Shown piece by piece: positions 1 through 64,000 of a stretch of DNA of 64,000 nt (position 1 is the stretch's first letter; each line of letters starts with the position of its first letter). The translations under genes were made by a program, and so were the position numbers. The notes beneath the pieces were generated by a model. That model searched no databases, was not told the origin of the DNA, and was given only the letters and a program-made list of their open reading frames with translations. The DNA comes from Massilia sp. UMI-21 (GTDB lineage Bacteria; Pseudomonadota; Gammaproteobacteria; Burkholderiales; Burkholderiaceae_D): positions 1,674,001 through 1,738,000 of the forward strand of contig CP063848.1 of the NCBI GenBank assembly GCA_015277795.1. Reading direction: 5' to 3'.

Positions 1-1
1 C

Positions 2-1843
2 CAGGCCCTCATCAAGGCCGCTGCGCGCGAAACCGGCGCCACCGACTTGAACAACAACTCGCTCAAGGTCATCGCCGACCACATCCGCGCGGCTTCCTTC
101 ATGATCGTCGACGGCATCATCCCGAGCAGCGAAGGCCACGGCTACGTCCTGCGCCGCATCATCCGCCGCGCGCTGCGCCACGGCCACAAGCTGGGCCAGA
201 CCAAGCCGTTCTTCTACAAACTGGTGGCCGACCTCGATCTCGAGATGGGCGAAGCCTATCCGGAACTGCGCGACGCGAAAGAGCGCGTGGCGCAAGTGCT
301 CAAGGCCGAGGAAGAGCGCTTCGGCGAAACGCTCGAAAACGGCATGAAGATCCTGGAAGCGCAACTGGCCAAGGATGCGAAGAACCTGGACGGCGCCACC
401 GCCTTCACCCTGTACGATACTTACGGCTTCCCGCTGGATCTTACCGCCGACATCTGCCGCGAGCGCAATGTCACGCTCGACGAGGCAGGCTTTGCCGCCG
501 CCATGGAGCAGCAGAAGAAGACCGCGCGCGCCGCCGGCAAGTTCAAGATGGCCGCCAAGGTCGAGTACGCGGGCGAGAAGACCAAGTTCGTCGGCTACGA
601 ATCGCTGGCGCACAACACCCATGTGCTGGCCCTGTACGCCGACGGCGTCTCGGTCCAGGAACTGCAGGCCGGCCAGGAAGGCATCGTGGTGCTCGACACC
701 ACCCCGTTCTACGCCGAGTCGGGCGGCCAGGTCGGCGACCAGGGCCAGATCCGCGTGGGCGGCAATGTGTTCGAGGTCGAGGACACCCTGAAGATCCAGG
801 CCGAGGTCTTCGGCCACCACGGCGTGCTGCGCGAGGGTGCGCTGAAGGTCGGCGACACCGTCGACGCCCAGGTCGACACCGCCAAGCGCGCGCGCACCAT
901 CCGCAACCACTCGGCGACCCACCTGATGCACAAGGCCCTGCGCGAAGTGCTGGGCAGCCACGTGCAGCAGAAGGGCTCGCTGGTCGACCCGGACAAGACC
1001 CGCTTCGACTTCAGCCACGGCGCGCCGCTCACGCTCGAGGAAATCGCCAGGGTCGAAACCATCGTCAACCGCGAGATCCTGGAGAACCACCCAACCCAGG
1101 CCCAGCACATGAGCTTCGACGACGCCGTCAAGCACGGCGCCATGGCGCTGTTCGGCGAAAAATACGGCGACAGCGTGCGCGTACTGGACATCGGCTCCTC
1201 GAAAGAGCTGTGCGGCGGCGTGCACGTCACCCGCACCGGCGACATCGGCCTGTTCAAGATCGTGTCGGAAGGCGGCGTGGCCGCCGGCATCCGCCGCGTC
1301 GAGGCGGTGACCGGCGAGGGCGCGCTGGCGCTGGTGCAGTCGATCAACCGCAAGCTGGGGGAAGCCGCCGGTCTACTTAAAACCAGCCCGGACGAGCTGC
1401 CGTCGCGCATCGCCCAGGTGCAGGACCAGGTCAAATCGCTCGAGAAGGAAGTGGCCGCGCTCAAGTCGAAGCTGGCCGCAGGGCAGGGCGACGAGCTGGT
1501 GACCAAGGCAGTGGACGTGAACGGCATCAAGGTGCTGGCCGCGACCATGGAAGGCGCCGACCTCACCGCGCTGCGCGAGACCATGGACAAGCTCAAGGAC
1601 AAGCTGGGCACCGCCGCCATCGTGCTGGCCAGCGTCCTCGATGGCAAGGTCAGCCTGATCGCGGGCGTGACCAAGGACGCCACCGGCAAGGTCAAGGCCG
1701 GCGAACTGGTCAACTTCGTGGCCCAGCAGGTGGGCGGCAAGGGCGGCGGCCGTCCGGACATGGCGCAGGCCGGCGGTACCGACCCGGCTGGCCTGCCGGC
1801 GGCGCTGGCCGGCGTGGCGGGCTGGGTGGGCGAGCGCGCGTAA
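2..1843 (+). CDS. alaS: Alanyl-tRNA synthetase, C-terminal part (5' end outside window)
   Basis: Class II alanyl-tRNA synthetase charges tRNA-Ala in the cytoplasm and deacylates mischarged Ser/Gly-tRNA. The window opens inside the gene; the reading frame is already open at base 2 and gives about 613 residues of a protein normally near 870. The end of the aminoacylation domain ([20 protein letters not shown]) comes first. The editing domain follows, with the zinc-site motifs HSATH (near base 910) and CGGVH (near base 1211). The C-Ala oligomerisation domain ends at the stop, with the glycine-rich [15 protein letters not shown] signature. An intrinsic terminator follows 20 bp after the stop, so this is the last gene of its transcript. 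Identification is secure; only the N-terminus is missing. Confidence 0.97.
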
Positions 1844-1863
1844 GCGACGCGGGTGCCATCTGG

Positions 1864-1890
1864 AAAGCGCCGCCTTCGGGCGGCGCTTTT
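1864..1890 (+). terminator. Intrinsic terminator of alaS
   Basis: A 9-bp perfect stem (AGCGCCGCC / GGCGGCGCT) with a TTCG tetraloop is followed by a short T run, 20 bp after the alaS stop. Confidence 0.85.
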
Positions 1891-1947
1891 GCGTTAACCC
1901 ATCCATGCGGCGGGAGGACGCGCGAACCTTGCCGAACTTGCAATTTT

Positions 1948-1976
1948 TTGACACTTGCGGGACTGGTATCTACCAT
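1948..1976 (+). promoter_or_regulatory. Probable sigma-70 promoter upstream of tusA
   Basis: TTGACA at 1948–1953, a 17-bp spacer, then TACCAT at 1971–1976. This lies in the 315-bp gap between alaS and tusA, which holds no credible gene. If used, it gives a leader of roughly 175 nt before the tusA start at 2159. The -35 box is perfect and the -10 box matches four of six positions. Confidence 0.5.
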
Positions 1977-2158
1977 GTGTCGCACCATGACGGTGCCGGA
2001 TGGTTTCGCTTGTGTCTGCCTATGGTGCAATAGCACGGGGAAATTCACAATCGGTTGCAGCCATGCAACAATGTGTGACTATTTTGGTGCGCTGCGTCAT
2101 ACTGCCGGAAAAGGAGTAGTATTCGACTTCCGAGCACCACCTACTATGCAGGCATGCG

Positions 2159-2416
2159 ATGAGCGACACCACAATCGACATTGATACCATGGAATTCCAG
2201 AGAGACCTGGATGCGCGCGGGCTGAATTGCCCGCTGCCGATCCTGAAAGCCAAGAAGGCGCTCGCCGAGATGGAGAGCGGCCAGGTGCTGCGCATCGTGG
2301 CGACCGACACGGGTTCCGTGCGCGACTTCCAGGCATTTGCCAAGCAGACCGGCAATGCGCTGCTGGCCCACACCGCTGAAAACGGCGAATTCACCTTCCT
2401 GATGCGCCGCAAGTAG
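2159..2416 (+). CDS. tusA: TusA-family sulfurtransferase
   Basis: Small cytoplasmic sulfur carrier of the TusA/SirA/YeeD family (85 aa). These proteins hold persulfide sulfur on a conserved cysteine for tRNA thiolation and other sulfur-transfer reactions. The family hallmark CPxP is visible as NCPLPILKAKKAL near residue 25, followed by the alternating strand/helix pattern typical of the two-layer fold. Two further family positions (TDTGSVRDFQAFAKQTGN) support membership. It stands alone between alaS and etfB, with its own probable promoter. Which pathway it serves (tRNA 2-thiouridine or other) cannot be told, because no tusBCDE partners lie nearby. Confidence 0.9.
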   Translation: MSDTTIDIDTMEFQRDLDARGLNCPLPILKAKKALAEMESGQVLRIVATDTGSVRDFQAFAKQTGNALLAHTAENGEFTFLMRRK

Positions 2417-2594
2417 GCCGCGCAGGGGCGCGTCCCGGGCGCGTCCCGGGCGTGCCCGGTAGCGCCGGCGCGTGCGCCGTGCTGCCCGAGGATGGGCGCC
2501 GCAAGCAGAGCGGGGCAGTCGTGCGCCAGTCCCGTGCCATCTTTCCCAAAACCGGTATGATGACGTTTTAGTCGGAAACTTCTAACTAAAAATC

Positions 2595-2606
2595 GCACGA
2601 TCGTGC
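2595..2606. promoter_or_regulatory. 12-bp perfect palindrome upstream of etfB
   Basis: GCACGATCGTGC is a perfect palindrome ending 7 bp before the likely -35 region of the etfBA promoter. Its position suits an operator for a dimeric repressor, but no regulator is identified. Confidence 0.35.
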
Positions 2607-2612
2607 TTTAAT

Positions 2613-2642
2613 TTCGACCTGAAGCCGAATTTCTCTTATAAT
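2613..2642 (+). promoter_or_regulatory. Probable promoter of etfBA
   Basis: A perfect TATAAT at 2637–2642 lies 48 bp before the etfB start. The -35 region is weak (TTCGAC at 2613–2618, 18-bp spacer), which would suit an activated or repressed promoter. Confidence 0.6.
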
Positions 2643-2689
2643 CAAGGCCATTTTCGTCTGTCACCCATTCCATTTTCTAAAGGCACCCT

Positions 2690-3439
2690 ATGAAAGTCCT
2701 GGTACCCGTCAAACGCGTGGTCGACTATAACGTCAAGGTCCGCGTCAAATCCGACGGCAGCGGCGTGGATATCGCCAATGTCAAGATGTCGATGAACCCG
2801 TTCGACGAGATCGCGCTGGAAGAAGCCACGCGCCTGAAGGAAGCCGGCAAGGTCACCGAAGTGGTGGCCGTGTCGGTGGGTGTGCCGCAGTGCCAGGAAA
2901 CCCTGCGCACCGGCATGGCCATCGGCGCCGACCGCGGCATCCTGGTCGAGACCAGCGTCGAGACCGAACCGCTGGCCGTGGCCAAGATCATGAAGGCGCT
3001 GGCCGACAAGGAACAGCCGCAGCTGATCATCCTGGGCAAGCAGGCGATCGACGACGATTCGAACCAGACCGGCCAGATGCTGGCAGCCCTGCTGGGCTGG
3101 CCGCAAGCCACCTTCGCCTCGAAAGTGGTGCTGGAAGACGGTAAAGTGACCGTGACCCGCGAAGTGGACGGCGGCCTGGAAACCGTGGCCCTGAGCTTGC
3201 CGGCGATCGTCACCACCGACCTGCGCCTGAACGAGCCGCGCTATGTGACGCTGCCGAACATCATGAAGGCCAAGAAGAAGCCGCTGGAAACCATCAAGCC
3301 GGAAGACCTGGGCGTCGACGTGAGCCCGCGCCTGAAGACCCTGAAGGTCGCCGAGCCGGCCAAGCGCTCGGCCGGCGTCAAGGTGCCGGACGTGGCGACC
3401 CTGGTGCAGAAGCTGCGCACCGAAGCCAAGGTTATCTAA
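2690..3439 (+). CDS. etfB: Electron transfer flavoprotein subunit beta
   Basis: Beta subunit (249 aa) of the soluble ETF heterodimer. ETF takes electrons from acyl-CoA and other flavoprotein dehydrogenases and passes them to the membrane ETF:quinone oxidoreductase. The protein starts [17 protein letters not shown] and carries the EtfB signature around residues 155–205 (DGGLETV, then [19 protein letters not shown]). Length is normal for the family. etfA starts 33 bp downstream and an acyl-CoA dehydrogenase follows, so the three form a functional neighbourhood for fatty-acid oxidation. A TATAAT box lies 48 bp upstream. Confidence 0.97.
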
Positions 3440-3472
3440 CAGCGGTTCTGTACCCAATACATAGGAAATAAC

Positions 3473-4402
3473 ATGGTCGCACTCGTCATTGCTGAACACG
3501 ACAACGGCTCCCTCAAGGGCGCTACCCACCACACCGTGACTGCCGCCGCCCAGTGCGGCGACGAGGTCCACATCCTGGTCGCCGGCTCCGGCTGCGGCGC
3601 CGCCGCCGAAGCCGCCGCGCAGATCGCGGGCGTCGCCAAGGTGCTGGTCGCCGACGCGCCGCACTTCGCCGACGGCCTGGCCGAGAACGTCGCCGAGCAG
3701 ATCCTGGCGATCGCCGGCAACTACTCCCACATCCTGGCTCCGGCCACCGCCTACGGCAAGAACATCCTGCCGCGCGTGGCCGCCAAGCTGGACGTGGCCC
3801 AGATCTCGGAAATCACCAAGGTCGATTCCCCGGACACCTTCGAGCGCCCGATCTACGCCGGTAACGCCATCGCCACCGTGCAGTCGAGCGACAGCGTGAA
3901 GGTCATCACCGTGCGCGGCACCGCGTTCGACTCCGCCGCCGCCGGCGGTTCGGCTGCCGTGGAGCAGATCGCAGCCGTCGCCGACTTCGGCAAGTCGGCC
4001 TTTGTCGGTCGCGAACTGGCCAAGTCCGACCGTCCGGAACTGACCGCCGCCAAGATCATCGTGTCGGGCGGCCGCGGCATCGGCTCGGCCGAGAACTTCA
4101 AGCTGCTCGAGCCGCTGGCCGACAAGCTGGGCGCCGCCATGGGCGCCTCGCGCGCCGCCGTCGACGCCGGCTTCGTGCCGAACGACTGGCAGGTTGGCCA
4201 GACCGGCAAGATCGTCGCCCCGAACCTGTACATCGCGGTCGGCATCTCGGGCGCGATCCAGCACCTGGCCGGCATGAAGGACTCCAAGACCATCGTCGCC
4301 ATCAACAAGGATCCGGAAGCGCCGATCTTCTCGGTGGCCGACTACGGCCTGGTGGGCGACCTGTTCGAAGTCGTTCCGCAGCTGGTCAAGGAACTGGGCT
4401 GA
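3473..4402 (+). CDS. etfA: Electron transfer flavoprotein subunit alpha
   Basis: FAD-binding alpha subunit of ETF (309 aa). The N-terminal half is the Rossmann-like domain shared with EtfB ([12 protein letters not shown] at the start). The C-terminal half is the FAD domain, with [13 protein letters not shown], the [19 protein letters not shown] stretch and the ending [21 protein letters not shown], all diagnostic of EtfA. It lies 33 bp after etfB and is almost certainly co-transcribed with it. The partner dehydrogenase gene follows at 4496. Confidence 0.97.
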
Positions 4403-4495
4403 TCGGCGCATAGGCCCTCTATCGTCGCTCCCGTGTGGCCTCGAGGCTGCGCCGGGGCGACGTTTTTACGTGAAGCGTCACATCAGGAGACAAAG

Positions 4496-6286
4496 GTGAG
4501 CTACCAAGCCCCGCTGAAAGACATGCAGTTCGTCCTGAACGAACTGGCGAACCTGGCCGAGATCAATCAACTCCCGGGCTGCGAAGACGCGACCCCGGAC
4601 ACCGTCGATGCCGTGCTCGAAGAAAGCGCGAAGTTCTGCGGTGAAGTCGTCGCCCCGCTGAACCACGCGGGCGATAAGGAACCCAGCTTCTGGAAAGACG
4701 GCAGCGTCACCACCTCGAAGGGCTTCCGCGACGCCTTCCGCGCCTTCGCCGAAGGCGGCTGGCAGGGCATCCAGCATCCGAGCGAGTTCGGCGGGCAGGG
4801 CCTGCCGAAGCTGGTCGCTACGCCGTGCATGGAAATGCTGCACGCGGCCAACCTGTCGTTCGCGCTGGCGCCGCTGCTGACCGACGGCGCCATCGAGGCG
4901 CTGCTCACCGCTGGTTCCGACGAGCAGAAAAAGCTGTTCCTCGAGCCGCTCATCAGCGGCAAGTGGACCGGCACCATGAACCTGACCGAGCCGCAGGCCG
5001 GTTCCGACCTGGCCGCCGTGCGCACCCGCGCCGAGCCGCAGGGCGACGGCACCTACAAGATCTTCGGCACCAAGATCTTCATCACCTACGGCGAGCACGA
5101 CATGGCGGAGAACATCATCCACCTGGTGCTGGCGCGCACCCCGGATGCGCCGGCGGGCGTGAAGGGCATCTCGCTGTTCATCGTGCCGAAGTTCCTGGTG
5201 GGCGCCGACGGTTCCCTTGGTGAGCGCAACGACGCTCACTGCGTCTCGATCGAGCACAAGCTGGGCATCAAGGCCTCGCCGACGGCGGTGCTGCAGTTCG
5301 GCGACCACGGCGGCGCCATCGGCACCCTGGTGGGCGAAGAGAACCGCGGCCTCGAATACATGTTCATCATGATGAACGCGGCCCGCTTCGGCGTCGGCAT
5401 GCAGGGCGTCGGCCTGGCCGAACGCGCCTACCAGCAGGCGGTGACCTTCGCCAAGGACCGTGTCCAGTCGCGCGAAGTGGCGGGTTCGCCCGGCCCGGTG
5501 GCGATCATCAACCACCCGGACGTGCGCCGCATGCTGATGTCGATGCGCTCGCAGACGGAGGGTGCGCGCGCGCTGGCCTACGTCGGCGCCGCCCTGTCGG
5601 ACATCGCGCACAACCACCTTGATGAAGCGACCCGCAAGGCGAATCTGGCCGTGTACGAATATCTGGTCCCGATCATCAAGGGCTGGTCGACCGAGATGAG
5701 CGAGAACGTGGCGCGCGACGGCGTGCAGGTGCATGGCGGCATGGGCTTCATCGAAGAGACCGGCGCGGCCCAGCACTTCCGCGACGCCAAGATCCTGACC
5801 ATCTACGAAGGCACCACCGCGATCCAGGCCAACGACCTGGTGGGCCGCAAGACCGTGCGTGACGGCGGCGCCGTGGCCAAGGGCCTGATCGCCCAGGTGC
5901 GCGCGGTCGAGGCGCAGCTGGGTGAGCTCGAAGGAGAAGAGTTCGCCGCGATCCGCCGCCAGCTGGCGCTGGGTTCGGTCGCGCTGGAAGAAGTGGTCGA
6001 CTTCGTGGTGGCGAATGCCAAGCTTGATGTGCGCGCGGTGTTCGCCGGCAGCGTGCTGTACCTGAAGCTGGCCGGCATCGTACTGGGCGGCTGGCAGATG
6101 GCGCGCGCGGCGCTGGTCGCGCAGCGCAAGCTGGCGGCAGGCGAGGGCGATGCCTCCTTCCTGCGTGCGAAGATCGCCACCGCGCGCTTCTTCGCCGACC
6201 ACGTGCTCTCGAGCGCCCCTGGCCTGCGCACCGCCATCGTCGAAGGCGCGCCGGGCGTGCTGGCGCTGGAAGTCGATCAGTTCTGA
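4496..6286 (+). CDS. Acyl-CoA dehydrogenase (long, ~596-aa family)
   Basis: FAD-dependent acyl-CoA dehydrogenase that would deliver electrons to the ETF encoded just upstream. At 596 residues it belongs to the longer acyl-CoA dehydrogenase group with an extra C-terminal domain (DmdC/FadE-like), not the 380-residue classical group. Visible family motifs are MNLTEPQAGSDLAAVRTRA (near residue 160), the C-terminal helical domain with GGMGFIEETGAAQHFRDAKI, and the FAD-contact motif IYEGTTAIQANDLVGRK. I chose the GTG at 4496 because an AGGAGA box lies 6 bp upstream and family members begin SYQAPLKDM; an earlier in-frame ATG at 4433 would add an unlikely 21-residue leader. Substrate chain length cannot be read from the sequence. 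Confidence 0.92.
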   Translation: MSYQAPLKDMQFVLNELANLAEINQLPGCEDATPDTVDAVLEESAKFCGEVVAPLNHAGDKEPSFWKDGSVTTSKGFRDAFRAFAEGGWQGIQHPSEFGGQGLPKLVATPCMEMLHAANLSFALAPLLTDGAIEALLTAGSDEQKKLFLEPLISGKWTGTMNLTEPQAGSDLAAVRTRAEPQGDGTYKIFGTKIFITYGEHDMAENIIHLVLARTPDAPAGVKGISLFIVPKFLVGADGSLGERNDAHCVSIEHKLGIKASPTAVLQFGDHGGAIGTLVGEENRGLEYMFIMMNAARFGVGMQGVGLAERAYQQAVTFAKDRVQSREVAGSPGPVAIINHPDVRRMLMSMRSQTEGARALAYVGAALSDIAHNHLDEATRKANLAVYEYLVPIIKGWSTEMSENVARDGVQVHGGMGFIEETGAAQHFRDAKILTIYEGTTAIQANDLVGRKTVRDGGAVAKGLIAQVRAVEAQLGELEGEEFAAIRRQLALGSVALEEVVDFVVANAKLDVRAVFAGSVLYLKLAGIVLGGWQMARAALVAQRKLAAGEGDASFLRAKIATARFFADHVLSSAPGLRTAIVEGAPGVLALEVDQF

Positions 6287-6298
6287 TCCGACTGATTC

Positions 6299-6418
6299 TG
6301 TAGGGTGGGCGACTTGTGAACTGGTCCACAGGACCAGTTCACCCCGCGCGTTCAAACCTGGCATGAATTGCTGCAACGCTGTTCATTCTCCGGCCTGAAC
6401 TGCGCTGCCCTCCCTACA
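6299..6418. repeat. Palindromic intergenic repeat (MITE-like)
   Basis: A 120-bp block between two convergent genes is bounded by 12-bp terminal inverted repeats: TGTAGGGTGGGC at 6299–6310, matched with one mismatch at 6407–6418. Inside is a perfect 12-bp hairpin (GTGAACTGGTCC, loop ACA, then its complement, 6316–6342). There is no coding potential. The form is that of a short non-autonomous palindromic element; the hairpin may also act as a transcription stop between the two genes. Confidence 0.55.
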
Positions 6419-6427
6419 CCCCCCCCC

Positions 6428-6841
6428 TCAGCCGTACGACCCACCCGTATAGAGCAGGTCGAACACCCGTGCGATCGTCCCGATCAGCACGATCGCGCCC
6501 ACCCCCAGGATCAGCACCAGCAGCAGCGCCAGCATCCAGTTCGAGCGCGAGCGCTTGCCGCTGCCCCCGTTATACTGCGCATCCCAGGCTTCGTCCGGCG
6601 TCAGGCCGATGACCAGACCCTCGACGAAGCCGGCGATGGTCGACACCAGCAGCGGCAAGATCACATAGAAGGGATGCGGCTGCACCGCGCCGTACAGGAT
6701 GCCGGTGAGCGGCAGACTGCACAGGTGCAGCAGCCCGAGCCGGTCGACGCTGCCTTTCAGGTAGAAGCGGTGGGCGCCAAGCCCGCCCAGCAGCAGGGCG
6801 AGCAGGGTGGCGAAGGTTTTGTTCTTGTGCCGGACAGCCAT
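6428..6841 (-). CDS. TM2 domain-containing membrane protein
   Basis: A 137-residue inner-membrane protein. The N-terminal third carries the TM2 signature: a charged start (MAVRHKNKTFATLLALLLGG), then LGAHRFYLKG, then a second hydrophobic segment. Further hydrophobic stretches follow (YVILPLLVSTIAGFVEGLVI and LALLLVLILGVGAIVLIG), giving about four membrane segments. TM2 proteins have no settled bacterial function. The start is either 6841 or two codons earlier at 6847; no strong ribosome binding site separates them. It is convergent with the acyl-CoA dehydrogenase and divergent from the ATPase at 6965. Confidence 0.8.
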   Translation of the reverse strand: MAVRHKNKTFATLLALLLGGLGAHRFYLKGSVDRLGLLHLCSLPLTGILYGAVQPHPFYVILPLLVSTIAGFVEGLVIGLTPDEAWDAQYNGGSGKRSRSNWMLALLLVLILGVGAIVLIGTIARVFDLLYTGGSYG

Positions 6842-6964
6842 GAGCATTGCCAAAAGTTCAGGAAAACAGGAGTATGGTGCAAAATGACAAGGAAGGCACG
6901 CCTTGCGTGAACCCGGCCGTGCGCCGCCTGTCAAACCGCCCAAGCCCATCCGAACCCGTCCACC

Positions 6965-7696
6965 ATGCTCAAGACGCGCTCCTACCTCGCTGAAGTCCAG
7001 CTCAAGCCGGGCGCGCCGCTCGAGCCGCCGGTATTTCCGTTCACGCTGCCGGCGATCCGCTCCCTTGAGCGCCTGGCCTTGCACCCGAGCGTCACCTTCC
7101 TGGTTGGCGAAAACGGCTCGGGCAAGTCGACGCTGCTCGAAGCCATCGCCCTCGGCATGGGCTTCAACGCCGAGGGCGGCAGCCGCAATTTCAACTTCGC
7201 CACGCGGGCATCGCATTCGGATCTGCATGAGCACCTGCGCTTCGTGCGCGGCGTCGAGCGGCCGCGGGACGGCTTCTTCCTGCGTGCCGAAAGCTTCTTT
7301 AACGTCAGCACCGAAATCGAGCGCCTTGGCGCCCTGCGTTCCTATGGCAGCAGGCCACTGCACGAACAGTCCCACGGGGAGGCATTCCTCGCCCTGTTCA
7401 TGCATCGCTTCGGCAAGGAGGGCTTCTACGCCCTGGACGAGCCCGAGGCCGCGCTGTCGCCCCAGCGCCAGCTTGCCCTGCTGAGCCGCCTGCACGACCT
7501 GGTGCAAGATCGCTGCCAGTTCGTCATCGCCACCCATTCCCCCATCCTGATGGCCTACCCGAATGCCCTGATCTACGCGTTTGGCGAGCAGGGCATACGC
7601 GAAGTCGCCTACGAGGATACGGAACACTACCGCGTCACGCGCGACTTCCTGGCCAATCCGGCCCGCATGTTGCGTGTCCTGATGAGCGATGAATAG
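6965..7696 (+). CDS. AAA family ATPase (ABC-ATPase fold, stand-alone)
   Basis: A 243-residue cytoplasmic ATPase of the AAA_21/RecF-like ABC-ATPase group. Walker A is GENGSGKST (near residue 48), the Q-loop region follows, and Walker B with catalytic Glu is [12 protein letters not shown] (near residue 158). A switch histidine follows in [11 protein letters not shown]. It has no membrane partner or nuclease domain and no toxin or defence neighbours, so a transporter or OLD-type role is not supported. Housekeeping proteins of this compact form are common in proteobacteria but their role is not defined. A gap of 193 bp with the ribosomal promoter follows. Confidence 0.8.
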
Positions 7697-7819
7697 GGGA
7701 GGGCGGCCAACAGAGAAGCGGCTAACGGTGGCGGTGTGGCCAGAAATCGGCGATAATGCTCAATTCGCCGAACTTCACGTTGCCGCCTTGCTCCATGCGC
7801 GCCGTGTTGCTATAAACGC

Positions 7820-7849
7820 TTGCCCCTATCCAGGCATGCGCGCTATAAT
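7820..7849 (+). promoter_or_regulatory. Probable promoter of the rpsP operon
   Basis: TTGCCC at 7820–7825, an 18-bp spacer and a perfect TATAAT at 7844–7849, 40 bp before the rpsP start. This is the expected place for the main promoter of rpsP–rimM–trmD–rplS. Confidence 0.6.
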
Positions 7850-7889
7850 CGTCGGCTTTCTCCGTCCAATACAACTTTTTGGAAATATT

Positions 7890-8138
7890 ATGGTCGTTAT
7901 CCGTTTGGCTCGTGGCGGCGCAAAAAAGCGCCCGTTCTACAACATCGTTGCAACCGATTCGCGTAACCGTCGCGATGGCCGTTTCATCGAGCGCATCGGT
8001 TTCTACAACCCGATGGCATCGGGCGCTGAAGTCGGCCTGCGTATCGCTGCTGACCGTCTGGCTCACTGGCAAGGCGTTGGCGCACAACTGTCGCCGACCG
8101 TCGCTCGCCTGGTTGCAAACCAGCAGCCTGCAGCCTAA
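7890..8138 (+). CDS. rpsP: 30S ribosomal protein S16
   Basis: S16 (82 aa) binds 16S rRNA early in 30S assembly. The start [20 protein letters not shown] is diagnostic, followed by the conserved [14 protein letters not shown] segment. It is the first gene of the classic four-gene translation operon rpsP–rimM–trmD–rplS, with rimM 16 bp downstream and a TATAAT box 40 bp upstream. An earlier in-frame start near 7689 was rejected because family members begin at this methionine. Confidence 0.98.
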
Positions 8139-8154
8139 GTAAGGTAAGCAAGGT

Positions 8155-8718
8155 TTGACCGATTCGGCAGCATCCGGGGTGCAAGTCCCTGACGACCTGG
8201 TCCAGGTCGGTTATGTGTCCGGCGCATTCGGGATCGTGGGCGGCCTGCGTGTCACCCCGTTCTCGACGGACGCCGACGCGCTGCTGAACGTCAAGACCTG
8301 GTGGCTCGACAAGCCGACCCTGCATGCCGTTTCGGTACGCACGGCAAAGATGCATGGTGGCGACGTGGTTGCCACCCTGGTCGGCATGCGCGACCGTAAC
8401 GACGCCGAAGCGCTCAAGGGCGCCGCGGTCTCGGTATCGCGCAGCGAGTTCCCGAAGCTCGAAGAAGACGAATACTACTGGTCCGACCTGATCGGACTGG
8501 ATGTGGTCAACCTGGAGGGCGCAGCCCTCGGCAAGGTGACCGACATGATGCACAACGGCGCGCAGTCGATCCTCCTGATCACGCCCGCGGCATCGGACAA
8601 TACGGGTGCTCCTGATGCCAAGGTATCGGAGCGCCTGGTGCCGTTCGTCGAGCAGTTCGTCAAGAACGTCGACCTGGACGGCAAACTGATTACCCTCGAA
8701 TGGGGTCTGGATTATTGA
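8155..8718 (+). CDS. rimM: Ribosome maturation factor RimM
   Basis: RimM (187 aa) helps mature the 3' domain of 16S rRNA and binds S19. The N-terminal beta-barrel domain opens with VQVGYVSGAFGIVGGLRVTPFS, the family's G-x-(HF)G-hxGxhxV pattern. The C-terminal PRC-barrel domain contains EYYWSDLIGLDVVNLEG and ends LEWGLDY, the usual terminus. The start is a TTG preceded by a GTAAGCAAGG purine stretch, which fits the 16-bp gap from rpsP. Second gene of the rpsP operon. Confidence 0.96.
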   Translation: MTDSAASGVQVPDDLVQVGYVSGAFGIVGGLRVTPFSTDADALLNVKTWWLDKPTLHAVSVRTAKMHGGDVVATLVGMRDRNDAEALKGAAVSVSRSEFPKLEEDEYYWSDLIGLDVVNLEGAALGKVTDMMHNGAQSILLITPAASDNTGAPDAKVSERLVPFVEQFVKNVDLDGKLITLEWGLDY

Positions 8719-8756
8719 CCCGCGTGCTGGTATGCGGCGCATGAGGCGAGGTAGCG

Positions 8757-9518
8757 ATGCAGTTTGACGTCGTGAGCCTGTTTCCGGAGATGTTCGCGGC
8801 GCTGACGCAGTCGGGCGTGACCCGGCGCGGCATCGAGCAGGGGCGCTGGGGTCTGACGATCTGGAACCCGCGCGACTTCACGCAGGACCGCCACCGCACC
8901 GTGGATGACCGCCCCTATGGCGGCGGCCCCGGGATGGTGATGCTGGCCAGGCCGCTCGAAGCCGCGATCGGCGCCGCCAAGCAACGGCAAGTCGAGCTGG
9001 GCCTGCCGGCGCCGCGCGTGGTGTACATGTCGCCGCAGGGCAAGCCCCTGACGCACGAGCGGGTGGCGGCCCTGAAGGACGAGCCGGGACTGGTCGTGCT
9101 GTGCGGGCGCTACGAAGGCGTGGACCAGCGTTTGCTGGACCGCTGCGTCGACGAGGAAATCTCGCTCGGCGACTTCGTGCTGTCGGGCGGCGAACTGCCG
9201 GCGATGGCGATGATGGATGCGGTGGTCAGGCTCCTGCCAGGCGTGCTGGGCGACGAAGCCTCGGCGGTCGAAGACAGTTTCGTCAACGGCCTGCTCGATT
9301 CGCCGCATTACACGCGTCCGGAAGTGTACGAAGGCGAACCGGTGCCGCCGGTCCTGATGGGTGGCAACCACGCCGAGATCATGAAGTGGCGCCGCCAGCG
9401 CATGCTGGAGGCGACCCTGAAGAAGCGGCCGGACCAGCTGGCGCGTGCGCGTGCCGCCGGCCAGCTGACGAAAGCCGATGAAAAGTTTCTGGCAGGTTTG
9501 GAAAAACCTGCCGAGTAA
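8757..9518 (+). CDS. trmD: tRNA (guanine-N1)-methyltransferase TrmD
   Basis: SpoU-TrmD (SPOUT) methyltransferase that makes m1G37 next to the anticodon of several tRNAs and prevents +1 frameshifting; 253 aa. It starts [13 protein letters not shown]. The catalytic and SAM-knot motifs are visible as [13 protein letters not shown] (near residue 48), [11 protein letters not shown] (near 113) and [14 protein letters not shown] (near 135). The last codons contain a 9-bp perfect hairpin (9491–9512) that lacks a T run. Third gene of the rpsP operon. Confidence 0.98.
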
Positions 9519-9535
9519 GAATGTAACTTAGGCGC

Positions 9536-9679
9536 TTGACCGAAATAAATGTGAATTTTGGCAAATAGAACGGGATGCGATGCAAGGTGGCGAGTGCGCC
9601 GCAGTGCGAGCACTGCAAGCAGGAGCCAACGCAGCAGCGCGCCGGTTATGGCAGCCAAAAACACATTTATTTTGGGCGA
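9536..9679. repeat. 144-bp palindromic intergenic element between trmD and rplS
   Basis: Long imperfect inverted repeat. The left arm (9536–9562) and right arm (9654–9679) share an 11-bp perfect core AAATAAATGTG plus TTTTGGC, and the centre is a perfect 7-bp hairpin (GCAGTGC/GCACTGC, 9601–9616). It separates trmD from rplS inside what is normally one operon. No gene is credible here. The terminal-repeat form suggests a fold-back or MITE-like element that could be transcribed as a structured spacer of the mRNA. Confidence 0.55.
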
Positions 9680-9783
9680 GTGCCTAGTACATGTAACGGC
9701 GGGCATGTTGTCCGCATGTTCAACCCCATCCTCTACTGGGCATCCTGTATAGCGCCGGCAAGATGGTTTTTGGAGTAATAAAA

Positions 9784-10170
9784 ATGGATCTGATCCAACA
9801 ACTCGAGCAAGAAGAAATTGCGCGCCTCGGCCGCAAGATCCCTGATTTCGCACCAGGCGACACCGTGGTCGTCAGCGTCAACGTCGTCGAAGGCAACCGC
9901 AAGCGCGCCCAGGCATACGAAGGCGTGGTCATCTCGCGTCGTAACCGCGGCCTGAACTCGAACTTCATCGTTCGCAAGATCTCGTCGGGCGAAGGCGTCG
10001 AGCGTACCTTCCAGCTGTACTCGCCGCTGATCGCTTCGATCGAAGTGAAGCGTCGTGGCGACGTGCGCCGCGCCAAGCTGTACTACCTGCGTGAGCGTTC
10101 GGGCAAGTCGGCACGTATCAAGGAAAAGCTGCCGCAGCGTAAAGTCAAGACCGCAGCAGCAGCTGAGTAA
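9784..10170 (+). CDS. rplS: 50S ribosomal protein L19
   Basis: L19 (128 aa) sits at the 30S–50S interface. The start [20 protein letters not shown] and the core [20 protein letters not shown] and [13 protein letters not shown] are diagnostic. It is the last gene of the rpsP operon, but is 265 bp away from trmD because of the palindromic insert, and it is closed by an intrinsic terminator 20 bp after the stop. It may be read from the upstream promoter or from one inside the spacer. Confidence 0.98.
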
Positions 10171-10190
10171 TAGCATCTGCGTCTTGGGGA

Positions 10191-10217
10191 AAGGCATCCG
10201 TGAGGATGCCTTTTTCT
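10191..10217 (+). terminator. Intrinsic terminator of the rpsP operon
   Basis: A 9-bp stem (AAGGCATCC / GGATGCCTT) with a GTGA loop is followed by TTTCTTT, 20 bp after rplS. Confidence 0.9.
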
Positions 10218-10252
10218 TTATGGCCGCCCGCTTTTGCCTATAGGAATGTAAC

Positions 10253-10921
10253 TTGACCAAGTCCTCCCTCGATCCCATGGCGATGCCGCTCGAAGGCATG
10301 GCGGGCGAAGCGCCGCTCCCGCCCGAGCTGCTGAGCGCGCAGGCCGTCCGCGCCCGCTTCGCGCGCAGCTTGCGCTGGGATCCGGAAGCGTCCGACGAAG
10401 CGCTGCTCGCGCCGGCATTGCGCCTGCGCCGCGCCGCCGTGCTGGTACCGCTGGTCGAGCGTCCGCAAGGCCTGAGCGTGCTGCTGACCAGGCGCACGGA
10501 CCACCTGTCGAGCCACGCCGGCCAGATCAGTTTTCCCGGCGGCCGCGCCGAAGAACTGGATTCTTCGCCGATCGAGACCGCCCTGCGCGAGGCCGAGGAA
10601 GAGATCGGCCTGCACCGCCGGCACGTCGAGATCGTCGGCGTGCTGCCCGAGCACGTCACCATCAGCGCCTACCGCGTCACGCCGGTGGTGGCGCTGGTGA
10701 CCCCGCCCTTCGAGCTGCATGCCGACCCGGGCGAGGTGGCCGAGATCTTCGAGGTGCCGCTGGGCTTCCTGATGTCCGGCGCCAACCACGAGCGCCGCTC
10801 GGTGAGCCTGCCCGACGGCGGCGGCAAGCGCCGTTTCTATGCGATGCCGTTCAATGATTACTTCATCTGGGGCGCCACGGCGGCCATGCTGCGCAACCTG
10901 TATCACTTCCTGCGCGCTTGA
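10253..10921 (+). CDS. Nudix CoA pyrophosphatase (NudL-like)
   Basis: Nudix hydrolase (222 aa) of the CoA pyrophosphatase subgroup, expected to split CoA into 3',5'-ADP and phosphopantetheine. The subgroup motif LLTRRTDHLSSHAGQISFPG (residues about 75–94) runs directly into the Nudix box, whose catalytic core REAEEEIG is intact. The call depends on this pair of motifs. The annotated start is a TTG with AGGA eight bases upstream; an ATG at 10277 is an alternative that loses eight residues. It is probably a separate transcript because a terminator precedes it. Confidence 0.88.
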   Translation: MTKSSLDPMAMPLEGMAGEAPLPPELLSAQAVRARFARSLRWDPEASDEALLAPALRLRRAAVLVPLVERPQGLSVLLTRRTDHLSSHAGQISFPGGRAEELDSSPIETALREAEEEIGLHRRHVEIVGVLPEHVTISAYRVTPVVALVTPPFELHADPGEVAEIFEVPLGFLMSGANHERRSVSLPDGGGKRRFYAMPFNDYFIWGATAAMLRNLYHFLRA

Positions 10922-11151
10922 GGGCAGGCGCGAATCCTGGGGTCGCCGGGGGCGCGTAGCCGGCTTTGCCGTCCGCGCGTCCAGCGCACGCTCGCCCGCT
11001 GTCTGTGCACAAACCGGTGCAACGCGCGCCCGGCGCGCCGGTCACTCCGCCGAACCCGAGTCATCCTTCCATTTCCCGATTTGATTCCGGCCAGCTTCTC
11101 CGCTATCTTAGCGGGCAGTACGGTATTGCCAGAATAAAAAAGGATTCCTGA

Positions 11152-12111
11152 ATGACATTTTTCTCCATCCTCGTCGCGCTGATCATCGAGCAGCTGAAGC
11201 CGCTTCGCGCCGACAACCAGGTCTACGGTGGCATCAAGGGATTCGCGATGCGCATCGAAGGCTGGTTCAATGCGGGCGAGCAGAAGAATGGACGCATGGG
11301 CTGGGTCTTGATGATGCTGGCGCTGATGCTGCCGACCTGGCTGGTGTACTGGTTGTTCATGCGCTACAACCTGGTGCTGCTGGCCTTTGCCTGGAATGTC
11401 CTGATCGTCTACCTGACCCTGGGGTTCCGCCATTACAGCCATTACTTCACCTCGATCCAGCTGGCCCTGAACCAGGGCGACGAAGCCGGCGCGCGCCAGC
11501 TGCTGGCGGAGTGGACCCGCAGCGACACGGTCGGCATGGATGCCACCGAGATCTGCCGCGTCGCCGTCGAAAAATCCTTGACGACCACCCACCGCAACGT
11601 ATTCGGCGTATTCTTCTGGTTCCTGATGCCGCTCGGCCCTGCGGGCGCGGTCATGTACCGCGTGTCCGAATACCTGGCGCGCGCCTGGAACGAACCCGAC
11701 CACATGCGCAACGAGGCCTTCGGCCAGTTCGCCGCCCGGGCCTTCTACTGGATCGACTGGATTCCGGTGCGGCTGACGGCCGTGGCCTTTGCCGTGGTCG
11801 GCAATTTCGAGGATGCGATCTACGCCTGGCGCAATTTCGCGCGCCGCTGGGCCGACGAATCGAAGGGCATCCTCCTGGCCGCCGGCGGGGGAGCGATGGG
11901 CGTCCGGCTCGGCACGCCGAACGAGAACGCACCCGAGCCGCTGCCCCTGGATGCCGCAACGGTCGACCTGAGCGACCGCGATACCGAGATGCTGCCGGGC
12001 GAGGAGCCGAACCTGCGCGCCCTGCAAAGCACGGTCGGACTGGTGTGGCGGGCCCTGGTCTTGTGGATGATCCTGTTGCTCCTGCTGTCGAGCGTGGTGT
12101 GGCTGGGCTGA
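11152..12111 (+). CDS. CobD/CbiB-family integral membrane protein
   Basis: A 319-residue inner-membrane protein similar to the CobD/CbiB cobalamin-synthesis family, in the form common as an isolated gene in Burkholderiales. N-terminal segments near residues 45–90 are hydrophobic (LMMLALMLPTWLVYWLFM), a conserved helical middle follows (EYLARAWNEP, AFYWIDWIPVRLTAVAFAVVG) and the protein ends with a membrane anchor (LVLWMILLLLLSSVVWLG). CbiB attaches the aminopropanol arm to adenosylcobyric acid, but no other cobalamin genes are present here, and this isolated form may have another function. The start is an ATG 6 nt after an AAAGGA box. Confidence 0.75.
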   Translation: MTFFSILVALIIEQLKPLRADNQVYGGIKGFAMRIEGWFNAGEQKNGRMGWVLMMLALMLPTWLVYWLFMRYNLVLLAFAWNVLIVYLTLGFRHYSHYFTSIQLALNQGDEAGARQLLAEWTRSDTVGMDATEICRVAVEKSLTTTHRNVFGVFFWFLMPLGPAGAVMYRVSEYLARAWNEPDHMRNEAFGQFAARAFYWIDWIPVRLTAVAFAVVGNFEDAIYAWRNFARRWADESKGILLAAGGGAMGVRLGTPNENAPEPLPLDAATVDLSDRDTEMLPGEEPNLRALQSTVGLVWRALVLWMILLLLLSSVVWLG

Positions 12112-12175
12112 GCGATATCGGGGTTTTCGCGCGTATCGGCGTGTATCGGGTCTCGTCCGGCAGTCTTCTATAAGA

Positions 12176-12181
12176 TATAAT
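12176..12181 (+). promoter_or_regulatory. Possible -10 box upstream of the DUF3579 gene
   Basis: A perfect TATAAT 55 bp before the start at 12237, with no clear -35 box. Confidence 0.35.
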
Positions 12182-12236
12182 AGTGAGCTGAGGTTGTTCT
12201 CATCCACGCAGTATTCTTGTTTCAGCAAGCAGCACT

Positions 12237-12587
12237 ATGGCCGAGTTACCGCACACCACGGATGAAAAACTGAAAGACGAGTTTTTTATCCTGGGCATCA
12301 CCAGCAAAGGCAGGCAGTTTCGCCCCAGCGACTGGGCCGAGCGCCTGTGCGGCGTCATGTCGTGCTTTGCTCCCGGCGCCGCCGGCCGTGATTCCCACTT
12401 ACAATTTTCTCCCTGGGTCCACCCGACCATGGTCAATGGCGTCAAGGCCGTCGTGGTCAGTCGCGAGCTGCAGAAGATCGAGCCGCTGGCCTACCATTTC
12501 GTGCTCAACTTCGCCAAGGACAACGATCTGCAGGTGGCCGACGCCTGCTTCGTGCCGCCGCCGGAGCAGAAAAAACCGGCAAGCTGA
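12237..12587 (+). CDS. DUF3579 domain-containing protein
   Basis: A 116-residue soluble protein whose whole length matches the DUF3579 pattern known from betaproteobacteria: EFFILGITSKGRQFRPSDWAERL, then the SFAPGAAGR/YSPWVHP-like central block, then a C-terminal KIEPLAYHFVLNFAKDNDLQV. No catalytic motif is evident and the function is unknown. It is a single-gene unit between a TATAAT box and a strong terminator. The family assignment rests on remembered family features. Confidence 0.8.
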   Translation: MAELPHTTDEKLKDEFFILGITSKGRQFRPSDWAERLCGVMSCFAPGAAGRDSHLQFSPWVHPTMVNGVKAVVVSRELQKIEPLAYHFVLNFAKDNDLQVADACFVPPPEQKKPAS

Positions 12588-12619
12588 GACCGTGCCGCTT
12601 TTACCCTTCCGAATCCTGG

Positions 12620-12660
12620 AACTGGCGCTATGATGAAAGTCATAGCGCCAGTTTTCATTC
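12620..12660 (+). terminator. Strong intrinsic terminator after the DUF3579 gene
   Basis: A 14-bp perfect stem (AACTGGCGCTATGA and its complement) with a six-base loop, followed by TTTCATT. Confidence 0.9.
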
Positions 12661-12728
12661 AGGCCTGCCGCCTCCGCTTCAGCCACCGGCACGGAACAGG
12701 AAGAGGGCGAGGAAGAAGGAGAGACACC

Positions 12729-13178
12729 ATGCACATCCGCGACATCTGCACCAGCGAAGCCGCCCACTGCACCCGGGACGAAACCGTACAGGGCGCGGCG
12801 CTCACGATGCGCCGCCTGCACGTGGGCGACCTGATCGTCGTCGAGCAGTTCGACGGCGCCAGCGTCCCGGTCGGCATCGTGACCGACCGCGATATCGTGG
12901 TCTCGGTCATCGCACCCGGCCTCGATCCGGCCAGCCTGCAGGTCGGCGACATCATGGCCGACGACCTGCTCACCGCGCGCGAGACCGACGATGTCTACGA
13001 GACCATCGAACGGATGCGCCTGCGCGGCATCCGGCGTGTGCCGGTGATCGATGCCAAGGGCAGCCTGGCGGGCATCGTCAGCGCCGATGACCTGCTCGAA
13101 TTCCTCGCCGAAGAGATGGGGGAATTGTCCCGTATCAGTCCCTATCAACAGGCGCACGAGCGCAGGGCCCGGCAGTAA
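12729..13178 (+). CDS. Tandem CBS-domain protein
   Basis: A 149-residue protein made almost entirely of one pair of CBS domains (about residues 5–60 and 72–130), which form a Bateman module that usually binds adenine nucleotides or SAM. The end of the first domain reads VGIVTDRDIVVSVI and the second carries RMRLRGIRRVPVIDAKGSLAGIVSADDL. No catalytic domain is attached, so it probably acts as a stand-alone sensor or binds a partner. The ATG at 12729 is preceded by a GGAGA box; upstream in-frame codons look non-coding. Confidence 0.88.
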   Translation: MHIRDICTSEAAHCTRDETVQGAALTMRRLHVGDLIVVEQFDGASVPVGIVTDRDIVVSVIAPGLDPASLQVGDIMADDLLTARETDDVYETIERMRLRGIRRVPVIDAKGSLAGIVSADDLLEFLAEEMGELSRISPYQQAHERRARQ

Positions 13179-13268
13179 TTAAGCTGGCCCTCAGGCCCGG
13201 TCTGCTACCATCCTGCATTGGTCAAGAACATGCAGGACGGCTCTGTCCTGCCAACACGACAGGACACC

Positions 13269-16076
<2,808 letters not shown>

Positions 16077-16181
16077 AAGCAACACTTGGCAACACTTGCA
16101 AGCCCGATTATGACAAGCCACCTCCTGCTGCGTTAAAATGTTTCCTTTGAGAAGTATTAGTTGCCAGGCATCAGGAGCATC

Positions 16182-16973
16182 ATGAAAGGGATAGTAAAAG
16201 CGCAAGCGCCGAACGCACTGCCGTTCGCCGGCAAGGTGGCCATCGTGACCGGCGCGGCCAGCGGCATCGGCCGCGCCACGGCGCTGGCCTTCGGCCGTGC
16301 CGGCGCCCATGTCGTGGTCGCCGACACCGCCATCGACGGCGGCCACGCAACCGCCGCGATGATCGTCGAGTCGGGCGGCAAGGCCTTGTTCGTGCGCAGC
16401 GACATCGGCAAGGCAAGCGAGGTCGAGGCGCTGGTCGAGAAGACCATCAACCACTATGGCCGCCTCGACATCGCGGTCAACAATGCCGCGATCGACGAGG
16501 AATGCGCGCCGGTGGCGGAGGGCGACGAAGCGCAGTTCGACCGCATCATGGACGCCAACGTCAAGGGCGTCTGGCTGTGCATGAAGTACCAGCTGCGCGA
16601 GATGCTCAAGCAGGGCGGCGGGGCGATCGTCAATGTGTCGTCGGTGTCGGGCCTGGTGGGCGCGCCGAACCGTGCGATCTATGCGGCCAGCAAGCACGCG
16701 GTGATCGGCCTGACCAGGAGCGCCGCCGCCGAGTATGCGCGCGACGGCATCCGCATCAACGTGCTGTGCCCGGCGGCGGTGAAGACGCCGATGCTGGCGC
16801 GCATGGTGGAGCGCGATCCGTCCGGCGAGAAGAAACTCAAGGCCTCGCATCCGATGGGACGTTTCGCCGAGACCGCCGAGGTGGCGAATGCGGCCCTGTG
16901 GCTGGCCTCGGAGCAGGCTTCCTACGTCAACGGCCACGAGCTGGTGGTGGACGGCGGCTTCACCGCGGTGTGA
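16182..16973 (+). CDS. Short-chain dehydrogenase/reductase (SDR)
   Basis: A 263-residue classical SDR oxidoreductase. The cofactor motif TGAASGIG is near residue 24, the NNAA motif near 92, and the catalytic serine and YxxxK pair appear as VSSVSG and YAASK near 145–165. An aspartate after the second strand (VVVADTA) points to NAD(H) preference. The substrate is not deducible. The ATG at 16182 follows an AGGAG box by 4 bp. The gene stands alone, 3' to the M16 peptidase and convergent with the GntR gene. Confidence 0.9.
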   Translation: MKGIVKAQAPNALPFAGKVAIVTGAASGIGRATALAFGRAGAHVVVADTAIDGGHATAAMIVESGGKALFVRSDIGKASEVEALVEKTINHYGRLDIAVNNAAIDEECAPVAEGDEAQFDRIMDANVKGVWLCMKYQLREMLKQGGGAIVNVSSVSGLVGAPNRAIYAASKHAVIGLTRSAAAEYARDGIRINVLCPAAVKTPMLARMVERDPSGEKKLKASHPMGRFAETAEVANAALWLASEQASYVNGHELVVDGGFTAV

Positions 16974-17008
16974 GCACGGGGGGCGGCCGAGCCTGCGTCA
17001 GCCAGCCC

Positions 17009-17782
17009 CTAGGAGGCGTTCAGCTCCGCCACGAAATCGTACATGTCGCCCCTGAACCAGGAGCGGCAGAACTCCACCGCGCGCCCGTCGCGGGCGAATC
17101 CCAGCCGCTCGACGCACAGGCCGGCATCGCCCTCCCTGACCTGGAGCAGGCGCGCCTGTTCGGCAGTGAGCAGCAGCGCCGACAGGCGCTGCAGCGCGCG
17201 CACCGGCCGCTGGCCGGTGCGCTCCAGGGCCGCGTACATCGAATCGTCCACCGCATCGAGCGAGGGCAGGGCGAAGGCGGCGATGGTCGCGTACTCGAGG
17301 CACATCGGCAGCTCGTCGGCATAGCGGATGCGGTTGAAGCGGTAGACCGCGGTGCCCGGCGAGAGCCGCAGGCGCAGCGCTTCTTCCGGCGTCACCAGGC
17401 CTTCCGAGCGCTTGAGCCACTCGTTGCGCGGCGCCCGGCCGCGCGCCCGCATGTCTTCCGAAAATGAGCTGAGCTTGGCGAAGTTCTTCTCGATGCGGGT
17501 GTTGATGAAATTGCCCGCACCGGCGCGCCGCACCAGCAGGCCTTCTTCGACCAGGACGTCGATTGCCTTGCGCACCGTGATGCGCGAGATACCGAGCTCC
17601 TGCGCCAGCTGGCGCTCGGCCGGCAAGGCCGAGGCCGAGCCCCAGGCGCCTTCGTCGATGGCGCGGCGCAGCGCGTACTGCAGCTGCTGGTAGAGGGGGA
17701 GCTTGCCGCCGCCGGCGGCCGATTGCATCAAGTCGGCAATGGAAAGCATGCGGGCCATGGGTTGTTCGCGAGGCCGCATCAT
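17009..17782 (-). CDS. GntR/HutC-family transcriptional regulator
   Basis: A 257-residue regulator. The N-terminal winged helix (residues about 30–95) reads PLYQQLQYALRRAIDEGAW, then LPAERQLAQELGISRITVRK, the GntR signature. The C-terminal part is the UTRA ligand-binding domain (FNRIRYADELPMCLEYATI and CVERLGFARDGRAVEF), the HutC/NagR/YvoA type that often senses GlcN6P or GlcNAc6P. The amino-sugar catabolic operon lies 3 kb upstream on the same strand, so it is the natural candidate for that operon's regulator, though not adjacent. The start may instead be Met9 or Met12; no ribosome site decides. Confidence 0.88.
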   Translation of the reverse strand: MMRPREQPMARMLSIADLMQSAAGGGKLPLYQQLQYALRRAIDEGAWGSASALPAERQLAQELGISRITVRKAIDVLVEEGLLVRRAGAGNFINTRIEKNFAKLSSFSEDMRARGRAPRNEWLKRSEGLVTPEEALRLRLSPGTAVYRFNRIRYADELPMCLEYATIAAFALPSLDAVDDSMYAALERTGQRPVRALQRLSALLLTAEQARLLQVREGDAGLCVERLGFARDGRAVEFCRSWFRGDMYDFVAELNAS

Positions 17783-17798
17783 ACCATTGCGCGCGTGC

Positions 17799-18869
17799 TC
17801 ACTTCGGGCGCGGGCGCTTCAGGTCGTGGCTGACCACCTTGATGCGGCCGGCGCGGATTTCGCGCACCGCAGCCTCGACCGCGCGCGCGACATTGCGCAC
17901 CTCTTCCTGGACCGCGGTGTCGCGGTCGAGCGTCTCATGGCTGTTGGCATAGGATTCGTAGTAGCCGATATACCGGTCGAGCTGGGAGAAGCTGCCGGCG
18001 TCGATCAGGCCCATCCATGACAGCCAATCCGACAAGGAGCGCCGCAAGCCTTCGATGCCGGCCACGTCGCCATGGACGACCAGCCCGAATGCGCGTCCGG
18101 CCAGGTGTTTCGGGTAGTCCCAGCCCGCCAGCTCGAGTTCCTTGGCCTCGGCCGCGGTCTTGCCGTGGGTCGAGGTCGGATCGGGGTTGCCGCCGTCGGC
18201 GCACACCAGCCTGTCGATCATCGCCTTCAGGACCGTCGGCGCCTGGTACCAGTAGGTCGGGGTCAGGATGATGACGCCGTGCGCGCTCACCCAGCGCTCG
18301 TAGATCTCGTTCATCCAGTCGTTGACCTGGCGCAGCGAGTGGTTGGGGTAGCAGCTGCAGGGCCAATGGCAGAGCGGCATCGCGGTGGAGGCGCAGCCCT
18401 TGCAGGGGTGGATGTGGCGGTCGTAGTCGGAGGTCACCAGGCTCAGGTCGAGCAGGTCGGTCTCGATCCCCAGGCCGTCCAGCGTCTCCTTGGCCAGCAT
18501 GCTCAGGCGCCAGGACTTCGAGATCTCGCCGGGGCAGCTGCCGTCGTTGCGGGCCGCGCCGTTGATCAGGAGGATGCGGCTGCGGGTCGCCGGGTCTTTC
18601 TGGCGGGCCTCGGCCGCCTTCAGGCGCTCGGAGGCTTCCTGCCATTCGATCGACAAGTCATAGTCGGGATCGGCATAACCCGGCCCGGCCTTGACGGTGC
18701 GCGGCGCCTTGCGCCCGTCCTGGTAGGCATCCCAGGCCACCTGTTCGACCCCGTCCAGCGCATCGTCGACGCTCTCGTAGGCAGGATCGGTGAGTGCGCG
18801 CCGGAAGCGCAGATGGAATTCGTTGCGTCCGAGCCTTGCCGGCGCCTGCCCCTTGCGTACTTGTGTCAT
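17799..18869 (-). CDS. Flavodoxin-fold NAD(P)H:FMN reductase-like protein with Cys cluster
   Basis: A 356-residue protein with an N-terminal extension of about 95 residues followed by a flavodoxin-like domain. LLINGAARNDGSCPGEISKS matches the FMN-phosphate loop of the NADPH-dependent FMN reductase family, and ILTPTYWYQAPTVLKAMIDR the second FMN contact. Between them is a cysteine-rich insert with CKGC, then C, CSC within about 20 residues, reminiscent of iron–sulfur flavoproteins, though the spacing differs from the compact Isf motif. It lies 16 bp upstream of the GntR gene on the same strand and is probably co-transcribed. Substrate and metal content are unknown. Confidence 0.75.
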   Translation of the reverse strand: MTQVRKGQAPARLGRNEFHLRFRRALTDPAYESVDDALDGVEQVAWDAYQDGRKAPRTVKAGPGYADPDYDLSIEWQEASERLKAAEARQKDPATRSRILLINGAARNDGSCPGEISKSWRLSMLAKETLDGLGIETDLLDLSLVTSDYDRHIHPCKGCASTAMPLCHWPCSCYPNHSLRQVNDWMNEIYERWVSAHGVIILTPTYWYQAPTVLKAMIDRLVCADGGNPDPTSTHGKTAAEAKELELAGWDYPKHLAGRAFGLVVHGDVAGIEGLRRSLSDWLSWMGLIDAGSFSQLDRYIGYYESYANSHETLDRDTAVQEEVRNVARAVEAAVREIRAGRIKVVSHDLKRPRPK

Positions 18870-18967
18870 GCCGCCTCCTTGGTATGAAGGGAATTATCAG
18901 CCGGGTAGCGCAGCTGAAATGTTCGCACGCACACATAGCCTTCCGAAAACCCGGACAAAGCATGGAC

Positions 18968-18994
18968 GAAAAAAACCGGGCCAAACGGCCCGGT
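18968..18994 (-). terminator. Intrinsic terminator of the TPR-protein gene
   Basis: Read on the minus strand: an 8-bp stem ACCGGGCC/GGCCCGGT with a GTTT loop and a run of seven T, 20 bp after the stop of the gene at 19016. Confidence 0.85.
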
Positions 18995-19015
18995 CCTGGT
19001 CGGCATGGCGAAGGC

Positions 19016-20329
19016 TTACTGCGCGGCGACCGCGCCGCCGCCCTGCTGCTGGAGCAGCATGACCCAGTACTTGGCCAGGTCGGCAGCGCCGCCCTTGCCG
19101 TTGATGCCCTGGAAGGTCTGGATGGCCTCGGCCTTCTTGCCGGCGCGCGCCTGCGCCATGCCCAGGCGCAGCTTGGCTTCGTCCGGGGACTTCAGGCCGC
19201 CCTTGGCGATACCCTGCTGGATGAAGCCGACGCCCTTGTCGGCCTGGCCCATGGTGGCGTAGGCCCAGCCCAGGTTGACCAGGCCGGCGCCGGTCTTGCT
19301 CTTGGCGGCGCTGGCTTCGCCCGACGCGATGGTCTTGGCGTCGTCGGCGGCCTGCCTGGTCGCCTTGGCGCGCAGCGCGTTGTGGGTCTTGGCATCGCTG
19401 CCCTTGCCCAGCACGCCGGCCGCGTAGCCGGCGTCGAGCACTTCCTTGGCCTCAGCCGGGAAGCCGTCGCGCAGGGCGACTTCGGCCAGGTAGGTGTAGT
19501 GCTCAGGCGGCATGGCCTTCACGGCAGCCATTTCCAGGCGCAGCATGCTGGCGCCGTAGGTGGCTTCGTCGAAGCCGGCCTTGCGGGTCACGCCGCGGCT
19601 GAGCAGGTCCATCCAGAAGTCGTCGGTCGGATAGTACTGCACCAGGTTCTCGAGGGCGAACAGGTAGCCCGCGGTGTCCTTGGCCTTGTTGGCTTCCTGG
19701 CCCAGCAGGCGCAGGTCGTTCTCGGACGGCTTCTGGCCGGCCTTCTTGGCCTCGTTGATCGAGCTCAGCAGCATATCCTTGGCGCCGCTGAAGTTGCCGC
19801 TGTTGATCTGCGCGCGCGACATGGCGGTACGCACCTTGGCCGGGTCGCCGCCTTCCTTGGTGTAGCGGGTGTACCACTCGACCGCCTTGGCGTAGTTCTT
19901 GGCGTTGTAGTTGGCGTCGCCCAGTGCCTGGTAATAGGTGATCTGCTCGGCCGGCTGCAGGCGGCCCGAGGCGAGGATCGCCTCCATGACCGGGATGGCG
20001 GCGGCGTTGTTGTCCGAACCCAGGGCCCAGGACAGCTTCATGCGGTTGATGACGTAGTCTTCGTACGGGGTACGGTTCGGCATCGCTTCGGCCTGGGTGA
20101 TGCGGCTCTCCACTTCGGTGAAGTTCTTGGCATCAATCAGTGGCTTGAGCGCAGCCGGGTCGAGCAACTTGAACATGTCGGGACGGACGGTATCCTTCGC
20201 GGCTGCCTGTGCGGTGGCGGCCGCCGCATCGCTCTTCTGCTGTGCGTAGGCGCTGGATACCAGTGCCGGGGCGGACACGCCGATCGCGGCGAGCATCAGG
20301 CAGAGGCGGGCAAGACGGAATTGGGCCAT
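19016..20329 (-). CDS. Exported tetratricopeptide-repeat protein
   Basis: A 437-residue protein with a signal peptide (hydrophobic LARLCLMLAAIGVSAPALVSS, cleavage near AYAQQ). The mature part is helical and has TPR-like units, for example YYQALGDANYNAKNYAKAVEWYTRY region (near residues 140–160) and LVNLGWAYATMGQADKGV near 365. It should act as a periplasmic scaffold; no catalytic domain is visible. The ATG at 20329 has AAGGA 7 bp upstream; a longer in-frame start would put a charged extension before the signal. It lies downstream of the hexosaminidase on the same strand, after a 193-bp gap, and is probably a separate unit. Confidence 0.85.
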   Translation of the reverse strand: MAQFRLARLCLMLAAIGVSAPALVSSAYAQQKSDAAAATAQAAAKDTVRPDMFKLLDPAALKPLIDAKNFTEVESRITQAEAMPNRTPYEDYVINRMKLSWALGSDNNAAAIPVMEAILASGRLQPAEQITYYQALGDANYNAKNYAKAVEWYTRYTKEGGDPAKVRTAMSRAQINSGNFSGAKDMLLSSINEAKKAGQKPSENDLRLLGQEANKAKDTAGYLFALENLVQYYPTDDFWMDLLSRGVTRKAGFDEATYGASMLRLEMAAVKAMPPEHYTYLAEVALRDGFPAEAKEVLDAGYAAGVLGKGSDAKTHNALRAKATRQAADDAKTIASGEASAAKSKTGAGLVNLGWAYATMGQADKGVGFIQQGIAKGGLKSPDEAKLRLGMAQARAGKKAEAIQTFQGINGKGGAADLAKYWVMLLQQQGGGAVAAQ

Positions 20330-20522
20330 GAATAATCCTTCAATCAAGTCGATAATGGGGGAACATGCATACTCAGCAATGTAGCAAGAATGCTATCCCG
20401 GCAAAATGTGCATTGTCCCATAAAACTGCCTTTTTCAGGCCCGGCAATTGTGCCCTAGCGTGCGCGAGAATGCGCGCGCGCTTACATGTCGTTACCTCAT
20501 GCATTGGGGAAAGTGCCGCTCC

Positions 20523-22040
20523 CTAAGCCGGCGCAGTGCCGAAGCCCGGTACCGGGCAGGTGCCCCGGGCCTCGAGCGTGCCGGCCAGCCAGTCGACCAC
20601 GGCGTCGACGGCGGGCGCGGCGAAGCCATAGGTCATCAGCGCGGGAGCGTCGAAGTCGAGCGCCTGGTAGGGGTTCCACAGGGCCACGTGCAGGTCGGGT
20701 CGCCAGGTGGCGCGGGCATGCGGGCCGTAGCGGCGGCGCGAGGTCGAGGCCAGGATCGTGAAGCGGCCATCCCGGGGCAGCGCGCTCCAGTCGAAGGTCT
20801 CGGCGTCGGCGAAGGTGAGCAGCTCGACCTCGTACAGGCGCCCCAGCGCGGCGGCCACCGCGCTTGCCGGCACCCCGGCTTCGGACACGCCGTCGCTGAC
20901 CACGTCGGCGCGCGCCACCAGACGGATCTTGCTGCCGGGCGCCGGGCGTCGCGGCTGGCCGAGCGTGCTCAGGCCGGCGCGCCAGGCGCGCGCCATCAGG
21001 GCGCGGTCCATGCCGTCGCGCTCCGGCGTCGCGGTGGCATGGGCCACCGGCCTGGCCGGATACCTGTGCGCCAGCGCCGACAGCCGCGCCAGGCGCGCTT
21101 CGACTTCGGCCAGCGGCAGCACATTGCTGCGGATCGCCGCGGCGATCGCCTGCACGGTTTCTTCCTGGGTCTCGCGCGAGCCGATCGCCATCACCATGTC
21201 GGCGCCCGCCACCAGCGCGTTGACGGCCGCCTCGCCGGCGCCGTAGCGGTGCGCAATGGCGTGCATGTCCATGCCGTCGGTGATGACCACGCCCTGGTAG
21301 CCGAAGCGCTCGCGCAGGATGCCGGTCAGGATCGGGCGCGACATCGTGGCCGGGAAGTCCGGATCGAGCGCCGGGTAGACGATGTGGGCGGTCATCACGG
21401 CCGATGCCGCATGCTCACCCTGCGCGGCGATGCGGAAGGGCGCGAACTCGAAGCGTTCCAGTTCGTCGAGCGGCTTGTCCACCGTCGGCAGGTCGCGGTG
21501 CGAATCGACGTGGGTGTCGCCGTGGCCGGGGAAGTGCTTGACGCAGCAGGCCACGCCTTCGCTTTCGCTGCCCGCCATCCAGGCCATGGCGATGCGGGTC
21601 GCGGTCTGCGGGTCGGCGCCGAAGGAGCGCTCGGCGATCACCGGATTGTGCGGATTGTTGTTCAGGTCGAGCACCGGCGCGAAGTTCCAGTTGAAGCCCA
21701 GCGCGCGCACCGCGCGCGCCACCGCCGCACCGACCTCGCGCGCCAGTTGCGGATCGTTGGCCGCGCCCAGCGCCATCGCGCTCGGCGGCGCCGGCACCCA
21801 GGTCGCGCGCACCACGGCGCCGCCTTCCTGGTCGAGCGCGATCAGGGCTTGCGGGCCCATCGCCTCGCGCAAGGCGCCGGTGAGGCGGGTCAGCTGGCCG
21901 GCATCGCGCATGTTCTGGCGGAACAGGCAGGCGCCGCGCACCTTGTAGCGGCGCAGGAAGGCGTCGGTCTCCTGATCGAGTTCGGTGCCGAACAGGCGCA
22001 CCATGATCAGCTGGCCGGCGAGGTCGAGGTAGTCGCTCAT
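20523..22040 (-). CDS. GH3 beta-N-acetylhexosaminidase (NagZ-like)
   Basis: A 505-residue family 3 glycoside hydrolase that would remove terminal beta-GlcNAc from chitobiose or muropeptides. The NagZ signature KHFPGHGDT is at residues 168–176, followed by the flexible-loop dyad D179 and H181 (general acid/base pair typical of bacterial NagZ). The likely nucleophile is D255 in VVITDGMDMH. A C-terminal domain of about 150 residues extends beyond the short NagZ of Enterobacteria. No signal peptide is present, so it acts in the cytoplasm. It is the last gene of the amino-sugar operon, 11 bp after the SIS gene. Confidence 0.9.
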   Translation of the reverse strand: MSDYLDLAGQLIMVRLFGTELDQETDAFLRRYKVRGACLFRQNMRDAGQLTRLTGALREAMGPQALIALDQEGGAVVRATWVPAPPSAMALGAANDPQLAREVGAAVARAVRALGFNWNFAPVLDLNNNPHNPVIAERSFGADPQTATRIAMAWMAGSESEGVACCVKHFPGHGDTHVDSHRDLPTVDKPLDELERFEFAPFRIAAQGEHAASAVMTAHIVYPALDPDFPATMSRPILTGILRERFGYQGVVITDGMDMHAIAHRYGAGEAAVNALVAGADMVMAIGSRETQEETVQAIAAAIRSNVLPLAEVEARLARLSALAHRYPARPVAHATATPERDGMDRALMARAWRAGLSTLGQPRRPAPGSKIRLVARADVVSDGVSEAGVPASAVAAALGRLYEVELLTFADAETFDWSALPRDGRFTILASTSRRRYGPHARATWRPDLHVALWNPYQALDFDAPALMTYGFAAPAVDAVVDWLAGTLEARGTCPVPGFGTAPA

Positions 22041-22051
22041 CGTGGATCCAA

Positions 22052-23101
22052 TCAGTTGGTCTTGGTGACCTTGCTCAGGTGGCGCGGCTGGTCCGGGTCG
22101 AGGCCGCGCGCTTCCGCCAGCCGCGCCGCCATCATGTAGAAGGCCTGGATCGCGGCGATCGGGTCGAGGTCGGGAATGGCGGCGGTCGGTAGCGTCAGGT
22201 CGCGGCTGGCGACGTCCTGCGGTGCGGCCAGCAGCACGCGCGCGCCGCGGCCGCGCATCTCTTCGGCCAGGGCCACCAGGCCGGCTTGCGCCGGGCCGCG
22301 GGTGGCGAAGATCAGGAGCGGGTAGCCTTCCTCGATCAGCGCCATCGGGCCGTGCTTGATCTCGGCGCCGCTGAACGCTTCGGCCTGCAACGCCGAGGTT
22401 TCCTTGAACTTCAAGGCCGACTCCAGCGCCACCGGGAAACTGATGCCGCGTCCGACCACCATGATGTTGCGGGCCGGGGCCAGCACCTCGATCGCGGCCG
22501 ACCAGTCGGCCTGGCTGGCCGCGCGCAGGGCGTCGGGCAGGGCCGCGATGCCGTCCTTCAGTTCCTGGTCGTCCTGCCATGCGGCGACCAGGCGCGCGCC
22601 GGCGACCATGCTGGCGATGAAGCTCTTGGTGGCGGCCACGCTCTGCTCCTTGCCGGCGTGCAGGGGCATGGTCCATTCGGCCGCCTGGGCCAGCGGCGAG
22701 CCGGCATCGTTCACCAGCGCCACGGTGGTGGCGCCGCCGTCGCGGAAGTAGCGGATCGGCTCGACCACGTCCGGGCTCTGGCCCGACTGCGAGATCGACA
22801 CCGCCAGGGTGTCGCGCGTGACCAGGGGCGATTTGTACAGCGTGACCAGCGACATCGGCAGCGAGGTCACCAGGCGTCCCATGCGCGCCATGATCAGGTA
22901 GGCCAGGTAGCTCGAGGCGTGGTCGGAGCTGCCGCGCGCCACCGTCACCGCGCTGTGGAAGCTGGTCGCGCGCAGCGCGCGTCCCAGTTCGGCGTAGCGC
23001 TCGACGTCCTGCGCCAGCTGGTGCGCCACGCAGTCCCCTGCGGACAGCGCTTCCTGGTACATGAGCGAGGTGGGAACCGGGGCGGTCAAGGTGGCCTTCA
23101 C
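22052..23101 (-). CDS. SIS-domain glucosamine-6-phosphate deaminase (NagB-II type)
   Basis: A 349-residue protein with two SIS domains, similar to the isomerase half of GlmS but without the glutaminase half. ARGSSDHASSYLAYL and SISQSGQSPD mark the first sugar-phosphate site, and SFPVALESALKFKETSALQA the second. In amino-sugar operons such proteins replace NagB and convert GlcN6P to fructose-6-P plus ammonia. The GTG start at 23101 overlaps the nagA stop by 4 bp (GTGA), showing translational coupling, and the operon has no classical nagB. The alternative, a tagatose/ketose isomerase AgaS, is less likely given nagA and a GlcNAc kinase. Confidence 0.87.
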   Translation of the reverse strand: MKATLTAPVPTSLMYQEALSAGDCVAHQLAQDVERYAELGRALRATSFHSAVTVARGSSDHASSYLAYLIMARMGRLVTSLPMSLVTLYKSPLVTRDTLAVSISQSGQSPDVVEPIRYFRDGGATTVALVNDAGSPLAQAAEWTMPLHAGKEQSVAATKSFIASMVAGARLVAAWQDDQELKDGIAALPDALRAASQADWSAAIEVLAPARNIMVVGRGISFPVALESALKFKETSALQAEAFSGAEIKHGPMALIEEGYPLLIFATRGPAQAGLVALAEEMRGRGARVLLAAPQDVASRDLTLPTAAIPDLDPIAAIQAFYMMAARLAEARGLDPDQPRHLSKVTKTN

Positions 23102-24183
23102 TGAGCTTCTCCTTCGATATAAACGGCTTTGATATTCAGGTCGCGGTCGAGCACCACGAAATCGGCATGGCAGCCCGGCGCCAGGCGGCCGCGCCGGGTT
23201 TCGCCGAGGTAGTCGGCGGCATTGGTGGACACGCGCCGGCTGGCTTCGGCGAGCGGCAGCCCGATCTTCACCAGGTTGCGCAGCGCCTGGTCCATGGTCA
23301 GGGTGCTGCCGGCCAGGGTGCCGTCGACCAGGCGCACCCCGCCCATGCACTTGTGGACGGTCTGGCGGCCCAGCATGTACTCGCCGTCCGGCATGCCGGC
23401 GGCGGCGGTGGAATCGGTGACGCAAAACAGCTTCGGGATGCAGCGCAGCGCGGTCTTGATCGCGCCCGGGTGCACGTGCAGCAGGTCGGGGATGATCTCG
23501 GCGTACTCGGCGTGGGCCAGCGCGGCGCCGACCATGCCGGGCTCGCGGTGGTGCAGGCCGGGCATGGCATTGAACAGGTGGGTGAAGCCGGCCGCGCCAT
23601 GCGCGAGCGCCTGGACCCCGGTCTCGTAGGAGCCGTTGGTGTGGCCGATCTGGACGCGGATGCCGGCATCCGCGATCGCGCGCAGCAGGTCCATGTGGCC
23701 GTCGATCTCGGGCGCCACGGTGATCAGGCGCATCGGCGCGGCATCGTTGAAGCGATGGACTTCGTCGAGCGTGGCTTCGCGCGCGTACGGCGGCTGGGCG
23801 CCCAGCTTGCCCGAATTGATGTAGGGGCCTTCCAGGTGCACGCCGAGGATGCGCGCCTCGCCCTTGCCGCGCGCCTTGACGGCGGCGCCGATGGAAGCGA
23901 GCGCGCGTTCGATGTCCTCGATCGGCGCGGTCATGGTGGTGGCCAGCAGGGCGGTGGTGCCGTGCTTCGCATGCAGGGCGGCGATCACGTGCGGGGCGTC
24001 GCCGCCTTCCATCATGTCGCGCCCGGCGCCGCCGTGCACGTGCACGTCGATGAAGCCGGGCAGGATGTAGTCGTCGCCGTTGGCCGACGGGTCCACTGCG
24101 TGGCCGTCGATCCCTTCGATACAGGCCCCATGGCGCAGCTCGCCGTGGACCCAGCCGCCGGGCGTAAGGATGTTGCCTTTCAT
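23098..24183 (-). CDS. nagA: N-acetylglucosamine-6-phosphate deacetylase
   Basis: A 361-residue amidohydrolase that makes GlcN6P and acetate from GlcNAc6P. Metal and catalytic motifs are in place: DVHVHGG (near residue 46), HLEGPY with the metal glutamate (near 118), a histidine in IGHTN (near 180), THLFNAM (near 203), and the catalytic aspartate in VTDSTAAAG (near 255). Start and stop overlap its neighbours by 4 bp each (ATGA with the kinase, GTGA with the SIS gene), giving a tightly coupled set. Function is secure from motifs and context. Confidence 0.95.
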   Translation of the reverse strand: MKGNILTPGGWVHGELRHGACIEGIDGHAVDPSANGDDYILPGFIDVHVHGGAGRDMMEGGDAPHVIAALHAKHGTTALLATTMTAPIEDIERALASIGAAVKARGKGEARILGVHLEGPYINSGKLGAQPPYAREATLDEVHRFNDAAPMRLITVAPEIDGHMDLLRAIADAGIRVQIGHTNGSYETGVQALAHGAAGFTHLFNAMPGLHHREPGMVGAALAHAEYAEIIPDLLHVHPGAIKTALRCIPKLFCVTDSTAAAGMPDGEYMLGRQTVHKCMGGVRLVDGTLAGSTLTMDQALRNLVKIGLPLAEASRRVSTNAADYLGETRRGRLAPGCHADFVVLDRDLNIKAVYIEGEAQ

Positions 24184-25067
24184 TGTGTTCTTCCTTCAAG
24201 ACGTTGGCGGATCATGCGCAGCGCGCCCGCTGCCGAATCGCCCTGGGCCGGCACGCAGCGCGCCAGGGTGGCGGGCGGCAGCCAGGCGCGCAGGGCCTCG
24301 CCCAGGCCGCCGCACAGGGCCAGCGGCAGGCTTGCACTGCGGTCGAGGGCGTCGGCGATGCTGGCCACCTCGCGTCCCGCGTGTTCCAGGATGGCGCGCG
24401 CCACCGGGTCGGTGTCGCCGTGCGCCACCACGAAGCGCGCCAGGCCGGCATAGGCGGTCTGGTTGGCGCGCCCTAACCAGACCTGCACCGCGTCGCGCGA
24501 ACCGCCGCAGAAGTCGATGAGTTCGCGCGCGAACGCGCGGCCCTCGACGCGGCCGTCCAGCACCTGCTCGATGTGGTTCAGCGCGCGCAGGCCCATCCAG
24601 GCGCCGCTGGCCTCGTCCCCGGCCGGGAAGCCCCAGCCGCCGACTTCGACCTTGCTGCCGTCGGCCAGCATCGCTTCGCCGACGCTGCCGGTGCCGATCG
24701 CGACGATCGCGCCCGGGCGGCCGGCGTGGGCGCCCATCAGGGTGGTGAAGCCGTCGGTGTCGAGCGCCAGTGCGGCGTAGCCGGGATTGGCGGCGACGAA
24801 TTGCGCCGCCCATTCCTTGTTGTGCACGCCGGCCAGGCCGAGGCCGATGGCGCAGGAAGACTTGGGAGTGGTGTCGATGCCGATGTGGGCGAAGCACTGG
24901 GCGACCACGCCGTCGATGGTGGTCCAGGCATGGTCGATGCCGCGCGACAGGGCCGAAGGGCCGCCGGTCGCCTGGGCGAGTTCTGCGAGCGCGGCGCCGT
25001 CGCGACGGGCCAGGCGCACGCGGGTGCCGGTGCCGCCGCCATCGACGCCGATGAGATAGTCGGTCAT
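24180..25067 (-). CDS. BadF/BadG-type N-acetylglucosamine kinase
   Basis: A 295-residue ASKHA-fold kinase of the BadF/BadG/BcrA/BcrD ATPase group that includes GlcNAc kinases. Phosphate motifs are DYLIGVDGGGTGTRVRL at the N-terminus and VAIGTGSVGEA near residue 135; the adenosine motif appears in ALCGGLGEAL near 255. It would phosphorylate imported GlcNAc as the first step of the pathway encoded downstream. It is first in the operon, with a near-consensus promoter 32 bp upstream. The ATG at 25067 is preferred, since the earlier in-frame codons overlap the promoter. No GlcNAc transporter is encoded nearby. Confidence 0.87.
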   Translation of the reverse strand: MTDYLIGVDGGGTGTRVRLARRDGAALAELAQATGGPSALSRGIDHAWTTIDGVVAQCFAHIGIDTTPKSSCAIGLGLAGVHNKEWAAQFVAANPGYAALALDTDGFTTLMGAHAGRPGAIVAIGTGSVGEAMLADGSKVEVGGWGFPAGDEASGAWMGLRALNHIEQVLDGRVEGRAFARELIDFCGGSRDAVQVWLGRANQTAYAGLARFVVAHGDTDPVARAILEHAGREVASIADALDRSASLPLALCGGLGEALRAWLPPATLARCVPAQGDSAAGALRMIRQRLEGRTQ

Positions 25068-25098
25068 TGCTTGATTGTTCTGCCGGGGAGGTGAGCGC

Positions 25099-25145
25099 AC
25101 TATAGGCAGGCGCTACCGGGCTGTCAACAGGTATTTAATTGGTAT
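25099..25145 (-). promoter_or_regulatory. Sigma-70 promoter of the amino-sugar operon with GGTAT half-sites
   Basis: On the minus strand, TTGACA (25127–25122), a 17-bp spacer and TATAGT (25104–25099) form a near-consensus promoter 32 bp before the kinase start. Just upstream of the -35 box, two GGTAT pentamers on the plus strand (25130–25134 and 25141–25145) are 11 bp apart, one helical turn; two more TGGTAY copies lie at 25222 and 25234. These could be operator half-sites for a GntR/HutC regulator. Confidence 0.7.
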
Positions 25146-25311
25146 GCAAATATCCTGTGCAGCTATGGCCGAATAACCGCTGGTTATTTGCTTAAGTCGT
25201 TGATTTTGCTAATCTTTTTAGTGGTACGCGAACTGGTATGGTCGTGTGCCGGAAACGGCTGGTTCGGCGTGGGACGCGGCGCCACCGAAGGGGGCGCCGC
25301 AAGGGGCGGGA

Positions 25312-26658
25312 TTACTGTTCGGTCTGGCGGCTGCCGCTGCGGTCCACCAGCAGCAGGTGGGCGCCGCGCCCGGCACGACGCTCGTCCTGCCCGCCGACGT
25401 TCACCGTGGCGCTGCCGGGGCCGGTGACGGCGATGTCGGCACGGCCGGCCGTCAGGCGCCGCCCATCGAGCCCGCCCGAGCCGCTGAGATCGGCCTTGAC
25501 CAGGTCGACCCGGCCGTCGATGTGGGCGCCGCCGGGCCCGCGGATCTTGAGCAACAGGCGCTTGCCCTCGATGCCCGCGCGCAGGTCGCCCGAGCCGTGC
25601 AGTTCGGCATCCAGCGTGTCGGACACCTTCGCCAGTTCGATGCCGCCGGGACCGTGCGCCTTGACGGTCGCGCGCTTGACCTGCAAGGCGCCGGCTTCCA
25701 GGTCGCCCGAACCGCCGATCTCGGCGCTGAGTTCGCCGACGCTGCCGCTGAGGGTGGCATTGCCGGGGCCGCCCAGGCGCACGATGGCGCTGGCCGCCTG
25801 CAGGCCCCTGGCCTCGAGTTCGCCGGAACCGTGCACTTCGGCGTCGAAACGCTTCAGATTGCCGGCCACGCAGGCATTGCCCGGGCCGCGCTGGACGGTG
25901 GACGCCGCCTCGGCCGCCAGCGCGCAGGCGTCGAAATCGCCCGAGCCTTCGACCTCGGCGCGCAGTTCGCGCGTGCTGCCCGACAGGGTCATGCCGCCGG
26001 GGCCGCGCATGCGCGCGTGCAGGCGCGCCAGGCGCAGGTCGCGGGCCTCGAGCTCGCCCGAACCGCTGAGCGCCGCGGTCAATTCCTTGCCGACGCCTGC
26101 CAGGCGCACGTCGCCAGGCCCCGACATGCTCAGGTCGACCTTGGCCGCCTTCACCCGATGCAGGTCGAGGTCGCCGCTGCCGCTGGCGCGCACCGCCAGT
26201 TCGCCCACCGCGCCCGCAGCCTGCAGGTCGCCGGGACCATCGACGCTGACGCTGAAGCGTTCGCCCGCCATCTGGCTCAGGTCGACATCGCCGCTGCCGG
26301 ACATCTTGAGGCTCTTGAGCTGGTCGGCGGTGATGTGGATGACGACCGTGTCGCGCCGCTTGCCCCAGCTGAAGTGGAAGCCGCTGCGCTGTACCGGCCG
26401 CACCACCAGGGTGTCGCCGCGCACGAAGGTCTCGACCTGCTCGAGCTGCTTGCGCTCGCCCGACAGCTCGACCGCCTGGCGGCCCTGGGCCCGTACCACG
26501 ACCTCGTAGGGCCCCGAGAGCTCGATGGCGCTGAAGGCCTGCAGCGTGCGCTGCTGCGCGACCGGGGCGGGCGGCGACTCGGCATGGCTGGCCCGGGTGG
26601 CGAGGAAGGCCGCGGCGATGGCGGCGGCGAGGAGGGCGGGTTTGAGGGCGCTAGGCAT
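25312..26658 (-). CDS. Exported DUF2807 protein made of alternating GSG/GPG coils
   Basis: A 448-residue protein with a signal peptide (LLAAAIAAAFLATRASHA). It belongs to the DUF2807 (putative auto-transporter adhesin head GIN) family. From about residue 120 onward every 19–20 residues there is a turn, and the turns alternate without exception between G-S-G and G-P-G, sixteen in all (eight of each). The repeat unit is 39 residues (20 plus 19). This should form a long right-handed beta-solenoid. It ends with a basic tail and no anchor. It is divergent from the ferritin-like gene at 26848. Function is unknown; a cell-surface or periplasmic structural role is the usual guess for the family. Confidence 0.85.
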   Translation of the reverse strand: MPSALKPALLAAAIAAAFLATRASHAESPPAPVAQQRTLQAFSAIELSGPYEVVVRAQGRQAVELSGERKQLEQVETFVRGDTLVVRPVQRSGFHFSWGKRRDTVVIHITADQLKSLKMSGSGDVDLSQMAGERFSVSVDGPGDLQAAGAVGELAVRASGSGDLDLHRVKAAKVDLSMSGPGDVRLAGVGKELTAALSGSGELEARDLRLARLHARMRGPGGMTLSGSTRELRAEVEGSGDFDACALAAEAASTVQRGPGNACVAGNLKRFDAEVHGSGELEARGLQAASAIVRLGGPGNATLSGSVGELSAEIGGSGDLEAGALQVKRATVKAHGPGGIELAKVSDTLDAELHGSGDLRAGIEGKRLLLKIRGPGGAHIDGRVDLVKADLSGSGGLDGRRLTAGRADIAVTGPGSATVNVGGQDERRAGRGAHLLLVDRSGSRQTEQ

Positions 26659-26847
26659 GTTCTGGTTGTGCTCGAAGACATCGGGAGCCTGAACAATAAG
26701 GCAAGCCGGCGCGCGGCGCGGCGGCAAACCGACGGACGCCCGAAAACGGGGGGCAAAATGCAAAATCGCAAGGATGAAGCGCAGCGGCGGCGGCCCGGTC
26801 CGGACGGCCGGTGCTAATATTGGCAGCTCCACCACAAGGGAGCCGCC

Positions 26848-27672
26848 ATGTCCTCGCTCACCGTCCGCCAGATCGACGTCGACCTGTCGCGCGGCTTCGG
26901 CCGCCGCTGGCTGGGCGGCGACGCCTACCGCAGCCAGTTCTTCAATGCGCTGTCGATGAGCTTCCCGATCGGCGAGCAGATGTTCATCGACAGCCTGCGC
27001 GCGATACCCCCTGACCGGCTGGCCGACCCCCGGTTGCGCGCCGAGGTGAAGGATTTCGTCGGCCAGGAAGCCACCCACCGCCACATGCACGTCCAGTACA
27101 ACGCCGAGCTGGAGCGCCAGGGACTGTCCTTCGTGACCGGCGCGCGGATCGCCCGGCGCGTGGCGCGGGTGAACGGCTTCGGCGTGCGCAGCCGGGTGGC
27201 GATCACCTGCGCGCTCGAGCACTACACCGCGATGCTGGCCGACGGCGTGCTGCGCCACCCCGAATGGATCGCCGACGCCGAGCCGGCCCTGCGCCGCCTG
27301 TGGGAGTGGCACGCGGTGGAAGAACTCGAGCACAAGGCGGTGGCCTTCGACGCCTACCGCGCGGCGGGCGGCGGCTACTGGCGGCGGGTGTTGTGGTTCC
27401 TGCACGTGAGCCTGGTGTTCTGGTTCGATCATGTCATTCAGACCGCGCACAACCTGCACCGCGACGGCGCCCTGTGGCGGCCCGGCACCTGGCTGAGCGC
27501 CGCGCGCATGTGGTTCGGGCGGCGCGGGCTGGCCTGGCACATGGCCGGGCCGGTGCTGCGGTATTTCTCGCCGCGCTTTCACCCTTGGCAGCATGACAAC
27601 CGCGACATCGTCCAGCTGTGGCTCGACCGCAACAGCACGGCGTATCGCGCGGTGCGCACGAGCACGCCTTGA
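26848..27672 (+). CDS. Predicted metal-dependent hydrolase (ferritin-like helical protein)
   Basis: A 274-residue cytoplasmic protein of the predicted metal-dependent hydrolase family (PF10118 type). Metal-ligand-like motifs occur at expected helical spacing: FPIGEQMFIDSLR (near residue 45), EATHRHMHVQYN (near 75), EHYTAML (near 130) and WHAVEELEHKAVAFD (near 155). Four helices with ExxH pairs point to a di-iron ferritin-like core. A hydrophobic stretch WFLHVSLVFWF may touch the membrane. The reaction is unknown. It stands alone and is divergent from the DUF2807 gene. Confidence 0.8.
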   Translation: MSSLTVRQIDVDLSRGFGRRWLGGDAYRSQFFNALSMSFPIGEQMFIDSLRAIPPDRLADPRLRAEVKDFVGQEATHRHMHVQYNAELERQGLSFVTGARIARRVARVNGFGVRSRVAITCALEHYTAMLADGVLRHPEWIADAEPALRRLWEWHAVEELEHKAVAFDAYRAAGGGYWRRVLWFLHVSLVFWFDHVIQTAHNLHRDGALWRPGTWLSAARMWFGRRGLAWHMAGPVLRYFSPRFHPWQHDNRDIVQLWLDRNSTAYRAVRTSTP

Positions 27673-27756
27673 TCGCTTTTTGGTCAAGACATGGGGCCGG
27701 TGCGTGGCCGGACAGGCCCTGCGGTGTCATAATGCGGGCATGGAAGGAGAACTCCC

Positions 27757-27942
27757 GTGATTCGCTATATGGGCACCCGCAAGAACGACGACGGGGCGGC
27801 CGTCTACGTCTTCCTGGTCAACGGCATGCAGAAGGAAGTGCGCGAGCATGCGCTCAAGCAGCATCCTGGCTGCTACGAAGCGCTGCCCCCCTCGGTCAAG
27901 GCCCGGATCGCGGCCAACCGCGCCTGGCTCTCCAGGCTCTGA
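27757..27942 (+). CDS. Small conserved-looking hypothetical protein (61 aa)
   Basis: GTG-started 61-residue protein with a good AAGGAGA box 6 bp upstream. It is a mixed alpha/beta sequence without membrane segments (AAVYVFLVNGMQKEVREHAL, then a basic RIAANRAWLSRL end). The next gene starts 3 bp after its stop, so the two are co-transcribed. I do not recognise a family. Confidence 0.65.
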   Translation: MIRYMGTRKNDDGAAVYVFLVNGMQKEVREHALKQHPGCYEALPPSVKARIAANRAWLSRL

Positions 27943-27945
27943 GCC

Positions 27946-28455
27946 GTGCGCTTCGCCCGACCGGCGCCGGCCGCCGCTGTGTTCACCCGCTTGTTCGCCA
28001 ACTTGCTTGCCGGCTTGCTTGCCGCCCTGGGCGGTGCCGTGCCGGCCCAGGCCATGCCCTCGACCTTCAGCCAGGTCGTCGGCAACGCGCTGCTGTGCCG
28101 CAGCCACCTCGACAACCGCTATTTCCACGATTACCTGAGCACGGCCTTCGGTCCCGCCTACAAGCGCGAGGGCGGGGCCTGGTGGTTCCGGGTCGACGCC
28201 AGCCTGTGGGGCGCCGACGTCAAGGAAGTCATGGTCAGCGACGACACCAGCGAACTGGTCTTCATCGGCGCCCTGACCGACAGCACCCCCGAAGAGTTGG
28301 AAGGGGCGTTGCGGACGGCGTCGAGCACCCCGTTCCGGGCGGCGGACGGGTCGCCTTTTCCGGTGCGGGTGTCAAGACTCGGCAGCACGATTGCTTACAT
28401 GAATGACAAAAGCAAGATATATTGCGCGAAGTTCAAATCGCTGCCGGCCCGCTAG
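27946..28455 (+). CDS. Exported hypothetical protein (169 aa)
   Basis: GTG start 3 bp after the previous gene. Residues 1–36 form a signal peptide (LFANLLAGLLAALGGAVPAQA). The mature part has a pair of cysteines (LLCRSHLD and IYCAKFK) that could form a disulfide in the periplasm. It ends 6 bp before gspA, so it may belong to the same transcript. No family is recognised. Confidence 0.7.
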   Translation: MRFARPAPAAAVFTRLFANLLAGLLAALGGAVPAQAMPSTFSQVVGNALLCRSHLDNRYFHDYLSTAFGPAYKREGGAWWFRVDASLWGADVKEVMVSDDTSELVFIGALTDSTPEELEGALRTASSTPFRAADGSPFPVRVSRLGSTIAYMNDKSKIYCAKFKSLPAR

Positions 28456-28461
28456 CCAAGC

Positions 28462-30063
28462 ATGTATACCCATTACTTCCACCTGAAGGGCGCGCCGTTC
28501 TCGATCGCCCCCGATCCACGCTACCTGTTCATGAGCGAGCGCCACCGCGAGGCGCTGGCGCACCTGCTGTACGGCATCGGCAGCGGCGGCGGCTTCGTCC
28601 TGCTGACCGGCGAGATCGGGGCCGGCAAGACCACCGTGTGCCGCTGCTTCATGGAGCAGATTCCCGAGAACTGCCGCTTGGCCTATATCTTCAATCCGCG
28701 CCTGAGCGTCGCGGAGCTGCTGCAGAGCGTGTGCGACGAACTGCGGATCGACCTGCCGCCGGACACCGGGGCAGGACTGGGCATCAAGGGCCATGTCGAC
28801 GCGATCAACGCCTACCTGCTGGCCTCGCACGCGCAGGGCCTGAACAATGTGCTGGTGATCGACGAGGCGCAGAACCTGTCGGCCGAGGTGCTGGAGCAAT
28901 TGCGCCTGCTGACCAACCTCGAGACCAGCGAGCGCAAGCTGCTGCAGATCATCCTGATCGGCCAGCCCGAACTGCGCGCCATGCTGGCCCGGCCGGAGCT
29001 GGAACAGCTGGCCCAGCGCGTGATCGCGCGCTACCACCTGGGACCGCTGACGGCGCCGGAAACCGGCGCCTATGTCGCGCACCGGCTGGCGGTGGCGGGC
29101 GCCGCCGCCGGGACCGCGGCCTCGGCCTTCCCGCCCGCGCTCACCTCCCGGATCCACGCGCTGACCCACGGCGTGCCGCGCCGTATCAACCTGCTGTGCG
29201 ACCGTGCGCTGCTCGGCGCCTACGTGGAAAACAGCCCGCAGGTGACGCGCCCGATCCTCGCGAAAGCGGCCGCCGAGGTGTTCGCCGGCGAAGCGGCGCA
29301 TCCGCGCCGCCTGCGCCTGCCGCTGGTGGCGGGCGGTGTGCTGGCGCTGGCGGCGGTCAGTGCCGCCGCCTGGCAGGCCCTGCCGGGGCGCGCGCCGGAA
29401 CCGGCGCCGGGTGCGCAGGCCGCGGCGGCGGGCAAGGCCGTTCCGGCCGCCGGGCAGGGCGCCGCGGCGCTGCCGGTGCAGGCCGACGAAGCCGGTGCGC
29501 TACGCGCGCTGGCCGCGCTCTGGGGCCAGCCGCTGGCAGGGGACAAGCCCTGCGAGGCGGCGCTGCGCCTCGACCTGCGTTGCCACCAGGGCCGTGGCGG
29601 CCTGTACGAGCTACGCATGCTCGACCGCCCGGCCGTGGTCACCCTGCACGATGGCCCCCGCACCGGCTATGCCGTGCTGTCCGCGCTGGACGGCAACAGT
29701 GTCACCCTGAGCGCCGGCGCGCGGCGCGAGAAGATCGACCTGGCCAGCTTCGTTGCCCGCTTCGGCGGCGAATTCACGACCTTCTGGCGCATGCCGCGCG
29801 CTTTTCGCGAGGAGCTGGCCGAAGGCGACCGCGGCCTCGACGTGGACTGGCTGGCCGGGCGCCTGGCCCAGCTGAACAAAGCGCCGGCGCCCCCGGCCGG
29901 CCGGGCGCTGGATGCGTCCACGCGCGAACGGCTGCGGCGGTTCCAGGCCGCGCAGAACCTGAAGGCCGACGGCCTGGCCGGCCCGCGCACCTACATGCGC
30001 CTGAACCAGCTCTCCGGCGTGCGCGAGCCGCAGCTGCTGGTCCAGGCCGGGACGGGAAAATAA
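28462..30063 (+). CDS. gspA: GspA/ExeA-type ATPase with C-terminal peptidoglycan-binding domain
   Basis: A 533-residue inner-membrane ATPase that, with GspB, helps pass and assemble the type II secretin GspD through peptidoglycan. The AAA domain starts YTHYFHLKGAPFSIAPDPRY, a GspA hallmark. Walker A is GEIGAGKTT (near residue 50) and Walker B VLVIDEAQNLS (near 130). A membrane segment lies near residue 285 (LVAGGVLALAAVSAAAW). The C-terminus has a peptidoglycan-binding repeat (DASTRERLRRFQAAQNLKADGLAGPRTY region). gspB follows after 3 bp. No other gsp gene is in the window, as is common for this pair. Confidence 0.92.
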   Translation: MYTHYFHLKGAPFSIAPDPRYLFMSERHREALAHLLYGIGSGGGFVLLTGEIGAGKTTVCRCFMEQIPENCRLAYIFNPRLSVAELLQSVCDELRIDLPPDTGAGLGIKGHVDAINAYLLASHAQGLNNVLVIDEAQNLSAEVLEQLRLLTNLETSERKLLQIILIGQPELRAMLARPELEQLAQRVIARYHLGPLTAPETGAYVAHRLAVAGAAAGTAASAFPPALTSRIHALTHGVPRRINLLCDRALLGAYVENSPQVTRPILAKAAAEVFAGEAAHPRRLRLPLVAGGVLALAAVSAAAWQALPGRAPEPAPGAQAAAAGKAVPAAGQGAAALPVQADEAGALRALAALWGQPLAGDKPCEAALRLDLRCHQGRGGLYELRMLDRPAVVTLHDGPRTGYAVLSALDGNSVTLSAGARREKIDLASFVARFGGEFTTFWRMPRAFREELAEGDRGLDVDWLAGRLAQLNKAPAPPAGRALDASTRERLRRFQAAQNLKADGLAGPRTYMRLNQLSGVREPQLLVQAGTGK

Positions 30064-30066
30064 CGC

Positions 30067-30804
30067 ATGTCCTATATCCTCGAAGCCCTCAAGAAGGCAC
30101 AAGCCGAGCGCCAGCTCGGCAGCGCCCCGACCATCCACGCACCGGCGCCCGGCTATGCGCCCGCGGCGGCCCAGGGCAGCCGCCGTCCGCTCATGGTCGG
30201 CATCGGCGCCGGCGCCCTGGTGGTGGCGCTCGGTGCCTTGTTCCTGCTGCGCCAGCCGGCATCGGCGCCGGCAGCTGAGCCGGCAGCTGAGCCGGCATTG
30301 CAGGTGGCGGCCGCGCCGGCGCCCGTGGCTGCGCCGCTGTCCGTGCCGGCGCCGGCCGTTGCCGCGCCGGCGCCCGCCACCGTGCAAGCTGTGCCGGTTG
30401 CGCCACCCGCGCCACCCGCGCCGGCCAGGGTGGAACCGGTGAAGCCGAAGACGCCGCCGGCGCCCGCAGCGAAGCCGGCCCCCGCAGCGCGTGCAGCGGT
30501 CGAGGCGGCGCCGGAAACGCCGCGTCCCGTCCTGGTGGCGGCGGCCCCGGCGCAGGCGGCATTGCCCGCCGAGGACGGCATCGGCCCGCTGCAGTCGCTG
30601 CCGGAAGCGCTGCAGCGCGAGGTGCCGAAAGTGGCGTTCGGCGGCTACATCTATTCGGCGAATCCGGCCGATCGCCTGCTGCTGGTCGACAAGATGCTGC
30701 GCCGCGAAGGCGAGGAAGTCGCGCCCGGGCTGGTGCTGGAGCGCCTGCTGCCGAAGGCGGCGATCATGAATTTCCGTGGCTACCGCTACCGTGTCGGGTA
30801 TTGA
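30067..30804 (+). CDS. gspB: GspB-type secretin assembly factor
   Basis: A 245-residue protein beginning [18 protein letters not shown], the GspB hallmark. A membrane helix (residues about 42–60) is followed by a long Ala/Pro-rich periplasmic linker (to about residue 170) rich in short GC repeats. The C-terminal GspB domain ends with [21 protein letters not shown] region typical of the family. It partners GspA in moving the GspD secretin to the outer membrane. The mobB start lies inside its last codons. Confidence 0.92.
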
Positions 30805-31330
30805 TCCCCGGCCCGCTCCAGGCGCGCAATCCGGACGGGTGCTGGGCGTGGTCGGCTGGTCCGGCAGCGGCAAGACCTCGCTGCTGGAGCACCTGATCAC
30901 CCGCCTGGCCGGACAGGGGCTGCGGGTCAATGTCGTCAAGCACAGTCACCACGACGTCGAGCTGGAACCGCCGCGCAAGGACAGCGCGCGCCTGCGCATG
31001 GCCGGGGCGGCCGAGGTGATGCTGGCCTCGCCCTACCGGGTCGCCATCCTGCGCGAGCTGCGCGGGGAACGCGAGCCCGCGCTGGCCGAGCACCTGGCGC
31101 GGCTGGCGCCGGCCGACCTGACCCTGGTGGAAGGCTATAAATGGGAGCGCCTGCCCAAGCTGGAGGTGTTTCGTCCCGGCCTGGGCCGGCCGGCCCTGTA
31201 TCCGGACGATCCCGACGTCCTGGCGGTGGCCTCGGACGGGCCGCCGCCGGCAGGGCAGGGCGGGCCGGCGTGGCTGGATTTGAATGATCCAGATCAAGTA
31301 CTGGCCTGGCTGCACGACTGGATGGGCTGA
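30776..31330 (+). CDS. mobB: Molybdopterin-guanine dinucleotide biosynthesis protein B
   Basis: A GTP-binding P-loop protein (184 aa or 179 aa) that assists MobA in forming MGD cofactor. The P-loop [16 protein letters not shown] is near residue 28, followed by [27 protein letters not shown], the conserved MobB block, and [20 protein letters not shown] later. Two GTG starts are possible, at 30776 and 30791, both overlapping the end of gspB by 29 or 14 bp; the second is the shorter protein. mobA is not in the window. Confidence 0.9.
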
Positions 31331-31391
31331 CACCCTCAAGTTTTCGGCGCGGCTGCCGTCAATGGTGGATACGCCTAAAAGGGAGAACGAC

Positions 31392-31589
31392 ATGGATGTG
31401 TCCAGCATTGCCAAGCTGTCCACCAGCATCGCAGAAACCGGCACCCGCCAGGAAGTGAGCCTCGCCGTGTTCAAGAAAGCCCAGCAGATCCAGGAGGCGA
31501 CCGCCACCCAGCTGCTCGAGGCGCTGCCTGCCGTGCCCTCGGCGAACCTGCCGGCGCACCTGGGCAACAAGATCAATACCACGGCCTGA
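31392..31589 (+). CDS. YjfB-type putative motility protein
   Basis: A 65-residue protein beginning [18 protein letters not shown], with the central [19 protein letters not shown] stretch typical of the YjfB/putative motility protein family. It is a short helical protein without a signal. The ATG at 31392 follows GGGAG by 6 bp. No flagellar genes adjoin it, but the window also carries an isolated FliT-like gene at 38.3 kb. Function is unknown. Confidence 0.75.
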
Positions 31590-31653
31590 AGCGGCTTGCT
31601 TGTTTGCCGGGCCTGATCGATACTGGCGCCTTTCATCCAGCCGGGAGTACCGC

Positions 31654-31980
31654 ATGACCCACCGCCACGCCCTGATTGCCGCCGCGCTTGCCGGCGTCTG
31701 CGCCCACGCCGCCGCCCAGGACATGGGCACGCCGAAGGCCGACCAGGAAGCCTGCTATGGCGTGGCCAAGGCCGGCCAGAACGATTGCGGCACCGCCACC
31801 CACGGCTGCGCCGGCGTGGCCAAGGTCGACAATGATCCGAACGAGTGGAAGTTCGTCGCCAAGGGGACGTGCACCGAGCTCGGCGGTTCGCTGGAAGCCG
31901 GCCGGGGCGCGCAAGAAGGTGCACGACACAAGCGCGGGCAGGGCAAGGCTGGCGCGGCCAAGACCGAAGCGCAGCAGTAA
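31654..31980 (+). CDS. Bufferin-type RiPP precursor (DUF2282, BufA-like)
   Basis: A 108-residue exported DUF2282 protein. Residues 1–21 are a signal peptide ([15 protein letters not shown]). The mature part carries the family pattern: E-x-C34-Y-G-V-A-K-A-G-x-N-D-C45, then C52-A-G, then K-G-T-C73. Proteins of this pattern are bufferins, whose cysteines are modified by a DUF692/MNIO enzyme and which bind copper; that is established for related operons. The maturation enzyme gene starts 3 bp after this stop. The tail after residue 80 is basic, rich in Gly, Ala, Arg and Lys, and longer than usual. The ATG follows GGGAG by 6 bp. Confidence 0.85.
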
Positions 31981-31983
31981 GCC

Positions 31984-33663
31984 ATGCAGGCGCCCGCCGC
32001 GGCCCTGTGCGCCGGCGTGGGCCTGCGCGCGCCCCACTACCGTGCCTTCCTGGAACGGCGTCCGCCGGTCGGTTTCATCGAAGTCCACAGCGAGAACTAC
32101 CTGGCCCGCGCCGGCTGGGACTGGCACGTGCTGGGCACGCTGCGGCGCGACTATCCGCTCAGCCTGCACGGCGTCGGGCTCGGCCTCGGCTCGGCGCGCG
32201 GCTTTTCCATGGCCCACCTGGAACGGGTGCGCGCGCTGGTCGAGGCGCTCGATCCCTTCCTTGTTTCCGAGCACCTGAGCTGGGGCGCGCTGGCCGACCG
32301 CCAGCTCAACGACCTGCTGCCGGTGACGCTCGACGCCGCCGCCCTGGCCCTGCTGTGCGAGCGGGTCGACCGGGTCCAGGCGCGCCTCGGCCGCCGCCTG
32401 CTGGTCGAAAACGTCTCGCGCTACGTGCGCTTCAGTGCCGACACCATGAGCGAGGCCGAGTTCCTGGCCGAACTGGCGCGCCGCACCGGCTGCGCCATCC
32501 TGCTCGACCTGAACAATCTCTACGTCAACCAGCACAACCACGGCGAGGATGCGCGCGTCGCCATTGCCGCCTTGCCGGTCGGGAGCGTCGGCCAGATCCA
32601 CCTCGCCGGCCACCTGGAAACGCCGCTGGGCCTGGTCGACCACCACGGTGCGGCGGTGGCCGAACCGGTCTGGGACCTGTACCTTGCGGCACTGGCGCGT
32701 TTCGGCCGCGTGCCGGCGCTGGTCGAGTGGGATGCCGAGCTGCCGCCGCTCGAGGTGCTGGTGGCGCAAGCGGCGCGGGCCGACCAGGCCGCAGTAGCAT
32801 ATCCGGCGCCGCTGGCCGCGCCGGATATGCCACCGCGGCCACCGCGGCCACTGCGGCCGCCTGCGGCGGCGCCGGCGAGCGGCGAGGCACTGGCCGCGCT
32901 CCAGCAGCATTTCGGCGACGCCCTGTTCGACCGCCGCCGCGAGGCCGGCCTGCAGCCCCTGCTGAGCGAGGGCAGCATGGCGCGGCTGGCCTTGTATCGC
33001 GGCAACCTGAGCGCCGGCTGGGAGCGCGCCCTCGGCGCGGCCTATCCGGTCCTGCGCCAGCTGGTGGGGGAGGCGTTCTTCGACGGCCTGGCGCGCGCCT
33101 ATGGCAAGGCCGTGCCCTCGCAAGACCCCGACCTGGCCGGGTTCGGCGACCGTCTCGCGGACTTCCTCGCGGAATTCGCGCCGGCCGCGCCTTACCCCTA
33201 CCTGCCCGACATGGCGCGCCTCGAATGGGCCGTGCACCGCGCCGGCCTGGCGCCCGGGCTGGCGCCGCTCGGTGTCGATGCGCTCATGGCGATGACGCCC
33301 GAGACGCTCGAGGCCGCCCGTTTCATCCTGCATCCATCGGTGGCCCTGCTGCACAGCCGCTGGGCGATCGCGGCGCTCTGGCACGCGCACCAGCCGGGCG
33401 GCCCGGCGCTGCCTGCGCATGTGGCGCGGCCGTGCGCCGTGCTGGTGCTGCGGCGTGGGTGGACGCTGGAAGTGGTGGAGACCGACGCGCCGCAGGCGGC
33501 GGCCCTGGCGCGGCTGGCGGCCGGCGCCGGCTTCGGCGAGGCCGTCGACGCTGCGCTGGCCGCCGCCCCCGCAGGTGGCGGCGCGCCGGACATCGGCGCC
33601 ATGCTGCAGGGCTGGTTCGGGCGCGGCATGATCGCCGCAATCGCGCCGGGCGAAGCCGGCTGA
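31984..33663 (+). CDS. Fused bufferin maturation enzyme: MNIO (DUF692, BufB) plus BufC (DUF2063)
   Basis: A 559-residue protein made of two parts that are normally separate genes. Residues 1–265 form the DUF692 MNIO TIM barrel, with the expected metal ligands: H35 and E37 in VHSENY, H62 in LHGVG, H97 in SEHLSWG, E142-N143 in VENV, D175 and N177 in LLDLNN, H206 and H210 in IHLAGH, E248 and D250 in VEWD. Residues about 270–300 are a Pro/Arg linker. Residues 301–559 match DUF2063 (BufC/HvfC), with LALYRGNL and the [10 protein letters not shown] stretch. MNIO enzymes oxidise precursor cysteines using iron and oxygen; BufC recruits the precursor. The precursor gene lies 3 bp upstream. No DoxX or sigma/anti-sigma genes accompany them. 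Confidence 0.88.
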
Positions 33664-33690
33664 CGCCGCCGGAGCGGCTCGGAACGGCCT

Positions 33691-33972
33691 TTAATGGAAA
33701 GCGCGCAGGATGCGCTGCTCGCCGCTACGGTCACAGTAGCGCTCGTTGGCGGCGCGGGTGGCGGCCATCATGCGCTCGAGCTGGGCGTCTTCGAAGCGCG
33801 CGAGCTCTTCGTTGGCCGCTTCCAGCGCCAGCGCCAGCTTGGCGCGCGCATTCTGGTACAGCGCACTGGTGTAGTGATCGGTGTTTTTCAGCAGCTCTTC
33901 CGCGTTCTCGATGACGAGACGCAGGTCTCCGATGAGCTGCTCCTGGGATTGGGCGCGGTTCGGGGTTTCCAT
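33691..33972 (-). CDS. ElaB/YqjD/DUF883-like helical protein lacking the membrane anchor
   Basis: A 93-residue helical protein. Residues 10–30 (QLIGDLRLVIENAEELLKNT) match the N-terminal helix of the ElaB/YqjD/DUF883 family, which in other bacteria are inner-membrane, ribosome-associated stationary-phase proteins. Unlike them it has no C-terminal transmembrane helix; it ends in a polar CDRSGEQRILRAFH tail. It may therefore be a soluble relative or a shortened copy. It is convergent with the bufferin enzyme, only 27 bp away. Confidence 0.65.
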   Translation of the reverse strand: METPNRAQSQEQLIGDLRLVIENAEELLKNTDHYTSALYQNARAKLALALEAANEELARFEDAQLERMMAATRAANERYCDRSGEQRILRAFH

Positions 33973-34107
33973 CGCTTCACCTGTAAGTCGATTCTTGTGA
34001 CTTAAAATATAAACAAGGAAGCCCCGCTCTGTTTGTTAGGGCGCAAACATAAGCCCGCTGTTTTTGTTCGCCGTTCCGCCGCTTTCCGCCTCGGTTTTGC
34101 TGCGGTT

Positions 34108-34320
34108 TTACTGCACCCGGATCTGCAGGTCGCCGATGGTGACCGTCTGGCCGCTGCGGATTTTCGCGGTCTTGCGCAGCTCCTGCCTGCCGTCGACCGA
34201 CACCGCGCCGCTGGCGACCAGGTTCTTGCCGGCGCCGCCGCTGTCGACCAGGCCGACCAGCTTCAGCAGCTGGTTGACCTCGACGAATTCCGATGTCAAA
34301 TCGAACACTATTTTTTGCAT
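34108..34320 (-). CDS. S4-domain RNA-binding protein (YbcJ-like)
   Basis: A 70-residue stand-alone S4 domain. LNQLLKLVGLVDSGGAGKNL-type helix–turn and VASGAVSVDGRQELRKTAKI match YbcJ-family proteins, which bind RNA and are implicated in ribosome assembly. Nothing is attached to the domain. It is 56 bp downstream of fumC on the same strand and could be co-transcribed with it. Confidence 0.85.
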   Translation of the reverse strand: MQKIVFDLTSEFVEVNQLLKLVGLVDSGGAGKNLVASGAVSVDGRQELRKTAKIRSGQTVTIGDLQIRVQ

Positions 34321-34376
34321 GTTATCCTCGGGCTAAGAAATGAAACGGGCGCCGGTATCCAGGCGCCCGGTGGGCA

Positions 34377-35774
34377 TCACGCGACAGGATCCGGCCGGGT
34401 CATGTCGATCGGCACGATCCACTCGTCGAACTGCTGCTCGCTGACGAAACCGGACTGCAGCGCGGCCTGGCGCAGGGTCAGGCCTTCGTGCGACGCGGTC
34501 TTGGCGATCTGTGCGGCGCGATCATACCCGATGTGCGGCGCCAGCGCGGTCACCAGCATCAGCGATTTTTCCATCAGCTCGGCGATGCGGGCATGGTTCG
34601 GCTCGATGCCCTGGGCACAGTGCTCGTCGAACGAACGCATGCCATCGGCCAGCAGGCGTGCGCTCTGCAGGAAGTTATGCGCGATCATGGGCTTGAACAC
34701 GTTCAGCTCGAAGTTGCCCTGCGAAGCGCCGACCGTGATCGCGACATCGTTGCCGAACACCTGGCAGCACAGCATCGTCAGCGCTTCGGACTGGGTCGGG
34801 TTGACCTTGCCCGGCATGATCGAGCTGCCCGGTTCGTTTTCCGGAATGGTGATCTCGCCCAGGCCCGAGCGCGGGCCCGAGGCCATCCAGCGCACGTCGT
34901 TGGCGATCTTCATCAGGGCCGTGGCCAGGGTCTTGAAGGCGCCATGGCTCGAGACCAGGGCGTCGTGCCCGGCCAGCGCCATGAACTTGTTCGGCGCGCT
35001 CTTGAAAGCCAGGCCGGTGCGCGAGCTGATCTCGGCCGCGATGCGCGGCGCGAACTCGGGGTGTGCGTTCAGGCCGGTGCCGACCGCGGTGCCGCCGGCG
35101 GCCAGGGCCAGCAGGCCGGGCAGGGTGGCGCGGATCGCGCTTTCGGCGAATTCCAGCTGGGCCACGTAGCCCGAGAATTCCTGGCCCAGGGTCAGCGGCG
35201 TGGCGTCCTGCAGGTGGGTGCGGCCGATCTTGACGATCGATTCGAAGTCGCGCGACTTGCGCAGCAGGGTGGCGCGCAGCTGGCCGAGCGCCGGCAGCAG
35301 CTTGTGCGCCACCGCGCCGGCTGCGGCCACGTGCATGGCGGTCGGGAAGATGTCGTTCGAGGACTGGCCCATGTTGACGTGGTCGTTCGGGTGCAGCAGG
35401 CGCTGCTCGCCGCGCTCGCCGCCCATCAGCTCGGAGCCGCGGTTGGCCAGCACTTCGTTCATGTTCATGTTGCTCTGGGTGCCCGAGCCGGTCTGCCAGA
35501 CCGCCAGCGGGAATTCGCGCGCATGGCGGCCCTCCAGCACTTCGTCGGCGGCGCGGATGATGGCCTCGGCCTTGTCGGCCGGGAGCTTGCCGAGCGAGCG
35601 GTTGACCGCGGCGGCGGCGCGCTTGACCTGGGCCAGGGCGGCCACCAGTTCCGGCGCCATGCGCTCGCTGGAAATGTGGAAATGATGCAGCGAGCGCTGG
35701 GTCTGGGCGCCCCAGAGCTGGTCTGCCGGTACCTCGATCGGGCCGAAACTGTCCTTCTCAATCCTGTTGTTCAT
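34377..35774 (-). CDS. fumC: Class II fumarate hydratase
   Basis: A 465-residue, iron-independent fumarase of the TCA cycle (fumarate to malate). The superfamily signature [11 protein letters not shown] is near residue 317. Other active-site motifs are [16 protein letters not shown] (near 97), [14 protein letters not shown] (near 128) and [17 protein letters not shown] (near 184). Length and start ([18 protein letters not shown]) match the family. The gene is divergent from the FimV-like gene, with about 98 bp between starts. Confidence 0.97.
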
Positions 35775-35872
35775 GGGTTTTCCTGTCGAATGCGGCGGTG
35801 GCTGAGGAGATCTGCTAAAGAGTTTAGCCGATTGGCCGTTAATGACGCTCGGGCTACACTTTCTTCCTGCTT

Positions 35873-36940
35873 ATGGCTTGCCGCCTTCCATTGTTATTCT
35901 CTTGCGCGTTGCTGGCCGGCGCCGCCCAGGCGGCCGAGCTCGGCGAGCCGCGCGTGAGCTCCTTCATCGGCCAGCCGCTGGTGGCCGACATCGAGCTCGG
36001 CATGCTGGAAGATGCCGCCACGCCGGTGCAGGTACGGCTGGCCGGTCCGAACGTCTACCGCGGCGCGAATATCGGCATGCCGGCGGTGCTGTCCACGCTC
36101 AGGATGTCGGTGATGCGGCGCGACGGGCGCCAGTTCCTGCACGTGACATCGCTCGCTCCAGTCGCGTCGGAACACCTGCACCTGTACCTGGAACTGGCCG
36201 ACGGCGCGCAGCGCAGCGTGCGCCTGGCAACCCTGTGGCTGTTGCCCGACCCGGATCGGGCACCGGCGCCGGCCCCGGCCCCGGTGCCGGCGCCGGTGCC
36301 GGTTTCGGTCCCGGTTCCGGGACCGGGACCAGCGCCGGTCGTCGCCAGGGCGGAAGCGCCCCAGCCGATGCCGAACCAGGAACCGGCACCGAAACCGGTG
36401 GTGAAACGGCAGCGCGCGTCCCGGCCAGTGGCGGCCAGGCCGACGCCGGCCCTGCCCAAGCCGGTCGAGCCGGCCCCGGCGGGCGGCGCCTGCGCGCCGC
36501 AAGCCCGCCAGCAGGTCGATGCCTGCGTGGTGCTGGGCGCGAAGAATGCCCTGCTGCGCGAGCAACTGGGCCAGCTCGAGGACAAGCTGAGGGTGCTGCA
36601 GGTGGCGGCCGGCGCCGCGCCCGCCGCGCTCATGCAGCCGGCCGTGATGCCGAAGGGGGCAATGTCAAGCCAGGTGCACCGGCCGAAGAAGAAAAAGCCG
36701 GAACCGCCGGCGGAAGAAAGCTCGCCCTGGCTGATGGCGGGCGCCATTGCCGGGGTGCTGGCGCTGCTCGCCGGTCTGCTGGTCGCCTTGCGCCGCGGGA
36801 AAGGCCCGCAGCGCGCGACGGCGCCGCATGCCGGCTTGGGTGCGCGCCTGAAAGCCCGTTTGGGACGCAAGCCGGCGCCGGCCGCCACGGTCGAGCCGCG
36901 CCTGGAAGAGGGCGCGCACAACTCGTCTACACAAGCCTGA
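35873..36940 (+). CDS. FimV-like membrane protein (short, no LysM)
   Basis: A 355-residue protein with the FimV/HubP-type N-terminal domain. After a signal peptide (LLFSCALLAGAAQA), the family opening appears as ELGEPRVSSFIGQPLVADIEL, and the domain runs to about residue 120. A Pro/Ala/Val-rich linker follows, then a short coiled coil near 220–245 (ALLREQLGQLEDKLRVLQ) and a single membrane helix (MAGAIAGVLALLAGLLVAL). It lacks the LysM and the C-terminal cytoplasmic TPR of full FimV, so it is a shortened paralogue. A role in cell-pole or pilus biology is the family inference only. Confidence 0.75.
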   Translation: MACRLPLLFSCALLAGAAQAAELGEPRVSSFIGQPLVADIELGMLEDAATPVQVRLAGPNVYRGANIGMPAVLSTLRMSVMRRDGRQFLHVTSLAPVASEHLHLYLELADGAQRSVRLATLWLLPDPDRAPAPAPAPVPAPVPVSVPVPGPGPAPVVARAEAPQPMPNQEPAPKPVVKRQRASRPVAARPTPALPKPVEPAPAGGACAPQARQQVDACVVLGAKNALLREQLGQLEDKLRVLQVAAGAAPAALMQPAVMPKGAMSSQVHRPKKKKPEPPAEESSPWLMAGAIAGVLALLAGLLVALRRGKGPQRATAPHAGLGARLKARLGRKPAPAATVEPRLEEGAHNSSTQA

Positions 36941-36961
36941 TTTTTGCGTTATACTGGATTC

Positions 36962-37215
36962 ATGGTCGCGAGATCATAAACGGCACAGAGGCCTGGCGCA
37001 GCCACCACCGATAGCGTGGCGCGGAAAGCAGGCAGACGTTGAAGAAACGCCTGTGTCCGGAAGCGGTTCGTATGCCAACTACGGCAGCGAACGCCGGATG
37101 CAACCGGCAAGAGGCGACGCCAGGAGATACCTGGTGCTCGCTCTCCTCCTTATTTCGTGGCCGAGCCCTCCGCTCGGACACATCGACAAGCGCCTGCGGG
37201 CGCTTTTGTCTTTTC
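36962..37215 (+). ncRNA. Candidate structured non-coding RNA
   Basis: The 369-bp gap before the HDOD gene has a -10-like TATACT at 36950–36955 and ends in an intrinsic terminator (37188–37215), so a transcript of about 250 nt is expected. Several hairpins are visible: GCGC(A)GCCAC with GTGGCGCG (36996–37023), a long stem around GCGGTTCG/CGAACGC (about 37063–37096), CCAGG/CCTGG extended by GCGA/TCGC (about 37117–37143), and CCGAGC/GCTCGG (about 37161–37177). No open frame shows coding character. I cannot assign it to a known class; a 6S-type RNA or an attenuated leader of the next gene are the options. Confidence 0.45.
37188..37215 (+). terminator. Intrinsic terminator ending the candidate RNA
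   Basis: A 7-bp stem AAGCGCC/GGCGCTT with a TGCG loop, followed by TTGTCTTTTC. It lies 95 bp before the HDOD start, so it would stop or attenuate transcription before that gene. Confidence 0.75.
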
Positions 37216-37309
37216 AGGCGTCGCAGTGCTGCCGGGCGGTATGCATTTCGCATCCGGCCCGGCCCCGGACAGGCTACAATCCCGCCTGCGGGAAAGAAGC
37301 CGGCCACCT

Positions 37310-38275
37310 ATGAAAAACTGGATCAATCGTTTGTTAAGCAGTGCGGAACCCCAGCCAAGTACGCCCGAGGCTGGTGCGGACGCTGCCGCGGTGGAGGGCG
37401 CGGTCGATACCGCGCTCGATATCCTTTATTACCGCTGGCTGGCAGGGCCGGCGCGCTTCGAGGCGACGCCGGAAACGGAAAGCCTGATCCTGGACCAGGT
37501 ACGCACGCTGGCGCAGAACCCGGCCCTCGCGGCCGAGCTGGTGCCGCGCGTCCCCGAGCTGATCCCCAAGCTGCTGCGCAGCCTGCGCGACGAGAGCGTC
37601 ACCACCGGCGAGCTGGCGCACCAGGTCGCCGAGGACGTGGTGATGGTCGCCGAAGTGCTGCGCGAGGCCAATAGCGCTTACTATCACCCGCTCACCCCGA
37701 TCAAGACCGTGGACGCGGCCATCATGCTGCTGGGCCAGAACGGCTTGCGCATGCTGCTGGCCCGGGTCGCCTTCCGGCCCGTGATCAAGCTGCACGAAAC
37801 CGGCTTCGCGCGCCGCGCCGCGCCGCTGCTCTGGAACCATTCCGAGAAATGCGCGGTGGCGGCCAGCCTGATGGCATCGGCGCTGGCGGCCGACATCTTC
37901 GAGTCCTGCCTGGCCGGGCTGATGCAGGACGTCGGGCTGGTGGTGGCTTTCCGCTTGGCCGACCGCATCTGCCAGAACGGCAAGGTGCCGGCATCCGGCG
38001 CCTTCGGCGTCGAACTGCTGGCCTGCAGCCGGCAGCTGTCGGCGGTGATCGCCAGGCATTGGGATTTTCCGGACAAGGTGGCCGATGCGATCGTCCAGGC
38101 CGGCGCGCCGGGCGGGTCCAGCCTGGCCCGGTCGCTGGCGCAGGGCGATCACATCGCCAAGCTGCGGCTGCTGATCGACGCCGGCTTGCTGACCGAGGAC
38201 GACGCCATGGTGACGCAAGGGCTGAACGGCTACCAGCGGCGTTGCCTGGGCAAGCTGGGCAAGCTGGACGCGTAG
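37310..38275 (+). CDS. HDOD-domain protein
   Basis: A 321-residue protein with an HDOD domain (residues about 60–270), a metal-less relative of the HD phosphohydrolase fold found in signalling proteins. Supporting motifs are LAHQVAEDVVMVAEVLREANSAYY (helix pair near residue 105–128), TVDAAIMLLGQNGLRMLL (near 138) and AGLMQDVGLVVAFRLA (near 203), where the canonical HD dyad is changed. No kinase, GGDEF or EAL domain is attached. The ATG at 37310 follows a GGAAAGAAG box. It is convergent with the FliT-like gene and shares a bidirectional terminator with it. Confidence 0.85.
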   Translation: MKNWINRLLSSAEPQPSTPEAGADAAAVEGAVDTALDILYYRWLAGPARFEATPETESLILDQVRTLAQNPALAAELVPRVPELIPKLLRSLRDESVTTGELAHQVAEDVVMVAEVLREANSAYYHPLTPIKTVDAAIMLLGQNGLRMLLARVAFRPVIKLHETGFARRAAPLLWNHSEKCAVAASLMASALAADIFESCLAGLMQDVGLVVAFRLADRICQNGKVPASGAFGVELLACSRQLSAVIARHWDFPDKVADAIVQAGAPGGSSLARSLAQGDHIAKLRLLIDAGLLTEDDAMVTQGLNGYQRRCLGKLGKLDA

Positions 38276-38297
38276 GGCGGTAGAGCACGCCTACCAA

Positions 38298-38330
38298 AAC
38301 AAAAGGCACCCGCGGGTGCCTTTGTTCTCA
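38298..38330. terminator. Bidirectional intrinsic terminator
   Basis: A perfect 20-bp palindrome (AAGGCACCCG and its complement) has a T-rich flank to the right and an A-rich flank to the left, so it can stop both the HDOD gene and the FliT-like gene. Confidence 0.85.
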
Positions 38331-38344
38331 CATGCTTGCCGAAA

Positions 38345-38626
38345 TCAGTGCGCGCACAGTGCGCGGTCCAGCTGGCCCATCCAGGGCTCGGTGACGTCGC
38401 GAATCGCGCGGTCGTTGGCCATCAGCTGCTTGATCAGGTCGATCTTGCGCTGGCGCTTGGCGCCTTCCAGGGCCGGCACGCCACCGATCGCGGCGCCCGC
38501 GGCCACGCTGGCCTGCACGTTCAGCCGGTCGAAACCGCTCCAGTCGCCGGCCTCGGCGGCGCCCTTCATCTGGCTGCTCAGGCCAGCGAGGTTTTCATAC
38601 ATCGAGAGGACGTCGTTCGAGGTCAT
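38345..38626 (-). CDS. fliT: FliT-like flagellar chaperone
   Basis: A 93-residue helical protein (107 aa if started at 38668). The opening MTSNDVLSMYENLAGLSSQM and the end KIDLIKQLMANDRAIRDVTE match the form of FliT, the export chaperone of the FliD filament cap and a repressor of FlhDC in some bacteria. The middle carries the D-W-x-x-F/L-x-x-L pattern (GDWSGFDRLNV). Met15 of the longer frame is preferred because it matches the family start. No other flagellar gene is nearby, which is unusual, so the call is moderate. Confidence 0.65.
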   Translation of the reverse strand: MTSNDVLSMYENLAGLSSQMKGAAEAGDWSGFDRLNVQASVAAGAAIGGVPALEGAKRQRKIDLIKQLMANDRAIRDVTEPWMGQLDRALCAH

Positions 38627-38952
38627 GTTGGCCACCAAGTCATGCACCCCGGCCGGATTGCCGGGCATCTAGGTCGTTTACGGATGGGATTTCGGAAACT
38701 TTAGGGTTTTTTCGAAATTTCCCCAAATATTTTTGGACAGATACGCATGTTGTCATTCACGCATGTTCCATCCGCCCTGCATGCATCGGAATGCCTGCGC
38801 CATTCCCCGATTTCGGCAGTCTGGCCCCGTTTTTTGCAGTCTGTCGCAATCCGGGCGCAGGGCAGGTCCGGCCTGCCTACAGTGCATGCTGGGTTCCTGC
38901 GCGGCAGAGCGCCGGATCGCACGCACAAGAAAACAGATTCGAGAGAGAGTTT
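38627..38952. other. Intergenic region upstream of the M1 aminopeptidase
   Basis: About 326 bp between divergent genes. It has AT-richer stretches (near 38700–38735) where promoters for both directions may lie, but I could not pick a convincing -35/-10 pair. No open frame here looks coding. Confidence 0.5.
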
Positions 38953-41586
38953 ATGAGAGACATGCCAGTCGCCAGGGCGGCCAGGGCGGTCACCGCCCTC
39001 GCGTTCGCCCTGGGCGCCGCCACGGCGCAGGCCGAGGCGCCGTTTTCGTTCGCGGCCACGCCCGGCAAGCTGCCGAAAGACGTGGTGCCGCTCCAGTACG
39101 CGGCCCATATCGTGCCGGACATCGATGCGAACAGTTTCCGTGGCACCCAGACGGTCGAGATCGAGGTCCTGACGCCGACCTCGACCATCATGCTCAATGC
39201 CGACAACATGCAGATCGATGCCGCCACGCTCAGCGGTAGCGGCCTCGGCAAGCTGGAGCTCGACCCCATCCTCGACAAGGAAGGGCAGACCCTGCGCTTT
39301 GTGCTGGCCCGGCCGCTGGCGCCGGGTAAATACGCGCTGAGCCTGGCCTTCCGCGGGCAGATCAATCGCGAAGGGCGCGGCCTGTTCTACGTGAACTACA
39401 AGGCCGGTGGCCAGGAAAAGAAGCTGATCGCCACCACGATGGCGCCGACCGACGCGCGCCGCATGCTCCCGACCTGGGACGAACCGGCCTTCCGCGCCCG
39501 CTTCAAGCTCAGCGTCGACGTGCCGGGCAACTTCCAGGCCTATTCGACCACCCCGATCGAGAAACGCGAAGAGATCGGCGGCGGCATGCAGCGCATCACT
39601 TTCGGCAACACGCCGAAGATGCCGAGCTACCTGGTGGTGCTGGTGGCGGGCGAGCTGGAACGCCTGTCGGCGAAGCAGGACGGCGTCGATATCGGCGTCG
39701 TGACCACGCAGGGCAAGCTCGGCTCCGCCACCTTCCCGCTGGCCGCCACCCGCGACCTGCTGCGTTACTACAATCATTACTTCGGCATCCGCTACCCGCT
39801 GCCCAAGCTGGACCAGATCGCGATCCCGGGCGGCTTCAACGGCGCCATGGAGAACTGGGGCGCGATCGTCTACAACGAGCCGACCCTGCTGTACGACCCG
39901 AAGAAGAGTCCGGAGAAGGTCAAGAAGTTCACCTTCAACATCAATGCCCACGAAGTGGCGCACCAGTGGTTCGGCAACCTGGTCACCATGGCCTGGTGGG
40001 ACGAGCTGTGGCTCAACGAAGGCTTCGCGTCCTGGATGGCGGCCAAGGCCACCCAGCACTTCCACCCCGAGTGGCGCCCCTACCTCGACGCCATGGCCGA
40101 GCGCGAATACGTGATGAACCTGGACGCGCGCAAGACCACCCACCCGATCCAGACCCGCATCGACACCGAAGAGCAGGCCGCCGCCGCGTTCGACGCGATC
40201 ACCTACCTGAAGGGCCAGGCCTTCCTGCGCATGCTGGAAGCCTACCTGGGCGAAGACGCCTTCCGCAAGGGCATGCGCGCCTACATGGCGAAACACCAGT
40301 ATTCCAACACCACCTCGAGCGACCTGTGGGCGGCGCTGGAAAAGGCATCCGGCAAGCCGGTCGGGAAGCTGGCCTCGGACTGGACCCTGCAGCCGGGCTT
40401 CCCCCTGATCAAGGTGGAGCAGGCCTGCGAGGACGGCAAGCGCAAGCTCACCCTGGCGCAGGAACAATACCGCCTGGACGAGCCGCCCGGCCAGCCGCGC
40501 CTGTGGAACGTGCCGCTGCAGGTCGGCACCGTCAACGGCAAGGCCTGGACCACGCTGCTGTCCGGCCCCGGCGCCACGATCACGCAGGCCAGCTGCGAAG
40601 GCACGCTGGTGGTCGATCCGTACAGCGTCGGCTACTTCCGCGTGCAGTACGACCCGGCCAGTTTCCGCGCGCTGGCCGAGCAGGCGCCGCGCCTGCCGGA
40701 CAGCACGCGCCTGAAGCTGCTCTCCGACACCTGGAGCTTCGCCTCGAACGGCCGCATGCCGCTTGCCGGCTACCTGGACCTGGTGCGCAAGTATGGCGAC
40801 GAGCCGCGCGTGGCGGTCTGGAACGCGATCCTGTCCAACCTGCGCACCCTCGATTCGCTGGCGCGCGGCGAACCGGAGCAGGCCTTGATCCGCCGTTTCC
40901 TGATCGCCTTCGCACGGCCGAAGTTCGACCGCCTCGGCTGGGACGAGAAGCCGGGCGAGACCGCCGAGGACGCCCAGCTGCGCGGCATGCTGGCGACCGC
41001 GCTGGCGCGCGCCGGCGATCCGCAGGCGATCGAAGAGGGCAGGGCCCGGTTTGCGCGCTTCCTGCTCGAGCCGTCCTCGGTGCCGCCGTCGATGATCGAT
41101 TTCGTGACCGGCACCGCCGGGCATTATGCGGACGGGGCCACCTACGAGGCCCTGGCCGCGCGCGCGGCGAATGCCGCGACGGGCGAGGAGCGCAACCGCT
41201 TCGGCCGCGCGCTCGCCGCCGCGCAAGACCCGCAGCTGGCCGCGCGTACCCTGCGCGCGCTGCTCGCGCCCCGGACGCCGCCGGACCTGGTGCCCTACAT
41301 CGTGGGCGGCGTCGCCGGCGAGCACCTCGAGCAGACCTGGAACTTCGCCATCGCCAACCGCGAAGCGCTGCTGGACAACATGGAAGCGCTGGGCCGCAAC
41401 AGCCTGTTCGCCAGCATCGTGGCGTCCTCCAGCAACCCGGCGCATGCCGAGATGATGGAAGCCTACATGCGCCGGAACTTCGGTCCGGATGGCCTTGTCG
41501 AAGCCGAGCGCGTCGGCAACGGCGTGCGCATCCGCGCCGACCAGAAAGCGCGCCTGCTGCCGCAGGTCCGCGCGGCGTTGCAGTAA
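38953..41586 (+). CDS. M1-family zinc aminopeptidase, exported
   Basis: An 877-residue M1 metallopeptidase removing N-terminal residues from peptides. A signal peptide (AVTALAFALGAATAQA) makes it periplasmic. The exopeptidase motif GAMEN is near residue 298 (GGFNGAMENWGAIVYNE) and the zinc motif HExxH-(18)-E reads HEVAHQW ... LWLNEGFASWM near 334–362. A C-terminal ERAP1-like helical domain fills the last third. The ATG at 38953 follows a GAGAGAGAG purine run. The M13 peptidase starts 49 bp downstream, suggesting a joint role in periplasmic peptide turnover. Confidence 0.95.
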   Translation: MRDMPVARAARAVTALAFALGAATAQAEAPFSFAATPGKLPKDVVPLQYAAHIVPDIDANSFRGTQTVEIEVLTPTSTIMLNADNMQIDAATLSGSGLGKLELDPILDKEGQTLRFVLARPLAPGKYALSLAFRGQINREGRGLFYVNYKAGGQEKKLIATTMAPTDARRMLPTWDEPAFRARFKLSVDVPGNFQAYSTTPIEKREEIGGGMQRITFGNTPKMPSYLVVLVAGELERLSAKQDGVDIGVVTTQGKLGSATFPLAATRDLLRYYNHYFGIRYPLPKLDQIAIPGGFNGAMENWGAIVYNEPTLLYDPKKSPEKVKKFTFNINAHEVAHQWFGNLVTMAWWDELWLNEGFASWMAAKATQHFHPEWRPYLDAMAEREYVMNLDARKTTHPIQTRIDTEEQAAAAFDAITYLKGQAFLRMLEAYLGEDAFRKGMRAYMAKHQYSNTTSSDLWAALEKASGKPVGKLASDWTLQPGFPLIKVEQACEDGKRKLTLAQEQYRLDEPPGQPRLWNVPLQVGTVNGKAWTTLLSGPGATITQASCEGTLVVDPYSVGYFRVQYDPASFRALAEQAPRLPDSTRLKLLSDTWSFASNGRMPLAGYLDLVRKYGDEPRVAVWNAILSNLRTLDSLARGEPEQALIRRFLIAFARPKFDRLGWDEKPGETAEDAQLRGMLATALARAGDPQAIEEGRARFARFLLEPSSVPPSMIDFVTGTAGHYADGATYEALAARAANAATGEERNRFGRALAAAQDPQLAARTLRALLAPRTPPDLVPYIVGGVAGEHLEQTWNFAIANREALLDNMEALGRNSLFASIVASSSNPAHAEMMEAYMRRNFGPDGLVEAERVGNGVRIRADQKARLLPQVRAALQ

Positions 41587-41635
41587 CGGGACCACCCGGA
41601 ACCAAGATCACCACCAAGAGAAGAGAAGGGAAGCC

Positions 41636-43711
41636 ATGAAAACCAGCTGGACCTTGAACAAGACCGCCCTCGCCCTGGCGCTGTACGGCGCCGTTGCCGT
41701 CGCGCCGGCCCACGCGGCCGGGCAGGCCGCCGCCGACGCTGCCGCCGAAACTGCCACCAAGCCCGCCGCCAGGCCGGCCGCCGCCACCGTGCTGCCGGGC
41801 GACGACTTCTATGCCTATGCCAACGGCGAGTGGATGAGCAAGACGGACATCCCGGCCGACCGCGGCGCCTGGGGTTCGATGTATGCGCTGGCCGAGGAGA
41901 CCAATGCCCGCATCGTCAAGCTGATCCAGGAAGCGGCCGCGAACAAATCCGCCTCGCCGGAAGCGCGCAAGGTGGCCGACTTCTATACCGCCTACATGAA
42001 CGAAGCGGCGATCGAGGCGGCCGGCCTGGCCGCGCTCAAGCCGCGCCTGGATAAAATCGGGGCGATCAAGGACCGCGCCAGCCTGTCGCGCGTGCTGGGC
42101 GAGTTCCTGCGCGCCGACGTCGACCCGCTCAATGCCACCAATTTCAATACCCCGAACCTGTTCGGCGTGTGGATCAACCAGGGACTGACCGACCCGGCAC
42201 ACAACCTGCCCTACATCCTGCAAGGCGGCCTCGGCCTGCCGGACCGCGCCTACTACCTGGACGACAGTCCGAAGATGGCCGAGCTGCGCACCAAGTACCA
42301 GCAGTACATCGGCGACATGCTCAAGCTGGCCGGCCACGACCATGCCGAGGCGCGCGCCGCGAAGATCTTTGCACTGGAAACCGAACTGGCCGAGAGCCAC
42401 GCCACCCGCGAAGAATCGGCCGACATCCTGAAGGCCAACAATCCCTGGGCCATGAAGGATTTCAAGGCCAAGGCCCCGGGCATGGACTGGAAAGCCTTCA
42501 TGCAGGGCGCGCACCTGGCAGGCCAGGACCGCTTCATCGCCTACCACCCGGGCGCGATCAAGGGCGCTGCCGAGCAGGTTGCCGCCACTGACCTGGCCAC
42601 CTGGAAAGACTACCTGGCCTTCCACAGCCTGAACCAGTTCGCCAGCACGCTGCCCAAGGCCTATGGCGACTTGCGCTTCGCGTTCTACGGCAAGGGCCTG
42701 ACCGGTTCGCCGCAGCAGTCGCCGCGCTGGAAGCGCGCCCTGTCGGCCACCAATACCGCGATGGACGAAGCGGTCGGCAAGATGTATGTCGCCAAGTACT
42801 TCCCGGCCGAGAACAAGGCGGACATCCAGAAGATGGTCGCCAACATCAAGCAGGCCTTCGAGCGCCGTATCGACAAGCTCGACTGGATGGCGCCATCGAC
42901 CCGCGCCCAGGCCAAGGAAAAGGTGCGCACCATGTACGTGGGCATCGGTTATCCGGATACCTGGACATCGTACGCCGGCCTGCAGGTCAAGCCTGGCGAT
43001 GCACTGGGCAATGTGATGCGTGCCCAGGAATTCCATTACGGCCAGCAGCTCGCCAAGCTCGGCCAGAAGCCGAAGAAGACCGACTGGGCCATGCCGCCGC
43101 AGCTGGTCAATGCGGTCAACCTGCCGCTGCAGAACGCGCTGAACTTCCCGGCCGCGATCCTGCAGCCGCCGTTCTACGACCCGAAGGCATCGAGCGCCCA
43201 CAACTATGGCGCACTCGGCTCGGTGATCGGCCACGAGATCAGCCACAGCTTCGACGACATGGGCGCCCAGTTCGACGCCCAGGGCCGCCTGCGCGACTGG
43301 TGGACCAAGGAAGACCTGGCGCACTTCAAGCAGGCCTCGCAGAAGCTGGTGGAACAGTACAACGGCTACAAGCCCTTCGACGACCTGGCGGTGAACGGCC
43401 AGCTGACGCTGAGCGAGAACCTGTCCGACCTGGCCGGCCTGGCCGCGGCCTACGACGCCTTCAAGTCCTCGCCGGGCGGCAAGGCGGTCGGCGCCGAGGC
43501 GGACCGTGCGTTCTTCACCGGCTTCGCGCAGAGCTGGCGCACCAAGATGCGCGAAGCCTCGATGCGCCGTGCCGTGCTCACCGACGGCCACGCGCCGGGC
43601 CAGTACCGCACCTACACCGTGCGCAACCTGGACCCGTGGTACAAGGCCTTCGACGTGCAGCCGGGGCAGCAGCTGTACCTGGCGCCGGAGCAGCGCGTGC
43701 GGGTCTGGTAA
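41636..43711 (+). CDS. M13-family (neprilysin/PepO-like) zinc endopeptidase, exported
   Basis: A 691-residue M13 oligopeptidase. After a signal peptide (ALALALYGAVAVAPAHA), the N-terminal M13 domain opens with GDDFYAYANGEWMSKTDIPA. The C-terminal catalytic domain has the zinc motif GHEISHSFDDMGAQFD (near residue 535) and the third ligand in LSENLSDLAGL (near 598). The protein ends RVRVW, as M13 enzymes usually do. It follows the M1 aminopeptidase by 49 bp and they are likely co-transcribed. The ATG has a GAAGGGAAG box. Confidence 0.95.
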   Translation: MKTSWTLNKTALALALYGAVAVAPAHAAGQAAADAAAETATKPAARPAAATVLPGDDFYAYANGEWMSKTDIPADRGAWGSMYALAEETNARIVKLIQEAAANKSASPEARKVADFYTAYMNEAAIEAAGLAALKPRLDKIGAIKDRASLSRVLGEFLRADVDPLNATNFNTPNLFGVWINQGLTDPAHNLPYILQGGLGLPDRAYYLDDSPKMAELRTKYQQYIGDMLKLAGHDHAEARAAKIFALETELAESHATREESADILKANNPWAMKDFKAKAPGMDWKAFMQGAHLAGQDRFIAYHPGAIKGAAEQVAATDLATWKDYLAFHSLNQFASTLPKAYGDLRFAFYGKGLTGSPQQSPRWKRALSATNTAMDEAVGKMYVAKYFPAENKADIQKMVANIKQAFERRIDKLDWMAPSTRAQAKEKVRTMYVGIGYPDTWTSYAGLQVKPGDALGNVMRAQEFHYGQQLAKLGQKPKKTDWAMPPQLVNAVNLPLQNALNFPAAILQPPFYDPKASSAHNYGALGSVIGHEISHSFDDMGAQFDAQGRLRDWWTKEDLAHFKQASQKLVEQYNGYKPFDDLAVNGQLTLSENLSDLAGLAAAYDAFKSSPGGKAVGAEADRAFFTGFAQSWRTKMREASMRRAVLTDGHAPGQYRTYTVRNLDPWYKAFDVQPGQQLYLAPEQRVRVW

Positions 43712-43778
43712 GCGCCTGGCGCGGGGCAAGCGGGCGGACTGCGCTTGCTTGTCCCGCGCCCTGGCGGATAATGCGGTC

Positions 43779-44396
43779 ATGAACCCAGACGACATCGCGC
43801 GCCGCACCCTGGCGCACTACGAGCACAACGCCGAGGCCTTCTTCGCCGGCACCATCGACCACGACGTCAGCCAGAACATCGACGCCTTGCTCGGCGCCAT
43901 CGACGGCCCGGCGCCCTGGACGATCCTCGACCTCGGCTGCGGCCCGGGCCGCGACCTCAAGACCTTTGCCGAACGCGGCCACACGGCCATCGGCCTGGAC
44001 GGCAGCAGCCGTTTCGCCGACATGGCGCGCCAGTACAGCGGGTGCGACGTCTGGCACCAGGACTTCCTGCACCTCGACCTGCCACCGGCCATGTTCGACG
44101 GCGTGTTCGCCAACGCCTCCCTGTTCCACGTCCCCAGTGCCGAGTTGCCCGGCGTGCTGACCCAACTCTTCGGCACACTGAAGCCGGGTGGCGCCTTGTT
44201 CAGCTCGAACCCGCGCGGCGACAACCGCGAAGGCTGGAACGGCCCGCGCTACGGCAGTTACCACGACTACGCGGCCTGGGAGCGCTACCTGACGGCGGCA
44301 GGTTTTATTCCTCTGCATCATTACTACCGCCCACCCGGCCTGCCGCGCGAGCAGCAAGCCTGGCTGGCCAGCGTCTGGCGCAAGCCCGCTCCCTAG
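43779..44396 (+). CDS. Class I SAM-dependent methyltransferase
   Basis: A 205-residue small methyltransferase. The SAM motif I is ILDLGCGPGRDLKTFAERG (near residue 50), motif II acidic residue follows in AIGLDGSSRFADMA, and LGTLKPGGALF (near 135) is the post-motif III loop. No substrate domain is attached, so the target molecule is unknown. It starts 67 bp after the M13 gene. Confidence 0.85.
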   Translation: MNPDDIARRTLAHYEHNAEAFFAGTIDHDVSQNIDALLGAIDGPAPWTILDLGCGPGRDLKTFAERGHTAIGLDGSSRFADMARQYSGCDVWHQDFLHLDLPPAMFDGVFANASLFHVPSAELPGVLTQLFGTLKPGGALFSSNPRGDNREGWNGPRYGSYHDYAAWERYLTAAGFIPLHHYYRPPGLPREQQAWLASVWRKPAP

Positions 44397-44482
44397 CCGC
44401 CGAACGTGCGCTGGCGCACAGAGTCGAGGCTCCATACGGCCTAAGGTAGGACCTCGCTCCACGAACAGAAGAGGTGACTGAC

Positions 44483-44659
44483 ATGAACGAGGATCAAATC
44501 AAGGGCAAGGCCAAGGACATCGGCGGCAAGGTGCAGGAAAAGGTGGGTGAAGCCACCGGCAGCCGCCAGCAGCAACGCGAAGGCGTATCGAACCAGGCCG
44601 AAGGCAAGGTGCAGGAAAAGGCAGGCGACGTGAAGGACGTCTTCAAAGGCAATAACTGA
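44483..44659 (+). CDS. CsbD-family stress protein (58 aa)
   Basis: A small hydrophilic protein with the CsbD pattern: MNEDQIKGKAKDIGGKVQEK, repeated later as AEGKVQEKAGDVKDVFKG. CsbD-like proteins are induced in general stress and their function is not known. The ATG at 44483 has an AAGAGG box 8 bp upstream; an in-frame GTG at 44474 sits inside that box and is unlikely. A terminator follows 20 bp downstream, so it is a single-gene unit. Confidence 0.88.
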   Translation: MNEDQIKGKAKDIGGKVQEKVGEATGSRQQQREGVSNQAEGKVQEKAGDVKDVFKGNN

Positions 44660-44679
44660 GCCTGCTCTCCACCTGAAAC

Positions 44680-44706
44680 AGCCGCGCATTGCGCGGCTTT
44701 TTTACG
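44680..44706 (+). terminator. Intrinsic terminator of the first csbD gene
   Basis: An 8-bp stem AGCCGCGC/GCGCGGCT with a short loop and a run of seven T. Confidence 0.9.
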
Positions 44707-44726
44707 TCCGGATTGCGTCCGGATGC

Positions 44727-45815
44727 CTAGGCCGGACTGCGCTTGTGCGCCGGCCGGTCGCCCAGCACGTCTTCGATGTACAGCATCTTGACCAGCACCG
44801 ACAGCGCCGCCGCCAGCGGCGTCGCCAGCGCCACCCCGGCAAAGCCGAACAGGGTCCCGAAGATCAGCTGCATCACGACCACCAGCGCCGGCGGCATGTC
44901 CACCGCCCTGGCTTCGATCAGCGGCTGCAACAGGTAGCCCTCGACCAGCTGGATACCGACGAACAACAGCACGGTGTAGAGCGCCAGCTCGGGGCTGATC
45001 GACAGCGCCAGCAGCACCGCCGGCACGCCCGCCATCACCGGGCCGAGATAGGGGATGAAGTCGAGCAGGCCGGCAATGATGCCGAGAATCAGCGGCAGCG
45101 GCACACCCAGCATGCTCAGGCCGACCGAGGTCGCCACGCCGACGATCAGCATCGACGCCGCCTTGCCCAGCAGCCAGCTGGCCAGCGTGTGACCGAGCTC
45201 CTGCTGCACTTCGCGCGCGCGACTGCGCCTGGTCTTGGGAATCAGGCGGATCGCGCCGGTCGTGTAGGTATGCGGACTCGCCGCAAAATAGATGCCTACG
45301 AACAGGATGATGACGACGTTGCCCAGTGCGCCGATCACGCCGCCGAAGAACAGGCCCGCGTTCGGCACCATATTGTCCATTTGCTCCACGATCTGCTCGG
45401 GCGGCGGCAACTCCGCCACGACGCGCCTCATGAGTGGGTGCTGCTCGACCGTCGTCTTCAAGCGCTCGACCGCAGCCGGTATTTCCTTGGCCAGCTTGCT
45501 GGACTGCTCGGAAACCTGCGGTGCCATGGCCCAGCTGCCGATCCCGACGATGGCCAGCAGTGCGACCACGACAATCACCAGCGCGACACGTCGATGCAGG
45601 TGGAAGCGTTGCGCCAGCATGTCACTCAACTTGTAGAGAAGAATGGCGCACAGGATGCAGGCAAAGATCAGCAGCAATGCATCGGCGGCCAGCACGACCG
45701 CGGCGGCGAGGGCGATGAAGAGGATGGCGATCCCGCTGATCATGGTGACCCGCTTGGCAACCCGGCGTTGCGCGGGCGGTGCTTCGGCGGCGTGTTCGTT
45801 CCGGTTTTCGTTCAT
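44727..45815 (-). CDS. AI-2E family permease
   Basis: A 362-residue inner-membrane protein of the AI-2E (YdgG/TqsA/PerM) family, with about eight membrane helices: two N-terminal (AILFIALAAAVVLAADALLLI and around 75), a soluble helical insert (residues about 100–150), then the C-terminal core including GLLDFIPYLGPVMAGVPAVLL, the most conserved family motif, and YLLQPLIEARAVDMPPALVV. Family members are exporters or cation antiporters; the name is historical and does not prove transport of AI-2. It lies between two csbD genes. The ATG at 45815 is preferred over a TTG five codons earlier. Confidence 0.9.
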   Translation of the reverse strand: MNENRNEHAAEAPPAQRRVAKRVTMISGIAILFIALAAAVVLAADALLLIFACILCAILLYKLSDMLAQRFHLHRRVALVIVVVALLAIVGIGSWAMAPQVSEQSSKLAKEIPAAVERLKTTVEQHPLMRRVVAELPPPEQIVEQMDNMVPNAGLFFGGVIGALGNVVIILFVGIYFAASPHTYTTGAIRLIPKTRRSRAREVQQELGHTLASWLLGKAASMLIVGVATSVGLSMLGVPLPLILGIIAGLLDFIPYLGPVMAGVPAVLLALSISPELALYTVLLFVGIQLVEGYLLQPLIEARAVDMPPALVVVMQLIFGTLFGFAGVALATPLAAALSVLVKMLYIEDVLGDRPAHKRSPA

Positions 45816-45992
45816 GCCTGAGCCTTTCAAGGGCGTGGTCGTGTTGACAACACGTTAGCACTGTCAGCGCCTTGAAGTCGCGCAAATTTTGAGAATTGTG
45901 CAATGTGCGGACGCGAACAGAAGCGGAGTCAAGGCCGCCGTATTCTGTACTCGTACATGGCCATCCGGACATGTGAAACCAAGGAGAAGACC

Positions 45993-46196
45993 ATGATCAA
46001 CGAAAATCAAGTCAAGGGCAAACTGAAAGAAGTCGGTGGCAAGATCCAGGAAGAATTCGGTGATGCGATCGACAGCCCAACCCAGGAAGCCAAGGGCCAA
46101 GCGACCAAGGTCGAAGGCCAGGCTCAGAAGAAGGTGGGCGATGCACAGGAAAAAGTGGAAGACAAGCTGGACGACGTCGCGCGCCGCCCACTCTGA
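45993..46196 (+). CDS. CsbD-family stress protein (67 aa)
   Basis: Second CsbD-like protein: MINENQVKGKLKEVGGKIQE, then KVEGQAQKKVGDAQEKVEDK. It has a strong AAGGAGA box and is a single-gene unit closed by a perfect 26-bp stem terminator. It is a paralogue of the 58-aa gene at 44483, 1.3 kb away. Confidence 0.88.
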   Translation: MINENQVKGKLKEVGGKIQEEFGDAIDSPTQEAKGQATKVEGQAQKKVGDAQEKVEDKLDDVARRPL

Positions 46197-46202
46197 TTTG
46201 CT

Positions 46203-46256
46203 GTCCTGCCAAATGAAAACAGCCGCCCTCGGGCGGCTGTTTTCATTTGGCAGGAC
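46203..46256. terminator. 26-bp perfect inverted-repeat terminator (bidirectional)
   Basis: Two 26-base arms (46203–46228 and 46231–46256) are fully complementary with a two-base centre. The inner GC stem CAGCCGCC/GGCGGCTG is flanked by TTTTCATTT on one side and its complement on the other, so it can end both csbD and the convergent S9 peptidase gene. Confidence 0.85.
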
Positions 46257-46264
46257 TGCTGTGC

Positions 46265-48499
46265 TTACCTGGCCTCGGTGCCGCCCAGGTTCTTCTTGAA
46301 GAAGGCCTCGATCAGCCCATACACATGGCGCTGGTTGACCTTGCCCGAGATGCCGTGCTTCGCACCTGGATAGGTCATCAGGTCGAACTGCACGTTGCGC
46401 TTGACCAGGTCGTCGATCAGGCGGGTGGTGTTGCTGAACAGCACGTTGTCGTCCGCCATGCCATGGATCAGGAGCAGGGGCGACTTCAAGCCGTCCAGGT
46501 GCGCGAACACGCCGCTGCGCTGGTAGGCTTCCGGGTCCGACTTGGGCGTGCCGCCCACGAACTGCTCGGTGTAGTGGGTGTCGTACAGGGCCCAGTCGGT
46601 CACCGGCGCCACCGACACGCCCATGGCGATCTTGCTTGACGCTGCCGACAGCAGACGCAGGGTCATGAAGCCGCCGTAGCTCCAGCCGAACACGCCGATG
46701 CGCTTCGGATCGACGAAGCTCTGCTTGGCCAGCCAGTCGATGCCGGTCACCTGGTCTTCGACCTCGTGCTTGCCCAGGTTCTGGTAGATCACGTCGGTGA
46801 AGGCGCGCTCGCGGCGGCCCGAGCCGCGGTTGTCCAGGCGGAACACCACGAAGCCCTGCTGCGCCATGTACTGGTCAAAATAATTGCCCCAGGCGCGGGT
46901 CACGCGCTGCGAGTGCGGGCCGCCGTAGGTGAACAGAAACACCGGGTAGCGCTTGCCCGGGTCGAAGTCGGCCGGCTTGATGATCGAATAGTGGAGTAGC
47001 TGGCCATCCTTGGCCTGCATGGTGCCGTACTCGGTGGTCAGGTGATCCGGCAGGTACTTGGCGTACGGATGGTTCGCGTTCAGCTCGTTCTTTTCGAGCC
47101 ACTCCACCATGCTGCCGTCGGCGCGGCGAATCGACACCTGCGGCGGGGTGCGCGGATTCGAATACGTATCGACGAAGATCTTGCCGTTGCCCGCGAAGCT
47201 GGCCTCGTGCCAGCCGTCGCCGGACGTGATGCGGACCGGGCTGGCGGCATTGCTGCCGTCCAGCTTGAGCGCATAGGTCTGCTTGTCGATGATCGCGTCC
47301 TTGCCCGAGGACACGTAGACCTTGCCGGCCGCCTCGTCGACCGCCAGGATGCTGTCGACACCCCAGTTGCCCTTCGACAGCGGAGCCTGCAGCTTGCCGT
47401 CCAGGCCGTACAGGTACAGGTGCTTGTAGCCGCTGCGCTCCGAGGCCCAGATGAAGGCCGGCTTGTTCTTCAGGAAGCGCAGGTCGTTGTTGATCTCGAC
47501 CCAGGTCTTCGACGTTTCGCTCAGCAGCGGTCGCTGGGCCAGGGTGCCGACGTCCACCGCGACCAGGTCGAGGCGCTTCTGGTCGCGCGTCTGGCGCTGG
47601 TAGACCAGGGTCCTGGCGTCGGCGCTGAAGTCGGCGCGCACCAGGTAGATGTCCTTCTCGGCGCCCAGATCCACCTTGCGCTGCTGGCCGGTGGCCGGGT
47701 CCACGATCATCAGCTCGATCAGCACGTTCGGATCGCCCGCGGCCGGGTAGTGCTGGTCGATCACTTCGGTACGGTCGGCGAAGATCTCGAAGCGGCGCAC
47801 CACCGGCACCGGTTTTTCATCATAGCGGCGGTAGGCGATCGCGGAATCGTCCGGCGCCCAGTAGTAGCCGGTATGCTGGTCCATCTCTTCCTGCGCGACG
47901 AATTCCGCCTCGCCGTTGTGGATCGTGCCCTTGCCATCGTGGGTGAGCTGGCGCTCGGCGCCGCTCTGCAGGTCGATCACGAACAGGTTCTGGTCGCGCA
48001 CGAAGGAGACGTAGCGGCCCTTCGGCGAGATCTTCGGATCGATCACGTTGCCCGAGGCGACCTTGCGCGCCGTTTCCGGTTTGGCGACATCGACCAGGTA
48101 GAGGTTGCCGGCGATCGGCACCAGCAGCTGTTTGCCGTCCGGCGACCAGTAATAGTTCAGGATGCCCGACAGGCCGGCGGTACGGGCGCGCTCGCGGCGG
48201 GCCTTTTCCTCCAGCGACAGTTCCTCGTTCGGCACCAGGCGCTTGGAATCGACCAGGCGCTGGGTGCGCTTGGTCTTCATGTTGTATTCCCACAGGTCCT
48301 GCTGGTACTGGTTGTCGGCACGGCCGCGCAGGAAGGTGACGCGTTCGCCGTCCGGCGAAACGCGCAGGTTCTTCACGCTGGCGCCGGCCAGGGCCGGATC
48401 GCCGTAGATGCGGTCCAGCGTCAGGCGTTCGGCCGATGCGGGAGCGGCCGCGAGTGTGGCCGCGAAAGCAGCAGCCAGGAGGAGAGGGGATGGGCGCAT
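46265..48499 (-). CDS. S9 family (DPP IV-like) prolyl oligopeptidase, exported
   Basis: A 744-residue serine peptidase. A signal peptide (LLLAAAFAATLAAAPASA) leads to an eight-blade beta-propeller DPPIV N-terminal domain (residues about 25–480) and a C-terminal alpha/beta hydrolase domain. The catalytic serine is in GWSYGGF (near residue 615), the aspartate in GMADDNV (near 693) and the histidine in GAKHGI (near 725). The propeller carries the double-glutamate type region VAQEEMDQHTGYYW that binds the peptide N-terminus in DPP IV, favouring dipeptidyl-peptidase activity. The ATG at 48499 gives the clean signal peptide. Confidence 0.93.
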   Translation of the reverse strand: MRPSPLLLAAAFAATLAAAPASAERLTLDRIYGDPALAGASVKNLRVSPDGERVTFLRGRADNQYQQDLWEYNMKTKRTQRLVDSKRLVPNEELSLEEKARRERARTAGLSGILNYYWSPDGKQLLVPIAGNLYLVDVAKPETARKVASGNVIDPKISPKGRYVSFVRDQNLFVIDLQSGAERQLTHDGKGTIHNGEAEFVAQEEMDQHTGYYWAPDDSAIAYRRYDEKPVPVVRRFEIFADRTEVIDQHYPAAGDPNVLIELMIVDPATGQQRKVDLGAEKDIYLVRADFSADARTLVYQRQTRDQKRLDLVAVDVGTLAQRPLLSETSKTWVEINNDLRFLKNKPAFIWASERSGYKHLYLYGLDGKLQAPLSKGNWGVDSILAVDEAAGKVYVSSGKDAIIDKQTYALKLDGSNAASPVRITSGDGWHEASFAGNGKIFVDTYSNPRTPPQVSIRRADGSMVEWLEKNELNANHPYAKYLPDHLTTEYGTMQAKDGQLLHYSIIKPADFDPGKRYPVFLFTYGGPHSQRVTRAWGNYFDQYMAQQGFVVFRLDNRGSGRRERAFTDVIYQNLGKHEVEDQVTGIDWLAKQSFVDPKRIGVFGWSYGGFMTLRLLSAASSKIAMGVSVAPVTDWALYDTHYTEQFVGGTPKSDPEAYQRSGVFAHLDGLKSPLLLIHGMADDNVLFSNTTRLIDDLVKRNVQFDLMTYPGAKHGISGKVNQRHVYGLIEAFFKKNLGGTEAR

Positions 48500-48570
48500 G
48501 AAATGTCTCTGATATAAGTTAATTTGCGACAACGCGGAACGATACCAGAGACGGGCCCGAAAAGCTGTAA

Positions 48571-50004
48571 TTACGTCGGCAGCCCGTGCATGTGCCCGGC
48601 GCTGACTTGCCCGGCTTCGCGGATGCGGCGGCGCGCCAGTTTCTCGAACGACCAGGTGAGCAGCACCGCCGCCACCGTCAGCGCCACCACCAGGCCGATC
48701 CAGAATCCGGTGGTCGACAGCGGTGCGTCCGGCGCCCACGGGAACCAGCCTGGCGCCAGCCCCAGGATGCAGCCCAGCGGCAGCGAGACGCCCCAGAACG
48801 CCAGCAACTGGATGATCATCGGGGCACGGGTCACCTGGTAGCCGCGGATCGCCGAGGCGGTGGCGACCTGGGTGGCGTCGGACAGCTGGAACAGCGCGGC
48901 GAACAGCAGCAGGTGGGCGCAGGCGGCCTGCACCGCCGGGTCGGAGGTGTAGAGCGCCGCGATTTCCCAGCGGAAGATGGCGATGCAGAGCGCCGACAGC
49001 GCCCCGAACGCCACCGACATGCCGACCCCGACCCAGCCGACGAAGCGCGCGCGCTGCGGATTGCCTTCGCCCATGGCCTGGCCGACCCGGGTCATCATGC
49101 CGATCGAGAAGCTGAGCGGCACCATGAACACCAGCGAAGCGAAATTGAGCGCGACCTGGTGCGAGGAGACCGCGACCACGCCGAAGCGCGCCACCAGCAG
49201 GCTGATCAGGCCGAAGGCGCTGACCTCGGCGAAGTAGGTGATGCCGATCGGCAGGCCGAGACGCAGCATTGCGCCGATCGCTTTCCAGTCCGGGCCTTCC
49301 CAGCCGGTGAAAGGATAGGTCAGGCGGTAAGCCGGCGCATGCCGGATCCACAGGAGCATGGCGCCCAGCATCAGCCACATGCCTGCCGCCGTCGCCACCG
49401 CACAGCCGACCGCCCCCATCTGCGGAAAGCCCCAGTTGCCGTACACCAGCAGCCAGTTCACGCATGCGTTGAAGACGCAGCCGAGGATGGCGATCCACAT
49501 GATCGGCTTGGTCTGGTTGATGCTCGTGCTGTAGCCATACAGGGCGCGGAAGCAGGCGAAGGCCGGCATGCCGAGGCTGGCCACGTGCAGGTACATGGCG
49601 GCGCGGCCCGCGACCTGCGCGTCGAGGCCGACATGGCCGAACAGCAGGGTGCACAGGTTGGCGAACAGGCAGGCCACCAACCCCACCAGCAGGCCCTTCC
49701 ACAGCGCCTGGCGTACCGAATGCGGAACCTGGTCGAAGCGCGCGGCGCCGGTTTCGTGGGCGACGACGGTGTTGATTGCCATCATGGTGCCCATCACGGT
49801 CACCAGCACGATCGACCACACCGAGGTGCCGAGCGACACGGCCGCCAGTTCCTCGGCGCTGACGTGGCCGGTCATGGCCACATCGGCCACGCCCATGCCG
49901 ACCGTTGCCAGCTGGCCGACCAGCATCGGCCAGGACAGGCGCCACAGCGTGGCGATTTCGGTGCGCACCGGCGCGGGACTGGCGGAGGGGACGGTGACGG
50001 TCAT
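48571..50004 (-). CDS. MATE family efflux transporter (NorM-like)
   Basis: A 477-residue inner-membrane protein with twelve predicted helices, of the NorM branch of MATE drug/cation antiporters. Supporting stretches are SWPMLVGQLATVGMGVADVAM (first helix with the family P-x-x), GYSTSINQTKP (near residue 160) and VSSHQVALNFASLVFMVPLS (near 280), the second-half equivalent of the first motif. It lies 71 bp upstream of the S9 peptidase on the same strand. Substrates cannot be deduced. Confidence 0.92.
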   Translation of the reverse strand: MTVTVPSASPAPVRTEIATLWRLSWPMLVGQLATVGMGVADVAMTGHVSAEELAAVSLGTSVWSIVLVTVMGTMMAINTVVAHETGAARFDQVPHSVRQALWKGLLVGLVACLFANLCTLLFGHVGLDAQVAGRAAMYLHVASLGMPAFACFRALYGYSTSINQTKPIMWIAILGCVFNACVNWLLVYGNWGFPQMGAVGCAVATAAGMWLMLGAMLLWIRHAPAYRLTYPFTGWEGPDWKAIGAMLRLGLPIGITYFAEVSAFGLISLLVARFGVVAVSSHQVALNFASLVFMVPLSFSIGMMTRVGQAMGEGNPQRARFVGWVGVGMSVAFGALSALCIAIFRWEIAALYTSDPAVQAACAHLLLFAALFQLSDATQVATASAIRGYQVTRAPMIIQLLAFWGVSLPLGCILGLAPGWFPWAPDAPLSTTGFWIGLVVALTVAAVLLTWSFEKLARRRIREAGQVSAGHMHGLPT

Positions 50005-50101
50005 GAGCGGCAGGCGTGAGACGGAAAGCCTGCCATTTTACTGGCTAATTGTTTGGGTCGCCTCCGCGCCCGCGGTCTTCGTCCGGCCGCCTCGGCTCGC
50101 C

Positions 50102-50875
50102 TCAGCGGCCGGTGGACAGCGCGGTGGCAGGCAGGGTCTGGACGAGTTGCCGCATCGCTTTCTCTTCGACGGTGAGCACATGCACCTGGCCGTTTGCAAG
50201 AAAGAACGAGATCCAGACATGGGTGTCGGGAGTGCGCAGCAACCATTGTTCGAAGCCGGGCACGTCCGGGTCTTCCATGCGGTCCAGATGTGGAATCTGC
50301 ATTTTCTTCCAGATGGCGGCGCTATCGCCTCCATTGCGATCGACAAATCGTTCGTCAAACGGATGGATCGCATCCACACGCCTTGCGCCCAGTGCGCTCA
50401 GGGCCGTTTCGTAGTTGCGGTGCGCTGCCAGCGGCGACCATTTCAGCGTATGCAGGAAGAATTTGCGCTGGAGTACTTTCCCTTCCGCCGGGCGCATATC
50501 TTCGCCGGCAATCACGTACACGCGGTCGAATTCGATGTCCTTCTCGGTATAGATCTGCTTCGGTCCCAGTTCGGACGGCATGGCCACATACGGAAACGGC
50601 GGAAGCGCCGCGCTGGTCACGGGAATCGACTGCAGGTCGAAGGCCTTGCCCGGCGCTGCCGCGTTGCCGGCCGCGCCGGGTGGCGGCGCGGCGGGAGCGG
50701 CGTGAATCTCGTGTACGGCCGGCGCAGCGGGCGCGGCTGCGGCGGGCCCGGTCGCAGCCTGCATGGCGCCGGGAGGCGCGGCGGCGGCTTGCTGCGTGCC
50801 GGGTTGGCGGGGCTGACAGGCAGACAGCCCGGCAACGACGAGCAGCGGCAGCACGCAATTCGATAGGCGCATCAT
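50102..50875 (-). CDS. Lipoprotein of unknown function
   Basis: A 257-residue lipoprotein. The N-terminus MMRLSNCVLPLLVVAGLSAC has a lipobox (LSAC), with lipidation at residue 20, then a long Ala/Pro linker to about residue 80. The folded part includes LPPFPYVAMPSELGPKQIYTEKDIEF region and LAAHRNYETALSALGARRVD, a pattern I associate with the N-terminal part of some OmpA-family proteins, although no OmpA domain is present here. The ATG is chosen for its AGGAAG box 6 bp upstream. Function is unknown. Confidence 0.7.
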   Translation of the reverse strand: MMRLSNCVLPLLVVAGLSACQPRQPGTQQAAAAPPGAMQAATGPAAAAPAAPAVHEIHAAPAAPPPGAAGNAAAPGKAFDLQSIPVTSAALPPFPYVAMPSELGPKQIYTEKDIEFDRVYVIAGEDMRPAEGKVLQRKFFLHTLKWSPLAAHRNYETALSALGARRVDAIHPFDERFVDRNGGDSAAIWKKMQIPHLDRMEDPDVPGFEQWLLRTPDTHVWISFFLANGQVHVLTVEEKAMRQLVQTLPATALSTGR

Positions 50876-51103
50876 GGCTCTTCCTTTCATATGAAAAAGA
50901 TAACAATTTGTGAGGGTAGCAGCGCCAGGTCGCGCGACCACGCTCCGCATCAAGGATCGGGCGGGGCCATGCCGGGTGGGCGCTCTGCGCTGGCCCGGCG
51001 CGCCATGTGTTACCTAAAATCGATTGCTCATCTGTTCTTGACCATGCGCAAAATCGTAAGCGTGAAAGTGCAGGACCTTACAGAGTCACGACAGGAGAAC
51101 GCC

Positions 51104-52948
51104 ATGGAAGAACTGTTGCCGTACTACGAGCGTGAACTGGTCTACCTGCACACGGTCGGGCGCGAACTGGCGCACCAGTATCCGCGCCTGGCAAGCGAAC
51201 TGGGTCTCGGCGCCGAAGGCACCGAGGATCCGCACATCCGCCGCCTCATCCAGGCCTGCGCGCTGCTCAATGCGCGTACCGCCCGCAAGCTCGACGACGA
51301 CTACCCGGAGTTTACCGAGGCCCTGCTGGGCAGCCTGTATCCCTACTTCCTGCAGGGCATTCCGTCCTGCTCGATCGCGCGCATCGGCAGCGCGTCCGGC
51401 GCGCAGGCGGGAGCCAAGCCGGAGCGGGTGGAGACGGTGCCGCGCGGCGCCGAGATGAGCGCGCTGCACACCAGGGGCACGGCCTGCCGCTTCCGCACCG
51501 CCAGCCCGCTGACGCTGGCGCCGGTCGGGGTGGCGCGGGCGCGCTACGAACCGGTGGTCCATGCCCCGGCGCACGTGCGCCTGCCGGCGCGCGCCACCGG
51601 GCAGGTGGCGGTCACGATCGAAAGCAGCGTCCCGGCGCGCCTGCTGCGCCAGCTCGGCATGCCGCGCCTGCGCCTCTATGTCGACGCCGATCCGTTGCTG
51701 GCAGCAAGCCTGGTCGACACCCTGTTCATGCATGTCGGCGCCACTTACCTCGAGATCGGCGACGGCGGGCCATGGCGCCAGCTCGAGCGCATGCCGCTGG
51801 CGCTGGGCGGCTTCGGCGACGACGATGCGCTGGTGCCGCTGCGCCCGAGCGAGCATGCTGCCTACCGCCTGCTGAGCGAGTACTTCGCCTTCCCCGAAAA
51901 ATTCCACTTCATCGACATCGACCTGGGCAAGCTGGGGCCGATGCTCCCGGGGGCCGCGCACCGCTTCACCCTGCACCTGATCGTGAACGGCCTGCATGGC
52001 GACAGCGGCGCCGCGCGCCTGCTCGGGACCCTCGATGCGTCGCACCTGGTGCCCGGCTGCACGCCGGTGGTCAACCTGTTCCACCAGGCCGCCATGCCGG
52101 TGCGCATCACGCATCGCACGGCGATGTACGACGTGCTGCCGGGCCGGCACGAGGAAGACGTCGAGGTCTACAGCATCGACAGCGTGAACGTGCTGCGCAC
52201 GGCCGAGGGCAGGGTGCAGTCGATCGCCTACCGGCCTTATTACGGGCTGCGCCACGGCGAGGGCGGCGAAGATAGCCAACTACGCGAGCGCTACTGGTTC
52301 GCGCGCCGCGACGACCGCGGCGTGCACCGCCAGCGCATGAAGATCGGTTTCACCGACGCCGGCTTTTCGCTGGCGCCGGACGAGCAGTGCGTGGCCTCGA
52401 TCGACCTGACCTGCACCAATGGCGCGCATGCGAGCAGCACCGGCTTCGGCGCCCCCGACGGCGACCTCACCAGCGAAACCGCGACCGGGGGGCTGCCGAT
52501 CCACCTGCTGCGGCGGCCGACGCCGCCGCACCGTTTTCCGTCCTCGGGCGGCGCGCACTGGCGCCTGGTGGCCCAGTTGGCGCTCAACCACCGCTCGCTG
52601 GGCGACCTCGACGCCTTCCGCGAGGTGCTCACCCTGTACGACGTGTCGCGTTCGGCGGCCACGCAGCGCCAGATCGCCGGCATCACGGCCATGGAGACGC
52701 TGCCGTCGACCGCCTGGTTGCGCAACCGGATCGGCGCCGCGCTGGTGCACGGCACCGAGGTCAGGATGACGGTGGACGAAGAGGCCTTCGCCGGCAGCAG
52801 CCTGGCCGTGTTCGCGGAGGTGGTGAACCGCTTCTTCGGCCTGTACGTGCACATCAACAGTTTCACGCGGCTGGTGCTACGGTCGGCGCAGAGCGACAGG
52901 GAGCTGCTGCGCTGCGCGCCGCGCAACGGCAACCTGACGCTGGTGTGA
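51104..52948 (+). CDS. tssF: Type VI secretion baseplate protein TssF
   Basis: A 614-residue baseplate wedge subunit (VasA/ImpG/VCA0110 family). The diagnostic N-terminus reads MEELLPYYERELVYLHTVGRE, with ARTARKLDDDYPEFTEALLG near residue 65 and YPYFLQGIPSCSI near 82. TssF and TssG with TssK and TssE form the wedge around VgrG. tssG overlaps by 4 bp. No tssK, tssE, sheath, tube or membrane-complex gene follows: the next gene is a PfpI protein. The ATG has AGGAG 6 bp upstream. Confidence 0.93.
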   Translation: MEELLPYYERELVYLHTVGRELAHQYPRLASELGLGAEGTEDPHIRRLIQACALLNARTARKLDDDYPEFTEALLGSLYPYFLQGIPSCSIARIGSASGAQAGAKPERVETVPRGAEMSALHTRGTACRFRTASPLTLAPVGVARARYEPVVHAPAHVRLPARATGQVAVTIESSVPARLLRQLGMPRLRLYVDADPLLAASLVDTLFMHVGATYLEIGDGGPWRQLERMPLALGGFGDDDALVPLRPSEHAAYRLLSEYFAFPEKFHFIDIDLGKLGPMLPGAAHRFTLHLIVNGLHGDSGAARLLGTLDASHLVPGCTPVVNLFHQAAMPVRITHRTAMYDVLPGRHEEDVEVYSIDSVNVLRTAEGRVQSIAYRPYYGLRHGEGGEDSQLRERYWFARRDDRGVHRQRMKIGFTDAGFSLAPDEQCVASIDLTCTNGAHASSTGFGAPDGDLTSETATGGLPIHLLRRPTPPHRFPSSGGAHWRLVAQLALNHRSLGDLDAFREVLTLYDVSRSAATQRQIAGITAMETLPSTAWLRNRIGAALVHGTEVRMTVDEEAFAGSSLAVFAEVVNRFFGLYVHINSFTRLVLRSAQSDRELLRCAPRNGNLTLV

Positions 52949-53949
52949 ACGTGGGGGCAAGCGCGGGCGTGATCGACCAGCTGCTCGCCGAACCCTGGCG
53001 CTACGAACTGTTCCAGGCGATCCGCCTGCTGTCGCGCTGGCTGCGCCGCTACGGCCTGTCGCCGGACACCGCGATCCGCTTCGAGAACAGCCTGGCGCTG
53101 AGCTTCCCGGCCAGCGATATCGAGCGCCTGCAGCTGGAGCAGGGCCCGGCCGGCGGCGGGGCGATGCGCCTGCGGGTGCGTACCGCGGTAATGGGCCTGC
53201 TCGGCGTGAACGGGACACTGCCGCTGCACTACACCGAGCGGATCGCCGCCTGGGAACACGCAACCCGCGACGAGGGTCCGCGCGCTTTCTACGATGCGTT
53301 CTCCGGCCGCCAGCTGGCGCTGTTCTACCGCGCCTGGCGCAAGTACCGCGTGCGCGGCGGGCCGGACGAGCATAACCGCGACCGCTTCCTGGCCCAGCTC
53401 GCGGCCATCGGCGGCGCCGGTTGGCAACGCGCGGGGCAGGGCCTGCCCGACGCCGGCCTGGCCTACGAGAGCCTGGCCTATTTCGCCGCCCAGCTGCGCA
53501 GCCGGGTGGTCTCGGCCGGCCTGATCGCGGGCGTGCTCGGCGAGTACCTGCAGGTGCCGGTCGCGGTGGAGCAGTTCGCCGGCGGCTGGGATGCGCTGGG
53601 CGCGCAGGACCGCAGCCGCCTGGGCGAAGACAATTGCGACGTGGGGATGGGTGCGACCCTGGGCGAACGGCTGCTGCGTCCGGAGCTCGGCATCCGGATC
53701 CGGGTGGGGCCGGTGACGTCCACCGTGTTCGAGCGCTTCCTGCCGGGCGCGAGCGGGGCGCGGGCACTGGCGGCCCTGCTGGACCGGTTCGCCATCGAGG
53801 TGCCGTTTCGCGAGTTGCAGGTGATCTTGCGGGGAGACCAGATCGACGGCGCCAGCCTGGACGGCACGATCCGGCTCGGCCTGGACGGCTTCCTGTGCAC
53901 CCGCCCGGACCGGCGCGACCGCGACGACGTCTGCTACCTGCTGCCCTAG
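52945..53949 (+). CDS. tssG: Type VI secretion baseplate protein TssG
   Basis: A 334-residue partner of TssF (VasB/ImpH family). Family features are LLAEPWRYELFQAIRLLSRW near residue 12, IRFENSLALSFPASDI near 45, VMGLLGVNGTLPLHYTE near 85 and the C-terminal baseplate-like domain. The GTG start at 52945 overlaps the tssF stop (GTGA); a second GTG two codons later is also possible. The overlap shows the two are made together. Confidence 0.92.
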   Translation: MNVGASAGVIDQLLAEPWRYELFQAIRLLSRWLRRYGLSPDTAIRFENSLALSFPASDIERLQLEQGPAGGGAMRLRVRTAVMGLLGVNGTLPLHYTERIAAWEHATRDEGPRAFYDAFSGRQLALFYRAWRKYRVRGGPDEHNRDRFLAQLAAIGGAGWQRAGQGLPDAGLAYESLAYFAAQLRSRVVSAGLIAGVLGEYLQVPVAVEQFAGGWDALGAQDRSRLGEDNCDVGMGATLGERLLRPELGIRIRVGPVTSTVFERFLPGASGARALAALLDRFAIEVPFRELQVILRGDQIDGASLDGTIRLGLDGFLCTRPDRRDRDDVCYLLP

Positions 53950-54047
53950 GCCCGTTGGCCGCAGCATCCGCACGACGCGCGCGACGCGCACGATGAGGGC
54001 GACCTACAATCGTTCCCGACAGGCTGACAAACCAGACAGGAGGGCAT

Positions 54048-54671
54048 ATGAATAATATTGTGAATGCAGGCGATCACCTGGACCTGGTGAGCGAGAACGA
54101 CCTGGTGGGCCGGCGTGTCGCGGTCCTGATGACCGACGGCGTCGAACAGGTCGAGTACACCGAACCGCGCACATTCCTTGAAGCGAAGGGCGTGCGGGTC
54201 ACCCTGGTCTCGCCCAAGGGCGTGGGCGAGGAGGTGCAGGGCATGAACCACGACCAGCCGGGCGACAGGTTCGAGGTCGAGGCGAGCCTGTCCCAGGCCG
54301 ATGCCGCCGACTACGACGCGCTGCTGCTGCCGGGCGGCGAAGACAATCCGAAGAAGCTGCGCCAGATCCCGGAAGCGATCGCCTTCATCCGGGCTTTTGA
54401 TGAGGCCGACAAGCCGATCGCCGCGATCTGCCACGGCCCGTGGCCGCTGATCGACGCCGGCATCGCCGAGTCGAAGCACCTGACCAGCAATGCGGCGATC
54501 CAGGACGACCTGAAGGCGGCCGGGGCCGAGTGGACGGACGATGAGGTGGTGGTGGACGGCAAGCTGATCACGAGCCGCAAGCCGGAGGATATTCCGGCGT
54601 TCAACGATGCGCTGATGAAGGAGTTGATGGTGGTGCAGCAGGCGGGGGCGGATCCGGGGCCGACGTCGTAG
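54048..54671 (+). CDS. DJ-1/PfpI family protein (YhbO-like)
   Basis: A 207-residue protein of the PfpI subgroup of the DJ-1 superfamily. The nucleophile elbow cysteine is in IAAICHGPW (near residue 125) with the glutamate in LLPGGEDNP (near 90), and the domain opens with VAVLMTDGVEQVEYTEP. Family members act as deglycases, hydrolases or chaperones in stress. A short N-terminal extension of about 20 residues precedes the fold. A terminator follows. Confidence 0.88.
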   Translation: MNNIVNAGDHLDLVSENDLVGRRVAVLMTDGVEQVEYTEPRTFLEAKGVRVTLVSPKGVGEEVQGMNHDQPGDRFEVEASLSQADAADYDALLLPGGEDNPKKLRQIPEAIAFIRAFDEADKPIAAICHGPWPLIDAGIAESKHLTSNAAIQDDLKAAGAEWTDDEVVVDGKLITSRKPEDIPAFNDALMKELMVVQQAGADPGPTS

Positions 54672-54696
54672 TCCTGCCGCGTGCATCATCGCCGAG

Positions 54697-54722
54697 GAGC
54701 CGCCGCTGGCGGCTCTTTTCTT
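54697..54722 (+). terminator. Intrinsic terminator of the PfpI gene
   Basis: Perfect 8-bp stem GAGCCGCC/GGCGGCTC with a GCT loop and TTTTCTTT. Confidence 0.9.
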
Positions 54723-54866
54723 TACGACCGGTGGTGATGTCCACCGCACTGCCGCAGCGGCAGCGCGAGTGGAGACAAGCGCTATCCGATCAAGGGCAAG
54801 CAAGAGTCTCGATCCGGGCATGGACCTTCGCATGAAACCCTGCCTATTTTTTCGAGTCGCAAGCCG

Positions 54867-55175
54867 CTAGGTAAACTGCCCTGGGACAGCAAGCATACAG
54901 GCCAATATGACAAGGTGCGACCCAAGATAGCAGGCATGCAACCACCTGGCCGACAGCTTTATCCTTGCGCCGTAGATCAGCACAACCGCAACAAGGTAGG
55001 CAGGTATGGAAAAGCTGAGGCTTGCGCCATATCCGAAAGCGGATGCGACGCCGGTATGTCCCATCGCGGCTAGCTCCACCAGGAGAATAAGCAAAATATA
55101 TGCTTGACTGACGATGCAAACGACAATCAGCGATATCGTTGCGTATCTAAGGGCGTATCTAAGGGCGTATCTCAT
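54867..55175 (-). CDS. Small membrane protein, probable immunity protein of the adjacent hydrolase
   Basis: A 102-residue protein with three hydrophobic segments (ISLIVVCIVSQAYILLILLV, around residues 45–65, and a C-terminal LGSHLVILACMLAV). It is unrelated to any family I recognise. It starts 2 bp after the hydrolase stop, third in the minus-strand trio PAAR–hydrolase–this gene, the place where type VI immunity genes normally lie. The first codons come from a 12-bp tandem duplication (RYAL twice). The DNA is clearly richer in AT than its surroundings. The immunity role is inferred from position only. Confidence 0.55.
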   Translation of the reverse strand: MRYALRYALRYATISLIVVCIVSQAYILLILLVELAAMGHTGVASAFGYGASLSFSIPAYLVAVVLIYGARIKLSARWLHACYLGSHLVILACMLAVPGQFT

Positions 55176-55177
55176 GG

Positions 55178-55867
55178 CTACTCAAGCCCATGCCGGGAGA
55201 TGAACCGCGCTAGTTCGCGTCTTCTGCGGGCGCTCTCTTTTGTTACGCCTGCATAATAAAAATGTCCGACCCCATTGCCAGTCTCCCTGGTCTTCAGCAT
55301 TTGCCTGGCAAGCTTGAATGAAGCCAGTAGGAGTCTGGGCTCGGATATTCCGGCAAATATCGGGTCGTCGTATTCCTCGAGGTCTCTTACGATGACTTCT
55401 CTAATATTCTTTTGTTTCTTCAGGTATTCCAGGAAGTCCGCATCAATCGGACTGCCCACCAGGACCAGATTATCGACAATGTGGCCGTTATGTGCATAAA
55501 AATTGGCGGTTTGCGCAGCGAGCAAGCTTCCGTATGAATAACCAATCATGTTAAACTGCGCCGAGGGATTGTCCTCCATTCCGTTAATGGTCCAGTCCTC
55601 GTCCACGGGACTATCCCTGTAGCGCACAGTTACTCCTGACCTGGCCGCATCCACTCCTATCCCGTAGGTTCTTTTTCCAATATAAACATATTTTATGCCC
55701 GCCTCCTGCAATGCCGAGACCTGGTCATGGATATATGATCCATCGAGCCCGGCTCCACCCCAATAAATCGTCCCTCGTGGTTTGTTGACTTCGATTGTTA
55801 CTGGGCTTGTATCGGACTTCAGCGTCATTGCGGCTTTTGCCGTCGCATAGGCTACTGGCTTGGCCAT
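55178..55867 (-). CDS. Alpha/beta hydrolase (GxSxG), probable type VI effector
   Basis: A 229-residue protein. The nucleophile elbow GYSYG (serine 111) lies in FNMIGYSYGSLLAAQTA; a histidine at 202 in VGHFYYAG and acidic residues near 161–168 could complete a lipase-type triad. No signal peptide. It is encoded 3 bp downstream of a PAAR protein and 2 bp upstream of a small membrane protein, which is the classic order of PAAR, lipase effector and immunity. The family is not one I can name; Tle phospholipase effectors are a plausible class. Low GC content suggests transfer. Confidence 0.7.
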   Translation of the reverse strand: MAKPVAYATAKAAMTLKSDTSPVTIEVNKPRGTIYWGGAGLDGSYIHDQVSALQEAGIKYVYIGKRTYGIGVDAARSGVTVRYRDSPVDEDWTINGMEDNPSAQFNMIGYSYGSLLAAQTANFYAHNGHIVDNLVLVGSPIDADFLEYLKKQKNIREVIVRDLEEYDDPIFAGISEPRLLLASFKLARQMLKTRETGNGVGHFYYAGVTKESARRRRELARFISRHGLE

Positions 55868-55870
55868 TGT

Positions 55871-56404
55871 TTATCTGCCTCCGCCGTAGCCTTCCGGCAA
55901 TATCTCGAGTATTACTTCGGTCGGATCATCAGCTTCGACCTTGACGGTTTTTCCGCTAGCGTCGGTTTTTCCCTCGATCGTTTTCCCGTTGAAAATAATT
56001 CGGTAATGGCGATTGGCAAGTGTTTCGCCGGTTTGCGTGTCGGTCAAGACGAACTGCTGGTCGTAGCCTTCATTCTCCTTGCCGACCCATTCTCCCGCGC
56101 TATTCTGAATAAATCGTATAGGAACTTCTTCGCCACGGTCATTGCCGATGCCGTCGATGTCATTCAGCGTCGACAACAGTGGGCAGCCGCCGCTGGTTTT
56201 CATGCCATGAAGTACTGGACTACGGTCGTTAAAAAGCTTGTCGGGCCCATGCCCCTCGGCAATTACACAGCCTTTTGCACACCCCATGCGCGCGCCTTCG
56301 AAGGATAACGATCGGCCATCGCTCACGCTGCACGGATCGCCTTCGATTACCTGTTCGCCACAGGCGGCCTGATCGCCTTCGCGAATCCATCCGATGATCC
56401 TCAT
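55871..56404 (-). CDS. PAAR-domain protein with C-terminal linker domain
   Basis: A 177-residue protein. Residues 1–95 have the PAAR pattern (GDQAACGEQVIEGDP, then RMGCAKGC, then SGGCPLLS), the sharpening tip of the VgrG spike, with paired Cys/His for zinc. Residues 95–177 form a beta-rich domain (YDQQFVLTDTQTGETLANRH, then GKTIEGKTDASG), which recurs in other type VI spike and cargo proteins as a connecting domain. It should load the following hydrolase onto the spike. It leads the trio and is not near a vgrG gene; tssFG lie 2 kb away on the other strand. Confidence 0.8.
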   Translation of the reverse strand: MRIIGWIREGDQAACGEQVIEGDPCSVSDGRSLSFEGARMGCAKGCVIAEGHGPDKLFNDRSPVLHGMKTSGGCPLLSTLNDIDGIGNDRGEEVPIRFIQNSAGEWVGKENEGYDQQFVLTDTQTGETLANRHYRIIFNGKTIEGKTDASGKTVKVEADDPTEVILEILPEGYGGGR

Positions 56405-56766
56405 AGCTCGGCCTTTTCTACTTGATTGGAAGTGAGAGTCAAATTTAGTAGCGCAGCGATGTCAAGCATTGATTTCGAACAGGGATGCGGATCGCCAACG
56501 CTGGGCGTCGGCCGGTCGTCCTCGCACCCCCTGTGTATGCGGAGCGGCCGGTGCAAAGCGCCTGGTGGCGGGAGCGGCGTCGCGTAGCTTGGCAATGCGA
56601 CGGCTACGCCCGACTTCTCGCGTCGTGAGGCGTGGGTGAGTGGGATCGCGATGCGAACGTGCAGGATGCCCGCTCGGGCGCGCTGCAGCCAAGACGAAGG
56701 CTTGGTCGCCATGCCGGTTTCCTGGGAGGGCACCTGGGTCGAAGGCCAGCACCGGGACGGCAGGCA
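56405..56766. other. Non-coding region between the PAAR gene and the element border
   Basis: About 360 bp without a credible gene. Several frames stay open but have no coding character. The first part is AT-richer and may hold the promoter of the PAAR operon. Confidence 0.4.
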
Positions 56767-56768
56767 TG

Positions 56769-56798
56769 AAAAAGCCGCTGACGAATCAGCGGCTTTTT
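56769..56798 (-). terminator. Intrinsic terminator on the minus strand, left of the att-like site
   Basis: A 13-bp perfect stem (56769–56781 with 56786–56798), loop CGAA, with the A/T ends giving a T run on the minus strand. It lies 10 bp downstream of the CCACCA of the RNA-gene fragment at 56808, as terminators usually do after tRNA or tmRNA genes. Confidence 0.85.
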
Positions 56799-56807
56799 GG
56801 AAGAGGT

Positions 56808-56823
56808 TGGTGGAGGCGGAGTC
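56808..56823 (-). other. att-like 3' end of a tRNA or tmRNA gene
   Basis: On the minus strand the sequence GACTCCGCCTCCACCA is the 3' half-acceptor stem, discriminator and CCA of a structural RNA, followed after 10 bp by an intrinsic terminator. Upstream of it (towards 56824) the sequence does not continue as a T-arm. CGCCTCC can pair with a GGGGGCG 5' end, as in many tmRNAs, so ssrA is the favoured target. This is what remains at the left end when an element inserts in the 3' end of such a gene. Confidence 0.6.
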
Positions 56824-57601
56824 TACCGAACTGCACTATGGAAGAGAGTAGATTTTGCCTTCAGTTACCCCCAAAGTTACCCCTGCCGGCGCCGTGCTAC
56901 TCATCAGTGCGACGGCATTTGATTTGCTGATTTCGTCGGCCGTTTTAACACGCTTTAACATGCCTGTTTTTTGGGCGGCCTGGTCTGCTTTCCCCTATGC
57001 GGATGCTGCCGGCGGCGGGCGGTCCAGGCCATTTGCTGATTTGATTAACAAATTCAAAAGGGGGAAATTTTCTGCGCGTGGGAGGCAAGGTGGTGTCTGT
57101 CGGGCGGCGGTGGCAACTTTGGGCGGGGGCGGCATCTATGTGCCGTCCTGGGCCTTGCTGGGGGCGCTCGCATCTTCTTGCGGGTGCGCCGTGACGGCAT
57201 CCAAAAACCGTTTTTCCTAACCTGCACGTGCGAATAAAAGGCTGGCAGGCGGTCCCTTGTGTGCCTCACTCCCTGCTTTTGATGGGGGTGGTCGCACTGG
57301 GAAAAAAGTTTTCATTTCGCGGGCGTGCGCGGAAAGAGGGCAGGCGGTACCTGCCTGGCGCGGTGCCGAACTTGCGGAGGGGGGGGCATACCTTCCAACT
57401 TTTTTTGTCCACGTTTATGGACGTGGTGGGGACGAGCGGTCCCTTCGTGGGCTCGCCGTCGACTTCGGGCGGGGTGGTGTGTCACCGCTCAGGAATGCGC
57501 CGTGCTGATGGGTGGTGCGTGCCGCGCGACAAAGGGAGTCTCCGCACGCTCTCGGGGTTATTCAATGAATGGGCCACTCGCCGAGTAACGCCCGTTGATC
57601 C
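56824..57601. other. Unassigned element DNA next to the left border
   Basis: 778 bp with no convincing gene on either strand. The first part has two short copies of TTTGCTGATTT near 56930 and 57030; the rest is rich in G runs on the plus strand. Open frames of 120 codons exist but look random, with many Gly, Arg and Cys residues. It could hold non-coding RNA or a decayed gene; I see nothing definite. Confidence 0.4.
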
Positions 57602-59032
57602 TTAGCGCACGCCTGTGACGACTGCAAACGCTTTCGGGTGGGTGATCACGACATCGGCACGGACATGGCACAGGAATGCCAGTTCGCCGGTAGTAGCGAA
57701 TGCCTCGCGCAGCAGCTGGATGCTGAGGTTTTCGCGCATCAGGAAATACATCTTGCTGAAGTCTCCCATGTAGATCTCGCTCGCATCGGACGAGGTGCCT
57801 TGCGTCAGGTTGATCGGGATCTGCGGGGTAGCGATCAACGGCAGGTTGGTCAGCAGTTCAGGCTTGCGCAGCGGCTGGCCGGTGGTATCGGTTAGACCAG
57901 CCAGCTTGACCAGGGAGCGCGGCGCCATAATAGCGGCGGTTGGCATTGGAGCATTGGCGGTCAGCAGTGCTTCAGTAGCGGACATGAAGTTGCTGTAGTC
58001 GGCCAGCGCCTTACCGTTTGCGCCGTTTTGGATGACGTGCACGCCTGAGGTGCCCTTGATGCCCAGCGGTTCAGGCGCCACGCCACTACCGCGCAGGCCG
58101 GCATAGTCGAGCGCCTGGGCGAATGCCTGAGCGATTGCGACTTGCAGGGCCGACTCGATGCCTTGGCCATCGGCTAGCAGCTCGCGGCTGATCTTGAAGT
58201 AGAAGGCCAGGCTTTGCGGGGTTGCCACCACGCCGCGAAACGCCGGGTCGCTCTCCGGTACGCCGCCGCGCTCTTCACGCCACGAAGCGGTAGGCACAGC
58301 ATCCACCACGGCAGTGGTCACGGTCTTGGCGCCACTGTCCATCGGCACGATGCCGGCGCCGGCCAGCAGCAGGCTCGATACCGGGGTCAGGGCGCTGAGG
58401 ATCTGTGGCATGGTCTGGGCCGGTACGCTGAAGCCGCCGGCGGTGTTGGTGCCCACCGACAGCGCAGCGTGTACAGCCTGGGTGGACTGCATACCGGCGA
58501 CGCCGCGCATGAAGTCGGTCAGGCTGACTGGCTCGGTGTTGCCTTCTGCCTTCGGTGCGAAATGGGCCTTGAACTCGCCGTAGGTGCGCAGCGCCTTGAC
58601 GCCGACATGAGGCGCGCTTGCGGCTGCGGCTGGGCCGTTCATCTCGAGTGCGGCAGCGCGGGTGTTCGTGCTGTCGAGTGCCGCTTCCAAATTCGTCAGC
58701 CGCTCGCCGTGCTCTGCCTTGAATTCCGTGATGGTTGCGTTGATCTGTTGGACCAGGCCCGCTACGCCGTCACCCTCAGCCCGCACGCCGCTGACGATGC
58801 CGCGCGGAGCGGCGCCAAGTGCTGTGCAAGTGATCGCGTCGGCATCGCCGCCTTCCTGGGCTTCTTCCAGCGCTTTGATTTCCACACCGATTTGCGTGAA
58901 GCGGTGCATGTTGCTATTCCACTCGGCTTGGTTGTCGGTTCCCCAGCTCGGGCCAGGGAAGCTATCCAGCATTACCTTGGCGCGTGCAATCAGTGCGGCT
59001 TCCTCGGCGCGCAGTTCGGTCAAACGATCCAT
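57602..59032 (-). CDS. HK97-type phage major capsid protein
   Basis: A 476-residue major capsid protein of the HK97 family. The first 110 residues are a polar helical scaffold-like arm (LTELRAEEAALIARAKVML). The fold follows from about residue 180, including SALTPVSSLLLAGAGIVPMD, ESDPAFRGVVATPQSLAFYF (the region that covers the family strand) and PMPTAAIMAPRSLVKLAGLTD. It ends in VVITHPKAFAVVTGVR, typical of these proteins. No protease, portal or terminase gene is near. The ATG has an AAAGGAAA box. Confidence 0.88.
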   Translation of the reverse strand: MDRLTELRAEEAALIARAKVMLDSFPGPSWGTDNQAEWNSNMHRFTQIGVEIKALEEAQEGGDADAITCTALGAAPRGIVSGVRAEGDGVAGLVQQINATITEFKAEHGERLTNLEAALDSTNTRAAALEMNGPAAAASAPHVGVKALRTYGEFKAHFAPKAEGNTEPVSLTDFMRGVAGMQSTQAVHAALSVGTNTAGGFSVPAQTMPQILSALTPVSSLLLAGAGIVPMDSGAKTVTTAVVDAVPTASWREERGGVPESDPAFRGVVATPQSLAFYFKISRELLADGQGIESALQVAIAQAFAQALDYAGLRGSGVAPEPLGIKGTSGVHVIQNGANGKALADYSNFMSATEALLTANAPMPTAAIMAPRSLVKLAGLTDTTGQPLRKPELLTNLPLIATPQIPINLTQGTSSDASEIYMGDFSKMYFLMRENLSIQLLREAFATTGELAFLCHVRADVVITHPKAFAVVTGVR

Positions 59033-59134
59033 ATATTTCCTTTCGGTAAGAAGAGAAGCAAGGATCGTTCAGAGACAGGCCGCGCCGCAATCGGGCAACC
59101 GGGAGCAGCGCGGTGCGTTGTTGAGTAGGTGGGT

Positions 59135-59344
59135 TCAGCGCGTTGCAGATAGCGCGGCAAGGCGCTTGGTGCGCAACCAGTGATCGAAGTCGGCGCGCGC
59201 GATTACGGCAATGCCTGGCGTGATCTCGAAGAACCGGGGGAACGTCGCATCTACCTTGAGCATCCGGGCCAGCGTGTGCCGACTGATGCCGAGTTCGTAG
59301 GCCACCAGCTGGCGGCGCATGTATTGGCTAATGATCGCGGTCAT
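59135..59344 (-). CDS. Small HTH protein (AlpA/excisionase-like)
   Basis: A 69-residue protein with a single helix–turn–helix (RRQLVAYELGISRHTLARML) followed by a short winged part (FDHWLRTKRLAAL). The form is that of excisionase or AlpA-like regulators. The ATG is preceded by an AAGGG box. It lies between the capsid gene and the GGGGAC repeats, a good place for a protein that binds them, but this is inference. Confidence 0.65.
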   Translation of the reverse strand: MTAIISQYMRRQLVAYELGISRHTLARMLKVDATFPRFFEITPGIAVIARADFDHWLRTKRLAALSATR

Positions 59345-59395
59345 TGCATTGACCCTTCAAAGTTTGGATGGAAACAGTTCCATTGTTTTTTTTGC

Positions 59396-59618
59396 GGGGA
59401 CATTGGGGACAATGGGGACATCTAGTATCCATGCGGGTTTCCGCTGTCCCCACTCGTTGAAAAGCAGTGGGGACACGTGGGGACACGCCGCCGTGCTGGG
59501 GCTAATGATTCGGCGCTTCCCCCGCAGTTTGTCCCCATTGTCCCCACGCTGTCCCCGGCGCTGGGGACGCCGCAAACCCAGCATCCATGCGGTTGTCCCC
59601 ATTGTCCCCACTGTCCCC
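59396..59618. repeat. Phased GGGGAC repeats (candidate origin iterons)
   Basis: In the gap between the HTH gene and the DUF927 gene there are 13 copies of GGGGAC or its complement. On the plus strand GGGGACA occurs at 59396, 59405 and 59414, exactly 9 bp apart, and again near 59469 and 59479. The complement TGTCCCC occurs at 59530, 59539 and 59550, and at 59594, 59603 and 59612 (again 9 bp apart), plus near 59445. A second shared word, ATCCATGCGG, is at about 59428 and 59583. This is a typical multi-site binding array for a replication or regulatory protein. Confidence 0.7.
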
Positions 59619-59652
59619 ACGTTTTTTGGTTTGGTTTGAATGATGGGCCGCA

Positions 59653-62487
59653 TTACTCACCCTCCCACATGCGCCCGGTCAGGACATAACAGCGCGTTGT
59701 GCCAAGACCTGGGATGCGCGGCTTCTGTGTCGTGCGGCTTCCTTCTCCCGGCGCCAGCCATCCGGCCTTGAGTAGTTCCGCCGTCACCGTCTTGATGTCG
59801 TTTCCTTGGCACAGCTCGCGCTTGAAGGCTTCAGGCAGCACCAGATATTCCCGGTCGCCGCTGACGCCAGTGCGGTAGAAGCCGGCGCGGTTGATGATGC
59901 GCTGATCGCCGGTAGCGTGAATGTCCTCAAAGCGGCTTGCGCCGTGCGCCTCGAAGAAGGCCCGCACCTGGGCCAGGATATTGCGCTCCTCGCGGTTTCC
60001 CACACCGCCGAATGCATCCAGCCAGGCGGCAAAGCACTTGTGTGCCGCCGTGATCGCTTCTCCCGCTGTCCAGCCGGTGATGCCGTAGAAGGTAGCCAGC
60101 TCGCCGGCCACCGCCACCAGGGCGAAGCGGCGCGCCACTCGCAGCACCTGGCCGGCGGCTTGGTCCGCTACCGCATCATTGATGAACCCTTTGATGCCTT
60201 CTTCGATGATGTCGGGCAGCGTCGCCCGATTGGTGACGATGCTGCGCAACCAGGCCACGCCCGCGGTGCCGTGATTTCGGATCGCCGCGTCCTTGATTGC
60301 GAGCGCCAGCGCCGCCGGGCTGGGTTGGTCGTGCAGCACCTCGAAGGCGCCCATGCCGGCGCCTGCGTCGGCGTCGATGTCGGCAAGGCGGATCTCCTGG
60401 CCGGCGTTGACCTTGCGCCCAGCGCGCGCCATCAGGGCGGTTAGCGATTCCTCACCAGCTGACAGGAACAGCAGGCGCCAGCGGGCCGACTGGCGGGCCG
60501 CGCCGGTGCGGGACGCTCGCGCCTTGCCTTGGCCGTTCGCCAGCAGGTAGGCCGCTTCCCCGGCTTCCTTGGGGTCGATCTGGCTCAACTCATCCAGGAT
60601 CAACAGACAGTCATTGTGCAGCGCCGCCAGCCCTTCCAGGCCGTTTGCGGTGGCGCGCCACAGCCGCGGGTAGTTGCTCGGGTTGCCCCACACGGACGCC
60701 GCCACCTTGAGCGCCGTTGTCTTGCCCGACGACGAACCGCCGCGCAGATGGAACCCGCCCGAATCTTCGCCGGCTACCTCGGCCAGCGGTCCAGCGAATG
60801 CGGCCGACAGGGCAAACACCAGGCGCGAGTTACCGGCTGCAGGTTGCGCCACCGTCGCGCGCCAGTCGTCCAGGGTGCCGGCGCTGGACAGGGCGGGATC
60901 GATCGCGTGCGCGTTCTGGAACACCACGATTTCATCCTGCTGCCCGATGGACTCGGACGGCGTGACATACACCGACCCATGCCAGCCCAGCCGCTCGACA
61001 CAGCGCGCCCTGTTCTCGACCGGCCACACTTGCACGTAGGAGGCCAGCAGATCGCGCTGCGCCTTGCCCGGTGCGATCGACAGGCCCATGCGCGCCAATT
61101 CGCGCCGCATGTCCGTGCCGTCGCTTTGCAGCAGCTCGAGCGGCATGGCCCACTGGTGGCGCACGCGGTCATCGTCGTGCCACTCCAGCAGCCGGCCCCA
61201 TTCGCCGCTCTTGGCGTCGCGCGTCTTTGCCACCACGGACAGGGGCGAGCATATCCAGCGCGGAGGCTGCTCGTTGCCGTCCTTGTCGGTGCCGATGAAG
61301 AAGACGCCGCGGTGCGAAACGTCGAACGTGCCGCCGGCGTAGCTACATGTCACCGATTCCGGATACAGGCGTTTGGCCTTGGTCTTCGGCGGCGCCGGTC
61401 TCTCGGCTTGGGTGCCGCCAATCAGCGGCGGTTGGCTCGCCTGTTCCTCGGGCGATTCCTCGGCGTCCTCTGGTCCATGCAAGACATCGTTGATCGCCTC
61501 GCGCACATCGGCCAGGCCAAAGCGCGCGGCCATGTCATTGATGTCGGTGTCGCCGGCGGCGCGGTCGTCGCCAAACGTCGGGACCAGCAGCCGGCCCGCG
61601 ACGAAGCGCGCGGCCTGCTCGGCGTGGTGGTCGGGTTCGCCGGATACTTTCACCAGGTCGGCCACCAGCACCAGAAGCGCTAGCGGGTAGCGTGCGCGCA
61701 TGGCCTTGGCCACGGTAAGCAGGTTCCCCGACGACAGGGCCGCAATGCAGGCATGGCCGCACGCTTCGCGCACCGTCAGCACGGTTGCAACACCTTCCCC
61801 GATGAACAGCACCAGGTCGGCGCCGTCATCGGGCAGCGCCTGGGCCGGCCAGTAGCCGCCAGCCTTCGCACCGCCGTAGATAGCCGACTTACGCCCGGCG
61901 CCGTCGATCAGTTCGCATGTGGTCAACTCGCCGTCGATGTAGACCGGCGCCACCAGCACCAGGCCGGCCAGTTCGTCGCCGCTCGACTTCGGCACATAGC
62001 CGAGTATCGGCGCAACCGCGGCGGCGTCCAGCTGGCGCAGGTTCTCGACCGGCGCCACGCCTTTGCGCGCCAGGTAGGGATGATCCGCAGTGGCCGGCTG
62101 GGCGGCGTCCCACAGCGCGGCCGCTTTCTTGGCTGCGTCGGCCCGGCGCCGAGCGTCTTCGCGCTTCGTGATGAGGCGCATGGCTTCAACCCTGGCGCGG
62201 TGCGCGTCTTCCTCGGCCGGGCTGAGTGTGCGCCCGATGTCGGCGCGCCAGCTCTGATGCAGGCCGGTGCGGTGGTCGCCGATGACGCCAGCAGGCACAG
62301 CACCGCCGTGCAGCACGTACCAGCCCGCATCGTCCTTGGGTTTGCCATTGCTGGAGAACCGGCGCAGCTTGCCATCGGCGTGGATCACGTCGGGCGGCGT
62401 CAGGCCGGCCGCTGCGATCTGGTCGCGGAACTGCGAAACGGCGGCGGCCTCAAAGCCTACGCTTTGAATTTTCGGAGTGCTACCCAT
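59653..62487 (-). CDS. DUF927-type replication primase/helicase
   Basis: A 944-residue protein. Residues about 205–330 look like a Toprim-type primase domain (LVLFIGEGVATVLTVREAC). From about 385 the DUF927 ATPase domain follows, with Walker A GGSSSGKTT near residue 583 and Walker B LLILDEL near 626. Such Toprim–DUF927 proteins start replication of phage and plasmid satellites, including P4-like ones. The repeats at 59396 lie just downstream of its 3' end. Its start overlaps the 165-aa gene by 8 bp. Confidence 0.85.
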   Translation of the reverse strand: MGSTPKIQSVGFEAAAVSQFRDQIAAAGLTPPDVIHADGKLRRFSSNGKPKDDAGWYVLHGGAVPAGVIGDHRTGLHQSWRADIGRTLSPAEEDAHRARVEAMRLITKREDARRRADAAKKAAALWDAAQPATADHPYLARKGVAPVENLRQLDAAAVAPILGYVPKSSGDELAGLVLVAPVYIDGELTTCELIDGAGRKSAIYGGAKAGGYWPAQALPDDGADLVLFIGEGVATVLTVREACGHACIAALSSGNLLTVAKAMRARYPLALLVLVADLVKVSGEPDHHAEQAARFVAGRLLVPTFGDDRAAGDTDINDMAARFGLADVREAINDVLHGPEDAEESPEEQASQPPLIGGTQAERPAPPKTKAKRLYPESVTCSYAGGTFDVSHRGVFFIGTDKDGNEQPPRWICSPLSVVAKTRDAKSGEWGRLLEWHDDDRVRHQWAMPLELLQSDGTDMRRELARMGLSIAPGKAQRDLLASYVQVWPVENRARCVERLGWHGSVYVTPSESIGQQDEIVVFQNAHAIDPALSSAGTLDDWRATVAQPAAGNSRLVFALSAAFAGPLAEVAGEDSGGFHLRGGSSSGKTTALKVAASVWGNPSNYPRLWRATANGLEGLAALHNDCLLILDELSQIDPKEAGEAAYLLANGQGKARASRTGAARQSARWRLLFLSAGEESLTALMARAGRKVNAGQEIRLADIDADAGAGMGAFEVLHDQPSPAALALAIKDAAIRNHGTAGVAWLRSIVTNRATLPDIIEEGIKGFINDAVADQAAGQVLRVARRFALVAVAGELATFYGITGWTAGEAITAAHKCFAAWLDAFGGVGNREERNILAQVRAFFEAHGASRFEDIHATGDQRIINRAGFYRTGVSGDREYLVLPEAFKRELCQGNDIKTVTAELLKAGWLAPGEGSRTTQKPRIPGLGTTRCYVLTGRMWEGE

Positions 62488-62977
62488 TGGCTTGCACCTC
62501 CCAGCGTTCGCGCTCCTCGTTGGTTGGCTCGTAGTTCGGGTCGATCATCACCCACGGCACGATGCCGTAATGGTCGCCAGCCAGGTAAAGAATGCGGGAG
62601 CGGTCAGGTTCCGCGAACTGGTCGATGTTCCGCAGGATGAATTCGACTTCGCCTACCCATTGCTGGTCGTCCGGCGTGCTGAAGTAGACCTCTTGGTATT
62701 TGCGGGAAAAGGCTAGCGTGCCGCCTTCGTAGCGCAGCGGAGGCTGCGGGCCGACTTCGGGCGGGTTAGGCAGCGTCTTCTGCTTCGTGCGCCAATCCTC
62801 GGCGTCGGTTTTGCGCACCAGGGCTTGCAGAATGCGCAGATCGCCGCACCAGTCGGGATTTAAGCCCGGCTCCGCCTGGAGGCTCTCGATGTGCTCGACT
62901 GCGGCCGCATGGCTGTCAAACGCACCAAGGAATGCGCCGGCCATCGTTTTGACCGTCCAGAGGCAAGCGGCGCTCAT
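62480..62977 (-). CDS. Hypothetical element protein (165 aa)
   Basis: A 165-residue soluble protein without a recognised domain. Its start overlaps the preceding 66-aa gene by 4 bp (ATGA), and its end overlaps the DUF927 start by 8 bp, so it is part of one early operon. Sequence features are a Trp-rich acidic C-terminus (WVMIDPNYEPTNEERERWEV) and an N-terminal AFDSHAAAVEHIESL helix. Confidence 0.7.
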   Translation of the reverse strand: MSAACLWTVKTMAGAFLGAFDSHAAAVEHIESLQAEPGLNPDWCGDLRILQALVRKTDAEDWRTKQKTLPNPPEVGPQPPLRYEGGTLAFSRKYQEVYFSTPDDQQWVGEVEFILRNIDQFAEPDRSRILYLAGDHYGIVPWVMIDPNYEPTNEERERWEVQANG

Positions 62978-63174
62978 GCTGCACCTCCCGCGATGGCGGC
63001 GAGCTGCTGGGCCAGGTCGTCGGCCAGGCTGGCGGACACGGCCAGCGCGTCGGCTTGGCCGGTAGCGGGCAGCAGTGCGAATGCACCCAGCATGGCGCCG
63101 ATGGTGTCGGCGATGCCGGCGAGGCGGCGAATTTGTTCGGAGTGGGATTGTACGGACGAGCTGGTGCCAGGCAT
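62974..63174 (-). CDS. Small element protein (66 aa)
   Basis: A 66-residue alanine-rich helical protein (LAGIADTIGAMLGAFALLPA) with a strong AGGAGG box 6 bp upstream. It is the first gene after the P4-like leader RNA. No family is recognised. The stop overlaps the next start (ATGA). Confidence 0.65.
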   Translation of the reverse strand: MPGTSSSVQSHSEQIRRLAGIADTIGAMLGAFALLPATGQADALAVSASLADDLAQQLAAIAGGAA

Positions 63175-63183
63175 GTGAGCCTC

Positions 63184-63409
63184 CTTGAGTAGCGGTTTAG
63201 AACCGCTCCGCCCGCTGCTAAACGGGGAGGAGCGGCGAATGACAGGGTTAGCAGACCGGTACTCAAGGAAACCGGCAGGCCGAAGCCTCCCCACCACCGC
63301 CGCCCCATAGGAGGTACAGCATGGTACGGACGAAAAAATACCGCCTTTGGCGGTTGTCCGCCTTGAGTAATTCGGGCTGCTAAACCCGGTTCCGTCTTTT
63401 TCGGGAACG
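63184..63409 (-). ncRNA. Leader RNA with three complementary boxes (P4-type immunity-like)
   Basis: The leader runs on the minus strand from a promoter at 63416–63445 to the 66-aa gene. Box A (63362–63390) contains CTTGAGTA and CTGCTAA on the plus strand. Box B (63244–63269) contains the reverse complements TACTCAAG and TTAGCAG, so its RNA can pair with box A or box C. Box C (63184–63224) repeats the A words with a hairpin between them. An intrinsic terminator (63334–63355) sits between A and B. This is the seqA–seqB–seqC layout of P4-type prophage immunity, where a short RNA holding seqB forces early termination. Confidence 0.6.
63334..63355 (-). terminator. Terminator inside the leader RNA
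   Basis: Minus strand: 6-bp stem ACCGCC/GGCGGT, loop AAA, then ATTTTTTCG. It lies about 55 nt after the expected transcript start, between boxes A and B. Confidence 0.8.
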
Positions 63410-63415
63410 CAAACA

Positions 63416-63445
63416 GTATCGGACCAAGATGGACGAACCGTCAAG
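63416..63445 (-). promoter_or_regulatory. Sigma-70 promoter of the element's early operon
   Basis: Minus strand: TTGACG (63445–63440), an 18-bp spacer, GATACT (63421–63416). It drives the leader RNA and the small genes up to the DUF927 gene. Confidence 0.65.
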
Positions 63446-63517
63446 CGATTTGTGTGGATCTGGGCCGCACGGCACGGCCGGGCGCCTTGATAGGTCGGGT
63501 GCATCATGCGCACCGCC

Positions 63518-63733
63518 TTAGTGGGCCGACGAGATCAGAGCACGGATGTCCTCGACGCGCCACGCCGTGGTGCGCGGGCCGAGCTTGACGGGGGAGGGAA
63601 AGCGGCCCGACTTCACGCCGGCCCACCAGGTGGATTTACAGACCGGCACGACGGCCGGCACCGGCGGCTGTACCTTGTTATCGCCGATGATTTGCGGCAG
63701 GCGGAGAAAGCCGGTTTCGGGGAGTTGATGCAT
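63518..63733 (-). CDS. alpA: AlpA-family phage regulator
   Basis: A 71-residue AlpA-type regulator or excisionase. The family start GFLRLPQIIGD (FLRLKDVL-type) is followed by CKSTWWAGVKSGRFPSPVKL and RTTAWRVEDIRALI, the invariant PxPxKLG/AWR pattern of AlpA. It acts on excision and early gene control in P4-like satellites. Its ribosome site lies in an inverted repeat (63737–63781). It is the first complete gene of the minus-strand set in this window. Confidence 0.9.
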   Translation of the reverse strand: MHQLPETGFLRLPQIIGDNKVQPPVPAVVPVCKSTWWAGVKSGRFPSPVKLGPRTTAWRVEDIRALISSAH

Positions 63734-63736
63734 TCG

Positions 63737-63781
63737 ATTGCTCCTGTCTGAATTAGTCCAAAGTGGACCGATAGGAGCAAT
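63737..63781. promoter_or_regulatory. Nested inverted repeat that can hide the alpA ribosome site
   Basis: Outer 9-bp arms ATTGCTCCT (63737–63745) and AGGAGCAAT (63773–63781) enclose a 13-bp operator-like palindrome GTCCA-AAG-TGGAC (63756–63768). On the minus strand the arm nearest the gene contains the AGGAG box of alpA, so the stem would block translation. Confidence 0.55.
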
Positions 63782-63887
63782 ATTGATTTCTCTGGTTATA
63801 GTCGAAAAGCCCCTGTCCAGGTGCGCCGTACGACATACCGGATGACGTTACACCGTTCCGGCAGGCACATATTTCTACCGCAACCCG

Positions 63888-64000
63888 TTACGCTCTACCG
63901 GTAGACTGAGTCTTCTTCCAGTCCGCAATCCAAGCCCTGGCAGTCCGGAATGTTACTGGAACCTCTTTCCCTGCGATTGCTTCCGCCGCGCTGTCCATAC
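63888..64000 (-). CDS. Partial or small gene at the right edge
   Basis: A minus-strand frame, open to the end of the window, stops at 63888 and encodes at least 36 residues (MDSAAEAIAGKEVPVTFRTA then RAWIADWKKTQS). An ATG lies at 63998, but the frame may continue to the right. The codon use looks coding. I cannot assign a family; an end of an integrase or a small element gene are both possible. Confidence 0.4.
   Translation of the reverse strand, partial: MDSAAEAIAGKEVPVTFRTARAWIADWKKTQSTGRA

Follow-up and report, generated by a model that had tools for sequence, protein, structure and literature searches.

The question raised by this locus is whether one protein in a Massilia genome really unites BufB and BufC, the maturase and the partner protein of bufferin systems, and what such a protein would do. 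The window analysed is a stretch of 64,000 nucleotides (positions 1674001-1738000 of a genome that consists of a single contig of 5.30 Mb), and the locus lies at 31654-33663 on its forward strand. We think it likely that the locus is a two-gene Buf1 bufferin system in which the maturase is a natural single-chain BufBC holoenzyme. An earlier note, made from the letters of the window, had placed both proteins in one chain at a bufferin locus, and domain, ligand, structural and comparative data support this; its coordinates and reading frames for bufA and bufBC are right. The fused gene has complete domains and a complete ligand set, is conserved, and occurs on several separate branches.

The larger of the two genes, bufBC (31984-33663, + strand), encodes a 559-residue protein in which an MNIO maturase is fused to a DUF2063-RRE partner. 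The MNIO (BufB) domain with its nine iron ligands occupies residues 10-269 (32011-32790; PF05114, MbnB_TglH_ChrH, E 5e-94), and the protein scores 339.7 bits with the NCBIfam model MNIO_BufB (NF050167), above the cut-off of 310. A Pro/Ala/Arg-rich linker at about residues 271-299 (32794-32880) leads to the BufC half, which contains a DUF2063 domain (residues 306-395, 32899-33168; PF09836, E 7.8e-20) and an RRE-like domain at about residues 445-555 (33316-33648), the two components of a PME type 1 partner; the NCBIfam HvfC model gives this half 36.8 bits, below its cut-off of 142. The gene order of a Buf1 operon is kept, with the separate bufB and bufC genes of such an operon fused in one 559-aa frame. 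Pfam and structure thus agree with the earlier description of a protein of this length, 3 bp after bufA, with an MNIO domain, a Pro-rich linker and DUF2063.

The ligands assigned by motif from TglH are H62, H97, E142, D175, H206 and E248, together with N178, D219 and H221; those given for TglH are His71, His107, Glu151, Asp184, His216 and Glu258 for Fe1/Fe2, and Asp184, Asn187, Asp229 and His231 for Fe3 (PMC10880893). Three of the BufBC ligands match by motif N175, D242 and H244 of HvfB, replacement of which is reported to have abolished activity (PMC13419390). All nine are present in each of the 226 MNIO domains compared, of which 103 are fused and 123 split, and are invariant in 59 aligned fused proteins. 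The claim of a complete MNIO ligand set is borne out, and a missing DUF692/MNIO ligand, looked for as the observation that would overturn the reading, was not found. The AlphaFold model of BufBC (pLDDT 92.1, pTM 0.91) is one particle with the halves placed confidently relative to each other. In fold searches the MNIO half matches TglH, MbnB and 3BWW and has the TIM-barrel MNIO fold, and the BufC half matches TglI and 3DEE, although a sequence search of the BufC half against solved structures (A3 profile) gave none at E 1. BufBC is accordingly predicted by modelling to form a single-chain holoenzyme in which, with high model confidence, the C-terminal DUF2063-RRE half would dock on the MNIO half of the same chain and the linker would merely tether the two.

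Upstream, bufA (31654-31980, + strand) encodes a Buf1 (DUF2282) bufferin precursor of 108 aa (PF10048, E 1.7e-21). By eye, its N-terminus has a basic n-region, a hydrophobic stretch and an AxA, consistent with a Sec signal peptide at about residues 1-21 (31654-31716), which possibly doubles as a leader for recognition. The DUF2282 domain (31747-31890, Pfam) has the four cysteines of a DUF2282 Buf1 precursor, with codons at 31753 (Cys34), 31786 (Cys45), 31807 (Cys52) and 31870 (Cys73), as had been proposed; a fifth, Cys16 (31699-31701), which went unmentioned, lies within this putative signal peptide. BufA2 is the only NCBIfam bufferin precursor model that BufA matches, at 27.5 bits against a cut-off of 60 and hence below it. 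The C-terminal tail with Lys/Arg (31891-31977) extends 29 residues beyond the domain, and its length and sequence vary among relatives; the long basic tail to which attention had been drawn is therefore real, but is unconserved between lineages, is rejected as a conserved element, and carries little weight.

A promoter-like pair, TTGCTT-17-GATACT, lies 5' of bufA at 31596-31624 (+ strand; by eye, weak), and the promoter-like stretch (TTGCAT or TTGCTT plus a CTGAT..ATACTG block) is present in nine of 12 aligned same-genus rows, two of which (L047 and L153) are identical. A sigma-70 scan upstream of bufA gave nothing at the scan threshold, no copper-responsive promoter element was recognised at the locus, and Rfam had no match at gathering scores across 30800-34300. 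A Shine-Dalgarno-like GGGAG precedes bufA at 31643-31647 (+ strand, by eye). The bufA stop codon TAA (31978-31980) is followed by GCC and then by the bufBC ATG at 31984, and this 3-bp gap suggests that both genes would be made from one message with coupled translation. We also note that bufA and bufBC share one reading frame, with only TAA GCC between them (31978-31984).

The single frame recurs in relatives. Within the window's genus, an MNIO gene is present in 13 of 18 sampled genomes (own included), and in each of the 13 it is fused. The GTDB family was sampled with 245 genomes, of which 149 have a match to the fused protein; the fused frame is present in at least 82 of the 245 (own included) and in 16 of 44 genera sampled, these fusion counts being minima since only part of the matching loci were fetched and classified. 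In a sample of the phylum, 146 of 398 genomes have a match; of 30 loci from it that were fetched and classified, two are fused (the window's own and one of the same genus) and 28 are not. One of the latter, L019, has its BufC part in two frames. The named loci comprise 21 fused and 59 split forms, and lean towards fused forms because they are the best 80 of 591 relatives of a fused query. The fused ones come from Massilia, Janthinobacterium, Duganella, Pseudoduganella and two further relatives, and also from Rhodoblastus sp. 17X3, one MAG like it, and an Arenicella MAG. Architecture was called with our own iterated HMMs on the fetched loci, and a Pfam check of the window and nine others (L147, L114, L116, L117, L163, L169, L178, L183 and L227) found both domains in each. 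At L124 (genome G238) the MNIO-DUF2063 frame appears broken.

Protein searches extend this picture. With BufBC as query, 1819 of the 7996 candidates scored reached E 1e-30, under a length filter (> ~307 aa) that excludes most stand-alone BufB; among the matches listed, 120 of 120 (own included) have both Pfam domains, with names that include 'MNIO family bufferin maturase [Massilia ...]'. Searches from the Rhodoblastus and L147 fusions gave both domains in 117 of 120 and 120 of 120 rows listed, and include Rubrivivax gelatinosus, Burkholderia cenocepacia, Ideonella, Hydrogenophaga, Chitinimonas and Hylemonella. Altogether, more than 350 two-domain MNIO-DUF2063 proteins are among the matches listed. 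The search for how common the fusion is, which the earlier note had suggested, thus shows it to be real and not peculiar to the strain; a restriction to strain or genus is rejected, as the fusion is widespread in the GTDB family and occurs outside it. Among plasmids, 353 records matched; in one of them a place spans 80% or more of the query, and each of the 40 records listed is from Burkholderia glumae and has two genes annotated separately.

These counts bear directly on the possibility that the fusion is an artefact of sequencing or assembly, a missed stop or frameshift in the linker. The linker region is GC-rich, and related split pairs, for example in Undibacterium, have bufB and bufC overlapping out of frame, such that a single indel would join them. 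No stop or frameshift was found in the BufBC linker, however, and the same single frame recurs in every MNIO-bearing genome sampled from the genus, in the family genomes counted above, and in named records of Massilia, Janthinobacterium, Duganella and Pseudoduganella; the missed stop, looked for as a refutation, is itself refuted by this recurrence, and we regard an artefact as so improbable that it can be set aside. It is also improbable, if not to the same degree, that BufBC is translated as one chain and acts as two, either because the linker is cut or because an internal start yields free BufC as well. The linker is modelled with low confidence (mean pLDDT of 55 for residues 281-290 and 64 for residues 291-300), its length varies from 8 to 71 residues (median 22) across the 59 fused proteins, and it contains an in-frame ATG at 32827, all of which would suit such an arrangement. 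Yet no Shine-Dalgarno-like stretch precedes this ATG by eye, and the Met at its position lies outside the invariant and nearly invariant columns of the 59 fused proteins, whereas L120 and L121, split pairs nested in the main fused clade, do have a BufC start of their own with a ribosome site, by eye. We favour a BufBC that is both made and used as one chain.

Fused and split pairs interleave on trees of the MNIO domain, which is expected if both forms do the same job. In an IQ-TREE analysis of 56 MNIO domains the fused/split label changes eight times, with seven changes forced by well-supported branches, and in a 70-row tree that includes 15 database proteins there are 12 changes, at least 11 of them forced, and a single change in 0% of 200 bootstrap trees. 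These trees are of the MNIO domain only, with rows chosen for contrast, so that the changes are not rates, and the two sets differ beyond the added proteins in a slightly different choice of loci. More than one independent sequence stands behind each of four fused lineages: the main Oxalobacteraceae clade, the Rhodoblastus clade, a Burkholderiales Buf2 clade and the pair P0193/P0202. L114 and L116, also a pair, could belong to the first of these or stand apart from it. The fused rows P0213 and P0219 are single sequences, and P0219 has a eukaryote as its source and may be contamination. Fusion thus seems to have arisen more than once, repeated fusion being the simplest reading of a tree that gives no direction. 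The splits at L120 and L121 may be fissions, as may some of the other changes. The out-of-frame overlap in Undibacterium is one possible route to fusion, and an in-register stop is another: in Rhizobium (L176 and L180) only one stop codon separates bufB from bufC, which share a frame.

The precursor beside the L147 fusion is a BufA2 (97.7 bits, above the cut-off of 60) and that beside the Rhodoblastus fusion is a DUF2282 protein, so both precursor families, Buf1 and Buf2, have fused enzymes. The L147 fusion lies outside the main clade, and its genome (G218) also has a split pair of Buf1 type (L139). A repeated origin of the fusion would be a separate line of genetic evidence that BufB and BufC work as a pair.

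Fusions between partner proteins are familiar, and for this reason BufBC is moderately, rather than highly, surprising. Our literature search covered main texts, with the founding bufferin paper, reportedly that of Leprevost et al., outside its scope. No natural MNIO-DUF2063-RRE fusion is described in the main texts searched, which include PMC12452194, PMC13419390, PMC13097082, PMC10880893, PMC12710340, PMC8719888, PMC12141560, PMC12636315 and PMC12538549. The locus most closely resembles the bufABC of Caulobacter vibrioides-type Buf1 systems, with a DUF2282 precursor (four Cys and a likely signal peptide), an MNIO maturase and a DUF2063-RRE (PME type 1) partner in the order A-B-C, but differs in that B and C are one protein and in that no DoxX or sigma/anti-sigma genes are adjacent among the neighbours scanned. 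TglHI and MbnBC, unlike BufBC, are two chains with other precursors and products. MovX and ChrH are natural MNIOs with an extra domain, as BufBC is, and are named as exceptions to separate partners in PMC13419390; the extra domain is a C-terminal winged-helix/RRE-type domain in MovX and a domain of unknown function in ChrH, and neither is described in the main texts of PMC13419390 and PMC12452194 as carrying a full DUF2063-RRE partner. PMC12636315 describes a ChrH-family fusion that involves another domain, and a landscape paper, in its main text, lists precursor fusions and gives PME1 proteins a narrow size range.

A further parallel is artificial. In the HvfBC fusion of the Haemophilus oxazolin maturase (PMC13419390, a July 2026 preprint) the MNIO C-terminus is likewise joined to the partner N-terminus, but that protein is laboratory-made, has no linker and acts on an oxazolin EGKCG precursor, whereas BufBC is natural and is paired with a DUF2282 precursor. 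According to the same preprint, the majority of the MNIO enzymes characterised require a partner in order to work, HvfB needs HvfC to reach its active Fe(II)/Fe(III) state, the contact of HvfB with its partner is so weak that the fusion was built to study HvfB, and the fusion gave more product than co-expressed HvfB and HvfC. In BufBC nature supplies what enzymologists had to build, and natural fusions would give stable 1:1 enzymes for iron chemistry and crystallography. A bolder proposal, which we advance tentatively and judge to fall somewhat short of probable, is that recurrent fusion in at least four lineages, with both Buf1 and Buf2 precursors, solves a weak, activity-limiting BufB-BufC contact; the tether would keep the mixed-valent iron site on and catch the precursor before Sec, and the BufA signal peptide would be a true dual-purpose leader. 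If this is so, the fused proteins are ready-made single-chain MNIO holoenzymes.

The conservation of the precursors offers some guidance on recognition. A four-Cys ORF lies upstream of all 103 fused loci, chosen by pattern; on reading, those at L106, L107 and L114 are wrong-frame matches and the remainder resemble precursors. The four core cysteines are invariant in 81 distinct main-clade precursors aligned, partly by construction since the ORFs were chosen with a four-Cys pattern. Over residues 2-17, BufA has a mean pairwise identity of 0.77, against 0.48 for TolB in the same 20 genomes, and of 0.78, against 0.65 for SurA in the same 13 genomes, while BufA residues 18-30 reach only 0.41 and 0.35 in the TolB and SurA genome sets respectively. 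With these two controls, conservation of the n- and h-regions of the signal peptide (31654-31704) is a hint, at the level of sequence, of a role in recognition. It fits both the preference of HvfBC for full-length precursor (PMC13419390) and the inclusion of the Buf1 signal peptide in the recognition sequence, which PMC12452194 states in preliminary form, and it bears on the remark in PMC12710340 that no specific motif is seen for DUF2063-type RREs whose paired precursors are of the DUF2282 type. With natural fusions one can test what keeps a precursor that bears a Sec signal back until it has been modified.

A cysteine of the Cys16 type is present in the signal peptide of 87 of 98 fused and five of 100 split precursors scorable by pattern, and two of the five are L120 and L121, within the fused clade. 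The fusions L116, L117, L178 and L183 are without it (L147 and L227 are unscored), and the unrelated control protein SurA carries a Cys in its signal peptide in each of 13 genomes. Cys16 was dropped as a hallmark of fused systems on both counts, and in BufA it is probably a lineage habit, to judge from these alignments.

MNIO, DUF2282 and DUF2063 each have a single match in the genome, so that BufA has BufBC as its only enzyme. By analogy with characterised relatives, BufBC probably modifies the adjacent BufA and the product is probably a thiooxazole copper binder. The RRE half would bind uncleaved BufA, probably through the signal peptide, as its relatives and the conservation described above suggest, and the MNIO half, with a mixed-valent di-iron centre, would oxidise Cys45 and Cys52, probably to 5-thiooxazoles as in Caulobacter Buf1. 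Sec would then export the product, a Cys34-Cys73 disulphide would form, and the product would buffer excess copper; the chemistry, the disulphide and the copper role of Buf1 are given in PMC12452194. The tether would guarantee a 1:1 stoichiometry and activate an otherwise weakly paired enzyme. We infer the thiooxazoles on Cys45 and Cys52, the signal-peptide recognition and the copper buffering, and MNIO type alone does not prove the product. It is conceivable that the modified peptide serves another metal or stress, or that the locus is dispensable in the genus. Operons of the bufferin type also go by the name gold-induced (gig), and roles that extend past copper have been proposed (PMC12452194); the neighbours scanned include no recognised copper gene or regulator, and MNIO was not found in five of the 18 sampled genomes of the genus. 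Against this, Caulobacter Buf1 is reported to chelate Cu(I) and Cu(II) (PMC12452194), and the gene order around the locus is common to the named Massilia, Janthinobacterium, Duganella and Pseudoduganella loci. On balance we find this alternative unlikely and prefer a copper-buffering product.

The suggestion that two genes constitute the whole system is consistent with the neighbourhood: no DoxX or sigma factor is found among the neighbour genes scanned, and the sole DoxX gene reported in the genome is about 0.53 Mb from the locus. DoxX occurs in the fetched flanks of 26 of 103 fused versus 84 of 123 split loci, and beside one of the 13 fused loci in the window's genus; the first two are minimum counts, and all come from one query, with flanks of ~1.5 kb for most loci and 6 kb for named loci and with some genomes counted twice. 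A 65-aa gene of the YjfB_motility family (31392-31589) lies directly before bufA. The upstream neighbours comprise this gene, an AAA ATPase with a peptidoglycan-binding domain, a T2SSB protein and MobB, and those on the opposite strand are DUF883, an S4 protein and fumarase C. BLAST relatives of mobB and DUF883 are found at 17 of 21 other fused named loci compared, with the DUF883 beside L166 confirmed by Pfam, a pattern that points to long-standing vertical inheritance of the locus in the group.
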